NCBI GenBank assembly: GCA_019054805.1
Contig: JAHQIY010000033.1
Coordinates: 186,001-250,000 of the forward strand
Source: Brachionus manjavacas
Taxonomy: Eukaryota; Rotifera; Eurotatoria; Ploima; Brachionidae
Length of the DNA stretch: 64,000 bases
Direction: 5' to 3'
How positions within the stretch are numbered: the stretch's first letter is position 1; the number at the start of each line of letters is the position of its first letter. Below the pieces are notes generated by a model. That model was not told the origin of the DNA, ran no database searches, and was given only the letters and a program-made list of their open reading frames with translations. Shown in pieces: positions 1 to 64,000 of the stretch. A program made the translations under genes and the position numbers.

Positions 1-1555
1 AAAAGATCAATTATACATTTCAGTTTATATATTCCCCCTAATAAACTTCTAAATTTTAATATATTCGAAAAGATAAAAAGGAATTGTAAAAAATTATGTT
101 CTCGGGGGTGACTTAAACGCCAAAACAAAACAAATAGGATGCAAAGGAGAAAACGAAAATGGAACAATTTTAGAAAGCATTATTAACGAGCTTAATTTCA
201 CAGTAATCAATAATAAGTGCCCAACCTTTAACATATTCAATAGGGAATATTTTGAAATTCTTGATTTATTCTTAGTCTCAACATCATTGATTGATAAAAT
301 CACTGATTTTAGGGTGCTAAATAATCAAGATATGACCAGTGATCATTTTCCAATTGAGGCATGCATAAATTTTGACTACTCAGTTATCCCTAAAACACAA
401 CCAAAAAAGCTTAATTATAAAAAAGCAAATTGGTTATTATTCCGTGAGATCCTAAAAGGTCAAAACTCAGGATTAAATTCAGCATCAATTGACGAACTAA
501 ATGAAGAAATTACCCAAAAATTAATTTCTGCAGCTCATAAAAGCATTCCATACCAAACTAACAGAATTTTCAAAACAAGTCTCCCACCAAACATTGTCAG
601 TATAATTAAGGAACGTAGAAAAATTAGAAGAATATTTCAAAAAACTCGTTGTCAAAATACTAAGAAAATATTTAACCAAATGACTTCAGAGTTAAGAAGC
701 AGTTTAAAAAATTTTTGGAATCAAAACTGGTCTGATTTTATTAAAAAAATTGGGAAAAATCCACTTTCAAGTAGACCATTCTGGAAAAAAATTAATAAAT
801 TTCGATCAAAAAAAGGATCTGGATTAATACCTACCTTAATCTGTAATAATTATGAAATTAGAACTGATGAAGAAAAGGCTACCTTCTTTGGTGAATTTCT
901 CCAAAAAACTTTTAGTCCGAATAATGATCTAATTAATCCCCAAAAAGATAGAGAAATAATTGATTATAATCTTGAGTTTTTTAATAAGGAAAATCAATGC
1001 AAATTTGACGAGCCTGTTAGCACTAAAGAGATTACATCAGCGATAAAAAGGTTAAAAGAGGAAGCATCTTCGGGACCAGATCAAATTCATAACCTTATGC
1101 TAAAAAATGTACCTCAAAATATTCTAAAAGATATTATGTATCTTTTTAGTTTAAATCTAAGAGATAGTAAAATACCGAATGCGTGGAAATCTGCTAACAT
1201 TACTATGATACCTAAAAAGTCAAATTTAACACAAGACCCGGCTTACTACCGTCCAATCAGTATGACAAGCTGTCTAGGAAAACTTTTAGAACGTATCGTC
1301 TACTCAAGATTATATAGTTTTTTAGAACAAAACTCATTACTAATTCAGGAGCAATCAGGTTTTAAAAAAAATCGACGAACCGCGGATAATCTTTTCTTCC
1401 TTATTCAAAAAATTGTAGAATCATTTAATAGAAAGAAGAAAGTTTGTTCCCTATTTTTTGATATCTCCAAAGCTTTCGATAGGGTTTGGCATGATGGTCT
1501 TATTTATAAATTAATAAAAATGAACCTTCCCTCTTACCCTAATACATTGGATTAA
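1..1555 (+). pseudogene. LINE endonuclease - reverse transcriptase, N-terminal part
   Basis: Endonuclease/RT polyprotein of the LINE. The frame used from 107 onward carries the endonuclease motifs GDLNAK and SDH, then a linker, then the RT fingers and palm up to DISKAFDRVWHDGLIYKLI near 1456-1515. Upstream of 107 the endonuclease motif YIPPN reads in a different frame, which points to one extra G in the G-run at 104-108. The frame ends at a stop after 1552 because of a second slip; the next RT block (WINSFLDSRSF) continues in another frame from 1548. The start of the protein lies outside the window. Confidence 0.85.
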
Positions 1556-2138
1556 TTCATTCTTAGACTCAAGATCATTTAAAGTAGATGTAAATGGTCA
1601 CATGAGTGATGAATACCACATTACTGCAGGTGTTCCTCAAGGCTCGGTAATTAGTCCATTACTTTTTAGCATTTTTATCAATGATATTCCTAAAAGAAAT
1701 AAAACAAATAGTGAATACTCTCTTCTTTTTGCTGATGACTTGGTCACATTTTATATTTTTAAGAAAAAAGGAAATTTAGAAAATAAGATAAACAAATACT
1801 TAGACGAACTAGAAAAATGGCTCTTCAAGTGGAAGATGAAAATATCTGTTGAAAAGTCTTGTTACATTGTCTTCACTAAATATAATAAGGAAAATATTGA
1901 CTTAAATCTAAAAATATATGAAAATAAAATTGAGAGTCAAAAGGAAATCAAGTTTTTAGGTATAAAATTTGATTCAAAATTAACCTTTACCCCAATGGTT
2001 GATGAAATAACACAGCGTTGTAGTTCACGGTTGAACTTAATAAAAATATTGTCAAACAAAAAATGGGGTCTTAATTATAACACATTAGGAAACCTATATA
2101 AATCTTTAATCTGGATTAATACCTACCTTAATCTGTAA
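1548..2138 (+). pseudogene. LINE reverse transcriptase, catalytic part, first copy
   Basis: Continuation of the RT domain in a shifted frame. It has AGVPQGSVISPLLF near 1625-1665 and the catalytic FADDL box at 1728-1742, followed by the RT thumb. The reading frame runs through the duplication junction at about 2110 and ends in a short out-of-frame tail with a stop at 2138. It is therefore a chimeric end and not a natural C-terminus. Confidence 0.8.
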
Positions 2139-2847
2139 TAATTATGAAATTAGAACTGATGAAGAAAAGGCTACCTTCTTTGGTGAATTTCTCCAAAAAA
2201 CTTTTAGTCCGAATAATGATCTAATTAATCCCCAAAAAGATAGAGAAATAATTGATTATAATCTTGAGTTTTTTAATAAGGAAAATCAATGCAAATTTGA
2301 CGAGCCTGTTAGCACTAAAGAGATTACATCAGCGATAAAAAGGTTAAAAGAGGAAGCATCTTCGGGACCAGATCAAATTCATAACCTTATGCTAAAAAAT
2401 GTACCTCAAAATATTCTAAAAGATATTATGTATCTTTTTAGTTTAAATCTAAGAGATAGTAAAATACCGAATGCGTGGAAATCTGCTAACATTACTATGA
2501 TACCTAAAAAGTCAAATTTAACACAAGACCCGGCTTACTACCGTCCAATCAGTATGACAAGCTGTCTAGGAAAACTTTTAGAACGTATCGTCTACTCAAG
2601 ATTATATAGTTTTTTAGAACAAAACTCATTACTAATTCAGGAGCAATCAGGTTTTAAAAAAAATCGACGAACCGCGGATAATCTTTTCTTCCTTATTCAA
2701 AAAATTGTAGAATCATTTAATAGAAAGAAGAAAGTTTGTTCCCTATTTTTTGATATCTCCAAAGCTTTCGATAGGGTTTGGCATGATGGTCTTATTTATA
2801 AATTAATAAAAATGAACCTTCCCTCTTACCCTAATACATTGGATTAA
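2113..2847 (+). pseudogene. LINE reverse transcriptase N-terminal part, second copy
   Basis: Second copy of the RT fingers/palm segment made by the 1,292-bp duplication. It is open from just after the junction to the stop at 2847 and contains the DISKAFDRVWH motif near 2748-2780. It has no natural start codon at its beginning and no endonuclease domain. It carries the same stop and frame slip as the first copy. Confidence 0.8.
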
Positions 2848-3766
2848 TTCATTCTTAGACTCAAGATCATTTAAAGTAGATGTAAATGGTCACATGAGTG
2901 ATGAATACCACATTACTGCAGGTGTTCCTCAAGGCTCGGTAATTAGTCCATTACTTTTTAGCATTTTTATCAATGATATTCCTAAAAGAAATAAAACAAA
3001 TAGTGAATACTCTCTTCTTTTTGCTGATGACTTGGTCACATTTTATATTTTTAAGAAAAAAGGAAATTTAGAAAATAAGATAAACAAATACTTAGACGAA
3101 CTAGAAAAATGGCTCTTCAAGTGGAAGATGAAAATATCTGTTGAAAAGTCTTGTTACATTGTCTTCACTAAATATAATAAGGAAAATATTGACTTAAATC
3201 TAAAAATATATGAAAATAAAATTGAGAGTCAAAAGGAAATCAAGTTTTTAGGTATAAAATTTGATTCAAAATTAACCTTTACCCCAATGGTTGATGAAAT
3301 AACACAGCGTTGTAGTTCACGGTTGAACTTAATAAAAATATTGTCAAACAAAAAATGGGGTCTTAATTATAACACATTAGGAAACCTATATAAATCTTTA
3401 ATCGGATCTATAATTGATTACTCTTTTCCATGTCTGAATTCATTTTCAGAGACAAACATTAAAAAAATTCAAGTCTTACAAAACTCAGCAATTCGTTTTA
3501 TACTTAAACTAAAATATGATACTCCTTCCGATATTCTGCATCATGAGGCCTTCAATAAACTTAAATTCTTAACTGTCTCGAATCGACTTTTTGAATTAAG
3601 CGAAAGATATGTAGCGGGAGGACTGCGTCATTCTGTTCCATTAGTTATCAAGCTGGTTGATGAATATATAGCGGGCCTTGAATCAAGGTATGTTGAATAC
3701 CCGACTCCATTGTGTAATTGTTACCTTACTATTTCTTCTTTTTTTCCTGAAACCTTAACTGTGTAA
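2840..3766 (+). pseudogene. LINE reverse transcriptase catalytic and C-terminal part, second copy
   Basis: RT palm and thumb with AGVPQGSVISPLLF, the catalytic FADDL at 3020-3034 and the element's natural C-terminal region. That region includes the LQNSAIRFIL-type helix, typical of LINEs after the RT, and a final PTPLCN block. It stops at 3764-3766 and is followed by a short 3' UTR and poly(A). A similar final block (PLCN..LTIRSFFP) recurs at about 5580-5640, so that stretch comes from a related LINE. Confidence 0.85.
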
Positions 3767-3839
3767 ACCGGAGTTTTTTAAATTTCTCCTCTTACTTACT
3801 TAACTTAATTTAATTTAAAAAAAAAAAAAAAAAAAAAAA

Positions 3840-4808
3840 TTTTTTAAAGTACCCAGATGAAGACTGTCCATCGCTGTTGAACTGCTGATTCCTTCTTTTA
3901 GTTTGGCTTTAGTCGGCTTTAGTTGGTTTGAGTTTGTTTTTTGATCGGTTGGTGTCTATTTGAGTTTAAAAAAGGAAAAAATTAACATTAATTATTGAAA
4001 TTAAAAAAATTAACATTTTAAAGGAGATTTTAAAAAAAAAAAAGAAGTTTGTTTTGTTGTTCGTTTGTTTTTTTTTTTTTTTTTTTCATATTTTTGTTTC
4101 TTGATTTTATTCTACTCAACTTAATAGTTTTTAATTTTTATTTTATTTTATTTAACTTTATTTTAATTTTTAATTTTTATTTTATTTTATTTAACTTTAT
4201 TTTAATTTTTTATTTATTTAATCTGAAGGAGCTTTAGCTCGGTACAGACATACAAATAAATAAAAATAACGACATGTCGGTATGTACATAACGACATGTC
4301 GGTATGTACATAACGACATGTCGTTAAATTCGAGCAAATACGTTATCATCTGTTTTTAATTTTTAAGGATTTGGCAAGTGATAAGCAAAAGATTTTATTA
4401 CTTTATTTGAATCGCCTATTATACATTTTCTTTATATTATAAACAATAGAATATTATTATTTTTTACTGGATATTTAGCTTAATGCCAGCTTTAGTGATC
4501 ATGATTTTGATCTTTCATATCTAGATCCTTGAAGATTTTCTGAGGCACAAAATCATGTTAATTGACCTTAATTAATAAATGCATACCGCTTACTGATTAA
4601 AAAATTCAAAAAATAAATAAAAGAAACTTAAAGATATTTTAGAGAAATTTAAAAGAAATTTTTAAAGATATTCTAGAGAAAATTGTGCGATAACCTTTAA
4701 AAAACTCTACAAATTTCTCTAAAATTTCTTTAAAGATCCTTTAAAATAAAGTTGACTGGGTAAACAGTTTTCTAACTTTTAAATCTTTCAACTATCAATT
4801 TAAAATAA
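3840..4808. other. Noncoding stretch with T-rich tandem repeats and palindromes
   Basis: No gene seen. A T-rich tract (about 4060-4215) contains two tandem copies of a ~45-bp T/A-rich unit. It is followed by a GAGCTTTAGCTC palindrome near 4230 and an AATAAATAAA-type tail near 4255, which together resemble the 3' end of a LINE. Then comes the palindrome array annotated separately. Near 4637-4650 and 4711-4724 there is a perfect 14-bp inverted repeat (TTTTAGAGAAATTT and its complement). Confidence 0.5.
4269..4325. repeat. 22-bp tandem repeat of alternating palindromes
   Basis: Three copies of the perfect palindrome CGACATGTCG lie at 4270-4279, 4292-4301 and 4314-4323, spaced exactly 22 bp apart. 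The two spacers each contain another palindrome, TATGTACATA. The array is too short to be a satellite. It could be a local minisatellite, a protein-binding cluster, or an internal repeat of a transposon 3' end. Confidence 0.9.
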
Positions 4809-5030
4809 TTGCAAATATGCAATGCAATTAAATTTCGCTTAACTACCCCCACAGAAGCAATCTTGTTCAACGAGGCAGCGGCGTCAATCATTCCGGGACT
4901 CATGTCCGATTACCCGTCGGTGTTAAAGCTACACATCGACAACAAAGCAGTAATCGGACTCTGGAAAAGAGTCAGGGCAAAATGGTTCAAGTTTTACAGT
5001 GCGGGGGCTGAAAACATTATCATTTTCTGA
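4809..5030 (+). pseudogene. RNase H-like retroelement scrap
   Basis: Short open stretch of visibly higher GC than its flanks. Residues resembling E..A..I.PGLMSDYPSVLKLHIDNKAVIGLWK fit the second half of a retroelement RNase H domain: a conserved Glu, a helix, then a strand ending in a catalytic-type DN. It lacks the beginning and end of the domain, so it is a fragment. A DIRS or LTR-element origin is possible, but the family cannot be settled by eye. Confidence 0.35.
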
Positions 5031-6208
5031 ATTTTCAGACCACGAGTCAGTCGTTTTTATTAGAATTTAAAATTTAGTTTTACGGCTGACTCCACCTGCT
5101 TCTAATTTACATGGTTTTAAAGAAAAAGAGGGTTTTTATTGAAATAGCGGAATTTTTTTTAAATTTTATTTGACGAAAACATTATTTTCTTATATTTTTA
5201 TATGCTTAGAGTAAATTATATATTTTTTTTAGAAAATTTATTTTTTTACTTATTTGTAAATCTGTCCCAAGCCTTTGCTCACTCATAATAAAAAAAAGAC
5301 TAAACATAAAAAAATAAAAAATTAATTTTTAGCTTGAAATATTAGTTTACTAATTGATTAATTTTTGGGATTACTTAATTTAGGATTACTTGCCAGACAA
5401 AAAATTTATCGAATTATCTTTGTTTCTAGCGACACCCAGATAAGTCAATTAGTGCTTAAATTAAGGTAAACTGTAATTTTTTGTTGCTTGTGATTATTAG
5501 CCATCCATCGGTATGAACAAGAAGCAGATAATCTTGCAAAATCAAATTGATTAATTCTAAATTATATCAGGCCAATACTGACTCCGTTGTGTAATCGCCA
5601 TCTTACTATTCGTTCTTTCTTTCCAAAGCTCAACACGTCTGGCGAAGTCTCTCTTTTGGTTAAGCTATGGTTTTTTAAAGTCAAAAATAACGAAATAGGC
5701 AAAATGAGTAAATTAAAAAAGAGCTGTAAGAAATTGACATTCATATCGACAATACATGCAAAAAGAGCAAATTGAAAATTGAATAAATTTTACTTTGCCA
5801 TAAACTTTCATTTTTAATAAATTTGTTTTAGCAATTTTTTAAATATTTATAATTTTTGGGAATAAATTTTTCAGATAAAAATGTATGACACAAAGCAATC
5901 TGAATCAATATTTTAAATTTATTATTCACATTTAAAATAACATTCGTTTGTTTTTTAAAAATTATTTTTTTTGCTTATTTTCTAAATTCCGCTAAAAATT
6001 TCGGCTGAATTAAAAAATATCTTAAAAGATGGAAATTCCGCTTTTTAGTATGCGTTTTACGGAATTAATTTAAATTAAATTTTGTCGGAATTTGGGCCAC
6101 GGAATTCCGGATTCCGCTTTTTAGGGACAACCTTATTAATCCAAAAGTAAATAAGTTTTAAAAATATATTTAGTCTCTAATTAAAGAATAAAAATAAAAA
6201 AACCCAAA
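5031..6208. other. AT-rich intergenic, one LINE C-terminus scrap
   Basis: Mostly AT-rich sequence without a convincing gene. At about 5575-5640 (+) the translation PLCN-RHLTIRSFFP matches the last block of the LINE ending at 3766, so it is a decayed piece of a related element. The rest shows nothing I can interpret. Confidence 0.5.
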
Positions 6209-6214
6209 TTTATT
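6209..6214 (-). terminator. Polyadenylation signal AATAAA for the Asteroid-like gene
   Basis: AATAAA on the minus strand, about 48 nt past the stop codon at 6262 and in the expected position for a poly(A) signal. AT-rich DNA yields this hexamer often by chance. Confidence 0.45.
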
Positions 6215-6261
6215 AAAGCATTGATCTAAAAAAAATAAATAATCTTTAGAAGCTAATTTTC

Positions 6262-7935
6262 TTATTCATCAATTCCTAGCTGCTTAAAAAGTAAACAATT
6301 GTAGTGATTTTTAACACTACTTAATAAAGTGTATAAGTGATTTTTGCATTCAGACAAAAACTTATTTTCACAGATAATTTTGTCGATTTCATTTCGAATA
6401 TTCAAATATTCCAAATACATGGTGACAAAATATCCATTCAAAACAAGATTGACTGTAATGCATTCAACTGACGGATTAACTAATTTATTTAGAATATTCG
6501 TCACATAATAGATTGCTTGAAATTTGTTTATCAAATGCACTAATTTAATTGTATCGTGATTAAAATTTGTTTCATCTATTCTATTTAATATTTGATCATA
6601 TTTCTCAGCTAAATGTGTGCCTATTTCACCGATATTATTTCTAGAGGAGCATAAATCTAAAATTCTGCCTTTTTTTAAATGAATTATCATCATATTTATA
6701 ATAATAGCATTTAATAAATTCACGTGTTCTTTTTCAAGCATACATAAACTTACCAATAAGGCTCTAATGTTATCAGGAGCATCTCTTGATTCCAATAGAT
6801 TAGAAATATTTCGACTATTAGGATTTTTTGTCAACAATTCTTTTTCAATTAAGTTAAAATTTTTGTCTCTGAAAACAAGCTTAACACTTTCTCCTTCTTT
6901 AAATAAAACAGAAAAAATTTCATCTAAAATTAACAATACATTTCCTGAGTCAAAAACACTGGACTGATCAGCATCTTCTATCAAGCATGGCATTAATTTT
7001 TGTTTGTTCATTTTTAGACTTTCAATATATCGCAAATTTACATCAAATTCATATTTTTCAAAGCAATATTCTAATTCGAATTTGAAGCCTTTGATAAATT
7101 TATCAATTATTTGTAGCATGTCAAAAGAATAAAATTTCCTTATGTTCCGAAAATTATTTCTCAAGTTTCTAAATTCGTACATGCGCATTGAATTTAGTAA
7201 GTAATCGAATTTTTTAGATCCTATAAATTCTAAATTTCTCTCTATTTTATCCTTGTCTCCATTTAAAATACAAAAATAAATCCAACTTTCATGTTTAAGC
7301 TGCACAAAATTTAAAAAATCACATAGATAAAAGATTGGAAGAGAAGTATTGTCATCGAATTGCTCAAATTTCTTCATTAATTCCATACCATAAGACCAAC
7401 TAAAATATCCTTTTTGCAAATCGTAAACATTATAATAGCTATCTTTTGAAAATATTGTATATAAACTTTTAGTCGAATTAAAACCATTGGCATAATAAGC
7501 TAAAAATTCATCACTATTAGTTTCAAGATAAGATATATTCAAATCTTTGATAGCTTGAATAATTACTGACTTATTGAATAAGCCAGGATTTAATTTTAAT
7601 TTACCAATTTCAAAAGACACCGGATTCTGATTCAAGTCTTGGGCAAACCTTTCCATTCTCAGTCTTTTTTTAGAATCGTTATCTTTTTCCGACTTGAATA
7701 CTATTAAATGAATTGAAGGCTTTAATTTGGTAAAGAACTTTATTAAATATTCATATAATGTGTCGTAATTTCCGCCATACTGGCCATTTTGATGGCAGAA
7801 CATTATCATGTATGCCAATTGCATACCATCGATTAAAAACTTAATTTCATCAAGTTTAATTTGACGAAAAACAAGGTTTCTTTTGCTCGAATTGTAAAGT
7901 CTATCAATATAGGCCTCGATTTTGAAAAAGCCCAT
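6262..7935 (-). CDS. Asteroid-like XPG/PIN-domain protein
   Basis: Intronless 557-aa protein starting MGFFKIEAYI. The first ~200 residues resemble the XPG/FEN1-type nuclease fold of Asteroid-family proteins: LIDGMQLAYMI with D36, then the Asteroid-like GGNYD at 54-58, an acidic LETNSDEF block (138-144), and a FSKDSYY strand (162-168). Several metal-binding positions look lost: the usual Asp in the VFDG motif is Lys81, and the second Asp of the DSD-type motif is Tyr. It may therefore be a non-catalytic member. The rest is helical with no domain I recognise. A poly(A) signal sits 48 nt downstream. Family membership is likely; function is not known. Confidence 0.7.
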   Translation of the reverse strand: MGFFKIEAYIDRLYNSSKRNLVFRQIKLDEIKFLIDGMQLAYMIMFCHQNGQYGGNYDTLYEYLIKFFTKLKPSIHLIVFKSEKDNDSKKRLRMERFAQDLNQNPVSFEIGKLKLNPGLFNKSVIIQAIKDLNISYLETNSDEFLAYYANGFNSTKSLYTIFSKDSYYNVYDLQKGYFSWSYGMELMKKFEQFDDNTSLPIFYLCDFLNFVQLKHESWIYFCILNGDKDKIERNLEFIGSKKFDYLLNSMRMYEFRNLRNNFRNIRKFYSFDMLQIIDKFIKGFKFELEYCFEKYEFDVNLRYIESLKMNKQKLMPCLIEDADQSSVFDSGNVLLILDEIFSVLFKEGESVKLVFRDKNFNLIEKELLTKNPNSRNISNLLESRDAPDNIRALLVSLCMLEKEHVNLLNAIIINMMIIHLKKGRILDLCSSRNNIGEIGTHLAEKYDQILNRIDETNFNHDTIKLVHLINKFQAIYYVTNILNKLVNPSVECITVNLVLNGYFVTMYLEYLNIRNEIDKIICENKFLSECKNHLYTLLSSVKNHYNCLLFKQLGIDE

Positions 7936-8244
7936 TTTTGATTAGAGAAAAATTGTTTTTGTGCCTAAAAAAGAATACAATTAAATAAGCGTTTATCTTT
8001 GGTCAATTATCAAATTCGATAAATCCTATTTTATTAAAAATTGATAAAAACAAATATTTTCTTAGTATCCGGAGCAACAAACTGGTGAGACTGAAAATTA
8101 AGTGGGTTTTTGTTGTCGCATTATTTTGAAAATTTTTCTTGCTTCCAGATAAACAGAAAAAAAATTGAGAAATTAAATGCTCAGTTCAAGTGTTAAGTCA
8201 AAATATGATAATTATTCCTACAGTCAACAATTGATTATTTTATA
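7936..8244. other. Upstream region of the Asteroid-like gene
   Basis: AT-rich with no gene seen. It should hold the promoter of the minus-strand gene, but no clear TATA element or other site can be picked out from the background. Confidence 0.4.
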
Positions 8245-8431
8245 TACACTACAAAATAAAACTAACTTGTACGCATTTTGTTCTTCGACTCTTCCTCAAC
8301 TCTTCCACGACTTTTCCTCTTCCTCGACAATTCCTTTCCTCAGAAACACAACACGAAAAGTCAAGAAGAGTTGAGGAAGAGTATCGAAAGAAAGAAAGGA
8401 AATGTACAAGTTAGTTTTAAATTTTACTGTA
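8245..8431. mobile_element. Mariner-type MITE / foldback element
   Basis: A 183-bp element (8247-8429) flanked by TA on both sides (8245-8246 and 8430-8431). The ends are inverted repeats: left CACTACAAAATAAAACTAAC, right (complement) CAGTAAAATTTAAAACTAAC. The match continues through CTTGTAC and, after a short gap, CTCTTCCTCAACTCTTC. The two arms fold into a long imperfect hairpin with a short centre at about 8311-8345. TA target duplication, CAGT/CACT-like termini and no coding capacity fit a Tc1/mariner-derived MITE. Confidence 0.75.
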
Positions 8432-9755
8432 TGAAAATATAATTATTTATCAATTGAAAATTTTAAGCTTTCTCTGAACTGTTATGAAATTACCTTAAAT
8501 ATTTGATTTTTAACGTCGCACTAAAAGCCCAAGAATTTGGTTTTGGTGCCTCGAATACGGTATGTACAGTTATTGGCAAAAATTAAAAAAAATAATTTTA
8601 GATAAAATTTGATCTAAAAAGGGGTCTACCTAGTGCCCACAGTGAAAAAACTTTTTTTTTTTAATTTTTCATCATAACATAACTTTTTAGCACAGTTATT
8701 TAAATAATTTCAAAAAATTTTAAACACAGTTTTTTTTTACAATTTTATCAAAATATGCTAATTGATTCAAATTAAAATGCCGATGATTTAAAAAAAAAAT
8801 GAATAAAAAAACCTCGGATTTTTTAAAATAAATAGATCTCAAAGCGAAGAAACTGGAACTTGGGTATCCGCGATCATTCATAATCAATAGTAAACCAAAA
8901 ATATCGGGTAAATGGTTTAGCCAAATTTAAACAGATCTAATAATAATTACTTTAAGGCTTTAAAATTTTATTTATTTAATAAATCTGTGTTTAAAAGTCA
9001 TAAAAAAAATAAATATAATAAAATTTTAATTTTCTGTTTAGACTCTTTAGATAATGCTAATGAGTCTTTTTGCAGGCAATTGCAAACTTTAGAACAAACA
9101 ATTAATATTGTTATTATGGAATATGCTCGTAAGACTTCAATTGAGTTGATTAAATTTGTGTATAAATGAAAGAACCTTGGCTTGGTATACTGAGTAAAAT
9201 ATGTGTTTACTATGTCTTAATGTGGTTTGGCTAAAGTCTAAGAGATAAGCTTGTGCAAAAGCTTATTAAATTTTACGATTTACTATAATCTAACGAAGAA
9301 TGAATCTAATGTCAATTGAATATTTAGGAAATTAATGTCTTCTCTCTAAATAAAGAAATAATTGACGAATAAAAATTAAAGAAGCTAGTGCTAATGAAAG
9401 CAATGAAAAAATTTTTTTGATTGAATTCTTTGATTAAATTAAAATTTTTGATTATTAATAAACAAGAAATAGAAACCGCTTATTTACATAATATAAATTT
9501 TAACTTTCCAAAAATAATTAAACCTTTCAATTTTCTTTTATTATATCTAAAAATGAAGATATAATATATATTACCAGTAATTTCAGAATCGAAAATAAAA
9601 AACTCTCATCCCATTAATATATATAAAAAATTTCGATATTGGTGGAGAACTGACAATAAAGACTCTTCAGCGAGATATGTTTGTAGTGAGACCAAATGCT
9701 TTACCAGCATTCGTATTAAACAGAACAAAAGTATTACCAAAATGGAAAGTATTAC
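8432..9755. other. AT-rich intergenic region
   Basis: No gene recognised. A 60-codon open stretch near 8987-9169 has no family signature. The part near 9600-9755 may hold the decayed zinc-finger beginning of the transposase that follows, but the reading is broken. Confidence 0.4.
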
Positions 9756-10190
9756 CATGATTCGTTGACAGACCCCGAGGTCATTTTACTCAAATAATCT
9801 CAAGATCTAAAAAAAGAGGTTACAGGAGATATAACAAAATCATTAAAAAATGTTACAACAATACTCAAAGTCAATTTGTAGAACAAATTGTTCCAAAAAG
9901 GATGTCTGCGGCCAATTCTCCCCCATTCAAAAGAATTGCTAACACGCTCCATAAAAAAGAGGAAAAAAACTTCTTTCTATTCCAAACGTCTTTCCTGAGC
10001 TTGAAATTGATGGTGAGTATTCACTTACAAATGACAAAAATCAATTTTTAAGGTATGACAACAAAAGTCCAGATAAAAAAATTATTATTTTTCTGGACGA
10101 CCAATGCTTAAAAATAATGAGCGATAGTGAAGAATGTTTCATGGATGGCACCGATACGGTCAGACTCAGGGTTATCTCTAGAATTTCTTA
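9756..10190 (+). pseudogene. Mutator-like (MULE) transposase N-terminal fragment
   Basis: Broken reading frames give in order: an H....DPEV helix start, a long helix with LLTRSIKKRKK, then IPNVFPELEIDG...FLRYDN...KIIIFLDDQCLKIMSDSEECFMDGTDTV near 9979-10161. This is the order in animal MULE transposases that follow a FLYWCH finger: the IF....L..L..S..W/CF.DGT block carries the first catalytic Asp. At least two frame breaks and internal stops are present, and the catalytic core after DGT is missing. It is a 3'-truncated relic. Confidence 0.6.
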
Positions 10191-11180
10191 TTTACTTTTA
10201 TTTTTCCTTAAAATTGATTTTTTTTATCATTTTTTTAATGGAATTAGATTACTATATCACCATATTTTTTTGACTTAATTTTCTTATTTTCAAAATATAA
10301 AATAGCAATAAATCAATTTGGAATTATTTTCTTAAATTATTTTTTGACAATAAAATATTTTGACATTCTTTTTTTTGACATTAGAATCATTTGACATTAA
10401 TTTACAGATTACTGATTTTAAAGTAGTGCTATGACACATAGTTTCTGCAAAGTTTTCCTAAATTTAGTTTAAAATACCATAATTTAGGTGAAACAAAAAG
10501 GACCAAAAAGTAAATTATTTTGCGTAGTTTTTGGTGTAATTTCTAACATTAATTAACAAATTAAAGTAAATTAACGTAAAATACATAATATATAGACAGA
10601 ATTGGGCCATGCTATTTTAAAAGTGCTATTCTATTCTCGTAATTAATTTGTGAAGGAAAATTTTGTTAAATTTTTTTTCTCAAAAAAAAATATCCGTATT
10701 TCAGCAACAAATGCTATTCTTAATAGCATTTTTTGCTAGAAGTAACCAGGTTGATTACTTAGTTGATTACTGAATCTTGACAAAGCCAAAATTTTGAATT
10801 GAATAAAAAAATGAAATTTTTATTATTTAGCTAATTATTTTATCATTTTTTTACATTCTACTTGTTATGATCACAAGACCCAATTAAATACTTGTGATTT
10901 TTTATCTATTATTTATTATATTATATTAGTTAAAAATATAATTTCGAGACAATCAACTTCTTATTTTGCATTATATTAGGCGAATCAAATAAATAGTTCA
11001 TTTTCTAAGAAAATAAAAAATATTGAAAAAAAAATTTATCTACAAATTCAAGATTTAAGCTTTTAATTAAAAAAGAGACAAGATAAAATATAAATTTATT
11101 TTCTATTTATACATTTTAAATCGCTGTAGGACACAGCTTTAATTTAATATTTTCATGAGCAAAAATTTTATCGTTAAAAG
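10191..11180. other. AT-rich upstream region of the methyltransferase-like gene
   Basis: No gene seen. A TATAAAT lies near 11088, about 90 nt before the next start codon, and could serve as a promoter element. In DNA this AT-rich it has little weight. Confidence 0.35.
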
Positions 11181-13526
11181 ATGCCTAAAAAAAAAGAAAT
11201 TCTTAGCGAAGCGAGTGATGAAAAAAATAAAAAAACTAGACACAACTTTGAATTAAGTGAGCAAAATGAAAAGTTTTTTAATCCACATTGTTTGCAAAAC
11301 AAAAACTTTTATTATTCAGAAGAGCAGTTTTCAGCGAAAAACAGAATTATTGACGAAAAATCCGCCAGCGAAAAGTACAGAAGAAGAAAAAACGAAGACA
11401 AAAGCACTTTTCATTTTGGCCAGCGAAAGCTCCTTTTATCGGAAATTGAGTTTTTAACTTTGTGCCTAAATGAAACAATTGAGAGAGAGAATAGAGAAAA
11501 ATTCATTTTTGTCTACGCTGGAGCAGCACCCGGCATCCACATGCCCGTACTAATGAACATGTTTCCATTCATTGAAAATTACATTCTTGTAGATCCAGCT
11601 AAATTCAAAATTGATAGCTCAAAAATTAATAAAAACATAAAATATGAGCTGATTAATGAATGCTTTACGGACAAAATGGCTGAATCAATCCGCAAGAGGT
11701 ATCCACAACATGAAATTCTTTTCGTGTCGGACATTCGCACTGCCAACTATAGAATTTTGACAAGAGCCGACACTGAGCTCAAAGTTGAACAGGACATGTT
11801 GGACCAAATGAACTGGCATCATATTTTACAGCCCTACAAGTCTATGTTAAAATTTAGGCTGCCTTATGTTGGAAACGATAAGTGTGCTAAGACCAGCGTT
11901 GACTATTTGCAGGGAAAAATTTACCTTCAAACATGGCAAGGTAAAACATCAAGCGAAACAAGGTTGATTGTGGACAAAAAAGCATCCATTAAGAGCTACG
12001 ACTGTGTTGAATATGAAGATAAATTGTTCAGATTTAATACAGTGGAGCGTGTTTGTGGATACAGACATCATGTGATTGCCCCAGGTATTGATCATTGCTA
12101 TGATTGTAGGACTGAAGTTTTTATTCTAGAAGAATACTTTAAAATTAGGCTCAAAATGAAAGAATTTTTTAATTGTTTTTTAACGTATTTATTTGATTTG
12201 AAAAAAATTGAAGATGTCATAGTTGAAATAAATTCAAATTTGAACGCTGATAAAAAAAGAGATGAATTGACAATCACTTTGGACGATGAACAATTTTGGT
12301 ACAGTGTTTCTTTTAGCGAAATTTTCTATAAAGCCGATTTAAAAAGGCTATTTAGTCGAGATAGCATTGTGAAGCCAGGAACAAAAAATTCCAACTCATC
12401 GTCTGATGAAGACGACAGCAAAGAAAAATTGGAATTGCATAAAAAAATGTGCAAATCGCCTCATACTTTACAAAATACTAAATGTTCACAATTAATAAAA
12501 AATGTAAATTTTGAAAACTTTAGGCTTTTGACTGATGACTATCGGCAAATGCTAAAAGCAAAATTTATATCAACTGACTCGACCACTGTTTACTATAAGG
12601 AGAGAAGCATGAGATTAAGTGAAATTGAGTTTCTGCTCGAAGCCTGTCTTTATTTGATTAAAGAAAAAAACATTACTAAAAACAAGAAAATAGTATGCTT
12701 TTACGCTGGCTCAGCAGCTAGTAAGCGATTAGACAAACTTCAAATTATGTTTCCTTTTATAAAATTTGTTCTTTATGATCCGAAAAAATTTGACATCGAA
12801 CAATCAGAAATGATTGATATAAGACAAGAATGTCTGACTGAAAACATTGCTTTAGACCTTAGAAAAGACTATGATGATTGGATTCGTCTTTTTATTAGTA
12901 ACATTAAACGAACAGGAAATTTTAAATCAATTGAAACCTCAAAGCTAGATAGAGAGGACTTGAGCCTACAAAAAAGTGTTCATTGTCTGCTTAAATCTCA
13001 TTTAAGTATGCTTAGGTTTACAGTTCCAAATTCTTCAACAAATGAATTTGAGTACTTTGATGGTAAAATTTTTTTGAAACCTTGGTCTCATAGATCATCA
13101 CTGGATACCAATTTGATTGTTTACGAAAATTCAAAGCCAAAAAAGTATTTTTACAAAAACTACAAAAATCAGTTGTATAGATTTAATTGCGTAGAGAGAA
13201 CTTTGACTTATGAACACAGTGTGAGAGAATTTGGAATTGATTTTTGCTATGATTGTAGATGTGAAGTTTACATATTTGAATTATATCTAAATAATCTAGA
13301 TTATGTATTTTCGGTTTTGAATGTAGGAAAAATAAGGCCGGCTTTTACCAAAGTCCAAGAAATGATACAAAATTTGAGTATTTATTTGAATTCAAAAAAT
13401 AAGCGAATAATTGTGCAGTTTGACAAAAAAAAATATTCGCTTTTATTCACTGACATTTATTATGAGAAAAAAATTGATGATTTATTTAATACTAAAACAG
13501 TATGTGCAGTTGACAAGAAATTTTAA
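11181..13526 (+). CDS. Tandem VP39-like cap 2'-O-methyltransferase, second half inactive
   Basis: Intronless 781-aa protein made of two copies of the poxvirus VP39 / NCLDV 'poly(A) polymerase regulatory subunit' methyltransferase fold. This family adds a 2'-O-methyl to the mRNA cap using S-adenosylmethionine. Copy 1 (about 75-320) has the SAM loop YAGAAPG (112-118) and apparent K-D-K-E tetrad K83, D184, K224, E259. Copy 2 (about 468-705) has AGSAAS in place of the loop and S476, N574, R612, D642 at the tetrad positions, so it should be inactive. Both copies share a C-terminal block, RFN.VER...GID.CYDCR.EV (near 284-312 and 667-695). A Ser/Asp-rich linker (402-413) separates them. The N-terminal ~75 residues are Lys/Glu-rich. 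Transfer from a large DNA virus followed by duplication is my inference. Confidence 0.75.
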   Translation: MPKKKEILSEASDEKNKKTRHNFELSEQNEKFFNPHCLQNKNFYYSEEQFSAKNRIIDEKSASEKYRRRKNEDKSTFHFGQRKLLLSEIEFLTLCLNETIERENREKFIFVYAGAAPGIHMPVLMNMFPFIENYILVDPAKFKIDSSKINKNIKYELINECFTDKMAESIRKRYPQHEILFVSDIRTANYRILTRADTELKVEQDMLDQMNWHHILQPYKSMLKFRLPYVGNDKCAKTSVDYLQGKIYLQTWQGKTSSETRLIVDKKASIKSYDCVEYEDKLFRFNTVERVCGYRHHVIAPGIDHCYDCRTEVFILEEYFKIRLKMKEFFNCFLTYLFDLKKIEDVIVEINSNLNADKKRDELTITLDDEQFWYSVSFSEIFYKADLKRLFSRDSIVKPGTKNSNSSSDEDDSKEKLELHKKMCKSPHTLQNTKCSQLIKNVNFENFRLLTDDYRQMLKAKFISTDSTTVYYKERSMRLSEIEFLLEACLYLIKEKNITKNKKIVCFYAGSAASKRLDKLQIMFPFIKFVLYDPKKFDIEQSEMIDIRQECLTENIALDLRKDYDDWIRLFISNIKRTGNFKSIETSKLDREDLSLQKSVHCLLKSHLSMLRFTVPNSSTNEFEYFDGKIFLKPWSHRSSLDTNLIVYENSKPKKYFYKNYKNQLYRFNCVERTLTYEHSVREFGIDFCYDCRCEVYIFELYLNNLDYVFSVLNVGKIRPAFTKVQEMIQNLSIYLNSKNKRIIVQFDKKKYSLLFTDIYYEKKIDDLFNTKTVCAVDKKF

Positions 13527-13685
13527 CGAAATTTGAAATAATAAGAGAACTTGAGGACGATTAAAATACTGCTGCTGCCATCACTAAGCTTTAATTTTTT
13601 TTTTAAATTAAGTGATTTATTTTTTCTTTATTGAAATGGCAAAAAGCTCAAAAAAATATTTTCATTATAATCATAAAGTGTTGTA

Positions 13686-13691
13686 AATAAA
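13686..13691 (+). terminator. Candidate polyadenylation signal AATAAA
   Basis: AATAAA about 160 nt after the stop of the methyltransferase-like gene, the first clear hexamer downstream. Chance occurrence is possible in this AT-rich region. Confidence 0.35.
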
Positions 13692-15652
13692 TATCATTTG
13701 AATTTACTTTTAAATAATTAAATTAATTTTTAAATTTGAGTTTAAATTTTAACAAATTTTTAAGTAAAGTTTGATATTTGAAATTCAAATTTGAATCATT
13801 ATTCAATTCAATTTAGAATTTGAAAAGTAAAATTATTAAGCTTTTATTTGATAATCAAAACGAAAATTTAAATTTATATTGATTATTTTTATTATAAGTG
13901 TATTAATTTAAAACGTAATTAACAAATAAATTCTAAAATTAAATTTTTTTTCATTTTTTTCTTTTTCCAATTAGTTCGAGGTCTTTCTGAAATAATGTAT
14001 AAATTTTTTTAAGAACTAATTTATATTTTTTAAAATGAGTCAAACTCGAGATTTTTTTACAAGCACCCTTTACTCCAGGATCGATATACAAAAAGTAATA
14101 CATTTAAATATTTCTTGTCTACAATCATTCAATTAAAGTTAGTGATTGTAATTAAGGTAAATAAAAATGCTGATATTTCACTGTTGAATATAGTAACACA
14201 AATTCCTCAAGCAATACGCTTGGTCATTTGAAAAAAGAACATGCTATGTAATTAGTATATTAGCATAATATTTTAGTGAGTTTTACTTATTTAGATTGGT
14301 CAAATTGTTTAAGTAATTTTAATTAAAACATAATTTAAAAAGAATTTAGAATCATATAAGTTAATCTTGAAGTTTAAATATTTTTTGAGTTTAAATTTGA
14401 ATCCAAATTTTATTTTAAATTAAAATCAAAATAAATCGAATAATTTGTTCAAATTGCCGATTTGATTTACTTCATTGTAATCATATATAATCATACATCT
14501 AATTAAAAAGTTCTTTTTTTTATTAGTTTTAATTGTTTAATTTTATTTACCAATTGAATTATCTTTATTAGACTTTTTTACTTTTAACAACGAGTTTTAA
14601 ACAATTCTTGAAAAATTCATGCTCCCCATGTTTAACTAAAAAGTTTTATAAAAATAACATTTTAGTCTATTCTACTTAAAAGTGAAAAATTTTGTCTTTT
14701 TTTGCTCCTTTAAATGAGTTTTATAGCTTTAATAATAATTTAATTAAAAGCAAAAATCTTAATCAAAAACACAGTTTATAAAACTTAGTCAACCGGATGT
14801 AATTTTAAGAGTATACTTGCTAACCCACTAAATTTGAATTAATCACCAATAAACACTCAGAGTCGCTCCAAAAGTTTAAGTCTACTTTAAGACATCTTGA
14901 AGTTTAGGATCAAAAAAATCAGATCAAATAGAATTTTGTATTTAATTTTTAAATGGTTTTTGATTAAATCTCTCTGCAAAATGCCAACTAATTTAAAAAC
15001 CATTCAAAAGTTATAATCAAAATACTATTTGATCTATTTTTCTAGGACTTTCGCAGTATTTGAAAAAAAAATTTTTATCCGACCGGAACGGTATTTTCAA
15101 AGTAGAAAAAATTCGAAAAAAAGTAACATTAAAGAAAAATATTGAATATAATTTATTATAAGGAATTTTTTTGATATTTTTTGAATTAATCATAAAAGTT
15201 TAAGTTTAATTAAATTTACATAATTTACAGATTTTTACAACATATCAGCATTTTCCAATAAAAAACATTTTAATTTCACCTTATATTGGATTTTTTTATT
15301 TAGTTTGTAGGTTTAATTGATTACAGAAAAATAGAGTCTTGCCTTTTGGGGAAGTCGGCACAATTTTAAGACTCAGTTTGACATTTTTCATTTTTCATTC
15401 AAATACAAGCTCTAAGTATGTTTAATTCTTGTATTTCAAATATAATCTTATAAATTGTCATAAATTATTACAATTGACAGGTTTTCAATAATTTTTGATA
15501 ACAAGGTATTAATTCCGACTCCACCTTTTCTCTAGACCTTGAACACCTAGTGACTGCAGAGCATTCTATAACTTATACACAAACAGTATTGTTCAACTTT
15601 GAAAATGAATCCTCGACGAATAAGTTAACGCAGAACATTAAAGTCAAGATTG
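13692..15652. other. AT-rich intergenic region
   Basis: About 2 kb with no gene, transposon motif or clear repeat that I can recognise in either strand. Confidence 0.4.
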
Positions 15653-15880
15653 TCAGAAAAAAAATATCATTTCTGACAGTTTTACAAAGAGATAAGAGAA
15701 TATTAATTGATAAAAAATAATCAAATTTGAATTATTTAAGCTATCGTAAATGAACCAATCATTTGAACAAGCAAGCTCACTTGAATTATAATTTGAAATG
15801 ACGACCCAGTGATTTTTAGCTTGAGCAACTTGGATATAAAGTGATTCATTAAGTACATCAGGATTAAAAGGAGGGCTCAC
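15653..15880 (-). pseudogene. Ulp1-like cysteine protease scrap
   Basis: The minus-strand translation contains VAQAKNHWVVISNYNS followed by DWFIYDSLNNSN. This matches the middle of the Ulp1/C48-type protease domain often carried by animal transposons: the catalytic His lies in NHWV and the catalytic Asp-like position in the YDSL strand. The third catalytic residue (Cys) and both ends of the domain are absent. It is a fragment, and the parent element is unknown. Confidence 0.45.
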
Positions 15881-17734
15881 AATTGAATAATATCAAAGGA
15901 TTGAAGGGAAATATACGTGATCCATTGAACAAAACTTAGGGCAAGATTAAAATAATCAAATTGGAAAACGACTATTTTCTAAAATTAAAGGCTTTAAACG
16001 AATAGGAAAAGTAGAGCTGGAATATCCTAGGTTGGTTTCAGTGGTACTAATTAACATCTAATAATTTGAAGAAGCTCCTGAAATGGAAATGAATGCTGAA
16101 AATGTTTTAAAAAATTAATGGTAAAAAATGATCAATCGAATAATTAATTAAAAATAATTTTTATTAAATATTTTCATTAAACATTCCTTTATTTAGACAG
16201 TTAAACATTTTTTTACTTGAAAATTTCCTAAAAGAGGATTGGTTACAAAACCAGATGTTATTTAATTAAGTCTTTATTTAATGTTTTTTATTTATTCTAA
16301 TGGTTGATTAGTAAAATATACATAACATTTTTTTATTTGTTAATTCAATAATTTTCAACCAATTAAATTAATGGTTTAAAGAATCATTAATTGATAATTT
16401 ACTCATATTTTAAATTTATTTGAGATCCTGCTTCAGAAAAATCATGCTAATTGCTTTAGTTACTGATTTTATTTAGTAAAAATTTTCAAAAAAAAAAAGA
16501 TTTTTAAATAAAACTTGAGTTAATAATTTTAGTTTAGTCGGCTAAAAATAAGTTAACTAAAAACTAGTCGACTATAAATTAGCTAACTAAAAATAAGTTA
16601 CCTAAACTAAAGAGAAAACTCCTATCACTAGCCCCCAGTAAATTTTAAAGACCAACAAAAACTGTAAAACAATCGTATAAAATAAGCGTAAAAAACGCAG
16701 AAGATGGTCAGGATTTATGTAAATTTTACGAAATAACTTGTTGAAAATTTTCGCAAAGTTAAATTGAAAATTTTACATAAAGTCAAAGTCTGACTCAGGT
16801 CAACTTTATTATTTTCAGGCTATAACATTAGACCTCATCATTCTATATTAGCACCAAATTACAGAAAATTAAGAATGATAAAATTTAATTTAAAAACATT
16901 GAAATTCGAGAGCTAAATTTTATTTAATACAAAAATTTCTAAAAAAAAATTTTAGTTTTAGTCAAAGTCCAGACTTGACTTTGACTTTATGATTTTAACC
17001 AACTCTGAAATAAAGTGAAAGTTTCACTAAGAATCTTAATCGTTAATTTTAATGCATCTTATCTAGTTTTAACTTCAGTTCTTTTTTTTTAAAATTAAAA
17101 AAGTTAAATTGAATCAACAAGACCAAAATATTTATTTTTAAAATTTGAAAATATTTTTAATTAGAATTAAGTGAAAAATGTCGAAACAAATTTAAACATG
17201 GTAAAGTTTCGATTTAAAGCATAGTTTAAGTTAAAACTCAAATTTTGAACTTTTGAAAAAGATAATATATAGTTTCAGCGTGTCTCCAGTTGGTACTATA
17301 TTTAATGCGTTTCGATCTTTTACTCAAATAAATTGGTCAAAAAGAAAAAAAAGTTCAAAATAGTGATCTATCAGCTGATTAAATATAAAATTAATATAAA
17401 TTTATTTTTTTAGAGCAATCTTCTGATTTTCGACTCATAACTTCCGGCTTCTGCAGTAAATTTCTTGTTCTCAAAAAAATATATTCCAAAATATAGATAT
17501 AAAAAGTAATTAGCAAGATAAATTATCTAGAAAATAAGAATATGAAAATAAACAGTAATTTAATCTAATTAAGATGTGTGTTTCATGAAGTTTTATGAAA
17601 GATATAATAATTTTTGCTAATTTATTAATAGCTTCTTTTGATACAATACTGATATAATTTTCTGTTTTTACTTAAAAGAACTTCTAGTTTCACCCCCAAT
17701 AATGAATTTTTTAATGGCTTCATTTTCGTTATTA
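15881..17734. other. AT-rich intergenic region
   Basis: No gene recognised. Between about 16540 and 16620 several degenerate copies of a CTAACTAAAAA(T/C)AAGTTA-like motif follow one another, a short imperfect tandem repeat. Nothing else stands out. Confidence 0.4.
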
Positions 17735-18485
17735 ATTTTTATTTATTTAATAAAATAATTTTAGGGATTTAACACTAGGACTATCCCGAACGGCTTATCG
17801 CCTTCTTTTCAGTCCTCATGTAATTTAAAATTAGAAAATTAAAAAAAAGTAATTAGGTTATATTAAATAAAATATTAAATTTATTATATTAAATTTTTTT
17901 AAAATAAAACTCGTTTTGAAAAAGAAAAAAAAAATTATTTAAATAAAATAAAATTATTAAATTTCCGTATAAGAAGATTTCGTATGGTGTTGTGGTTTTG
18001 CTAATAGGGCCTACAAGCTATGTGTTTTAATACACATTTAAATCTTTGGTGATAAGTGGGTCGAGTTGTTAGTGTGCCAAATGCATAAATCATCGGCGAA
18101 TAAACCTACTTTTACATTATTTGAAATCGCGGTTACGATATCGCTAAAATATGCTTTAAATAGAGTTGGTGATAGACAGCTTCCTTTGGGGACTCCACAG
18201 TTTATCGGTTTTTAAGTTGAGAGTTCGTTTTTAAATTGGACTGCAAATGTACGTTCTTCTTAGAAGCTTTTGATCTATTATAGGATATTTTGGTTAAAAT
18301 TTGTTGATTCCAACTTATTTAAGATACCAATATGTGGGGTTTTATCAAATGTTTTTTCTAGGTCGAAAAAGACTGCCCCCGTTATATTTTCGTTATTAAG
18401 TTTAAAAACATTTGTGTTTAATTTTTTAATGTTTTCATTCATTGTACATTAAGTTTTTTCTAAAGATGCATGGTTTGATGACTTT
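17735..18485 (-). mobile_element. Decayed LINE with reverse transcriptase motifs, minus strand
   Basis: The minus strand reads AVFFDLEKTFDKTPHIGIL near 18400-18340, then INCGVPKGSCLSPTLF near 18205-18155, then VGLFADDLCIWHTNNS near 18105-18060. These are RT blocks of a CR1/Jockey-type LINE. Toward lower coordinates a likely LINE 3' end follows at about 17735-17820: a GGACT...AGTCC stem (17778-17782 with 17811-17815) and an AATAAATAAA-like tail. The thumb and C-terminal coding region are missing between about 17825 and 18000. Stops interrupt the frame between blocks. Confidence 0.7.
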
Positions 18486-18489
18486 ATGA

Positions 18490-20190
18490 AGAATCGAAGA
18501 GTTCAACCCTGAATTGTGTGATGACAAAGCATCCAGTTGGTCGAAATGGCACGAACACTTCGACCGAGCCATCAAACTTAGTCAGCTCAAACCAGAGCTA
18601 AAGATTGATGCGCTGAAGTACTATGGTGGTGAAATTCTGCTTGATATTATCAAGGATGTTGAGTTCCCAAACACAACCACCACCACAACCTTAACACAAA
18701 CCAGCTCTCAAGGCAACGGTGACGCTACTAGTACGACCGACACGCACGAAATCGCGTACAGAGACCTCATTAGGAAAGTCACTGATCACCTTAACGCTGA
18801 GAGCAACCCCGAACAGAACCTTGCGAGACTTCGTGAAATAGGACAGTACCTCGACGAGCCATTCACTGATTTTCTCAAAAGGGTAAGGGAAAAAGCCAGG
18901 CTCTGCAGCTTCACCGACAACGTCACAAGAGACCGCGAAATCAAGTGGATCAAAATCGGGAAGTCTAGAGACCCTAAGATCAAAGCTAAAGGTCTCGAGC
19001 CAAACGTGACCCTGAATGACCTGATCAAATATGCCAAAATCCAAGAGACAGTACAGAAGCAGCTCAAAGAGCTGGACAGAATTGAACAAAATGAAAATTT
19101 GGCAATCAACAAATTTAACAAAGAAACAAAACAGTATGCTCATACCAAGCAGCAACAAGCTAGCTCAAACATAAAGCCTAAAGCAACACAGAATCAAGTG
19201 TGCGGTAACTGTGGGTATGCGCTACCACACAGGGGCCAATGTCCAGCTCATGGCAAAACTTGCAAAAACTGCAACAAGCGTAACCACTTTGCAAGTGTGT
19301 GCAGATCGAGCCGAGAGAACAAGAAAAAGGTTGCTAGACTAGCGTACGAAACAACTTCAGACTCGTCTGACGGAGAGCAAAAGTTCGGTTCAATGAACTT
19401 CATGACCGTTCGCAAGATCGGCCAGACTATCAAGAACTGGTTCATGCCGGTTCTGTCAGTCTTCATGCTCCTCACAAGTGTCAAGTTTGGGCTCGACACT
19501 GGCGCTGAAGTAGACGTCATCGACGAATTGACATACGATCGCTTACGCAATAAACCAATTCTTTCAAGATGCCGAACCAAGCTGTTTCCGTATGGCTCAA
19601 ATACACCAATCTCAACGCTTGGTGAATTCAAGACACATGTCAAGTGTCGCGATGGGAACAGAGCTGTCAGGTTTATAGTCACCAAAGGCAACAATGGTAA
19701 CCTGATGAGCTACAAGACCGCAGTGCTGTTAGGACTCATCGCTCAGATTGGTAACATTGACCAGATCGACAATGAGACACAAAAGTACGCCAAACGTTAC
19801 AAAAATCTGTTCTCAAACAAGATTGGCACTCTCAAGAATTACCAAATCAAGCTCCACATCAAAGATTCAGTGAAACCGGTCCAACACAAGTTAAGACCCA
19901 TACCGTTCAATATACGTATACTAGTGGAAACCGAAATCATGAACCTTCTTGAGAACGACATCATCGAGCCAGTCGAAGGACCAACCGAATGGGTATCCGC
20001 GTTGGTACCAGTGCCAAAGCCTGGTAGACCAAGCGAAATTCGACTATGCTCAGATGCAAGAGCCGCTAACAAAGCGATTGTTCGTGAAAGACACGTTACG
20101 CCATCAATTGAAGACCTAATTGTCAAGCTAAACGGCGCAACGTATTTCTCGAAATTTGACCTCAAAAACGGTATAACCAAGAAGTGCTGA
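18490..20190 (+). pseudogene. Gypsy gag - protease - start of reverse transcriptase
   Basis: One frame from 18490 (reading RIEEFNPEL before CDDKASSW; the first codons may be cut) to a stop at 20188. It includes a gag capsid-like helical region, a Cys/His region with CGNCGY near 19200 and the zinc knuckle CKNCNKRNHFASVC at 19261-19302. A retropepsin with LDTGAEVDVID follows near 19492, and then the RT fingers to FSKFDLKNG near 20150-20170. A base lost just after the FDLKNG motif shifts the frame and creates the stop. Gag and pol share one frame here, without a separate gag stop. Confidence 0.85.
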
Positions 20191-20594
20191 GCGGAAAATC
20201 TCGTAACATTACAACTTTCTGTACACACATGGGTTTGTTTAGATACAAAAGATTGAATTTTGGTGTCAATGCAGCATCAGAACTCTTCCAAAAAGCCGTC
20301 GAATACGTTCTAAGTGGTCTCAAGAACGTCATCAACATCAGTGACGACATTATCGATTTTGGCAAAACCAAAGAAGAACACGACAAAGCTCTTGAGATGG
20401 TCCTGCAACGACTAGAAGAGTCTGGCCTGACAGTCAACCGCAATAAATGCCAATTTAGTAAGACAAAGCTCGACTTTTTTGGTCTCACTTTTTCAAGCGA
20501 AGGTATCAACCTTGACCAAAAGAAAGTCGAAGCATTGGCAAACTCAATGGCACCTAAAACAGTCAGCGAACTTCGCAGCCTTCTTCGACAATAG
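20171..20594 (+). pseudogene. Gypsy reverse transcriptase, catalytic part
   Basis: The RT domain continues in the +1 frame: TTFCTHMGLFRYKRLNFGVN, then the catalytic ISDDIIDFG with the two Asp codons at 20343-20348, then the thumb up to SELRSLL. The frame stops at 20592. Compared with related elements about a dozen codons of the RT/RNase H linker appear deleted near 20586, and an in-frame TAG follows at 20618-20620 in the next part. Confidence 0.85.
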
Positions 20595-21874
20595 TCGCTC
20601 CACTCAACATGCTAACCTAGAAGGATGTCAAGTTCGAATGGTCAAACTCTCAAGAACAAGCTTTTAAAGAGCTCAAGAAAGCGATTGCAACGCAAGCCAT
20701 GGCATACTATGACCCAAGCAAACGAACACAAGTTATTGTCGATGCTAGTCCAGTGGGCCTTGGCGCTGTAATGATGCAACACCCGCCGAATGAACCAAAC
20801 AATAAACAAATTGTGCTTTTTGCCAGTCGATCACTTACGCCAACAGAGCAGCGCTACAGCCAAGTCGAACGCGAAGCTCTAGCGTGTGTATGGGCCATGG
20901 AAAAACTGCACCTATACCTCTATGGTCAAGAGTTCGATCTTGTCACAGACAACAAGACTGTAGAGCTGATACTGCGAAACCCTGATTCGAAGCCCAAAGC
21001 ACGCATCGAGCGATGGTGTCTGAGAATCCAACCCTACAGGTATGTAGTGGTACACAGGTCTGGCAAGTCAAACATAGCTGACTTTTTGAGCAGAAGCCCA
21101 ATACCAATCGACACCAAAGAAACGTACCATGAGAAAATCAGCGAAGCGTATATCAACATGGAAGTCAATAGTGCGGGAAAAAGAACGGTGAGGCGTTCAG
21201 AAATCGCTCGCGAAACCGCAAAAGACGAGCTGCTCAAAGAAGTCAAGAACATGATCGAGAATCGCCCATACAAAGCAATCAAGTATTACGAAAAGCTCAG
21301 AAACGAACTTTCCACAACACAAGATGGCATCATACTAAAAGGCAACCAGATAATAGTTCCATCATCTCTGATACCCCGCATGGTTAACGTGGCACACAGT
21401 GGTCATCTAGGCATCCTTAAAACAAAGACGTTGCTTAGAAATTCTGTTTGGTTCCAAGATTTGGACAAAACTGTTGAACAACAGCTCAAGTCATGTCACA
21501 AATGCCAAGTAAACACAAGCAACAAAACGTATAAGCACCCAATAATTGTTTCGCAAATGCCTGTAAACCCGTGGCAGAACTTAGCCATCGATTTCTTCAA
21601 CTCACGGAAATTCCCAAAATATCTCATGGTTGTCATTGATGAACATTCGCGATACCCAATTGTTCGCTTTATATCCTCGTTGAATGCCAAAACGGTGATC
21701 AAACAGCTAAACAGCATATTCAGTCACTTTGGCATCCCGCAAAGAATAAAAACGGACAATGGTCCACCGTTCAACTCTCACGAGTTCAAAATGTTCGCCA
21801 TAGACAACGATATCAAACACCAAATGCAAATGGTCTTGAGGAACGATTTATGGCATCATTGGGTAAGGTCCTGA
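20595..21874 (+). pseudogene. Gypsy RNase H and integrase
   Basis: After a stop at 20618-20620 the frame runs from VKFEWSNSQEQAFKELK into RNase H (VIVDASPVGLGAVMMQ, ASRSLTPTEQRYSQVEREALACVWA, TDNKTVEL). Next comes the integrase H2C2 finger (HSGHLGI...CHKCQ) and the catalytic core: AIDFF with Asp at 21590-21592 and KTDNGPPF with Asp at 21755-21757. A slip near 21820 moves the NANGLEERF block, with the catalytic Glu, into the next frame. The true tail of this frame (after DIKHQ) is spurious. Confidence 0.85.
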
Positions 21875-22778
21875 GGAATGCAGGCTCAAACAACTTCGAA
21901 GACGAGTTGGATGAATTCCTCAGAAACTATCGCGCAACACCCCACAAAACAACCAAAGTAGCCCCATATGATATGCTTTTCAAATCAAAAGCTACAACAG
22001 CTCGTTTACCACACAACAGATTTAAAAATCAGGCACATGACAAACAAGCTGAAGTAGCGATGCTAAGGCAAAAATGAAAAGTTACGCTGACTCAAAACGC
22101 AAGGTACAAGAGCCGAATTTGAAAATCGGCGACATCATCATTCGACTCGAGAACCAACGTACCAAAAGTCAGTCGTTTTTCAACAACAAGCCATACACCA
22201 TTGTCAATATCAAAGACACAATGTGCATAATCGAAAACGATATACACACATTGGCGGTTGATACCAGCAAGCTCAAGCTGTACAACAGCATTTTAAGCGA
22301 ACCAAAACAACTAAGTGTAAAAGGTGGCAAACCAGCAAAGAAATACTCCACATTGTACATTCCGCGATCAGCCATTATGCATGAAAAAGGCGATGTGCCA
22401 GATCAACATCAAAAACAACCAGATCTAACAGAACAACAACACGCAGATCATGACCAATCAGTATCAAATGAGCACGGCAATCAACACAACCAGACTATTC
22501 ATAATCAGCTAGAACCAGTGATGGAGAGCACCACTCAGCAAGACATGTCGAATAGCGACTACTATGACCTCAGCACATCTGTTTCCAACAATGCCGCAAC
22601 GGAGACTGATAACGCTGCAGAAGAAATGGAAACGGACGAGTCGCAAGATGAAGAGAAAGAAGAAATAGTGGTGCAAGAGAAAGAAAGGAAGAAAAGAGGT
22701 AGAAAAAAAGGGTCAAAGAACGTTGCGTATCAGCCAACAAAAACATACGAGTTGAGAAACAGAATAGTCAAGGAATAA
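21824..22778 (+). pseudogene. Gypsy integrase C-terminal region with basic AT-hook-like tail
   Basis: It starts in the frame of NANGLEERF (catalytic Glu near 21838) and runs through the end of the integrase core (FLRNYRATPHKTTKVAPYDML) to a stop at 22075-22077. It then slips by overlap into 22074-22778. That last part has the integrase SH3-like region (LKIGDIIIRLENQ) and a long Gln/His- and Asp/Glu-rich tail. It ends in a basic KKRGRKKGSKN stretch that resembles an AT-hook. Such tails could guide insertion toward chromatin, but that is inference. Confidence 0.8.
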
Positions 22779-22908
22779 GATTTTCTTTTTATTTTATTCG
22801 TTTTTTTTAAGTTAAAAAATTTTACATGTATCAATCCATTTTTTTTTACCTAAAGGATATTTTTTTTATTATATAATTTTATAAAACATTAAAATTAGTC
22901 GGGGACGA

Positions 22909-23297
22909 TGTAGGATAGTGCAATTTGTATGTTAGAATTGCACCAACTCTACTTCTGGTACTGTACATTTATATGTACAGTTTTATTTACATTTAATTAT
23001 TTACAAGATTTATTAAGTTTTTATACACATTTATATTTACAAAGATATTAGTCTCGTGTCACTTCAATGTGCCATTATATAATATTTCTAGTATATAAAG
23101 CAGTTGAAGTGAATATCTCAACTATACTATTTTTACAATTCTATTTACATTATATATTATTTTCTATATACATTATTTACACTATTTACATTAGTCTAAC
23201 TCAGTGGCTCACAGGAACGTGGCGCCACTTCTTTCTTCACTTTATTTAGAAATAAACTACGTACATATATACAATTTATCTACTTCCTTTGTTTACA
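22909..23297 (+). repeat. Putative 3' LTR of the Gypsy element
   Basis: It begins with TGTAGGATAG right after a purine-rich tract (GGGGACGA, 22901-22908) that can act as the plus-strand primer, and ends with TTTACA at 23297. Inside is a plausible promoter and terminator pair: TATATAAAG near 23092 and AATAAA near 23253, the layout expected of an LTR. No second copy lies in the window, so the ends are predicted from TG...CA and context only. Confidence 0.55.
22961..22980. promoter_or_regulatory. Perfect hairpin in the LTR
   Basis: CTGTACAT-TTAT-ATGTACAG is a perfect 8-bp inverted repeat with a 4-base loop, about 130 bp upstream of the LTR TATA element. It may be a binding site for a dimeric regulator; no function is shown. 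Confidence 0.4.
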
Positions 23298-24085
23298 ACT
23301 TATAGAATCCCCCCAAGAAGAGATACAACAAGTCATTACTCTTTTTCTCCACTTTTGTTGATCAAATATGTCTAATAATGTCTTATCTGCTGTTACAAAG
23401 TTTGCGAAGCTACAGAAACTTTTATATTTTCTATTTTTCTAACGAATCTTCATTAGCTAGATTTTCATTAAGGTTTTGAGGTTGAATAATTCATAACTTG
23501 TTGATGATTCTGCCATTGCAAAGATTGAGTAGATTGAGTTGTTTAGTTGAATTTTGAATATTGATTTTATTTTCATTTGAATTTTCATTTAAGTTGTTCG
23601 CTTCATCCTTTTCATTTAAAAGTTTAATGAAAGAGATATAATTACTCTATGCAAATTTAATTACTCTATGAGATATAATTACTCCGGCTGGTTTCTATTA
23701 AGGAGTCATCAATTCGTCAGCTACTGCTTATTTCGGCAGCAGTATTTTGGATTGTTGAAATGGTAAAACCAGGTCAAACCGATCTTAGCAAATACAATTT
23801 TAGAGCTCGTTCAAATAAAAAAAAAATTATTTACTTCAATTGTTTATTTTTAAATCAGAGGCATTCTAATAAATAATTTTATTCAATTTATTCACATAAA
23901 CTAAAAACTTTTCGCCTAATATTAATTCTCTTTTAATACAATTCAAAAATTGAGTCCAATATGTTGCAACTGCTATTGATGTGAACAAACTCTACACGAA
24001 TGCACAAAGCTAGAATATATTGAAATTTAATTTCAGATAAATTTGCAGTTTAACCAGAATTTGGTTAATCAATAAATTAACTGAT
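23298..24085. other. AT-rich region without a gene
   Basis: Nothing recognised. Around 23635-23690 a short motif of the form AGATATAATTACTC is repeated about three times. Confidence 0.4.
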
Positions 24086-24830
24086 TTAATTAGGTTTTAT
24101 CAATTCATTTAGAAGGTTTTTATAAGATTTGAGTCTTAAGTTAGTCAAACAAAGCTCTTTAGAGTCCGAGATGCCGTCACGAATATAAAAGTTCCGCTTA
24201 AGATCCAACTTGAGCTGACTAATACTCATTATTACTGAGTCAAGTTTTTTTTTAGTGAACTGTAACAATGGCTTTGGATCATTTCCAAAGAAAAGGGGAG
24301 AGCAATGAAAATTGTTATCTATTTTATAGAATAGAGACTTAAATATTTGTGATGACAAATAATTGAACCCAATAGAACTGATGAAAGACTTCTTTGAAAA
24401 AAGATATCGTTAAGATATAAAGATAAGTTGCTCAATTTTAATAAGTCTAAGAACTTTAAAGATCCCAGACATGTGATAATTAGATTTTAGGTTAAACATT
24501 TGTCTAACAAGCTTGTTTTGATCAATGTTAATAATTTTGAGGGTTTTTTTGTCCAGTGTTAGGTTTTCAAGACCATATGTGAATTTAAAAAGGCAAAATG
24601 TTTTGTAAATGAAACTTTTCATAGAAGGGGAAACATGACTCATCTTAGAAAAAAGATTTCTGAACGCAGAGAAGAAAGATTTCTGAACATTCCTTAATTT
24701 GTCAATTGCAAATGGATTAAAGTCTAAATTTGAATTGAGAACAAATCCTTAATATTCAATACTAGGAACTTTTTCAATATAATATTCAATATTCAACTTT
24801 TTGCCACTTAAAAAGAAGTAACATTCATGG
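24086..24830 (-). pseudogene. LINE reverse transcriptase C-terminal fragment, minus strand
   Basis: Minus-strand reading from about 24830: KVPSIEY-GFVLNSNLDFNP (the 'YLGF' turn after the RT palm), then a helix-rich region with FKFTYGLENL (YG.E motif) and KIINIDQNKLVRQMF. The rest of the C-terminal region runs to a stop at 24086. There is a stop in the YLGF region and a frame slip near 24390-24410. No RT catalytic core is present. It belongs to a different LINE lineage from the one at 1-3839. Confidence 0.6.
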
Positions 24831-25606
24831 AATATTTAATATTAAAGATGATTAAATACTAACAATTGAATTTAAAAAAAAAAACAATCAATTAATACAA
24901 GATCATAAATCTTTGTTTTCATACAAGAACATAATTTTTTCATGGTTTGTTTTAGAAAAACTATTTTTTCTATCCAAAAGCTTATAACCAACATGAGAAA
25001 ACACTCGCTTGTTCCCAGAGCAGCTCGTATACTCATAAATTTTGTAATTCCAAAAGTCTATTTCATCTTCTTTCTAATCTTTATTTTAAATACTTTTTTT
25101 TTCTTTTTTAATGTCAAAATTTTCTTCATCTGTTTCCCCAGTATCTTAATCAGCATGAAAAATAAAATTTTTTGCTAATTATTTTTCACTCTCTTAAATT
25201 TTTTTTATTAAATCTGGTATTTTTTTGTCATATTTTTTCGACTTAAATAAGTTAATTATAAATTCTTGCCAGTTAAAGACAATTATTTCTGAATTATAAA
25301 TATGTGATAAAATGTAATTTTTTATAAAATAGATGTTAAAATAAAGCTTAAAAAAGAAAATCACTAAATAGTTGTTTTTTAAAATATTGATCATATTTTT
25401 TTTTTTAAGCAACCTTTATATTTTTTTGGAAAGTTGAGTAGTTATTTATAGTTATAAGCTTCATTTTTGTATACTTAAAACCTGGACCGATCATTTAAAT
25501 TGTTTCATAATATTACCCAGATAGCGTTTCAATTACTCAATCAAAAAAAGCAAGAACATTTATTTATTCCTCAAGATAAGATAGTTCATTTCTTTTAAAA
25601 AAATTT
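24831..25606. other. AT-rich region without a gene
   Basis: Low-complexity A/T sequence. Two short open stretches on either strand are rich in Phe, Ile and Lys and look random. Confidence 0.4.
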
Positions 25607-26246
25607 CCTTCTTCTTGAGCCATTTAATCAGGAATTTTACCCACTGTATAAAAACTAATATCGTGTTGAATAAGCTCATTTTTTTCATTAAATAAATCTT
25701 CATCTTCAGATTTCTATTTAAATTTTTTAAACTATCAACTGTAAGACATTACCTATCCAACTAATTGGCTCATGATTTAATCGATATCTAAAACTGCTTT
25801 TCGAATGTTCGGAGCATTATCGGTGATAAAAGAAAAAAATTTTCTTTTCAAATTAATTTTATCTAAGATTTGAATAATAAAATCATATGCGCATTAGATG
25901 TGCTCTTCATATCTTATAACTACTTGTTCAAACTGGCTTGGAAAACGAATCAATTTCAAATCTTTTAGAAAAAATTTCTTTTTTTGGCAAAAAAATCCAA
26001 AGCTTTTCACCTCTAGTAAAATTCCTAGATTCAAAAGAATTATCAAACGATGAGGATAATGCTGTTCTTGATGTTAAGACTAGATGGAATTCGAAACACG
26101 AAATGATTAAAACTGAATTGCGGATTAAAAAGTCTTTAGCATCAACATCAATTCATATTTATTCACAAGTATAGATTACATATAACCAACTTGATAATTG
26201 GTTATTAACCAAAAAATATGCCTTCTTCTTGAGCCATTTAATCAGG
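25607..26246. repeat. 26-bp direct repeats flanking the inverted hAT piece
   Basis: The same 26 bases (CCTTCTTCTTGAGCC, then ATTTAATCAGG) occur at 25607-25632 and 26221-26246, 614 bp apart. They bracket the place where the hAT fragment changes strand. They may mark the rearrangement. Confidence 0.85.
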
Positions 26247-26880
26247 GTAAATTTAAACTGAAGCTTATTGAAAAATTTTTTTTAAAAGTATTTTTAATTT
26301 AGCCTCATCTCTCATTTGATAAGCAAGTTTGTGTTTCAAGTGTTTATCCTTGTTTTACAGAAATTGTAGAAAATCTTAGAATCTTTTCAAGCAGAATTGA
26401 GTTTGAAACAATGAAAGTTGCTACTGATGAATTAATTAAAAATTTTAAAATATATTAGCTAAAGATTAAAGAATCTTCAATAATTTGCCATTCGTTAGAT
26501 CCTAGATTTAAGTTTATATAAATTAAGGGTAGAGAACCTTAAAGGCATGCAAAAAAAAATATTGTTATATTGTTTTGAAAGATATTTAGATGAAAACTTT
26601 TAATGGATGAAAATCAGACTTCTAATAGACTAACGCGTCCTATATGTCTCTCACAGAAAGAATGATTGTAAAAAATACAAATACATCTATAAATAATGAA
26701 TCTGAATTCGACAAGTATTTAAAACAACCAGCCATTATTTTTATATTGCAACCTCAAATGTAAAACAATAATCGTAGAAATTTTTTAATTTTATCTCGAA
26801 TTGCAATGGACAATTTGAAAATATGCCATCAAGTATTCCATTTGAAAGACGTTTTTCATTGATGACATTGATGTGACCTA
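25607..26880. mobile_element. Rearranged hAT transposon remnant
   Basis: Two oppositely oriented pieces of a hAT transposase. The minus strand at about 25930-25770 reads ILDKINLKRKFFSFITDNAPN (the hAT 'TDNA.N' block). The plus strand from 25938 reads LLEKISFFGK...NAVLDVKTRWNSKHEM (the 'TRWNS' block), then ICHSLDPRFKF near 26490 and PSSIPFERRFSL near 26825-26865, the C-terminal dimerisation motif. The order is right for one element if the first piece has been inverted. A 26-bp direct repeat lies at 25607-25632 and 26221-26246. There are many stops. It is a different family from the hAT in the tandem units. Confidence 0.6.
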
Positions 26881-27479
26881 AATTTTTTAATTTCCATCCT
26901 TTAGATTAGAATCAACATTTTTGAGCAATTTTGTTGAGTTGTCTTTTCAAGTTCTAAAATTTGTTACTTTGAGATGAGGTAAGAAAATTTGGTAAGACTA
27001 CACAAGAAATTTTGATCAATAGTTACTATCCGAATAAATAAATGTTGATTAATCTACCTAACAGGGTAAACATAATGAAAGACGAAAAATTAAATTCATC
27101 TAGAATTTTTCGTACAATGACTTAAGCACTCATAATTGAACGTTTAATTTGGGACTCAAATAATAAAAAAAAAAAAAGTTTTTTTTTTAAAATTGCAAAA
27201 AAATGTTAGAAAAAATATCCAGTTTTTATTTACATTTTCAATTCTTATTTACAAAAAAAATCAAAAATTTAGCAAAAAAAATCTCTTAAACAAAAAAAAA
27301 TTGAAAAACAAAAATTCAAAATTTTTTAATTCCTAAAAAACATATTTCTTTAAATTTTCTAATTTTATTTTTGAAGGGCAGTTTATCTTTATGTACTCCT
27401 ATTAGAAAAGGATCTACAAAGTCTTCATCTTTTCCTTTAACACCTGATTAGATATTTAATTCAGTGTTTTCTTTAAAAG
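26881..27479. other. A-rich region without a gene
   Basis: Low-complexity A/T-rich DNA, especially 27160-27330. No gene or repeat recognised. Confidence 0.4.
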
Positions 27480-28154
27480 ATAAAAGAGAACTCAAGCTAA
27501 TTTTGGCCATCACAAACGACTGCATGAACAACAGAGAGAGTTTGATCGAAGCTGGTGGCTGAAAAATCGCCTAGAGTCTCAGCTTGAGTGTCACGACAAT
27601 TAAAAATAGCTGAGGTTGCGATGTTACTTAACTAGTCTCGCTCGTAATTTAGTGAATCAGTGAGATTTTTTGGCTTGTACCGTGACGTTGACGAGTTCGA
27701 CATATAGATAGAAGAGAGGATACACAATTCTTGCAGTTTGTGCCAAAACTCGCACTCGCTGCCTCTCCGCGACCAAATAAAACTCTTTCAGAAGCAAAAA
27801 GCGCTCAATAGCCACATACAATCCAACTTTGACACGTTCAGTCAGCTGAATGAGTGCGCCAAACATGAGCTGTTCACAAACAGGTCGGTCAGCGACCATT
27901 TGATGAGGCACAATTTACAAAATTTGAACTAAAAGTGACAGCTGATGATTCAGGGTGGCGATGTGTACCACGACTATGAGCACTGTGTTCAGCCTTTAAA
28001 AAAAGTCGACGAAATAACATCGATACTACATGAACTCAAGCTAAAAAAATTGATCGAAACGTGCAACAAAACAAATTGGTGCGCTTCGGACGCACTGACT
28101 AGCAAATGATGGCCGACAAAAATGACCGCTTGATCAACAAATTCGAGCGGTCAA

Positions 28155-28539
28155 ATGTCAGATGTAAACAAGAACCGGAAAAAGTTGGTAGATGCGCTGG
28201 ACGTTTATTTGTTGATGCGCGACTTGGAAGACATTGACCAGCGCATTATGGACAAGATAAGGGTTCTGCAAGTGGAGAAAAAATTCACATGTCCACCAAA
28301 TACTTCAGATTGTGTAGCAAAGCTGTGCCAAACGCAAGAAACTGAGCTTTCTGTAAGCCATCAGACGCAAACAACTCGACGTCTCGTAGATCCATCAAAA
28401 TTTACTTTTATACTTTTATAACGTCTTACAGTGGATCAAGAAAAAAATCCTATCTTTAGACAAATATGGACAGTTTATGCTTGCTGTTATATATCAAATT
28501 GCCGGTAAAGTCAAGCAGCAATTTAGTGAGCTCAAATAA
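28155..28539 (+). CDS. Last two spectrin-repeat exons
   Basis: The only part of the spectrin-like fragment that reads without a break. The exon 28155-28385 (77 codons; the true exon may start earlier) is joined in phase 0 across a 46-nt intron to 28432-28539. The first exon carries DALDVYLLMRDLEDIDQRIMDKIR; the second starts with WIKKKI. Without splicing the frame ends at 28421. Either a 3' end of a real gene or a relic. Confidence 0.4.
28386..28431 (+). other. Putative 46-nt spliceosomal intron
   Basis: It begins GTAGAT and ends CTTACAG, is T-rich, and restores a spectrin-like helix across the join in phase 0. The short length fits compact invertebrate introns. Confidence 0.5.
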
Positions 28540-29346
28540 CCCTGCAGCATCAGGTTATTAAAAAAATTATTTTTATTTATTTTTTTTAGTTCTTAAATCT
28601 CATTTAGGCTAATATTTTACTCAGTACCAAATTATATTTTATCAAGTGCCAAAAAGAAATTTAGAAATGCCGAATATGTTTAGTTGTACCTTATTTAATC
28701 TACATAAATTCGTAAAAGTTAGTTTTATTAGAAATAAATTTAGTTTTTGACATTTTATAAAATTTTATTTAATTATTTAAAAAGAAATATTAAGATTTGT
28801 TAAAGAAAATTTAAGAAAACGTAAAAAAATTAATTTTTTTACAAAAAAAAGTGACTTAAACTATAGTTATAGACTTGAACTTAAGTCCAGGTTTAATGAG
28901 AATGAAAAAGTAATTTAAATAATTATTAATTAATTTAGCTCAATTTAAATAAGATAAATAGTTTGTCCAGAATTAAAATTTATTATCTGAAAAATTATTT
29001 TAATTTCTATATGATGTTAGTGCGAAAGGGTTAAGATATGCCTACTTCAACATAAATTCTATTTTATAAATCCATTCTATTCTACTATATAAAATATTGG
29101 AATTGTATTGACACTTAAAAAAAGTTAAAAACTATAAGATCGTTTCTGTTTGATAAAAATTTTTTATTATGAAATTTTGAACAATAACATTTAAAAAATC
29201 GCAACCATCTTTTTTTTTAATATCAATTATAAAATATGATTTTAATATGACCCTACAAATGATATCAACAATCTTAGACCAATAACAATATCATAAACAA
29301 AAGCCAATGTGTTTGAAAAATACATCCTGCATAGTTGGGAAGGTTT
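28540..29346. other. AT-rich region without a gene
   Basis: No gene, known repeat or RNA seen. Confidence 0.4.
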
Positions 29347-29380
29347 AATTTTTTAGCTTGTTAAAACAAGCTAAAAAATT
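29347..29380. repeat. Perfect palindrome next to the left pogo-like end
   Basis: AATTTTTTAGCTTG, loop TTAAAA, then the exact complement: two 14-bp arms at 29347-29360 and 29367-29380. It sits immediately outside the left inverted terminal repeat of the pogo-like element. At the right end another hairpin occupies the matching position. Confidence 0.85.
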
Positions 29381-29442
29381 ATGCTATTTTTTATGAAAAT
29401 ATTGCTCTGGTTTAGTAACATGTTTTTAACTCATGTAATTGA
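29381..29442 (+). repeat. Left inverted terminal repeat of the pogo-like element
   Basis: Matches the complement of 31979-32040 with about six differences in 62 positions. It contains TTTAGTAACATG, a relative of the CATGTCACTAAA motif clustered at the right end. Confidence 0.75.
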
Positions 29443-29680
29443 CACATTATTTATAATAAATAATTTAAGATAAAAGTTTTTTTACGGAAAATATATTTTA
29501 TTTGAATTGAATTGAATTTTTTAATGTATTATAGTTTTAAAAACAAGTAAAAAATGTACAAAAATTCATAATATATTGGAATCTTATTAAGTCTAAAAAA
29601 ACAAGAACGGATGAAGTTAACAAATCTTGGAACGAGTAAAAAAAGTTGGACCACATTTAAGTTGAATTTTAAAAGTTAAA

Positions 29681-31740
29681 CTAACTACAATTTTTACAAT
29701 AGAATGAGTCATTAGGCTTTAAGCCTCTTGGCCAGTACTCACCACAGACCCAATTATTACAGTTTTCACACGAAAGCCATTCATTTTGATGTTTACTTTG
29801 TTTAAAACTACATCTACTTTCAAAGCAAAGTTTTGATTCTGAATCAAAAATATCTGCTGTTTTGGGTGCTGGTTCAGTGTTTTGTTTAGAATTGTTTTTT
29901 CGACCAGGAGTTGAAGATTTAGTTACAGCTTCTTTTGATGTAGTTTGTGGCTTAGAAGAAGATCTTAGACAAATAGTTAAGGATTTAGGGGCAACTAATT
30001 TAGAAGCTGCTGGTTTAGTGGCGATTTTCGTACTAGGCTTACTAACTGTTCTTGATGCTGATGGCTTTTTGTTAGCTTTCCCATCAGTCTTTGAAGGTTT
30101 AGCGGGAGCTGCTTTTGGCATTGCTCGCTGAGATGATGGTCTATTAGTGGTACTTTTACCAGTTTTGGAAGATGAAGTGGCAGCTGTTGTAGATGAAGAT
30201 GGCTGAGTTGATGGTGACGACCCAATTAATAACTTTTCTATTTCAACAATCCTGGTGTATCCACTTTTGATTTTTTTCTTCTTTAAACGAGGAGTAATTA
30301 CATCTTCTATATTGTTCGTATCAGAATCTATAGATGTTTCTGATTGATAATAAGATTCCCCCTCATCATATTCAACGCTTTCTTCAAAAGAAGAATCACT
30401 ATCACTAATATCATCATCTTGCTCATCTTCTTCTCCACCTTCCTCATCATTATAAGAGTCAAAGATATCATTAAACTCGTCGTCATCTATTCTAAAATCA
30501 ACAGGAGATGTTCTAGGAACAGTCTCAGTAATAAAGATATTTTTAAGCTCTGAATTATATTCATATGGATTACGACAACCGATTCCACAATACTTAAACG
30601 ATTCTTTTATGTAATCAGGACTCAACTCAACCCAACCAGCAATAATCCATTTTGTCATATCCGGGCCCTGCTATATTACCATAAATTGTAAAATATTTTG
30701 GCTCATTTACAAACGAGTGGTTCCATAAAAGATTATATTAATTTTTAAACAACATAAACCAACAAACGTCAGCCGGTTGGAGAATATCTAGCAAAATTTA
30801 TGATCAATTAATTAAAGCTTTAAAATCAAATTATTTTAGTTATCTACTAGTTAGAGTTGGTGGAATAAAAACTAAGCTGCATCCAAGATCATTTAAACTT
30901 TTTTAAAATCGGCGGTTAAGTGACATCTAGCGCTATCTAATATAATAATCGATTTTTTAATTTAATGTTTTAGGAGATGGGGTTTTAGAACGCGTTCAGT
31001 AAAATGCTCTTTTAAATTTCGAAAGTTCCTTAAATATAATACTTAAGATGATTATTGATATTTATTTAAAAATAACTGTATAAAAAACCTTTAGTTTCAT
31101 AAATAATAATTGAATTATCGTCTAGTTCTAAATTTGGAATTAACTTTTTTCGTGGAACCACGCATAAGATTGGAAGCTTTTGTCCACTTAATGAGCTGCA
31201 CATTAGGCACGAAAGTCTAACTTTTTCCTTGCCAGCTGATTTTGAATATGATTTTTTTACACCTCTATGATCAACAGTGTATGTCCCAGGAGAACACATA
31301 TAAAAAATTGTTTCGTCAAAGTTAAAAATTTGATGGGGGCCTAACTTTTTTGGTTCTATATTAGTGTTTTCTTCGTCTAAAAATTTTTTAATAATAAATT
31401 TGCAATTTTGAGGTATTCCCTTACCAGAACCAGAAATTCGTCTGATAACAAGATTGTTTCTTTTTTTGAAACGTCGCAACCAGTCATAAGAGGCGGTAAA
31501 ATTTTGCTTTGGCGATATTTCTGGTTTAAATTCTTCCATCAACGCCAACATTTTTGTTTGTAATTCAAAACAAGAAACACCTTTTTGGTCCTCCCTCATT
31601 TTTTTAAACCAGTCATAGAGCCTAGCCTCATTATCAGGAAACAACGGCTTTTTCATATTACAATCATTTATAACTCGTCTATTATTCACTCTTTGTAGCT
31701 TGTTAAATATAACTTGTCTTTGGTTAATCCATTTAATCAA
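29681..31740 (-). pseudogene. Pogo-like transposase with PHD-like zinc finger tail
   Basis: Reading on the minus strand gives a CENP-B/Tc5-type DNA-binding domain (ASYDWLRRFKKRNNLVIRRISGSG near 31480). The DDE domain follows: NFDET with catalytic Asp near 31315, IILDSARCHLT near 30930 with the second Asp, LQPADV near 30775, and WIIAGWVELSPDYIKESF..CGIG at 30650-30575. Next come a long acidic and Ser/Thr/Lys-rich linker and a Cys-rich tail (SCENCNNWVCGEYWP...FYCKNC) like a PHD finger. Breaks: one base missing in the T-run at 30899-30904, an in-frame stop near 30750, and a 60-nt insert at 30788-30847 that has GT-AG ends and may be an intron. The frame is also open without a start above 31740 (TAENLKILRPSLIKW). 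Confidence 0.7.
30788..30847 (-). other. Putative 60-nt intron in the pogo-like transposase
   Basis: On the minus strand it begins GTAGATAAC and ends TTTGCTAG. Removing it joins IPPTLT to N-ILQPADV, which matches the conserved pogo order. It could also be a simple insertion. Confidence 0.45.
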
Positions 31741-31978
31741 CGAAGGCCTTAAAATTTTTAAATTCTCGGCGGTTTTCTTTTTACTCTTTTATAAGTCGAA
31801 ATGAAGAATTGCCGATCTTTTAAAAGCGATCGTATAAGATCTTCTAATGTTATTTGTGTTCCTCACTTTCATATTTTTAACTCTAATACTAGAAATATTA
31901 AAATTTGTTTGAAATAATGCTTGCTTTTTATAAAGCCGAAAGAGTTTATTTTTCAAAAAAAAAGTAGTTGATTTTTAA

Positions 31979-32040
31979 ATTAACATTAGTTAAAAACATG
32001 TCATTAAACCTGAGCAATATTTTCATAAAAAATAGCAATA
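31979..32040 (-). repeat. Right inverted repeat of the pogo-like element, first base block of unit copy 1
   Basis: Complement of the left repeat at 29381-29442. The same bases begin every copy of the 13.4-kb unit (45371 and 58776), so the unit boundary coincides with the inner edge of this repeat. Confidence 0.75.
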
Positions 32041-32047
32041 TTTATGC

Positions 32048-32158
32048 ATATTCGCTTTTGGTTGCATGTCACTAAAAGCGAATATTTCAATTTTAAAAAT
32101 CAGTGTTCACTCAAATATTACATGTCACTAAAATAGGGTACTCTGTTTAGTGACATGT
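32048..32158. repeat. Two hairpins with CATGTCACTAAA motifs, copy 1
   Basis: Hairpin 1: ATATTCGCTTTT (32048-32059) pairs with AAAAGCGAATAT (32074-32085). Hairpin 2: ACATGTCACTAAAA (32120-32133) pairs with TTTAGTGACATGT (32146-32158). The motif CATGTCAYTAAA occurs three times forward and once reversed between 31998 and 32158. A cluster like this could be a transposase binding array. The same structure is present in copies 2 (45440-45551) and 3 (to 58956). Confidence 0.8.
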
Positions 32159-32334
32159 CATATTTATCGGACCATTACGTTATTATAAATATTTTAAAGC
32201 GGGAAGCCTGACTCTCTACTCGTTTTACTTGCTATGTTGACAATCCTGGGGGGTGTTTGTCATTTCTAAGAAAATTTAAAGTGGTTTATCTGTGTTAATA
32301 TCAAGAATTTTTCTTTATTCTTCATCACTCAAAA

Positions 32335-33222
32335 TTGTATTTTTTCTCATTTAAGGTTTTGCATGATAGTACTATTCTACTAATTGCATCGGTATTTCCA
32401 TTCTTTGATCCTTTTCTATCTTTAATCATTAGAAATCGTCTTGACGTTGAACAGTTGCAAACAGACATTGACAGAATTGTTAAATGGTCGAACGATTGGC
32501 AACTGAAATTTAATGAAGACAAATGCAAATTTATGTTCTTCAAAAATAAAACTATTAATGGAATCGAATTATCAATGAATGACTTACCAATTATCCAGAC
32601 AAGAGTTGAGAAAGATCTTGGAATCTATCTAACAGATGACCTGAAATGGACTCACCAAGCGACACAGGCAGCTAACAAAGCAAACGAAATTTTAGGTCAA
32701 TTAAAGCAAACCTTCAAATGCTGGTCTCTTAGTACATTCAAACAGTTGTACGTTTCATTTGTTAGACCACATCTAGAGTATGCAGCAGCAGTCTGGAGCC
32801 CCTATACAAAAAAGCACTCAAACATTCTCGAACAAGTACAAAGAAGAGCTACAAAATTAGTATCTAGCTTAAAAAATCTAGTATATGAAGAAAGACTTAC
32901 AAGATTGGGACTAACGACACTGAAGGCAAGACGCGAACGTGGAGACCTAATCGAGACCTTTAAGATAACGAACGGTCTAAGTAAAATCCAGTTACAGAAT
33001 CCGCACATTAAAAGCCATGCTCTCTCATCTAATGGTCCAGCTGGAGGAATCCGAGGGCATCCAAGAAGATTGACCAAACAATTGACACGAATTAAAAAAA
33101 GGGATAGCTTCTTGACAAATCGAGTGGTAAACGAGTGGAACAAATTACCAGTAGAGGTTGCTAATGCAAAATCCAAAAATGAATTCAATAACAAACTTGA
33201 TAAATTTTTGAAACTAAAATAA
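32335..33222 (+). pseudogene. LINE ORF2 C-terminal remnant, copy 1
   Basis: Open for 295 codons but lacking endonuclease and RT catalytic motifs. The first ~35 residues, before NRLDVEQLQTDI, are probably not part of the original protein. It cannot retrotranspose. In copy 3 the same frame is split by one missing base. Confidence 0.8.
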
Positions 33223-33278
33223 TTAATTTCCTCTATTAACATAATTTTGTCATTATAAGGATTTATGTTAAAACCAGA

Positions 33279-33357
33279 CAGCTACCATAGCGAGGCTACT
33301 TATAGCCTTGCTTCGCAGTTAGCCTGCTGTAGCTTTTTATTATTATTATTATTATTA
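33279..33357 (+). repeat. Structured LINE 3' end and TTA microsatellite, copy 1
   Basis: Outer stem AGCTAC (33280-33285) with GTAGCT (33329-33334); inner hairpin GGCTA (33294-33298) with TAGCC (33303-33307). A (TTA)n run at 33337-33357 follows. Such 3' hairpins are recognised by the element's own reverse transcriptase in L2/CR1-like LINEs; that role is inferred here. Confidence 0.65.
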
Positions 33358-33499
33358 ATATTAAAATCGTATGTTTGTAAAAAAAATTGACCTTCTAGCT
33401 AGTCTCCCACTTGGTTCTTTAGTAGATATCAACAATTTTAAGGCTTTATGATGAGTAATGTCGTCAATTTTTACCCATACAAAAATGTATGATAAATCT

Positions 33500-34173
33500 T
33501 TATTCCCAATACGAGAACCAAACATTCACGTTCTCATTCGCTTTAATTTTCTCTTCTCCTTTAAGATGACTGGACGAGTACGAACTTACAAAATTTTTAC
33601 CATAGTCATCCATTAGAGACAGCATAGCATATCCTGATGGATCTGTGTCAAAATAAAATTTTTTGAAATCAGGTTGTCTTAGTATTGGTTCTGATGTAGG
33701 AAGTTCTTTGAGTTTATTGAGAGCCTTTTCTTGATCAACTTCCCATTTGAATTTATCATCTTTTTTAAGCAAAACATATAAACGTTGCGAAATTTTAGCG
33801 TATTCCTTTGAAAAATTTTAAGTAATTATATTATTTTTAAAGACAATGATGACGTTAAATTTTAATAATATTATTTTTAAGCATTGTGCTTATCTCTTTT
33901 GGTATTATCTCTTTTTCTTTTAAAAATTCTATATTAGGTCTTTGAAATATTGGGGCTTCGTCTATTGTTCCAATTACGTTTCTATCGACTTTACTCTTTA
34001 CGTTTTGCTCCTTTCTCACTTTGTTATGATTGATTTATATTCCTAAAATAATCTTCTTCTATTTTCATCTTTTTGAAACTGGCCAATAGCTCAGCTCTTT
34101 TAGAAAGAATATGTTCCAAAAATATCCGATTATCCAATATCTGAATCAGCAACTTGGACGACGAATTGTCCAT
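33500..34173 (-). pseudogene. Ty3/Gypsy pol scrap, copy 1
   Basis: The minus strand reads GTIDEAPIFQRPNIEFLKEK near 33990-33930, like the start of a Gypsy RT. The RT palm is missing. Then FSKEYAKISQRLYVLLKKDDKFKW leads into EKALNKLKELPTSEPILRQPDFKKFYFDTDPSGYAM, the RNase H start with its first catalytic-type Asp (33820-33600). Upstream to 34173 lies an open stretch starting MDNSSSKLLIQIL that may be part of the same element. It has no RNase H end and no integrase. The base composition matches the AT-rich host, unlike the Gypsy at 18.5-23.3 kb, so this is an older element. Confidence 0.6.
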
Positions 34174-36339
34174 TTTTTCGTTTTCAATAATAGTTCACCC
34201 TTTATCTCTTGGTTTGTTAAGACTTTCTAAATTCTTTTTCCTCTAATTAACTTTATTTTTAAAAAGGAAGATTTTCAAATTTATTCAGAGACAATTTTTT
34301 TATTCTAAGACAACAGGTATTTTTTAAAATATCTTTTTTTTTTAAATTGAGCGTAAATAAGAAGAATTTTAAAATAAAAGATAAATGTTTATCTATATTT
34401 TCGCAAAAAAATACTTCTGAAATCGAAAAAGATCTATACAGAGGACTTAAGTGTAAAAAAAAGTAAAAATTTAACAATAAAAAAATATTTTGAATTAAAA
34501 AATATAAAAAATTTGAATTTAGAATTCTTAATTTTTCCCAAAATTAACAATAAAAAAGTTAAAAAAAAAATACTTTGATGTATTTAGATATTTTTTTGCA
34601 TATATCAAATTTAAGTATAATTATTTAGTGAGTTCCCTACATCTTTCTGTATTATAAAGAATAAATTTTCAACACTGATAACATAATTATTTTCCAAAAA
34701 ATTTCTATTACTCGAAACGCAGAATTGTACTGAATTTTCTAAAATTTTTGGTTCCATCTTTGTCCCAAAATAAAAATCAAAAAAATTGAATAAAATATTA
34801 ATAATATCATTTAGATAAATAAAATTGTATTTTTTGTTTCTTTAAATATTTTTACATCTCCTTTGTATCCAACAAAATATTATTTAACTTTTTGAAATGT
34901 AAATCAGATAATTAATTTTTTTCTAAATTTTGTCTTTTTTTATTTTATTTATTTATTTATAATTAACCTCCTTTAAGAAGAAGTAAAAAAATTAAAGATA
35001 CCGTAAAAAAAAAGAAGAAAAAAAAGAAAAATATCAAATAAAAGATTCTTCAAAGAATGCTAAATCGTTCACAGAGGACCAAAAAGAAATAAATCAATTC
35101 TTCATTCAGGAAGTCTTGATAAGGTTTTTTAGGAGATTTTTAAAGATCGTAGACTTTATATTGTCATTTATCACTTGTCAAGTTCAGATACGACAAGATT
35201 GCTGATAAAAGAGAGTTTAGAAAAAACATAAAGTTGCTTAGAGTTGAAAATTTTCAAAATCTTGAGAATATTAGAGATGTGACAACTATAGTTCAAGCCT
35301 TACATGGTTCTAATAAGGTTGTTATGTGAGGTATTTAAGAATTTTAAAGTTTCTTATAATTGTTAATAAATTAATTAAAAAATCTTAAGCTAACAAAATT
35401 TTTTTTAATAAAACCTAATTGAATTAAAAAAAAATAATTTTTAATTTTCGTATTTAAATCAAATAATTAGTTAATTAATAAAATCTAATTAAAAATTTTT
35501 TTCTTCAGTAAAAATAAATGAAATTTTTTTTCCAAAATACCTAATTAAATTTATAAAAAACAATTTATTTTAAGTTTCGAAGAATATTTCTGTTCCTTCT
35601 TCATTCGAACCATAAGCTCCAGACCCGTCTTCAAATTGTCAAGCGTCTTTTAATTTTTTAATTAAAATTTTAACTAATAGTTAATTTGGCAAATTGAAGT
35701 TTCAAATCTAATTTTAGAATGAAAACGATGATTTAAAATTTTAAAGCCTACTAATATCTAATTTTTAATTTTTAATTTAAAAAATTTTTATTATTTTTAA
35801 GAAATAAAAACTAAACATTACATGACATGATATATCTAATAATGGTTCATTATCAAGTTTACATCAAAATCATTGAAATATATTATGAGAGAAAGTTGTT
35901 TTTGATTGTAAAAATCATTAATTTATGGGAAATGATAAGCCTTAAATTTTCTCTCTATTTTTGATAAATTAAAATTAAAAAAAATTAAGAGTATTTATCG
36001 CGATTTCTTTCCTTCTTTTAGTTTTATTTTTGAAGCTTTTTGTATTTTTTTGAGTAGCAGAAAATGTATTAAAAAAATTGAACATCTTTTAAAATTTTGG
36101 AAACTAATTTAATTTTTTTGAGGGATAAAATAAAAAGTTATGAAGCTTATTTCTGAATTGTGAACGATAATATACGACATTTATTAAAAAAATTAAAGAT
36201 TATTTTTTTGAATAATCGTAGTTATTTTATTTTTAAATATTTTATATTAAATTATATAGTTAATCCTATTTGAATTATTTTTAAAAATTACGAACGTCAA
36301 AAGATCAAGGTATAATATCAACCAAAAAATCAATCAAAA
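34174..36339. other. AT-rich region without a gene, copy 1
   Basis: About 2.2 kb of A/T-rich, partly low-complexity DNA. No protein family, RNA gene or transposon end recognised. Confidence 0.4.
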
Positions 36340-36807
36340 TGTCCATCAAAAAATTGCGATGGTTCTGGAAACACTGAGATTGGTCGTAATAAGCATCATT
36401 GGTATGATCTTATTTCATTTTTATTAAATTATCAAGGTTATCATTATATTTAAAGTTTTGCTAATTGTCCGAAAAATCCTTTCAATGCTAAAATTATCTA
36501 ATACAAGGATCTTTTTGAAGAAAAAAATAAAAGATCTCAAATCGGAAAATGAATATCTTAACAACTTAATTAAACCGGACGATTTAAAAAAGAGTCATTT
36601 GTTTTACCTTTTGCTTGAGGATAGCGATTTTTTAGATGAACGAAATTCGCATTATAATAAAGTAATTCTATTTTTTATTATTATACAATTTCAAGACCAT
36701 TTTATTTTTGAAGAATATGAATGATAATAGGAAAGAGTTTGTCAATGAAAATAATGAAAACCATTACGATGATCTTATAACCAAAATTCAACAATTGGTA
36801 AATTAAA
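36340..36807 (+). CDS. Possible C2HC zinc-finger and coiled-coil exons, copy 1
   Basis: Broken but suggestive coding traces on one strand. CPSKNCDGSGNTEIGRNKHHW (36340-36402) resembles the CP..CDGSGN....H fingers of animal C2HC proteins. A helical stretch LKKKIKDLKSENEYLNNLIKP follows in the frame at about 36510-36580. Then a short open run MNDNRKEFVNENNENHYDD ends at a stop near 36807. Introns or frame breaks would be needed to join them. All three copies of the unit keep these pieces with few changes. I do not recognise the gene; it may be a decayed host gene. Confidence 0.3.
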
Positions 36808-37181
36808 AAATATTCTGAACTAATAATTTTTCGTTTTCCAAATTTTTATTCGTATTTTGAAATCGCTTTGTTGTTTTACATTTTATAAATCATTGGGATT
36901 TCATAATTCTCTGAATTACTTTAAAAGATAAAAGACATTATTAGAAAAATTTAGACAAATAAAAGTTTCAATTACAAAATATATTAAAATATTTAAATGA
37001 AAGACAAAAATGTCCACGTAAAATCTTTGTTAAAACTTACAAAAATTAAAGGAAAATGAGCAAAAAATTTTGAAAGAAAGATTTGATGAGAAAACTTTAC
37101 CCCATGGAGATACCAAAGAGACAAGAGTATTTTTAAAAAAATGAAAATTTCTAAAATTTAAAATTAAAATTAATTTAAAGC

Positions 37182-37340
37182 CTCGGTACGCGAACATCAG
37201 AGAAAACAAAGGTTGGTGAATTTGTGAGTAGCAGAAATGTTTTTCTTGGGCCACAAGGAGGACATTTTCTTGAAAATCCAAGTGGTTCACTTTATTATAT
37301 TCGTGGAAAGGAAATTCTCCAGATAAATTATTTTAGCTGA
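37182..37340 (+). CDS. Possible exon with GPQGG motif, copy 1
   Basis: 53-codon open stretch, LGTRTSEKTKVGEFVSSRNV followed by FLGPQGGHFLENPSGSLYYI, ending in a stop at 37338-37340. The GP.GG.(F/Y)...G..YY pattern resembles short basic adaptor repeats known from chlorovirus and some eukaryotic proteins. It lies 0.4 kb downstream of the zinc-finger/coil traces on the same strand and may be the last exon of the same gene. No start codon is present, so it would have to be spliced. Confidence 0.3.
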   Translation, partial: LGTRTSEKTKVGEFVSSRNVFLGPQGGHFLENPSGSLYYIRGKEILQINYFS

Positions 37341-39866
37341 ATATTAATATTTAGAAAACTACATGTAAAAACGTCCTTGTTTTTTTGTATTTAATTATTA
37401 TTTTTGTTTAAGTTTTTTTTTTTACTTTATTTTTTCATCTTTTTGCAATGAAGATTTTCTGATATTATTCTTTTTATTCTAAAATGAGTTTTTTATTTTT
37501 CACGTTGTATTACTTTTAAAAATTTTTTAAGAAAGCTATAAAATATTTTAAAAATTAAATTTGTAATTGTTGAAATTACATAATTTAGCTGATTTTTTTT
37601 AACAATTTTAAAGAAATTTTATTAGTAATACAATGAGATGAAATGAAAATCGGTTTTTTGATGAATTTTTTTAAATTTTATTATATGTTTAATAAGTTGA
37701 GAAAAGATTATTTTTATTTTAATTTTTGTTGCGAACAAATCAAATTCACTGTTTAAATAAATTTGTTTGATTATTTAATTTGCACCAAAAATCTGTATTT
37801 GCCTTCTTTCTGTATTTAACATTTAAAACAATTGTCAAACTAGCTGTCGAGTTAAAAAAAAAAATGAAATTTCAATGGGGACATTGAAAAAACAAAGCAA
37901 AAACAATTATTTACAAATAAAACTTTCATTTTAGATCAAGTCAGGGAAGGTTAAAGAAAATGATTAATTTAAATGACCTCTTAATGAATTAATTAAGTTT
38001 TCTAATCCTTTAAATAAATCAAAATAAAAAATTATATTTCACTTCGATTTAAAAGGGTTTACTAATTTAAATCCTAATTTAATCAAATTTACTCATTGTT
38101 AATTCATTTTTTGGTAAAAGCTTTTTTGACATTTTTATTCTTTTTCCTTATATTTAATTATCTTTTACGATACATTTTCAAAAAACTTTTAAATTGATTT
38201 CTTTTATTTGAAAATTTTTCTTTTAATATCTTAAAAAGAATGTTAAATTATAAAATAAACATAACATTATTTTTGTTATTTCATTAATTTGCAAAACAAA
38301 CTTTACTTTTATTCTAAAATTATTAGATAATGCTTCCTTATATTAGATAATATTTATAAAATTTGGCATAATATTGAGCAAACATGCTTAAATTTGCTTG
38401 ATTCAAAATTTAAAAAAAATATTAAACCGTTTAAAAGTTATTCAAGTTTCGCTGAATTGAAATGATCTAATAGAAACGAACTTCACAACCCCGGTATCAT
38501 ATGATATAGAGGAAAAGCATTTAGTCGTATCATTGTTTCATCAACAAATATATAATTATCAAATTATTCATTTTAGTGGAGATTTGCAAATTCAAATCTT
38601 TCCCTTTTTTAAAGTTCATTTAATTCAGGCTTTAATCTAAGTCTCCTCCAAAATAAGTTCATTTCTTTAAAATAAGCAGTTATTAATTTTATCAATTTTC
38701 TTCTTGAAACACACTTTTTCGATAAAAACTGTCTTCTCCGCCGTTTTTCCTCAACTAAACGAGCTTGCCTGGATTTAATCAAATTCGAAAACTAGAAGGA
38801 ACAGAAACCGAAACCAAATTAACAAGAGAACTGCTTAAAAGAATTTAGAATGACCGTCAAAGTTAAATATGAGCCATAGAACAAGATTTTGATACAAAAA
38901 ACAAAAATAAAAATACAAACCGTATTTTTAGGAGGAGGGAGGACGTCTGAGCTGTTACAAAACTTCAAACAAATTATGAAGCAAACCGTAAAAAAACATA
39001 ATTTTTGTTAAATTAAATTAAATACTTTAATATTGTTAGCATTATCGTAATTTTTAAATCAAATTTAATTTAGACTACCGAATTAGTATTATCAAATGCA
39101 AAATATAAAAAGAAGTGATTTTTTCACCGCCATTAAAAAACTAAATATTTTAAAAGTAAAATTTTGCCTAAATTTTTGTAACTGCGTAAATTTGTTAAAC
39201 GGTTATTTTGTTCATCATATTTTTATCATTTAATATGATTTTATATTTATCAGATTTTTTGCTCTTTTAAGCTACGAATATAAATGCCCTTTTGAAAATT
39301 AACTATATTAGAAAAATTATTGATTACAAAACCAACCTTGATTTAAAACCAATACGACATATTTCTGTTGAGAAGTATAGTTTTTTAAAAACCACATTGA
39401 AAATAAGCTTTAATTTTTTATCTTTAAATTAGAAAATGTACCCATTGCTGAAAAAATATAAAAAATACGATTTTCCATATATTTTTTAGTTTACAAACAT
39501 TTTCATTTTAAAATTAAACTCATTAGTGAAATAGAATGAGCTAGATTTTTGTTTGTTTATGGAACTATACACTGTTTCTATTGTAATTTTGCCCTCTTAC
39601 GATTTATTAAAGAAAAAGTTTCCACATAGTTCTTTAACTTATCTTTCTGCAACAATATTTATTTTTTATTTTTTCAAGAATGAATATACCTTTTTTTCAA
39701 AATAAACTTTACATTTGAATTTGCTTCGAATATTTTAAGCGAAAAAAAAATACTGCATTTTTTTCTTAAAATAACTGTTCTTTTCATTCAAATATCTTTT
39801 TGTTCTTTTTCAAAATTCAGTGAAATTTGATCTTTAGTTTAATATAAATTCAGACATAACATTCAG
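37341..39866. other. AT-rich region without a gene, copy 1
   Basis: About 2.5 kb with no clear coding or repeat signal. A GC-richer island near 38720-38960 reads as broken codons without family signature. Confidence 0.4.
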
Positions 39867-40091
39867 CCCTTAGCTTTCGTCAAAACGCATTTAGAATTTG
39901 CTGCGGCGGTTCGGAATTCAATTACAAGAAGTGAAATTAATAAGTTTGAGGGAATCCAGAATAGGCCGACTAAGAAGGCAATATAATTAGGAGGATTAGA
40001 GAACGAAGATGGACGTAGTTAGCTTACTTATACAAACCTGGAAACAAGAAGTAAAGAGGGGACTTTTTACAAATTTAAAGTTTTGACATCC
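39867..40091 (+). pseudogene. Older LINE C-terminal scrap, copy 1
   Basis: The plus strand reads FVKTHLEFAAAVRNSITRSE then a Q-N-R-x-T-K helix, stops, and LTYTNLETRSKEGTFYKFKV. These align block for block with RPHLEYAAAVWSPY, VQRRATK and LGLTTLKARRERGDLIETFKI of the LINE at 32335-33222. Two internal stops and many substitutions make it an older relative. Confidence 0.65.
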
Positions 40092-41507
40092 CTTTCTTAT
40101 TATTTAATCTTAAATTAACTAAAGCTGTAGCACATATTTTAGCTTCTACTTAAACTATACATTTTCTTTAAAATTTCGGATTAAATGAAAAAAAGTTTAA
40201 CTAAATTGAATTGTTTTATTTATTTCTTGGCTAAAATCTAAAGTCTAAACTCAAGACCCTACATTTGGTTCCCAAAAGTAGGATTCTATTATATATTTTA
40301 GTAGAATCCATTGAAGAGTTTTACTCGTGTCGCAAAACACGTGTTTCGATACATGGAGGGTAATTTCTCTCAACAGAATAAGGTTTTGAAAAAAGATTTC
40401 GCAAAATAGATTATTAAAAAATCTTTTAGTGAGATTATTTATTAATTTAAAAAAAGTTAAAGAAAACTTATTTTAAATTATTGAAATTATATAAAAATTA
40501 TCCATTCAAAAGAAATCATTGACAATTTCGATCTTCTATTAGAAATTGAAATGCTAAAAAAAGAAAATATCATCATCGATTCACTCAGTGAACCAAATGT
40601 GTTAAAAAAAATAAAACTAACAAGCAATTTGGACTTATGCAATTAGAATATTTTTTCTTCTTAAAATAACAATAAGAATGTAAAAAAACTGTATAAGAAA
40701 GAACAAGAATAAAAAAAATTAAATAAAAAACAAATGTGGAAAAACTGAAATCAAAGAATCTGAAAGTCAAATTTCGTGTTGAATTAGAAAAATAACTAAA
40801 AATATCGGGGCGATTATTTTTTTATTTAAGCAGGAAAACTGTCAAATTTAATATGAGGTCATTCTTTAATTATCTATCCAATAACTAGTTTATGATCTAA
40901 TATTAGGATAACCTACTTTACTAGAATAAACATTCGATCCTTTTTCTATATTAATTAGTTCTATAATATATTACTGCTAGGAACGAGCTTGCTCTGACGA
41001 GCTATTAGCCAGACACGAACATGTTGAAAAGAATTTGATCAGTCAAATTTTATGGGTCCGCTTTATAAAAACTTTTTGTTCGCAATCAAAAGCTCTGCTT
41101 CCTGTATTTTATAAACATCATATTTTATTCATTAAAGGCTCACTTTTTAATTTTGAAAAGAAATTGGGTCCCCTTTTTCTTAGTTGACCTATCTGGCCAC
41201 TTAAGTCATTTTGTGGTCTAATTCAGTATCCTGTAGCTAGTTGGTTCCCTTTTCTGCTGCTAATCCTTGATATTCGAGAACAGGGGCTTGTTTGGGCCCA
41301 AGAGGCGTCTTGGTACTTTTGGTTGCCAGTTCTTGACAGTTCATGGACTTCTCTTTACTTTTTTTTCTTTCAATTGTTTAGCTTTACAACCTGAACCAGC
41401 ACTAATTGCCTTGCCATTAAGAAATAGAATCTGCGATAAAAGCCCTGAAGAACAGAAAAGCCTAGTTATATACGGAGTCATGAAAAAAATGTTTAAAAAA
41501 TAAATGT
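40092..41507. other. Region between LINE scrap and hAT, copy 1
   Basis: No firm gene. At about 40515-40610 (+) the open run DNFDLLLEIEMLKKENIII ending ...SEPNVLKK resembles the LKSENEYLNNLIKPDDLKK stretch near 36540, so it may be a paralogous exon. An open stretch at 41267-41503 shows no family. Confidence 0.35.
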
Positions 41508-41515
41508 GAATTTTT

Positions 41516-41532
41516 TAGTGATGAAATCGAAT
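41516..41532 (+). repeat. hAT left TIR, copy 1
   Basis: TAGTGATGAAATCGAAT, exactly complementary to 44250-44266. Confidence 0.9.
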
Positions 41533-41582
41533 TTTTTTTTTATAAGAAAATTGAAACTTGAATAAAAAATTATTCTGAATAA

Positions 41583-41757
41583 CTTGTTAGAATGAATTTT
41601 CAATCAAATAACTTATTCGAATGAATTTTCAATCAAATAACTTATTCGAATGAATTTTCATTCAAATAACTTATTCGAATGAATTTTCAATCAAATAACT
41701 TATTCGAATGAATTCTCAATCAAATAACTTATTCGAATGAATTATAATTCAAATAAA
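41583..41757 (+). repeat. 29-bp subterminal tandem repeats of the hAT, left side, copy 1
   Basis: Six near-identical units with an exact 29-bp period (starting 41583, 41612, 41641, 41670, 41699, 41728). Each has TTATTCGAATGAATT and then TCAATCAAATAA. Related units in the opposite orientation lie at about 44130-44220 near the right end. hAT transposases bind such subterminal repeats, so these are likely binding sites. Confidence 0.9.
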
Positions 41758-41886
41758 AAATTTTAATTAAATTTTATTTTACTTAAAAAATTTACAGAAA
41801 AATATTTGAAATAAATATTCGATTAGAAAAATTGAATAAAAAATAACAATTTGAATTGTTTCGATTTAAATTCAATAAAAAAACAT

Positions 41887-43894
41887 TCATTTTAAATTTT
41901 GACAGACAAAAACAACTTTTCTGACATTTTCTGGGTTAATTTTATTACGACGATCCCAAATGCTGTAACCGGCACTGGAAAATAATTGTTCTGAAGGGAC
42001 TGAAGTTGCTGGCGTGCAAAAAATCCGTATAAAGGCTTCATAAATAATAGGATAAATATGTTTGTTAATCCTCCAAAATTCCAAAGGCTCAATGTTTTTA
42101 GAAGCTTCTAAATTATAGCGATAGAATTCCTTTTCTAAATTACTTAATTTTGAATAGCTTTTTTGGTTTCATAATCTGCAGTAAAATCAAAATACTGTAA
42201 ACGTTTGTCTTCTAGAGAAGGAGAAATCAAGATATTTGATGAATTATTAGGTTGACTAAGTCTATTCAAATTAGATAATTCGTTAACGTTCAATTTATTT
42301 TTCAGTTCCAAAGGAAAATATTCCACCAGCTTTCTGATGTGTGCTTTAGCTATGTTAATGTATTCTTTTTTCTGTCTTTCAGAACATTTTAAAAAATATT
42401 TAGTACGCACATCTAAATAAGTCGCTGTTAATAATAAACTATCATTTAGAACGTTGTACTTATTTAAATAGCTATCGGTGTAGTAATGAAGATATTTTTT
42501 AAAAGTAGTAGAAAACAAAGATTCATTATTAGTTTCGAGTAGTTTGTTGCGAAGACTTAAGAGAATAGGAATAACTATAGAAATTGTAGGATAATTAACC
42601 CCAGATAGCTCAGTGGTCGCGTCACTGAAAGGCTTTAAGATACTGACAGAATCGTTAAGAGTGATGATTTCGTTTTCATTTAATATTAGATATTCATATT
42701 TATTATTTAATTTTCTATCTCGTAGAGCTTCATTTATAGGACCTTTTTGCTCAGAAATTCTTTTTAACATTAAAAACGTAGAATTCCACCTAGTAGTTAT
42801 GTCTTGAATGATTTTATTTGGCTTAATATTAGATAATTTTTGCTTTTCTTCCAAAACTTCGCAAGCTATAGAGGATTGGTGAAATACTGAGGCTATTTTT
42901 GGCATTTATTTACCAAATCTGAAAAATTCTGCATTATTGAATTTTCAGTTTCGTTCAAAATTGAAATGCCAGTTGTTTTATTTTGTTCTTCAGTCTCATA
43001 TTCACAAGTTTCAATAGACACTGTAGAAAATTTAGTGATTTTTTTTACTATTAAATTTAATAAGTGAGCAAGGCATCCAATGTGATGAATTTCAGAAATT
43101 TTCGACTCTGTGGTTCTAATATTTTCTAATAAAAAACTTTTTATATTTTGCATATTTTTGGCATTGTCCGTGACAAAAGAAACTATTTTGTCGACAATAC
43201 CCCAATCTCTTAGAACATTGAATAAAGCATTTGCTATGTTTTCAGCTGTATGGCTACCTGGTAAATTACTTATTTCTAATGTTCTACTACACAGTAAAGT
43301 TAATTCATTAAAGAAATGGCAAGTTACTCCAAGGTAGCTATTTTGTTGAATTGACGACCAACCATCCAATGTTACGGAAACAGCTTGAGCTTTTATCAAT
43401 TCAAGCTTAATACGGTTCCTTATTTTTGAAAATTCATTAGCAAGTAAATGATTTGTTAGGGTATAGCGGGAAGGGAGAACAAATCCAGGATTAAGACACT
43501 CAACAAATTTTTTAAAATATGAATTTTCAACAATGATAAACGGCAATGCGGCACTTACAATAAATTGCAACAAAAATTCTTCTGCTTTAGTAAAATTTTT
43601 CTTTTGCTTCTTGTATAATGGCTTGTCTGGCTCATCTAAAGAAGTGTCAATATCGACAGACTCATTATTTGTTTCTAAATTCAGTGATATATTGTGATTA
43701 TTTTTTAAATGATTACGCATTGCCGATGTTGATTTATTTGAATAAGCAGCATCACAATGTTTACATATTCGAGAATCACCAACGACAACCGAGTGTGAAT
43801 GAACAATTGAAGTTTTTATACTCTTTTCTTTTTCTCCCTTTATGGATTGAAGTTGGAGTCTCTTGAAAACTGGTAATAGATGACTGACTAGCAC
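41887..43894 (-). pseudogene. hAT transposase, copy 1
   Basis: Minus-strand order: BED-type zinc finger (CKHCDAAYSNKS...HLKNNH near 43755-43690), a TLDGWSSIQQNSYLGVTCHF block with the first catalytic Asp (near 43370), FVTDNAKNM with the second (near 43160), CLAHLLNLI, DITTRWNSTFLML (near 42800), and the C-terminal dimerisation motif FCTPATSVPSEQLFSSAG (near 42020-41965). There are frame breaks at about 42895-42905 (one base fewer than in copy 2) and near 42140 (shared by both copies). At the N-terminus a T-run of 5 against 7 bases changes the first ~30 residues; the copy 2 version looks more natural. Ac/ZBED-like hAT. Confidence 0.9.
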
Positions 43895-44129
43895 ACACTA
43901 ATGTTAGAAAATTTTTAAAATCCCTTTATGAGAATAAGAATTTCTTGAAAAAAATCAGAGTTGTTTAAAAGTCCCAAAAAAATTTTAAGTCATTATAGTT
44001 GTTTAAAAGTCGCAAGTCTCTGAAAAAATTATAGCTAAAAGTGAAATTTTAATAGCAAAGAAAAAAAAAAGAAGAGATCTTAAAGGAGAAAATTAATGCT
44101 TATAATTAATGCTTATATATGTACGAAGC

Positions 44130-44250
44130 GAATATTCGAATGAATTTTTATTCGAATATGCTATTTGGAAGAAAATTCATTCGAATAAGCTATTTGAATG
44201 AAAATTCATTCGAAACTTCCTTTATTTGAATATTGCGTCGAATAACCATA
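44130..44250 (-). repeat. Subterminal repeats of the hAT, right side, copy 1
   Basis: About three degenerate units; the complement reads CTTATTCGAATGAATTTTCA and on to TTCAAATAG, matching the left-side 29-bp unit. Confidence 0.8.
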
Positions 44251-44266
44251 TTCGATTTCATCACTA
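44250..44266 (-). repeat. hAT right TIR, copy 1
   Basis: Complement reads TAGTGATGAAATCGAAT, the same as the left TIR. Confidence 0.9.
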
Positions 44267-44274
44267 AATTTTTT

Positions 44275-44675
44275 TCACCAAATAAACTTCATTTTCGTTC
44301 TAAATATTTCAAAATGCGATTTTTTACAATCAAAATTGACAAAAATCAGCATATTTTTTCTCATTTTATATTGAATAACTAAATATTTAATATAACATGA
44401 GTAAATTTTAAATCAAATAGAAATTCTTTCAATTAAATTGCTTTTACTTTCTAAATATTATTAAATGCTCAAAAATAAACTCAAAAGTGCAATTAATAAA
44501 TTAATAAAGGTCTCTTTTTTTTTGAAGTTTTTCAAAATTAAAAGAGCTAAAAGTGCAAATAATATACTAATATTTTTATTCATTACATTTTATTGATAAA
44601 AAAATATAAATAAATATTAATAAGTAATATTTTTTTCAGAGTCGAAAATTTTTAAAATAAAATTTTAATTCGATA
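44275..44675. other. AT-rich spacer between hAT and Rpt1 fragment, copy 1
   Basis: Likely 3' flank of the Rpt1 gene. A TTTATT (AATAAA on the minus strand) near 44577-44582 is a candidate poly(A) signal about 95 nt past the Rpt1 stop. Confidence 0.4.
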
Positions 44676-45551
<876 letters not shown>

Positions 45552-45721
45552 CATATTTATCGGACCATTACGTTATTATAAATATTTTAAAGCGGGAAGC
45601 CTGACTCTCTACTCGTTTTACTTGCTATGTTGACAATCCTGGGGGGTGTTTGTCATTTCTAAGAAAATTTAAAGTGGTTTATCTGTGTTAATATCAAGAA
45701 TTTTTCTTTATTCTTCATCAC

Positions 45722-46749
45722 TCAAAATTGTATTTTTCTCATTTAAGGTTTTGCATGATAGTACTATTCTACTAATTGCATCGGTATTTCCATTCTTTGA
45801 TCCTTTTCTATCTTTAATCATTAGAAATCGTCTTGACGTTGAACAGTTGCAAACAGACATTGACAGAATTGTTAAATGGTCGAACGATTGGCAACTGAAA
45901 TTTAATGAAGACAAATGCAAATTTATGTTCTTCAAAAATAAAACTATTAATGGAATCGAATTATCAATGAATGACTTACCAATTATCCAGACAAGAGTTG
46001 AGAAAGATCTTGGAATCTATCTAACAGATGACCTGAAATGGACTCACCAAGCGACACAGGCAGCTAACAAAGCAAACGAAATTTTAGGTCAATTAAAGCA
46101 AACCTTCAAATGCTGGTCTCTTAGTACATTCAAACAGTTGTACGTTTCATTTGTTAGACCACATCTAGAGTATGCAGCAGCAGTCTGGAGCCCCTATACA
46201 AAAAAGCACTCAAACATTCTCGAACAAGTACAAAGAAGAGCTACAAAATTAGTATCTAGCTTAAAAAATCTAGTATATGAAGAAAGACTTACAAGATTGG
46301 GACTAACGACACTGAAGGCAAGACGCGAACGTGGAGACCTAATCGAGACCTTTAAGATAACGAACGGTCTAAGTAAAATCCAGTTACAGAATCCGCACAT
46401 TAAAAGCCATGCTCTCTCATCTAATGGTCCAGCTGGAGGAATCCGAGGGCATCCAAGAAGATTGACCAAACAATTGACACGAATTAAAAAAAGGGATAGC
46501 TTCTTGACAAATCGAGTGGTAAACGAGTGGAACAAATTACCAGTAGAGGTTGCTAATGCAAAATCCAAAAATGAATTCAATAACAAACTTGATAAATTTT
46601 TGAAACTAAAATAATTAATTTCCTCTATTAACATAATTTTGTCATTATAAGGATTTATGTTAAAACCAGACAGCTACCATAGCGAGGCTACTTATAGCCT
46701 TGCTTCGCAGTTAGCCTGCTGTAGCTTTTTATTATTATTATTATTATTA
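45722..46749 (+). mobile_element. 5'-truncated CR1/L2-type LINE, copy 2
   Basis: Same element as 32335-33357. The ORF ends at 46614 and, because of one T fewer upstream, is open further left (from 45685), which adds residues that are not LINE sequence. The 3' hairpin region is followed by TTA repeats at 46729-46749. Confidence 0.85.
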
Positions 46750-46892
46750 ATATTAAAATCGTATGTTTGTAAAAAAAATTGACCTTCTAGCTAGTCTCCC
46801 ACTTGGTTCTTTAGTAGATATCAACAATTTTAAGGCTTTATGATGAGTAATGTCGTCAATTTTTTACCCATACAAAAATGTATGATAAATCT

Positions 46893-47569
46893 TTATTCCC
46901 AATACGAGAACCAAACATTCACGTTCTCCGTCGCTTTAATTTTTCTCTTCTCCTTTAAGATGACTGGACGAGTACGAACTTACAAAATTTTTACCATAGT
47001 CATCCATTAGAGACAGCATAGCATATCCTGATGGATCTGTGTCAAAATAAAATTTTTTTTGAAATCAGGTTGTCTTAGTATTGGTTCTGATGTAGGAAGT
47101 TCTTTGAGTTTATTGAGAGCCTTTTCTTGATCAACTTCCCATTTGAATTTATCATCTTTTTTAAGCAAAACATATAAACGTTGCGAAATTTTAGCGTATT
47201 CCTTTGAAAAATTTTAAGTAATTATATTATTTTTAAAGACAATGATGACGTTAAATTTTAATAATATTATTTTTAAGCATTGTGCTTATCTCTTTTGGTA
47301 TTATCTCTTTTTCTTTTAAAAATTCTATATTAGGTCTTTGAAATATTGGGGCTTCGTCTATTGTTCCAATTACGTTTCTATCGACTTTACTCTTTACGTT
47401 TTGCTCCTTTCTCACTTTGTTATGATTGATTTATATTCCTAAAATAATCTTCTTCTATTTTCATCTTTTTGAAACTGGCCAATAGCTCAGCTCTTTTAGA
47501 AAGAATATGTTCCAAAAATATCCGATTATCCAATATCTGAATCAGCAACTTGGACGACGAATTGTCCAT
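46893..47569 (-). pseudogene. Ty3/Gypsy pol scrap, copy 2
   Basis: Same segment as 33500-34173. Extra bases in a T-run near 47055 and near 46945 break the RNase H frame, so it is more disrupted than copy 1. Confidence 0.6.
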
Positions 47570-49746
47570 TTTTTCGTTTTCAATAATAGTTCACCCTTTA
47601 TCTCTTGGTTTGTTAAGACTTTCTAAATTCTTTTTCCTCTAATTAACTTTATTTTTAAAAAGGAAGATTTTCAAATTTATTCAGAGACAATTTTTTTATT
47701 CTAAGACAACAGGTATTTTTTAAAATATCTTTTTTTTTTAAATTGAGCGTAAATAAGAAGAATTTTAAAATAAAAGATAAATGTTTATCTATATTTTCGC
47801 AAAAAAATACTTCTGAAATCGAAAAAGATCTATACAGAGGACTTAAGTGTAAAAAAAAGTAAAAATTTAACAATAAAAAAATATTTTGAATTAAAAAATA
47901 TAAAAAATTTGAATTTAGAATTCTTAATTTTTCCCAAAATTAACAAAAAAAAAGTTAAAAAAAAAATACTTTGATGTATTTAGATATTTTTTTGCATATA
48001 TCAAATTTAAGTATAATTATTTAGTGAGTTCCCTACATCTTTCTGTATTATAAAGAATAAATTTTCAACACTGATAACATAATTATTTTCCAAAAAATTT
48101 CTATTACTCGAAACGCAGAATTGTACTGAATTTTCTAAAATTTTTGGTTCCATCTTTGTCCCAAAATAAAAATCAAAAAAATTGAATAAAATATTAATAA
48201 TATCATTTAGATAAATAAAATTGTATTTTTTGTTTCTTTAAATATTTTTACATCTCCTTTGTATCCAACAAAATATTATTTAACTTTTTGAAATGTAAAT
48301 CAGATAATTAATTTTTTTCTAAATTTTGTCTTTTTTTATTTTATTTATTTATTTATAATTAACCTCCTTTAAGAAGAAGTAAAAAAATTAAAGATACCGT
48401 AAAAAAAAAGAAGAAAAAAAAGAAAAATATCAAATAAAAGATTCTTCAAAGAATGCTAAATCGTTCACAGAGGACCAAAGAAATAAATCAATTCTTCATT
48501 CAGGAAGTCTTGATAAGGTTTTTTAGGAGATTTTTAAAGATCGTAGACTTTATATTGTCATTTATCACTTGTCAAGTTCAGATACGACAAGATTGCTGAT
48601 AAAAGAGAGTTTAGAAAAAACATAAAGTTGCTTAGAGTTGAAAATTTTCAAAATCTTGAGAATATTAGAGATGTGACAACTATAGTTCAAGCCTTACATG
48701 GTTCTAATAAGGTTGTTATGTGAGGTATTTAAGAATTTTAAAGTTTCTTATAATTGTTAATAAATTAATTAAAAAATCTTAAGCTAACAAAATTTAAAAA
48801 ATAATTTTTTTTAATAAAACCTAATTGAATTAAAAAAAAATAATTTTTAATTTTCGTATTTAAATCAAATAATTAGTTAATTAATAAAATCTAATTAAAA
48901 ATTTTTTTCTTCAGTAAAAATAAATGAAATTTTTTTTCCAAAATACCTAATTAAATTTATAAAAAACAATTTATTTTAAGTTTCGAAGAATATTTCTGTT
49001 CCTTCTTCATTCGAACCATAAGCTCCAGACCCGTCTTCAAATTGTCAAGCGTCTTTTAATTTTTTAATTAAAATTTTAACTAATAGTTAATTTGGCAAAT
49101 TGAAGTTTCAAATCTAATTTTAGAATGAAAACGATGATTTAAAATTTTAAAGCCTACTAATATCTAATTTTTAATTTTTAATTTAAAAAATTTTTATTAT
49201 TTTTAAGAAATAAAAACTAAACATTACATGACATGATATATCTAATAATGGTTCATTATCAAGTTTACATCAAAATCATTGAAATATATTATGAGAGAAA
49301 GTTGTTTTTTGATTGTAAAAATCATTAATTTATGGGAAATGATAAGCCTTAAATTTTCTCTCTATTTTTGATAAATTAAAATTAAAAAAAATTAAGAGTA
49401 TTTATCGCGATTTCTTTCCTTCTTTTAGTTTTATTTTTGAAGCTTTTTGTATTTTTTTGAGTAGCAGAAAATGTATTAAAAAAATTGAACATCTTTTAAA
49501 ATTTTGGAAACTAATTTAATTTTTTTGAGGGATAAAATAAAAAGTTATGAAGCTTATTTCTGAATTGTGAACGATAATATACGCCATTTATTAAAAAAAT
49601 TAAAGATTATTTTTTTGAATAATCGTAGTTATTTTATTTTTAAATATTTTATATTAAATTATATAGTTAATCCTATTTGAATTATTTTTAAAAATTACGA
49701 ACGTCAAAAGATCAAGGTATAATATCAACCAAAAAATCAATCAAAA
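47570..49746. other. AT-rich region without a gene, copy 2
   Basis: Counterpart of 34174-36339; no gene seen. Confidence 0.4.
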
Positions 49747-50210
49747 TGTCCATCAAAAAATTGCGATGGTTCTGGAAACACTGAGATTGGTCGTAATAAG
49801 CATTATTGGTATGATCTTATTTCATTTTTATTAAATTATCAAAGTTATCATTATATTTAAAGTTTTGCTAATTGTCCGAAAAATCCTTTCAATGCTAAAT
49901 TATCTAATACAAGGATCTTTTTGAAGAAAAAAATAAAAGATCTCAAATCGGAAAATGAATATCTTAACAACTTAATTAAACCGGACGATTTAAAAAAGAG
50001 TCATTTGTTTTACCTTTTGCTTGAGGATAGCGATTTTTTAGATGAACGAAATTCGCATTATAATAAAGTAATTCTATTTTTTATTATTATACAATTTCAA
50101 GACCATTTTATTTTTGAAGAATATGAATGATAATAGGAAAGAGTTTGTCAATGAAAATAATGAAAACCATTACGATGATCTTATAACCAAAATTCAACAA
50201 TTGGTAAATT
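49747..50210 (+). CDS. Possible C2HC zinc-finger and coiled-coil exons, copy 2
   Basis: Same traces as 36340-36807: the CPSKNCDGSGN finger at 49747, the LKSENEYLNNLI helix in the frame 49921-50130, and the short run after it. A missing base near 49900 shortens the upstream part of the helix frame relative to copy 1. Confidence 0.3.
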
Positions 50211-50587
50211 AAAAAATATTCTGAACTAATAATTTTTCGTTTTCCAAATTTTTATCCTTATTTTGAAATCGCTTTGTTGTTTTACATTTTATAAATCATT
50301 GGGATTTCATAATTCTCTGAATTACTTTAAAAGATAAAAGACATTATTAGAAAAATTTAGACAAATAAAAGTTTCAATTACAAAATATATTAAAATATTT
50401 AAATGAAAGACAAAAATGTCCACGTAAAATCTTTGTTAAAACTTACTAAAATTAAAGGAAAATGAGCAAAAAATTTTGAAAGAAAGATTTGATGAGAAAA
50501 CTTTACCCCATGGAGATACCAAAGAGACAAGAGTATTTTTAAAAAAATGAAAATTTCTAAAATTTAAAATTAAAATTAATTTAAAGC

Positions 50588-50745
50588 CTCGGTACGCGAA
50601 CATCAGAGAAAACAAAGGTTGGTGAATTTGTGAGTAGCAGAAATGTTTTTCTTGGGCCACAAGGAGGACATTTTCTTGAAAATCCAAGTGGTTCACTTTA
50701 TTATATTCGTGGAAAGGAAATTCTCCAGATAAATTTTTTAGCTGA
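50588..50745 (+). CDS. Possible exon with GPQGG motif, copy 2
   Basis: Counterpart of 37182-37340, with one base fewer near 50735 just before the stop, so only the last residues differ. Confidence 0.3.
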
Positions 50746-53272
50746 ATATTAATATTTAGAAAACTACATGTAAAAACGTCCTTGTTTTTTTGTATTTAAT
50801 TATTATTTTTGTTTAAGTTTTTTTTTTTACTTTATTTTTTCATCTTTTTGCAATGAAGATTTTCTGATATTATTCTTTTTATTCTAAAATGATTTTTTTA
50901 TTTTTCACGTTGTATTACTTTTAAAAATTTTTTAAGAAAGCTATAAAATATTTTAAAAATTAAATTTGTAATTGTTGAAATTACATAATTTAGCTGATTT
51001 TTTTTAACAATTTTAAAGAAATTTTATTAGTAATACAATGAGATGAAATGAAAATCGGTTTTTTGATGAATTTTTTTAAATTTTATTATATGTTTAATAA
51101 GTTGAGAAAAAATTATTTTTATTTTAATTTTTGTTGCGAACAAATCAAATTCACTGTTTAAATAAATTTGTTTGATTATTTAATTTGCACCAAAAATTTG
51201 TATTTGCCTTCTTTCTGTATTTAACATTTAAAACAATTGTCAAACTAGCTGTCGAGTTAAAAAAAAAAATGAAATTTCAATGGGGACATTGAAAAAACAA
51301 AGCAAAAACAATTATTTACAAATAAAACTTTCATTTTAGATCAAGTCAGGGAAGGTTAAAGAAAATGATTAATTTAAATGACCTCTTAATGAATTAATTA
51401 AGTTTTCTAATCCTTTAAATAAATCAAAATAAAAAATTATATTTCACTTCGATTTAAAAGGGTTTACTAATTTAAATCCTAATTTAATCAAATTTACTCA
51501 TTGTTAATTCATTTTTGGTAAAAGCTTTTTTGACATTTTTATTCTTTTTCCTTATATTTAATTATCTTTTACGATACATTTTCAAAAAACTTTTCAATTG
51601 ATTTCTTTTATTTGAAAATTTTTCTTTTAATATCTTAAAAAGAATGTTAAATTATAAAATAAACATAACATTATTTTTGTTATTTCATTAATTTGCAAAA
51701 CAAACTTTACTTTTATTCTAAAATTATTAGATAATGCTTCCTTATATTAGATAATATTTATAAAATTTGGCATAATATTGAGCAAACATGCTTAAATTTG
51801 CTTGATTCAAAATTTTAAAAAATATTAAACCGTTTAAAAGTTATTCAAGTTTCGCTGAATTGAAATGATCTAATAGAAACGAACTTCACAACCCCGGTAT
51901 CATATGATATAGAGGAAAAGCATTTAGTCGTATCATTGTTTCATCAACAAATATATAATTATCAAATTATTCATTTTAGTGGAGATTTGCAAATTCAAAT
52001 CTTTCCCTTTTTTAAAGTTCATTTAATTCAGGCTTTAATCTAAGTCTCCTCCAAAATAAGTTCATTTCTTTAAAATAAGCAGTTATTAATTTTATCAATT
52101 TTCTTCTTGAAACACACTTTTTCGATAAAAACTGTCTTCTCCGCCGTTTTTCCTCAACTAAACGAGCTTGCCTGGATTTAATCAAATTCGAAAACTAGAA
52201 GGAACAGAAACCGAAACCAAATTAACAAGAGAACTGCTTAAAAGAATTTAGAATGACCGTCAAAGTTAAATATGAGCCATAGAACAAGATTTTGATACAA
52301 AAAACAAAAATAAAAATACAAACCGTATTTTTAGGAGGAGGGAGGACGTCTGAGCTGTTACAAAACTTCAAACAAATTATGAAGCAAACCGTAAAAAAAC
52401 ATAATTTTTGTTAAATTAAATTAAATACTTTAATATTGTTAGCATTATCGTAATTTTTAAATCAAATTTAATTTAGACTACCGAATTAGTATTATCAAAT
52501 GCAAAATATAAAAAGAAGTGATTTTTTTCACCGCCATTAAAAAACTAAATATTTTAAAAGTAAAATTTTGCCTAAATTTTTGTAACTGCGTAAATTTGTT
52601 AAACGGTTATTTTGTTCATCATATTTTTATCATTTAATATGATTTTATATTTATCAGATTTTTTGCTCTTTTAAGCTACGAATATAAATGCCCTTTTGAA
52701 AATTAACTATATTAGAAAAATTATTGATTACAAAACCAACCTTGATTTAAAACCAATACGACATATTTCTGTTGAGAAGTATAGTTTTTTAAAAACCACA
52801 TTGAAAATAAGCTTTAATTTTTTATCTTTAAATTAGAAAATGTACCCATTGCTGAAAAAATATAAAAAATACGATTTTCCATATATTTTTTTTAGTTTAC
52901 AAACATTTTCATTTTAAAATTAAACTCATTAGTGAAATAGAATGAGCTAGATTTTTGTTTGTTTATGGAACTATACACTGTTTCTATTGTAATTTTGCCC
53001 TCTTACGATTTATTAAAGAAAAAGTTTCCACATAGTTCTTTAACTTATCTTTCTGCAACAATATTTATTTTTTATTTTTTCAAGAATGAATATACCTTTT
53101 TACAAAATAAACTTTACATTTGAATTTGCTTCGAATATTTTAAGCGAAAAAAAAATACTGCATTTTTTTCTTAAAATAACTGTTCTTTTCATTCAAATAT
53201 CTTTTTTGTTCTTTTTCAAAATTCAGTGAAATTTGATCTTTAGTTTAATATAAATTCAGACATAACATTCAG
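50746..53272. other. AT-rich region without a gene, copy 2
   Basis: Counterpart of 37341-39866; no gene seen. Confidence 0.4.
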
Positions 53273-53497
53273 CCCTTAGCTTTCGTCAAAACGCATTTAG
53301 AATTTGCTGCGGCGGTTCGGAATTCAATTACAAGAAGTGAAATTAATAAGTTTGAGGGAATCCAGAATAGGCCGACTAAGAAGGCAATATAATTAGGAGG
53401 ATTAGAGAACGAAGATGGACGTAGTTAGCTTACTTATACAAACCTGGAAACAAGAAGTAAAGAGGGGACTTTTTACAAATTTAAAGTTTTGACATCC
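53273..53497 (+). pseudogene. Older LINE C-terminal scrap, copy 2
   Basis: Counterpart of 39867-40091, with the same internal stops. Confidence 0.65.
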
Positions 53498-54911
53498 CTT
53501 TCTTATTATTTAATCTTAAATTAACTAAAGCTGTAGCACATATTTTAGCTTCTACTTAAACTATACATTTTCTTTAAAATTTCGGATTAAATGAAAAAAA
53601 GTTTAACTAAATTGAATTGTTTTATTTATTTCTTGGCTAAAATCTAAAGTCTAAACTCAAGACCCTACATTTGGTTCCCAAAAGTAGGATTCTATTATAT
53701 ATTTTAGTAGAATCCATTGAAGAGTTTTACTCGTGTCGCAAAACACGTGTTTCGATACATGGAGGGTAATTTCTCTCAACAGAATAAGGTTTTGAAAAAA
53801 GATTTCGCAAAATAGATTATTAAAAAATCTTTTAGTGAGATTATTTATTAATTTAAAAAAAGTTAAAGAAAACTTATTTTAAATTATTGAAATTATATAA
53901 AAATTATCCATTCAAAAGAAATCATTGACAATTTCGATCTTCTATTAGAAATTGAAATGCTAAAAAAAGAAAATATCATCATCGATTCACTCAGTGAACC
54001 AAATGTGTTAAAAAAAATAAAACTAACAAGCAATTTGGACTTATGCAATTAGAATATTTTTTCTTCTTAAAATAACAATAAGAATGTAAAAAAACTGTAT
54101 AAGAAAGAACAAGAATAAAAAAATTAAATAAAAAACAAATGTGGAAAAACTGAAATCAAAGAATCTGAAAGTCAAATTTCGTGTTGAATTAGAAAATAAC
54201 CAAAAATATCGGGGCGATTATTTTTTTTACTAAAGCAGGAAAACTGTCAAATTTAATATGAGGTCATTCTTTAATTATCTATCCAATAACTAGTTTATGA
54301 TCTAATATTAGGATAACCTACTTTACTAGAATAAACATTCGATCCTTTTTCTATATTAATTAGTTCTATAATATATTACTGCTAGGAACGAGCTTGCTCT
54401 GACGAGCTATTAGCCAGACACGAACATGTTGAAAAGAATTTGATCAGTCAAATTTTATGGGTCCGCTTTATAAAAACTTTTTGTTCGCAATCAAAAGCTC
54501 TGCTTCCTGTATTTTATAAACATCATATTTTATTCATTAAAGGCTCACTTTTTAATTTTGAAAAGAAATTGGGTCCCCTTTTTCTTAGTTGACCTATCTG
54601 GCCACTTAAGTCATTTTGTGGTCTAATTCAGTATCCTGTAGCTAGTTGGTTCCCTTTTCTGCTGCTAATCCTTGATATTCGAGAACAGGGGCTTGTTTGG
54701 GCCCAAGAGGCGTCTTGGTACTTTTGGTTGCCAGTTCTTGACAGTTCATGGACTTCTCTTTACTTTTTTTTCTTTCAATTGTTTAGCTTTACAACCTGAA
54801 CCAGCACTAATTGCCTTGCCATTAAGAAATAGAATCTGCGATAAAAGCCCTGAAGAACAGAAAAGCCTAGTTATATACGGAGTCATGAAAAAATGTTTAA
54901 AAAATAAATGT
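53498..54911. other. Region between LINE scrap and hAT, copy 2
   Basis: Counterpart of 40092-41507; no firm gene. Confidence 0.35.
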
Positions 54912-57679
54912 GAATTTTTTAGTGATGAAATCGAATTTTTTTTATAAGAAAATTGAAACTTGAATAAAAAATTATTCTGAATAACTTGTTAGAATGAATT
55001 TTCAATCAAATAACTTATTCGAATGAATTTTCAATCAAATAACTTATTCGAATGAATTTTCATTCAAATAACTTATTCGAATGAATTTTCAATCAAATAA
55101 CTTATTCGAATGAATTCTCAATCAAATAACTTATTCGAATGAATTATAATTCAAATAAAAAATTTTAATTAAATTTTATTTTACTTAAAAAATTTACAGA
55201 AAAATATTTGAAATAAATATTCGATTAGAAAAATTGAATAAAAAATAACAATTTGAATTGTTTCGATTTAAATTCAATAAAAAAACATTCATTTTAAATT
55301 TTGACAGACAAAAACAACTTTTCTGACATTTTCTGGGTTAATTTTATTACGACGATCCCAAATGCTGTAACCGGCACTGGAAAATAATTGTTCTGAAGGG
55401 ACTGAAGTTGCTGGCGTGCAAAAAATCCGTATAAAGGCTTCATAAATAATAGGATAAATATGTTTGTTAATCCTCCAAAATTCCAAAGGCTCAATGTTTT
55501 TAGAAGCTTCTAAATTATAGCGATAGAATTCCTTTTCTAAATTACTTAATTTTGAATAGCTTTTTTGGTTTCATAATCTGCAGTAAAATCAAAATATTGT
55601 AAACGTTTGTCTTCTAGAGAAGGAGAAATCAAGATATTTGATGAATTATTAGGTTGACTAAGTCTATTCAAATTAGATAATTCGTTAACGTTCAATTTAT
55701 TTTTCAGTTCCAAAGGAAAATATTCCACCAGCTTTCTGATGTGTGCTTTAGCTATGTTAATGTATTCTTTTTTCTGTCTTTCAGAACATTTTAAAAAATA
55801 TTTAGTACGCACATCTAAATAAGTCGCTGTTAATAATAAACTATCATTTAGAACGTTGTACTTATTTAAATAGCTATCGGTGTAGTAATGAAGATATTTT
55901 TTAAAAGTAGTAGAAAACAAAGATTCATTATTAGTTTCGAGTAGTTTGTTGCGAAGACTTAAGAGAATAGGAATAACTATAGAAATTGTAGGATAATTAA
56001 CCCCAGATAGCTCAGTGGTCGCGTCACTGAAAGGCTTTAAGATACTGACAGAATCGTTAAGAGTGATGATTTCGTTTTCATTTAATATTAGATATTCATA
56101 TTTATTATTTAATTTTCTATCTCGTAGAGCTTCATTTATAGGACCTTTTTGCTCAGAAATTCTTTTTAACATTAAAAACGTAGAATTCCACCTAGTAGTT
56201 ATGTCTTGAATGATTTTATTTGGCTTAATATTAGATAATTTTTGCTTTTCTTCCAAAACTTCGCAAGCTATAGAGGATTGGTGAAATACTGAGGCTATTT
56301 TTCGGCATTTATTTACCAAATCTGAAAAATTCTGCATTATTGAATTTTCAGTTTCGTTCAAAATTGAAATGCCAGTTGTTTTATTTTGTTCTTCAGTCTC
56401 ATATTCACAAGTTTCAATAGACACTGTAGAAAATTTAGTGATTTTTTTACTATTAAATTTAATAAGTGAGCAAGGCATCCAATGTGATGAATTTCAGAAA
56501 TTTTCGACTCTGTGGTTCTAATATTTTCTAATAAAAAACTTTTTATATTTTGCATATTTTTGGCATTGTCCGTGACAAAAGAAACTATTTTGTCGACAAT
56601 ACCCCAATCTCTTAGAACATTGAATAAAGCATTTGCTATGTTTTCAGCTGTATGGCTACCTGGTAAATTACTTATTTCTAATGTTCTACTACACAGTAAA
56701 GTTAATTCATTAAAGAAATGGCAAGTTACTCCAAGGTAGCTATTTTGTTGAATTGACGACCAACCATCCAATGTTACGGAAACAGCTTGAGCTTTTATCA
56801 ATTCAAGCTTAATACGGTTCCTTATTTTTGAAAATTCATTAGCAAGTAAATGATTTGTTAGGGTATAGCGGGAAGGGAGAACAAATCCAGGATTAAGACA
56901 CTCAACAAATTTTTTAAAATATGAATTTTCAACAATGATAAACGGCAATGCGGCACTTACAATAAATTGCAACAAAAATTCTTCTGCTTTAGTAAAATTT
57001 TTCTTTTGCTTCTTGTATAATGGCTTGTCTGGCTCATCTAAAGAAGTGTCAATATCGACAGACTCATTATTTGTTTCTAAATTCAGTGATATATTGTGAT
57101 TATTTTTTAAATGATTACGCATTGCCGATGTTGATTTATTTGAATAAGCAGCATCACAATGTTTACATATTCGAGAATCACCAACGACAACCGAGTGTGA
57201 ATGAACAATTGAAGTTTTTTTATACTCTTTTCTTTTTCTCCCTTTATGGATTGAAGTTGGAGTCTCTTGAAAACTGGTAATAGATGACTGACTAGCACAC
57301 ACTAATGTTAGAAAATTTTTAAAATCCCTTTATGAGAATAAGAATTTCTTGAAAAAAATCAGAGTTGTTTAAAAGTCCCAAAAAAATTTTAAGTCATTAT
57401 AGTTGTTTAAAAGTCGCAAGTCTCTTAAAAAAATTATAGCTAAAAGTGAAATTTTAATAGCAAAGAAAAAAAAAAGAAGAGATCTTAAAGGAGAAAATTA
57501 ATGCTTATAATTAATGCTTATATATGTACGAAGCGAATATTCGAATGAATTTTTATTCGAATATGCTATTTGGAAGAAAATTCATTCGAATAAGCTATTT
57601 GAATGAAAATTCATTCGAAACTTCCTTTATTTGAATATTGCGTCGAATAACCATATTCGATTTCATCACTAGAATTTTT
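54912..57679 (-). mobile_element. Complete hAT transposon, copy 2
   Basis: The element runs 54920-57671 with the same 17-bp TIRs and 29-bp subterminal repeats as copy 1. Its flanks are exactly GAATTTTT at 54912-54919 and 57672-57679, a perfect 8-bp target duplication. Because the insertion site and flanks are the same in copy 1, this is the same insertion carried along by the unit duplication and not a second transposition. Confidence 0.92.
55289..57302 (-). pseudogene. hAT transposase, copy 2
   Basis: Same protein as copy 1 with a different set of breaks. The central frame is continuous through NKC-KIASVFHQ (56300), where copy 1 is broken. One T is missing near 56450, just after the CLAHLLNLIVKK block, which copy 1 reads through. 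The break near 55545 before the dimerisation domain is shared. The N-terminus starts MCASQSSITSFQETPTS and runs through KGRKRK into the BED finger, a more natural start than in copy 1. Confidence 0.9.
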
Positions 57680-58081
57680 TTTCACCAAATAAACTTCATT
57701 TTCGTTCTAAATATTTCAAAATGCGATTTTTTACAATCAAAATTGACAAAAATCAGCATATTTTTTCTCATTTTATATTGAATAACTAAATATTTAATAT
57801 AACATGAGTAAATTTTAAATCAAATAGAAATTCTTTCAATTAAATTGCTTTTACTTTCTAAATATTATTAAATGCTCAAAAATAAACTCAAAAGTGCAAT
57901 TAATAAATTAATAAAGGTCTCTTTTTTTTTGAAGTTTTTCAAAATTAAAAGAGCTAAAAGTGCAAATAATATACTAATATTTTTATTCATTACATTTTAT
58001 TGATAAAAAAATATAAATAAATATTAATAAGCAATATTTTTTCAGAGTCGAAAATTTTTAAAATAAAATTTTAATTCGATA
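57680..58081. other. AT-rich spacer between hAT and Rpt1 fragment, copy 2
   Basis: Counterpart of 44275-44675; no gene. Confidence 0.4.
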
Positions 58082-58956
<875 letters not shown>

Positions 58957-59132
58957 CATATTTATCGGACCATTACGTTATTATAAATATTTTAAAGCGG
59001 GAAGCCTGACTCTCTACTCGTTTTACTTGCTATGTTGACAATCCTGGGGGGTGTTTGTCATTTCTAAGAAAATTTAAAGTGGTTTATCTGTGTTAATATC
59101 AAGAATTTTTCTTTATTCTTCATCACTCAAAA

Positions 59133-60154
59133 TTGTATTTTTTCTCATTTAAGGTTTTGCATGATAGTACTATTCTACTAATTGCATCGGTATTTCCATT
59201 CTTTGATCCTTTTCTATCTTTAATCATTAGAAATCGTCTTGACGTTGAACAGTTGCAAACAGACATTGACAGAATTGTTAAATGGTCGAACGATTGGCAA
59301 CTGAAATTTAATGAAGACAAATGCAAATTTATGTTCTTCAAAAATAAAACTATTAATGGAATCGAATTATCAATGAATGACTTACCAATTATCCAGACAA
59401 GAGTTGAGAAAGATCTTGGAATCTATCTAACAGATGACCTGAAATGGACTCACCAAGCGACACAGGCAGCTAACAAAGCAAACGAAATTTTAGGTCAATT
59501 AAAGCAAACCTTCAAATGCTGGTCTCTTAGTACATTCAAACAGTTGTACGTTTCATTTGTTAGACCACATCTAGAGTATGCAGCAGCAGTCTGGAGCCCC
59601 TATACAAAAAGCACTCAAACATTCTCGAACAAGTACAAAGAAGAGCTACAAAATTAGTATCTAGCTTAAAAAATCTAGTATATGAAGAAAGACTTACAAG
59701 ATTGGGACTAACGACACTGAAGGCAAGACGCGAACGTGGAGACCTAATCGAGACCTTTAAGATAACGAACGGTCTAAGTAAAATCCAGTTACAGAATCCG
59801 CACATTAAAAGCCATGCTCTCTCATCTAATGGTCCAGCTGGAGGAATCCGAGGGCATCCAAGAAGATTGACCAAACAATTGACACGAATTAAAAAAAGGG
59901 ATAGCTTCTTGACAAATCGAGTGGTAAACGAGTGGAACAAATTACCAGTAGAGGTTGCTAATGCAAAATCCAAAAATGAATTCAATAACAAACTTGATAA
60001 ATTTTTGAAACTAAAATAATTAATTTCCTCTATTAACATAATTTTGTCATTATAAGGATTTATGTTAAAACCAGACAGCTACCATAGCGAGGCTACTTAT
60101 AGCCTTGCTTCGCAGTTAGCCTGCTGTAGCTTTTTATTATTATTATTATTATTA
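59133..60154 (+). mobile_element. 5'-truncated CR1/L2-type LINE, copy 3
   Basis: Same element as in the other copies. One A fewer in the A-run near 59607 splits the ORF into 59133-59657 and a second frame that ends at 60019. TTA repeats end it at 60134-60154. Confidence 0.85.
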
Positions 60155-60299
60155 ATATTAAAATCGTATGTTTGTAAAAAAATTGACCTTCTAGCTAGTC
60201 TCCCACTTGGTTCTTTAGTAGATATCAACAATTTTAAGGCTTTATGATGAGTAATGTCGTCAATTTTTTACCCATACAAAAATGTATGATAAATCTTTA

Positions 60300-60973
60300 T
60301 TCCCAATACGAGAACCAAACATTCACGTTCTCCGTCGCTTTAATTTTTCTCTTCTCCTTTAAGATGACTGGACGAGTACGAACTTACAAAATTTTTACCA
60401 TAGTCATCCATTAGAGACAGCATAGCATATCCTGATGGATCTGTGTCAAAATAAAATTTTTTTTGAAATCAGGTTGTCTTAGTATTGGTTCTGATGTAGG
60501 AAGTTCTTTGAGTTTATTGAGAGCCTTTTCTTGATCAACTTCCCATTTGAATTTATCATCTTTTTTAAGCAAAACATATAAACGTTGCGAAATTTTAGCG
60601 TATTCCTTTGAAAAATTTTAAGTAATTATATTATTTTTAAAGACAATGATGACGTTAAATTTTAATAATATTATTTTTAAGCATTGTGCTTATCTCTTTT
60701 GGTATTATCTCTTTTTCTTTTAAAAATTCTATATTAGGTCTTTGAAATATTGGGGCTTCGTCTATTGTTCCAATTACGTTTCTATCGACTTTACTCTTTA
60801 CGTTTTGCTCCTTTCTCACTTTGTTATGATTGATTTATATTCCTAAAATAATCTTCTTCTATTTTCATCTTTTTGAAACTGGCCAATAGCTCAGCTCTTT
60901 TAGAAAGAATATGTTCCAAAAATATCCGATTATCCAATATCTGAATCAGCAACTTGGACGACGAATTGTCCAT
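60300..60973 (-). pseudogene. Ty3/Gypsy pol scrap, copy 3
   Basis: Counterpart of 33500-34173, with the same extra T bases as copy 2. Confidence 0.6.
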
Positions 60974-63144
60974 TTTTTCGTTTTCAATAATAGTTCACCC
61001 TTTATCTCTTGGTTTGTTAAGACTTTCTAAATTCTTTTTCCTCTAATTAACTTTATTTTTAAAAAGGAAGATTTTCAAATTTATTCAGAGACAATTTTTT
61101 TATTCTAAGACAACAGGTATTTTTTAAAATATCTTTTTTTTTTAAATTGAGCGTAAATAAGAAGAATTTTAAAATAAAAGATAAATGTTTATCTATATTT
61201 TCGCAAAAAAATACTTCTGAAATCGAAAAAGATCTATACAGAGGACTTAAGTGTAAAAAAGTAAAAATTTAACAATAAAAAAATATTTTGAATTAAAAAA
61301 TATAAAAAATTTGAATTTAGAATTCTTAATTTTTCCCAAAATTAACAAAAAAAAAGTTAAAAAAAAAATACTTTGATGTATTTAGATATTTTTTTGCATA
61401 TATCAAATTTAAGTATAATTATTTAGTGAGTTCCCTACATCTTTCTGTATTATAAAGAATAAATTTTCAACACTGATAACATAATTATTTTCCAAAAAAT
61501 TTCTATTACTCGAAACGCAGAATTGTACTGAATTTTCTAAAATTTTTGGTTCCATCTTTGTCCCAAAATAAAAATCAAAAAAATTGAATAAAATATTAAT
61601 AATATCATTTAGATAAATAAAATTGTATTTTTTGTTTCTTTAAATATTTTTACATCTCCTTTGTATCCAACAAAATATTATTTAACTTTTTGAAATGTAA
61701 ATCAGATAATTAATTTTTTTCTAAATTTTGTCTTTTTTTATTTTATTTATTTATTTATAATTAACCTCCATTAAGAAGAAGTAAAAAATTAAAGATACCG
61801 TAAAAAAAAGAAGAAAAAAAAGAAAAATATCAAATAAAAAATTCTTCAAAGAATGCTAAATCGTTCACAGAGGACCAAAAAGAAATAAATCAATTCTTCA
61901 TTCAGGAAGTCTTGATAAGGTTTTTAGGAGATTTTTAAAGATCGTAGACTTTATATTGTCATTTATCACTTGTCAAGTTCAGATACGACAAGATTGCTGA
62001 TAAAAGAGAGTTTAGAAAAAACATAAAGTTGCTTAGAGTTGAAAATTTTCAAAATCTTGAGAATATTAGAGATGTGACAACTATAGTTCAAGCCTTACAT
62101 GGTTCTAATAAGGTTGTTATGTGAGGTATTTAAGAATTTTAAAGTTTCTTATAATTGTTAATAAATTAATTAAAAAATCTTAAGCTAACAAAATTTAAAA
62201 AATAATTTTTTTTAATAAAACCTAATTGAATTAAAAAAAATAATTTTTAATTTTCGTATTTAAATCAAATAATTAGTTAATTAATAAAATCTAATTAAAA
62301 ATTTTTTCTTCAGTAAAAATAAATGAAATTTTTTTCCAAAATACCTAATTAAATTTATAAAAAACAATTTATTTTAAGTTTCGAAGAATATTTCTGTTCC
62401 TTCTTCATTCGAACCATAAGCTCCAGACCCGTCTTCAAATTGTCAAGCGTCTTTTAATTTTTTAATTAAAATTTTAACTAATAGTTAATTTGGCAAATTG
62501 AAGTTTCAAATCTAATTTTAGAATGAAAACGATGATTTAAAATTTTAAAGCCTACTAATATCTAATTTTTAATTTTTAATTTAAAAAATTTTTATTATTT
62601 TTAAGAAATAAAAACTAAACATTACATGACATGATATATCTAATAATGGTTCATTATCAAGTTTACATCAAAATCATTGAAATATATTATGAGAGAAAGT
62701 TGTTTTTTTGATTGTAAAAATCATTAATTTATGGGAAATGATAAGCCTTAAATTTTCTCTCTATTTTTGATAAATTAAAATTAAAAAAAATTAAGAGTAT
62801 TTATCGCGATTTCTTTCCTTCTTTTAGTTTTATTTTTGAAGCTTTTTGTATTTTTTTGAGTAGAAGAAAATGTATTAAAAAATTGAACATCTTTTAAAAT
62901 TTTGGAAACTAATTTAATTTTTTTGAGGGATAAAATAAAAAGTTATGAAGCTTATTTCTGAATTGTGAACGATAATATACGCCATTTATTAAAAAAATTA
63001 AAGATTATTTTTTTGAATAATCGTAGTTATTTTATTTTTAAATATTTTATATTAAATTATATAGTTAATCCTATTTGAATTATTTTTAAAAATTACGAAC
63101 GTCAAAAGATCAAGGTATAATATCAACCAAAAAATCAATCAAAA
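60974..63144. other. AT-rich region without a gene, copy 3
   Basis: Counterpart of 34174-36339; no gene seen. Confidence 0.4.
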
Positions 63145-63609
63145 TGTCCATCAAAAAATTGCGATGGTTCTGGAAACACTGAGATTGGTCGTAATAAGCA
63201 TTATTGGTATGATCTTATTTCATTTTTATTAAATTATCAAAGTTATCATTATATTTAAAGTTTTGCTAATTGTCCGAAAAATCCTTTCAATGCTAAATTA
63301 TCTAATACAAGGATCTTTTTGAAGAAAAAAATAAAAGATCTCAAATCGGAAAATGAATATCTTAACAACTTAATTAAACCGGACGATTTAAAAAAGAGTC
63401 ATTTGTTTTACCTTTTGCTTGAGGATAGCGATTTTTTAGATGAACGAAATTCGCATTATAATAAAGTAATTCTATTTTTTATTATTATACAATTTCAAGA
63501 CCATTTTATTTTTGAAGAATATGAATGATAATAGGAAAGAGTTTGTCAATGAAAATAATGAAAACCATTACGATGATCTTATAACCAAAATTCAACAATT
63601 GGTAAATTA
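63145..63609 (+). CDS. Possible C2HC zinc-finger and coiled-coil exons, copy 3
   Basis: Counterpart of 36340-36807 and 49747-50210: finger at 63145, helix frame at 63319-63528, then the short run to a stop near 63609. The GPQGG exon begins at 63986 and leaves the window. Confidence 0.3.
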
Positions 63610-64000
63610 AAAAATATTCTGAACTAATAATTTTTCGTTTTCCAAATTTTTATCCTTATTTTGAAATCGCTTTGTTGTTTTACATTTTATAAATCATTGG
63701 GATTTCATAATTCTCTGAATTACTTTAAAAGATAAAAGACATTATTAGAAAAATTTAGACAAATAAAAGTTTCAATTACAAAATATATTAAAATATTTAA
63801 ATGAAAGACAAAAATGTCCACGTAAAATCTTTGTTAAAACTTACTAAAATTAAAGGAAAATGAGCAAAAAATTTTGAAAGAAAGATTTGATGAGAAAACT
63901 TTACCCCATGGAGATACCAAAGAGACAAGAGTATTTTTAAAAAAATGAAAATTTCTAAAATTTAAAATTAAAATTAATTTAAAGCCTCGGTACGCGAACA

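What the first reader, a model, noticed from the sequence alone, without database searches (positions are those of the whole stretch)
11181..13526. Fused pair of VP39-like cap methyltransferase domains, one active-looking and one with the whole catalytic tetrad lost
The sequence shows two homologous halves. Half 1 has a SAM loop YAGAAPG and K83/D184/K224/E259. At the same alignment positions half 2 has AGSAAS and S476/N574/R612/D642, while both keep the GID.CYDCR.EV block. The K-D-K-E tetrad is established for poxvirus VP39, which doubles as the poly(A) polymerase processivity factor. By inference this cellular gene came from a large DNA virus, duplicated internally, and turned its second half into a pseudoenzyme, perhaps an RNA-binding or scaffold module. 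That would be a new domain architecture.
Basis: partly seen in the sequence, partly recalled or inferred. Interest (0 to 1): 0.85.

Follow-up and report, generated by a model that had tools for sequence, protein, structure and literature searches.

The report
Rotifer cap methyltransferase with dead twin
A rotifer gene encodes what looks like an mRNA-cap-modifying enzyme fused to a second copy of itself that has lost its active site but is still preserved, and that probably works as a built-in helper.

Summary

The window is from a Brachionus rotifer (best match B. plicatilis BpHYR1_005028, 95% over 100%). The dead copy is shared by related two-copy proteins: one clade (100/99), D to N and G to S in 9 of 9. 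It is an old, constrained pseudoenzyme. One relative has the order reversed; two more distant proteins also pair one intact with one broken unit.

Viral capture is not shown: the trees keep the rotifer clade apart from the viral-type rows, but whether it branches among or beside the eukaryote rows is unresolved.

Most likely it works like CMTR2: an active cap methyltransferase with an attached non-catalytic methyltransferase fold that supports it. Function is inferred. New variant of a known kind.

The parts
11181..13526 (+). Whole gene: one open frame of 781 aa, two tandem VP39-type units (active, then dead)
   Evidence: ORF; PF01358 3.1e-27; B. plicatilis BpHYR1_005028, 95% over 100%, also 781 aa
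11280..12386 (+). Repeat unit 1, residues 34-402: PHxLQN motif, methyltransferase core, C-terminal module
   Evidence: tblastn of half 2 against the window matches this stretch, E 3e-39
11370..12134 (+). Active-looking methyltransferase core (residues 64-318) with K83, D184, K224, E259, R261 and SAM loop YAGAAPG
11427..11429 (+). K83 codon (VP39 K41)
11730..11732 (+). D184 codon (VP39 D138)
11850..11852 (+). K224 codon (VP39 K175)
11955..11957 (+). E259 codon (VP39 E207)
12135..12365 (+). C-terminal module of unit 1 (residues 319-395; mostly helix-helix-strand-strand-helix in the model)
   Evidence: repeated after the dead half
12366..12500 (+). Linker, acidic/serine-rich, then second PHTLQN motif (residues 396-440)
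   Evidence: (pLDDT under 50 at 401-412)
12573..13280 (+). Dead methyltransferase core (residues 465-700): S476, N574, R612, D642, N644, SAM loop YAGSAAS
12606..12608 (+). S476 codon at the place of K83
12900..12902 (+). N574 codon at the place of D184
   Evidence: N in 9 of 9 window-type dead units
13014..13016 (+). R612 codon at the place of K224
   Evidence: R in 8 of 9 window-type dead units, K in P0006
13104..13106 (+). D642 codon at the place of E259
   Evidence: D in 7 and E in 2 of 9
13281..13523 (+). C-terminal module of the dead unit and tail (residues 701-781)

Best explanation
It is a cellular (Brachionus rotifer) RNA-cap 2'-O-methyltransferase of the VP39 type, made of one catalytic unit and one fused, catalytically dead copy that arose by duplication of the whole unit early in this protein group. 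Half 1 binds SAM and a capped RNA end and methylates a cap-proximal ribose (inferred from the intact tetrad, fold and family). Half 2 no longer methylates (inferred from loss of the first-shell residues). It works as a built-in helper: most likely it holds the RNA body, or shapes and stabilises the active half, as the non-catalytic domain of CMTR2 supports that enzyme. Shown here: duplication, predicted fold of both halves, site losses, conservation of the dead half. Inferred: activity of half 1, inactivity and helper role of half 2, which nucleotide and which RNAs are modified.
For: Fold and family. Tetrad: of 237 units with all four positions aligned (43 partial stretches set aside), 222 are KDKE; 12 of the 15 exceptions are in the tandem proteins, and in each of the 11 proteins with two complete units exactly one is KDKE. 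Dead half constrained: 9 of 9 window-type dead units have D184 to N and G118 to S; 20 columns are fixed in the 8 active units and never shared by the dead ones (one column with only 6 dead letters); dead units form one clade, 100/99; between the window and B. plicatilis residues 441-700 changed at 10 of 260 (3.8%), against 5 of 255 (2.0%) in the active core and 7.4-8.9% in linker, N-terminus and C-modules. VP39 variants K41A, D138E and K175C are folded but inactive (passages of PMC7736282). [quoted passage not shown] VP39-type enzymes act on cap-adjacent riboses in trypanosomes and vaccinia (passages of PMC9479742).
Against: No biochemical or expression data. The two halves were not tested for contact: the tool gives no inter-domain error and the full model has pTM 0.63. 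Charge gives only a weak hint of RNA binding: dead cores are more positive than their active partner in 5 of 8 proteins, less in 2 (the window among them), equal in 1; net -3 to +6 in the nine, -5 in P0011. The dead half also lost the m7G-pocket acid (E279, VP39 E233: K, R or L in 9 of 9). Nine rotifer-type proteins are single-unit as deposited (P0013-P0017, P0019-P0022), so a dead partner is not obligatory. PMC7736282 notes that the K-D-K motif was not essential in one engineered VP39 variant (passage), so loss of K41 alone would not prove inactivity. Whether rotifers also have CMTR1/CMTR2 could not be tested.
Confidence: 0.6

Rival explanations
1. Half 2 is an RNA-end or small-molecule sensor, not a helper of catalysis: it keeps part of the SAM pocket and reads SAM/SAH or modified RNA to regulate the enzyme.
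For: The YAG of the SAM loop and the aspartate at position 138 (half-1 numbering) are kept in all nine window-type dead units while the catalytic residues go (the partial dead units of P0009, P0010 and P0012 have E there).
Against: The last SAM-loop glycine is serine in 9 of 9, and D184, which in VP39 also contacts the SAM amino group (PMC7736282 passage), is asparagine in 9 of 9.
Confidence: 0.15
2. The protein acts in poly(A)-tail biology, like the VP39 processivity factor of vaccinia poly(A) polymerase or the Megavirus Mg18 protein that methylates poly(A) tails; the dead half is the polymerase-binding part.
For: VP39 in the vaccinia polymerase heterodimer is among the fold matches (2gaf, 2ga9); Mg18 methylates poly(A) internally (abstract and passages of PMC4402537).
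Against: Nothing found here ties the protein to polyadenylation. A VP55-type polymerase in the host could not be looked for (genome search did not complete). Many eukaryote relatives are single units, some with other domains (accession lists).
Confidence: 0.1
3. It is a spliced-leader cap enzyme like trypanosome TbMTr2/TbMTr3, making a hypermethylated cap 4.
For: TbMTr2 and TbMTr3 are VP39-like and modify the spliced-leader cap (passages of PMC9479742).
Against: An EST survey found no trans-spliced leader in Brachionus plicatilis, though it could not exclude a small subset of transcripts (passages of PMC1925144).
Confidence: 0.05
4. The gene was captured from a large DNA virus and duplicated in the rotifer lineage.
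For: Large DNA viruses have this family (L001 beside an RPB1-like ORF; Pithovirus LCPAC304); the gene is one open frame; whether the rotifer clade branches among the eukaryote rows or between them and the viral-type rows is not resolved (p-AU 0.497).
Against: The trees separate rotifer plus eukaryote rows from the viral-type rows (47 against 15, 99/95; 42 against 20, 100/96); the rotifer clade is never inside the viral-type rows. Limits: midpoint root, poxviral VP39 not in the tree, only P0121 and P0202 of the viral-type rows are tied to a virus by name or contig.
Confidence: 0.2
5. The second half is a decaying leftover without function.
For: It evolves faster than half 1: mean pairwise identity 54% against 69% over 28 pairs of 8 proteins. 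The deposited B. calyciflorus model P0002 leaves the repeat near its end.
Against: Two complete units in eight related proteins, the same substitutions fixed, a predicted fold, and fewer changes than in linkers.
Confidence: 0.05

Closest known systems
Poxvirus VP39 (PF01358), cap 2'-O-methyltransferase and poly(A) polymerase subunit
   Different: VP39 is a single unit; here two units, each with a C-terminal module of about 80 aa; no evidence of a polymerase partner.
Trypanosome TbMTr2/TbMTr3 (VP39-like cap-4 methyltransferases)
   Same: Cellular eukaryotic VP39-type cap enzymes (passages of PMC9479742).
   Different: Not aligned here; the passages seen mention no second dead unit; B. plicatilis ESTs show no spliced leader (PMC1925144 passages).
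Human CMTR2
   Same: Catalytic Rossmann methyltransferase domain followed by a non-catalytic one in one chain, the latter needed for activity (passages of PMC12592727).
B. plicatilis BpHYR1_005028 (P0001) and B. calyciflorus P0002, P0005
   Same: Same two-unit protein; 95%, 63% and 49% identity over 100%, 82% and 93%; same kind of dead unit.
   Different: Deposited as hypothetical/unnamed or with an automatic cap-methyltransferase name; no description of the dead half found.

Membership tests
PF01358 / VP39-type 2'-O-methyltransferase (half 1) | Profile match above the curated cut-off | tested here: met
   82 bits against cut-off 25.4 for residues 1-400
PF01358 / VP39-type 2'-O-methyltransferase (half 1) | K-D-K-E tetrad and SAM loop | tested here: met
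   K83, D184, K224, E259, R261; YAGAAPG
PF01358 / VP39-type 2'-O-methyltransferase (half 1) | VP39 fold (predicted model) | tested here: met
PF01358 / VP39-type 2'-O-methyltransferase (half 1) | 2'-O-methyl transfer on capped RNA | not testable with these tools
   Needs an enzyme assay
VP39 fold (half 2) | Homology to half 1 and VP39 fold (predicted model) | tested here: met
VP39-type active methyltransferase (half 2) | K-D-K-E tetrad | tested here: not met
   S-N-R-D; the place of R261 is N644
VP39-type active methyltransferase (half 2) | Pfam PF01358 match when searched alone | tested here: not met
   No family at E up to 10 for residues 431-781, nor at E up to 1 for residues 401-781; the whole protein does report 2 stretches
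CMTR2 | CMTR-type sequence or nearest fold | tested here: inconclusive
   CMTR1 structures rank well below VP39; no CMTR2 sequence or structure compared
CMTR2 (works like) | Active-looking plus non-catalytic Rossmann methyltransferase domain in one chain | tested here: met
   for this protein; CMTR2 side from PMC12592727 passages
Gene of viral origin | Placement of the rotifer clade inside or next to viral rows | tested here: inconclusive
   Never inside the viral-type rows; a position between them and the eukaryote rows is not rejected, p-AU 0.497

The most novel reading that the evidence does not exclude
Animals of the rotifer lineage have a further kind of cap methyltransferase, VP39-type, in which a duplicated dead copy is a needed part of the enzyme; nature reached the CMTR2 design (live plus dead methyltransferase fold) again with the VP39 fold, in both domain orders and in more than one lineage (rotifer-type A-D and D-A proteins, and P0082 and P0078).
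Probability: 0.4. Interest if true: 0.75.

Novelty: new variant of a known kind. Interest (0 to 1): 0.55.

Why it matters
Animals are generally said to have two cap methyltransferases (abstract of PMC9479742, listing). A conserved VP39-type enzyme in Brachionus would add another kind. A fused series of live and dead copies, with the order reversed in one relative, makes the question 'what does a dead methyltransferase partner do?' testable by removing one half. Gene editing exists for a rotifer (title and start of abstract of PMC10395877, listing).

Tried and rejected
Spliced-leader cap-4 role: lowered, because an EST survey of B. plicatilis found no spliced leader (PMC1925144 passages).

Recent, separate duplication in each species: rejected, since dead units form their own clade (100/99). 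For the reversed protein P0011, its two halves as sisters is disfavoured, p-AU 0.026.

Independence of the dead units of P0078 and P0082 from the rotifer-type dead units: their active units lie outside the rotifer-type clade, but the dead units have long branches and a joint clade with the rotifer-type dead units is not rejected (p-AU 0.13 with P0078, 0.243 with P0082, 0.079 with both). Independence is likely, not proven. Neither protein was found in viral contigs; their hosts are unknown.

Standalone dead units: a search with half 2, limited to proteins of about 193-614 aa and to near relatives, found P0018, P0009, P0010, P0241 and P0242; the last two are single-unit proteins with KDKE and KNKE.

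Family in bacteria or archaea: one pattern scan of genome contigs gave 59 pattern matches and no relative; it reaches only places with those exact words. Viral contigs: two alignment scans gave one and the same contig.

Positive charge as a sign of RNA binding by half 2: a weak trend only, 5 of 8 pairs, and not in the window's own protein.

dN/dS of the halves: not possible, no DNA of the relatives. Expression: no data. CMTR1/CMTR2, paralogs and a VP55-like polymerase in the host genome: not tested, the genome search did not complete.

Literature: the listings (held library only) show no paper whose title or shown start of abstract describes a two-unit VP39-type protein; only passages of seven papers were looked at (PMC9479742, PMC1925144, PMC7736282, PMC9458431, PMC12592727, PMC4402537, PMC8447722), and PMC8904806 gave no passage for the words asked.

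Full report
WHAT IS THERE. The ORF at 11181-13526 (+) runs from ATG to stop, 781 aa. A tblastn of both halves against the window gave only the ORF itself and each half matching the other. The repeat is residues 34-402 and 426-780, 30-32% identical (E 3e-39; 4e-48 in the direct comparison). Each unit consists of a PHxLQN motif, a methyltransferase core and a C-terminal module of about 80 aa. A predicted model (mean pLDDT 84, pTM 0.63, 30 sequences) shows nearly the same order of helices and strands in both units, the C-terminal module included.

SOURCE. The best of 572 protein matches (120 listed) is Brachionus plicatilis BpHYR1_005028, 95% identical over 100% of the length and also 781 aa; B. 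calyciflorus has P0002 (63% over 82%) and P0005 (49% over 93%). The window has 21-44% GC in 2-kb steps, no tRNA and no Rfam match, and holds retrotransposon and transposase genes. It is a Brachionus rotifer; 95% suggests another species of the plicatilis group (inference). So the gene is cellular.

ACTIVE SITE. The VP39 alignment puts K83, D184, K224 and E259 on VP39 K41, D138, K175 and E207; R261 falls on R209. In VP39 the variants K41A, D138E and K175C are folded but inactive, and D138-K175-E207-R209 is described as the essential network, while the K-D-K motif was not essential in one engineered variant (passages of PMC7736282). In half 2 all five positions differ: S476, N574, R612, D642, N644. 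The m7G-pocket acid E279 (VP39 E233; its role from PMC4402537 passages) is K, R or L in 9 of 9 dead units and E in 94% of the other units compared.

HOW UNUSUAL. Over 243 proteins (242 fetched plus the window's) with a profile of the core, 237 units have all four tetrad positions aligned; 43 partial stretches were set aside. Of the 237, 222 are KDKE and 15 are not. Twelve of the 15 are in tandem proteins: nine dead units of the window type (window, P0001-P0007, P0018, whose first unit is only partial), P0011, P0078 and P0082. The other three are P0053 of Rotaria sordida (KDTE; it has a further 72-residue piece of a unit), P0113 and P0242 (KNKE, single-unit). In each of the 11 proteins with two complete units, exactly one unit is KDKE. 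The fetched set is the best 120 of each of two searches plus two, so it is not a random sample.

CONSERVATION OF THE DEAD HALF. In the nine window-type dead units D184 is N and G118 is S in 9 of 9; K83 is S, M or G; K224 is R in 8 of 9 (K in P0006); E259 is D in 7 and E in 2. Twenty columns are fixed in the 8 active units and never shared by dead ones. The dead half evolves faster (mean pairwise identity 54% against 69% over 28 pairs), but between the window and B. plicatilis residues 441-700 changed at 3.8% (10 of 260), against 2.0% in the active core (5 of 255), 8.9% in the linker (4 of 45), 7.9% in the N-terminus (5 of 63) and 7.4-7.8% in the C-modules. These counts are small, but the pattern is that of a constrained pseudoenzyme. 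dN/dS could not be computed.

HISTORY. With the four tetrad columns left out, a careful tree of 62 units gives one rotifer-type clade (25 rows, 100/99). In it the dead units are one clade (8 rows, 100/99; with P0011's dead unit 97/80), apart from an active clade (13 rows, 97/94). A quick tree of 120 units agrees (dead 9 rows SH 99; with P0011 86). One duplication made the dead unit, and the pairs then diverged together. P0011 has the reversed order, dead first; its halves as sisters is disfavoured (p-AU 0.026). Single-unit relatives (P0013-P0017, P0019-P0022, as deposited) lie in the same clade, so the partner can be missing. Only the Brachionus rows carry a name; calling the rest rotifers is inference. 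The one named bdelloid row, P0053 of Rotaria, falls outside the clade.

VIRAL ORIGIN. A viral relative was found on a large contig beside an RPB1-like ORF (L001; the RPB1 reading is mine). The trees separate rotifer plus eukaryote rows from the viral-type rows (47 against 15, 99/95; 42 against 20, 100/96, where the viral-type rows do not form one group), and labelled relatives include Naegleria, Thecamonas, Monosiga and Palpitomonas. Inside that set the place of the rotifer clade is unsure: among eukaryotes (81/82), beside them, and a grouping of rotifer with viral rows against the other 22 costs only 0.24 log units (p-AU 0.497). The root is a midpoint and VP39 itself is absent.

SIMILAR DESIGNS. 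P0082 (live then dead) and P0078 (dead then live) begin with what look like membrane anchors (my reading) and belong, by their active units, outside the rotifer-type clade. A common origin of all dead units is not rejected (p-AU 0.079 to 0.243). CMTR2 has the same principle with another methyltransferase type: a catalytic and a non-catalytic Rossmann domain, the latter needed for methylation (passages of PMC12592727). In poxviruses D12 is an inactive 2'-O-methyltransferase homologue (passage of PMC4402537).

MECHANISM. Most likely half 1 is a working cap 2'-O-methyltransferase and half 2 a non-catalytic support for RNA placement or for the stability and activity of half 1 (0.6). VP39 methylates mainly the first cap-adjacent nucleotide and can go on to the second and third (passages of PMC9479742). 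For RNA binding by half 2 the charges give only a weak trend (5 of 8 pairs, not the window's). A spliced-leader role is unlikely since B. plicatilis ESTs show no leader (PMC1925144 passages).

VERDICT. Observation confirmed; interpretation partly supported. The protein is already deposited from B. plicatilis under an automatic name, but I found no description of the dead half or the paired architecture (listings). New variant of a known kind; interest 0.55.

Noticed in passing
31976-64000: A 13.4-kb tandem repeat, copies starting at 31976, 45368 and 58773 (the third cut by the window end), 99.2-99.5% alike. Copies 1 and 2 hold an AAA-ATPase gene piece (Pfam 1.3e-40 for copy 1; proteasome-like by my reading; broken into two frames in copy 2) and hAT-type pieces. 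Real tandem duplication or an assembly effect; not decided.
   Followed up: partly
817-3407: A 1.3-kb direct repeat, 99.9% identical, inside a reverse-transcriptase gene.
   Followed up: no
18490-22778: A Ty3/gypsy-like element (RNase H and integrase by Pfam; gag and RT parts by my reading of the frames), at 42-44% GC over 18-22 kb against about 22-32% on either side.
   Followed up: no
P0053 (Rotaria sordida protein, no locus): A bdelloid VP39-type unit lacks the catalytic lysine (KDTE) and is fused to an RNase_T exonuclease domain; it has a further 72-residue piece of a unit, possibly a gene-model error.
   Followed up: partly
P0113 and P0242 (unnamed proteins): Single-unit relatives with only the catalytic aspartate changed to asparagine (KNKE); P0101, sister of P0113 in the tree, is KDKE.
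   Followed up: no
P0078 and P0082 (unnamed proteins): Two more live/dead VP39-type pairs, in opposite orders, both starting with a hydrophobic stretch.
   Followed up: partly
P0085, P0094, P0213, P0221, P0239: VP39-type units fused to other methyltransferase domains by the precomputed Pfam accessions (PF01728 in P0085; PF13847/PF08241 and similar in the others; meaning of the accessions partly recalled).
   Followed up: no
6262-7935 (-): A 557-aa ORF without any Pfam match at E up to 1 or PDB match at E up to 1.
   Followed up: partly
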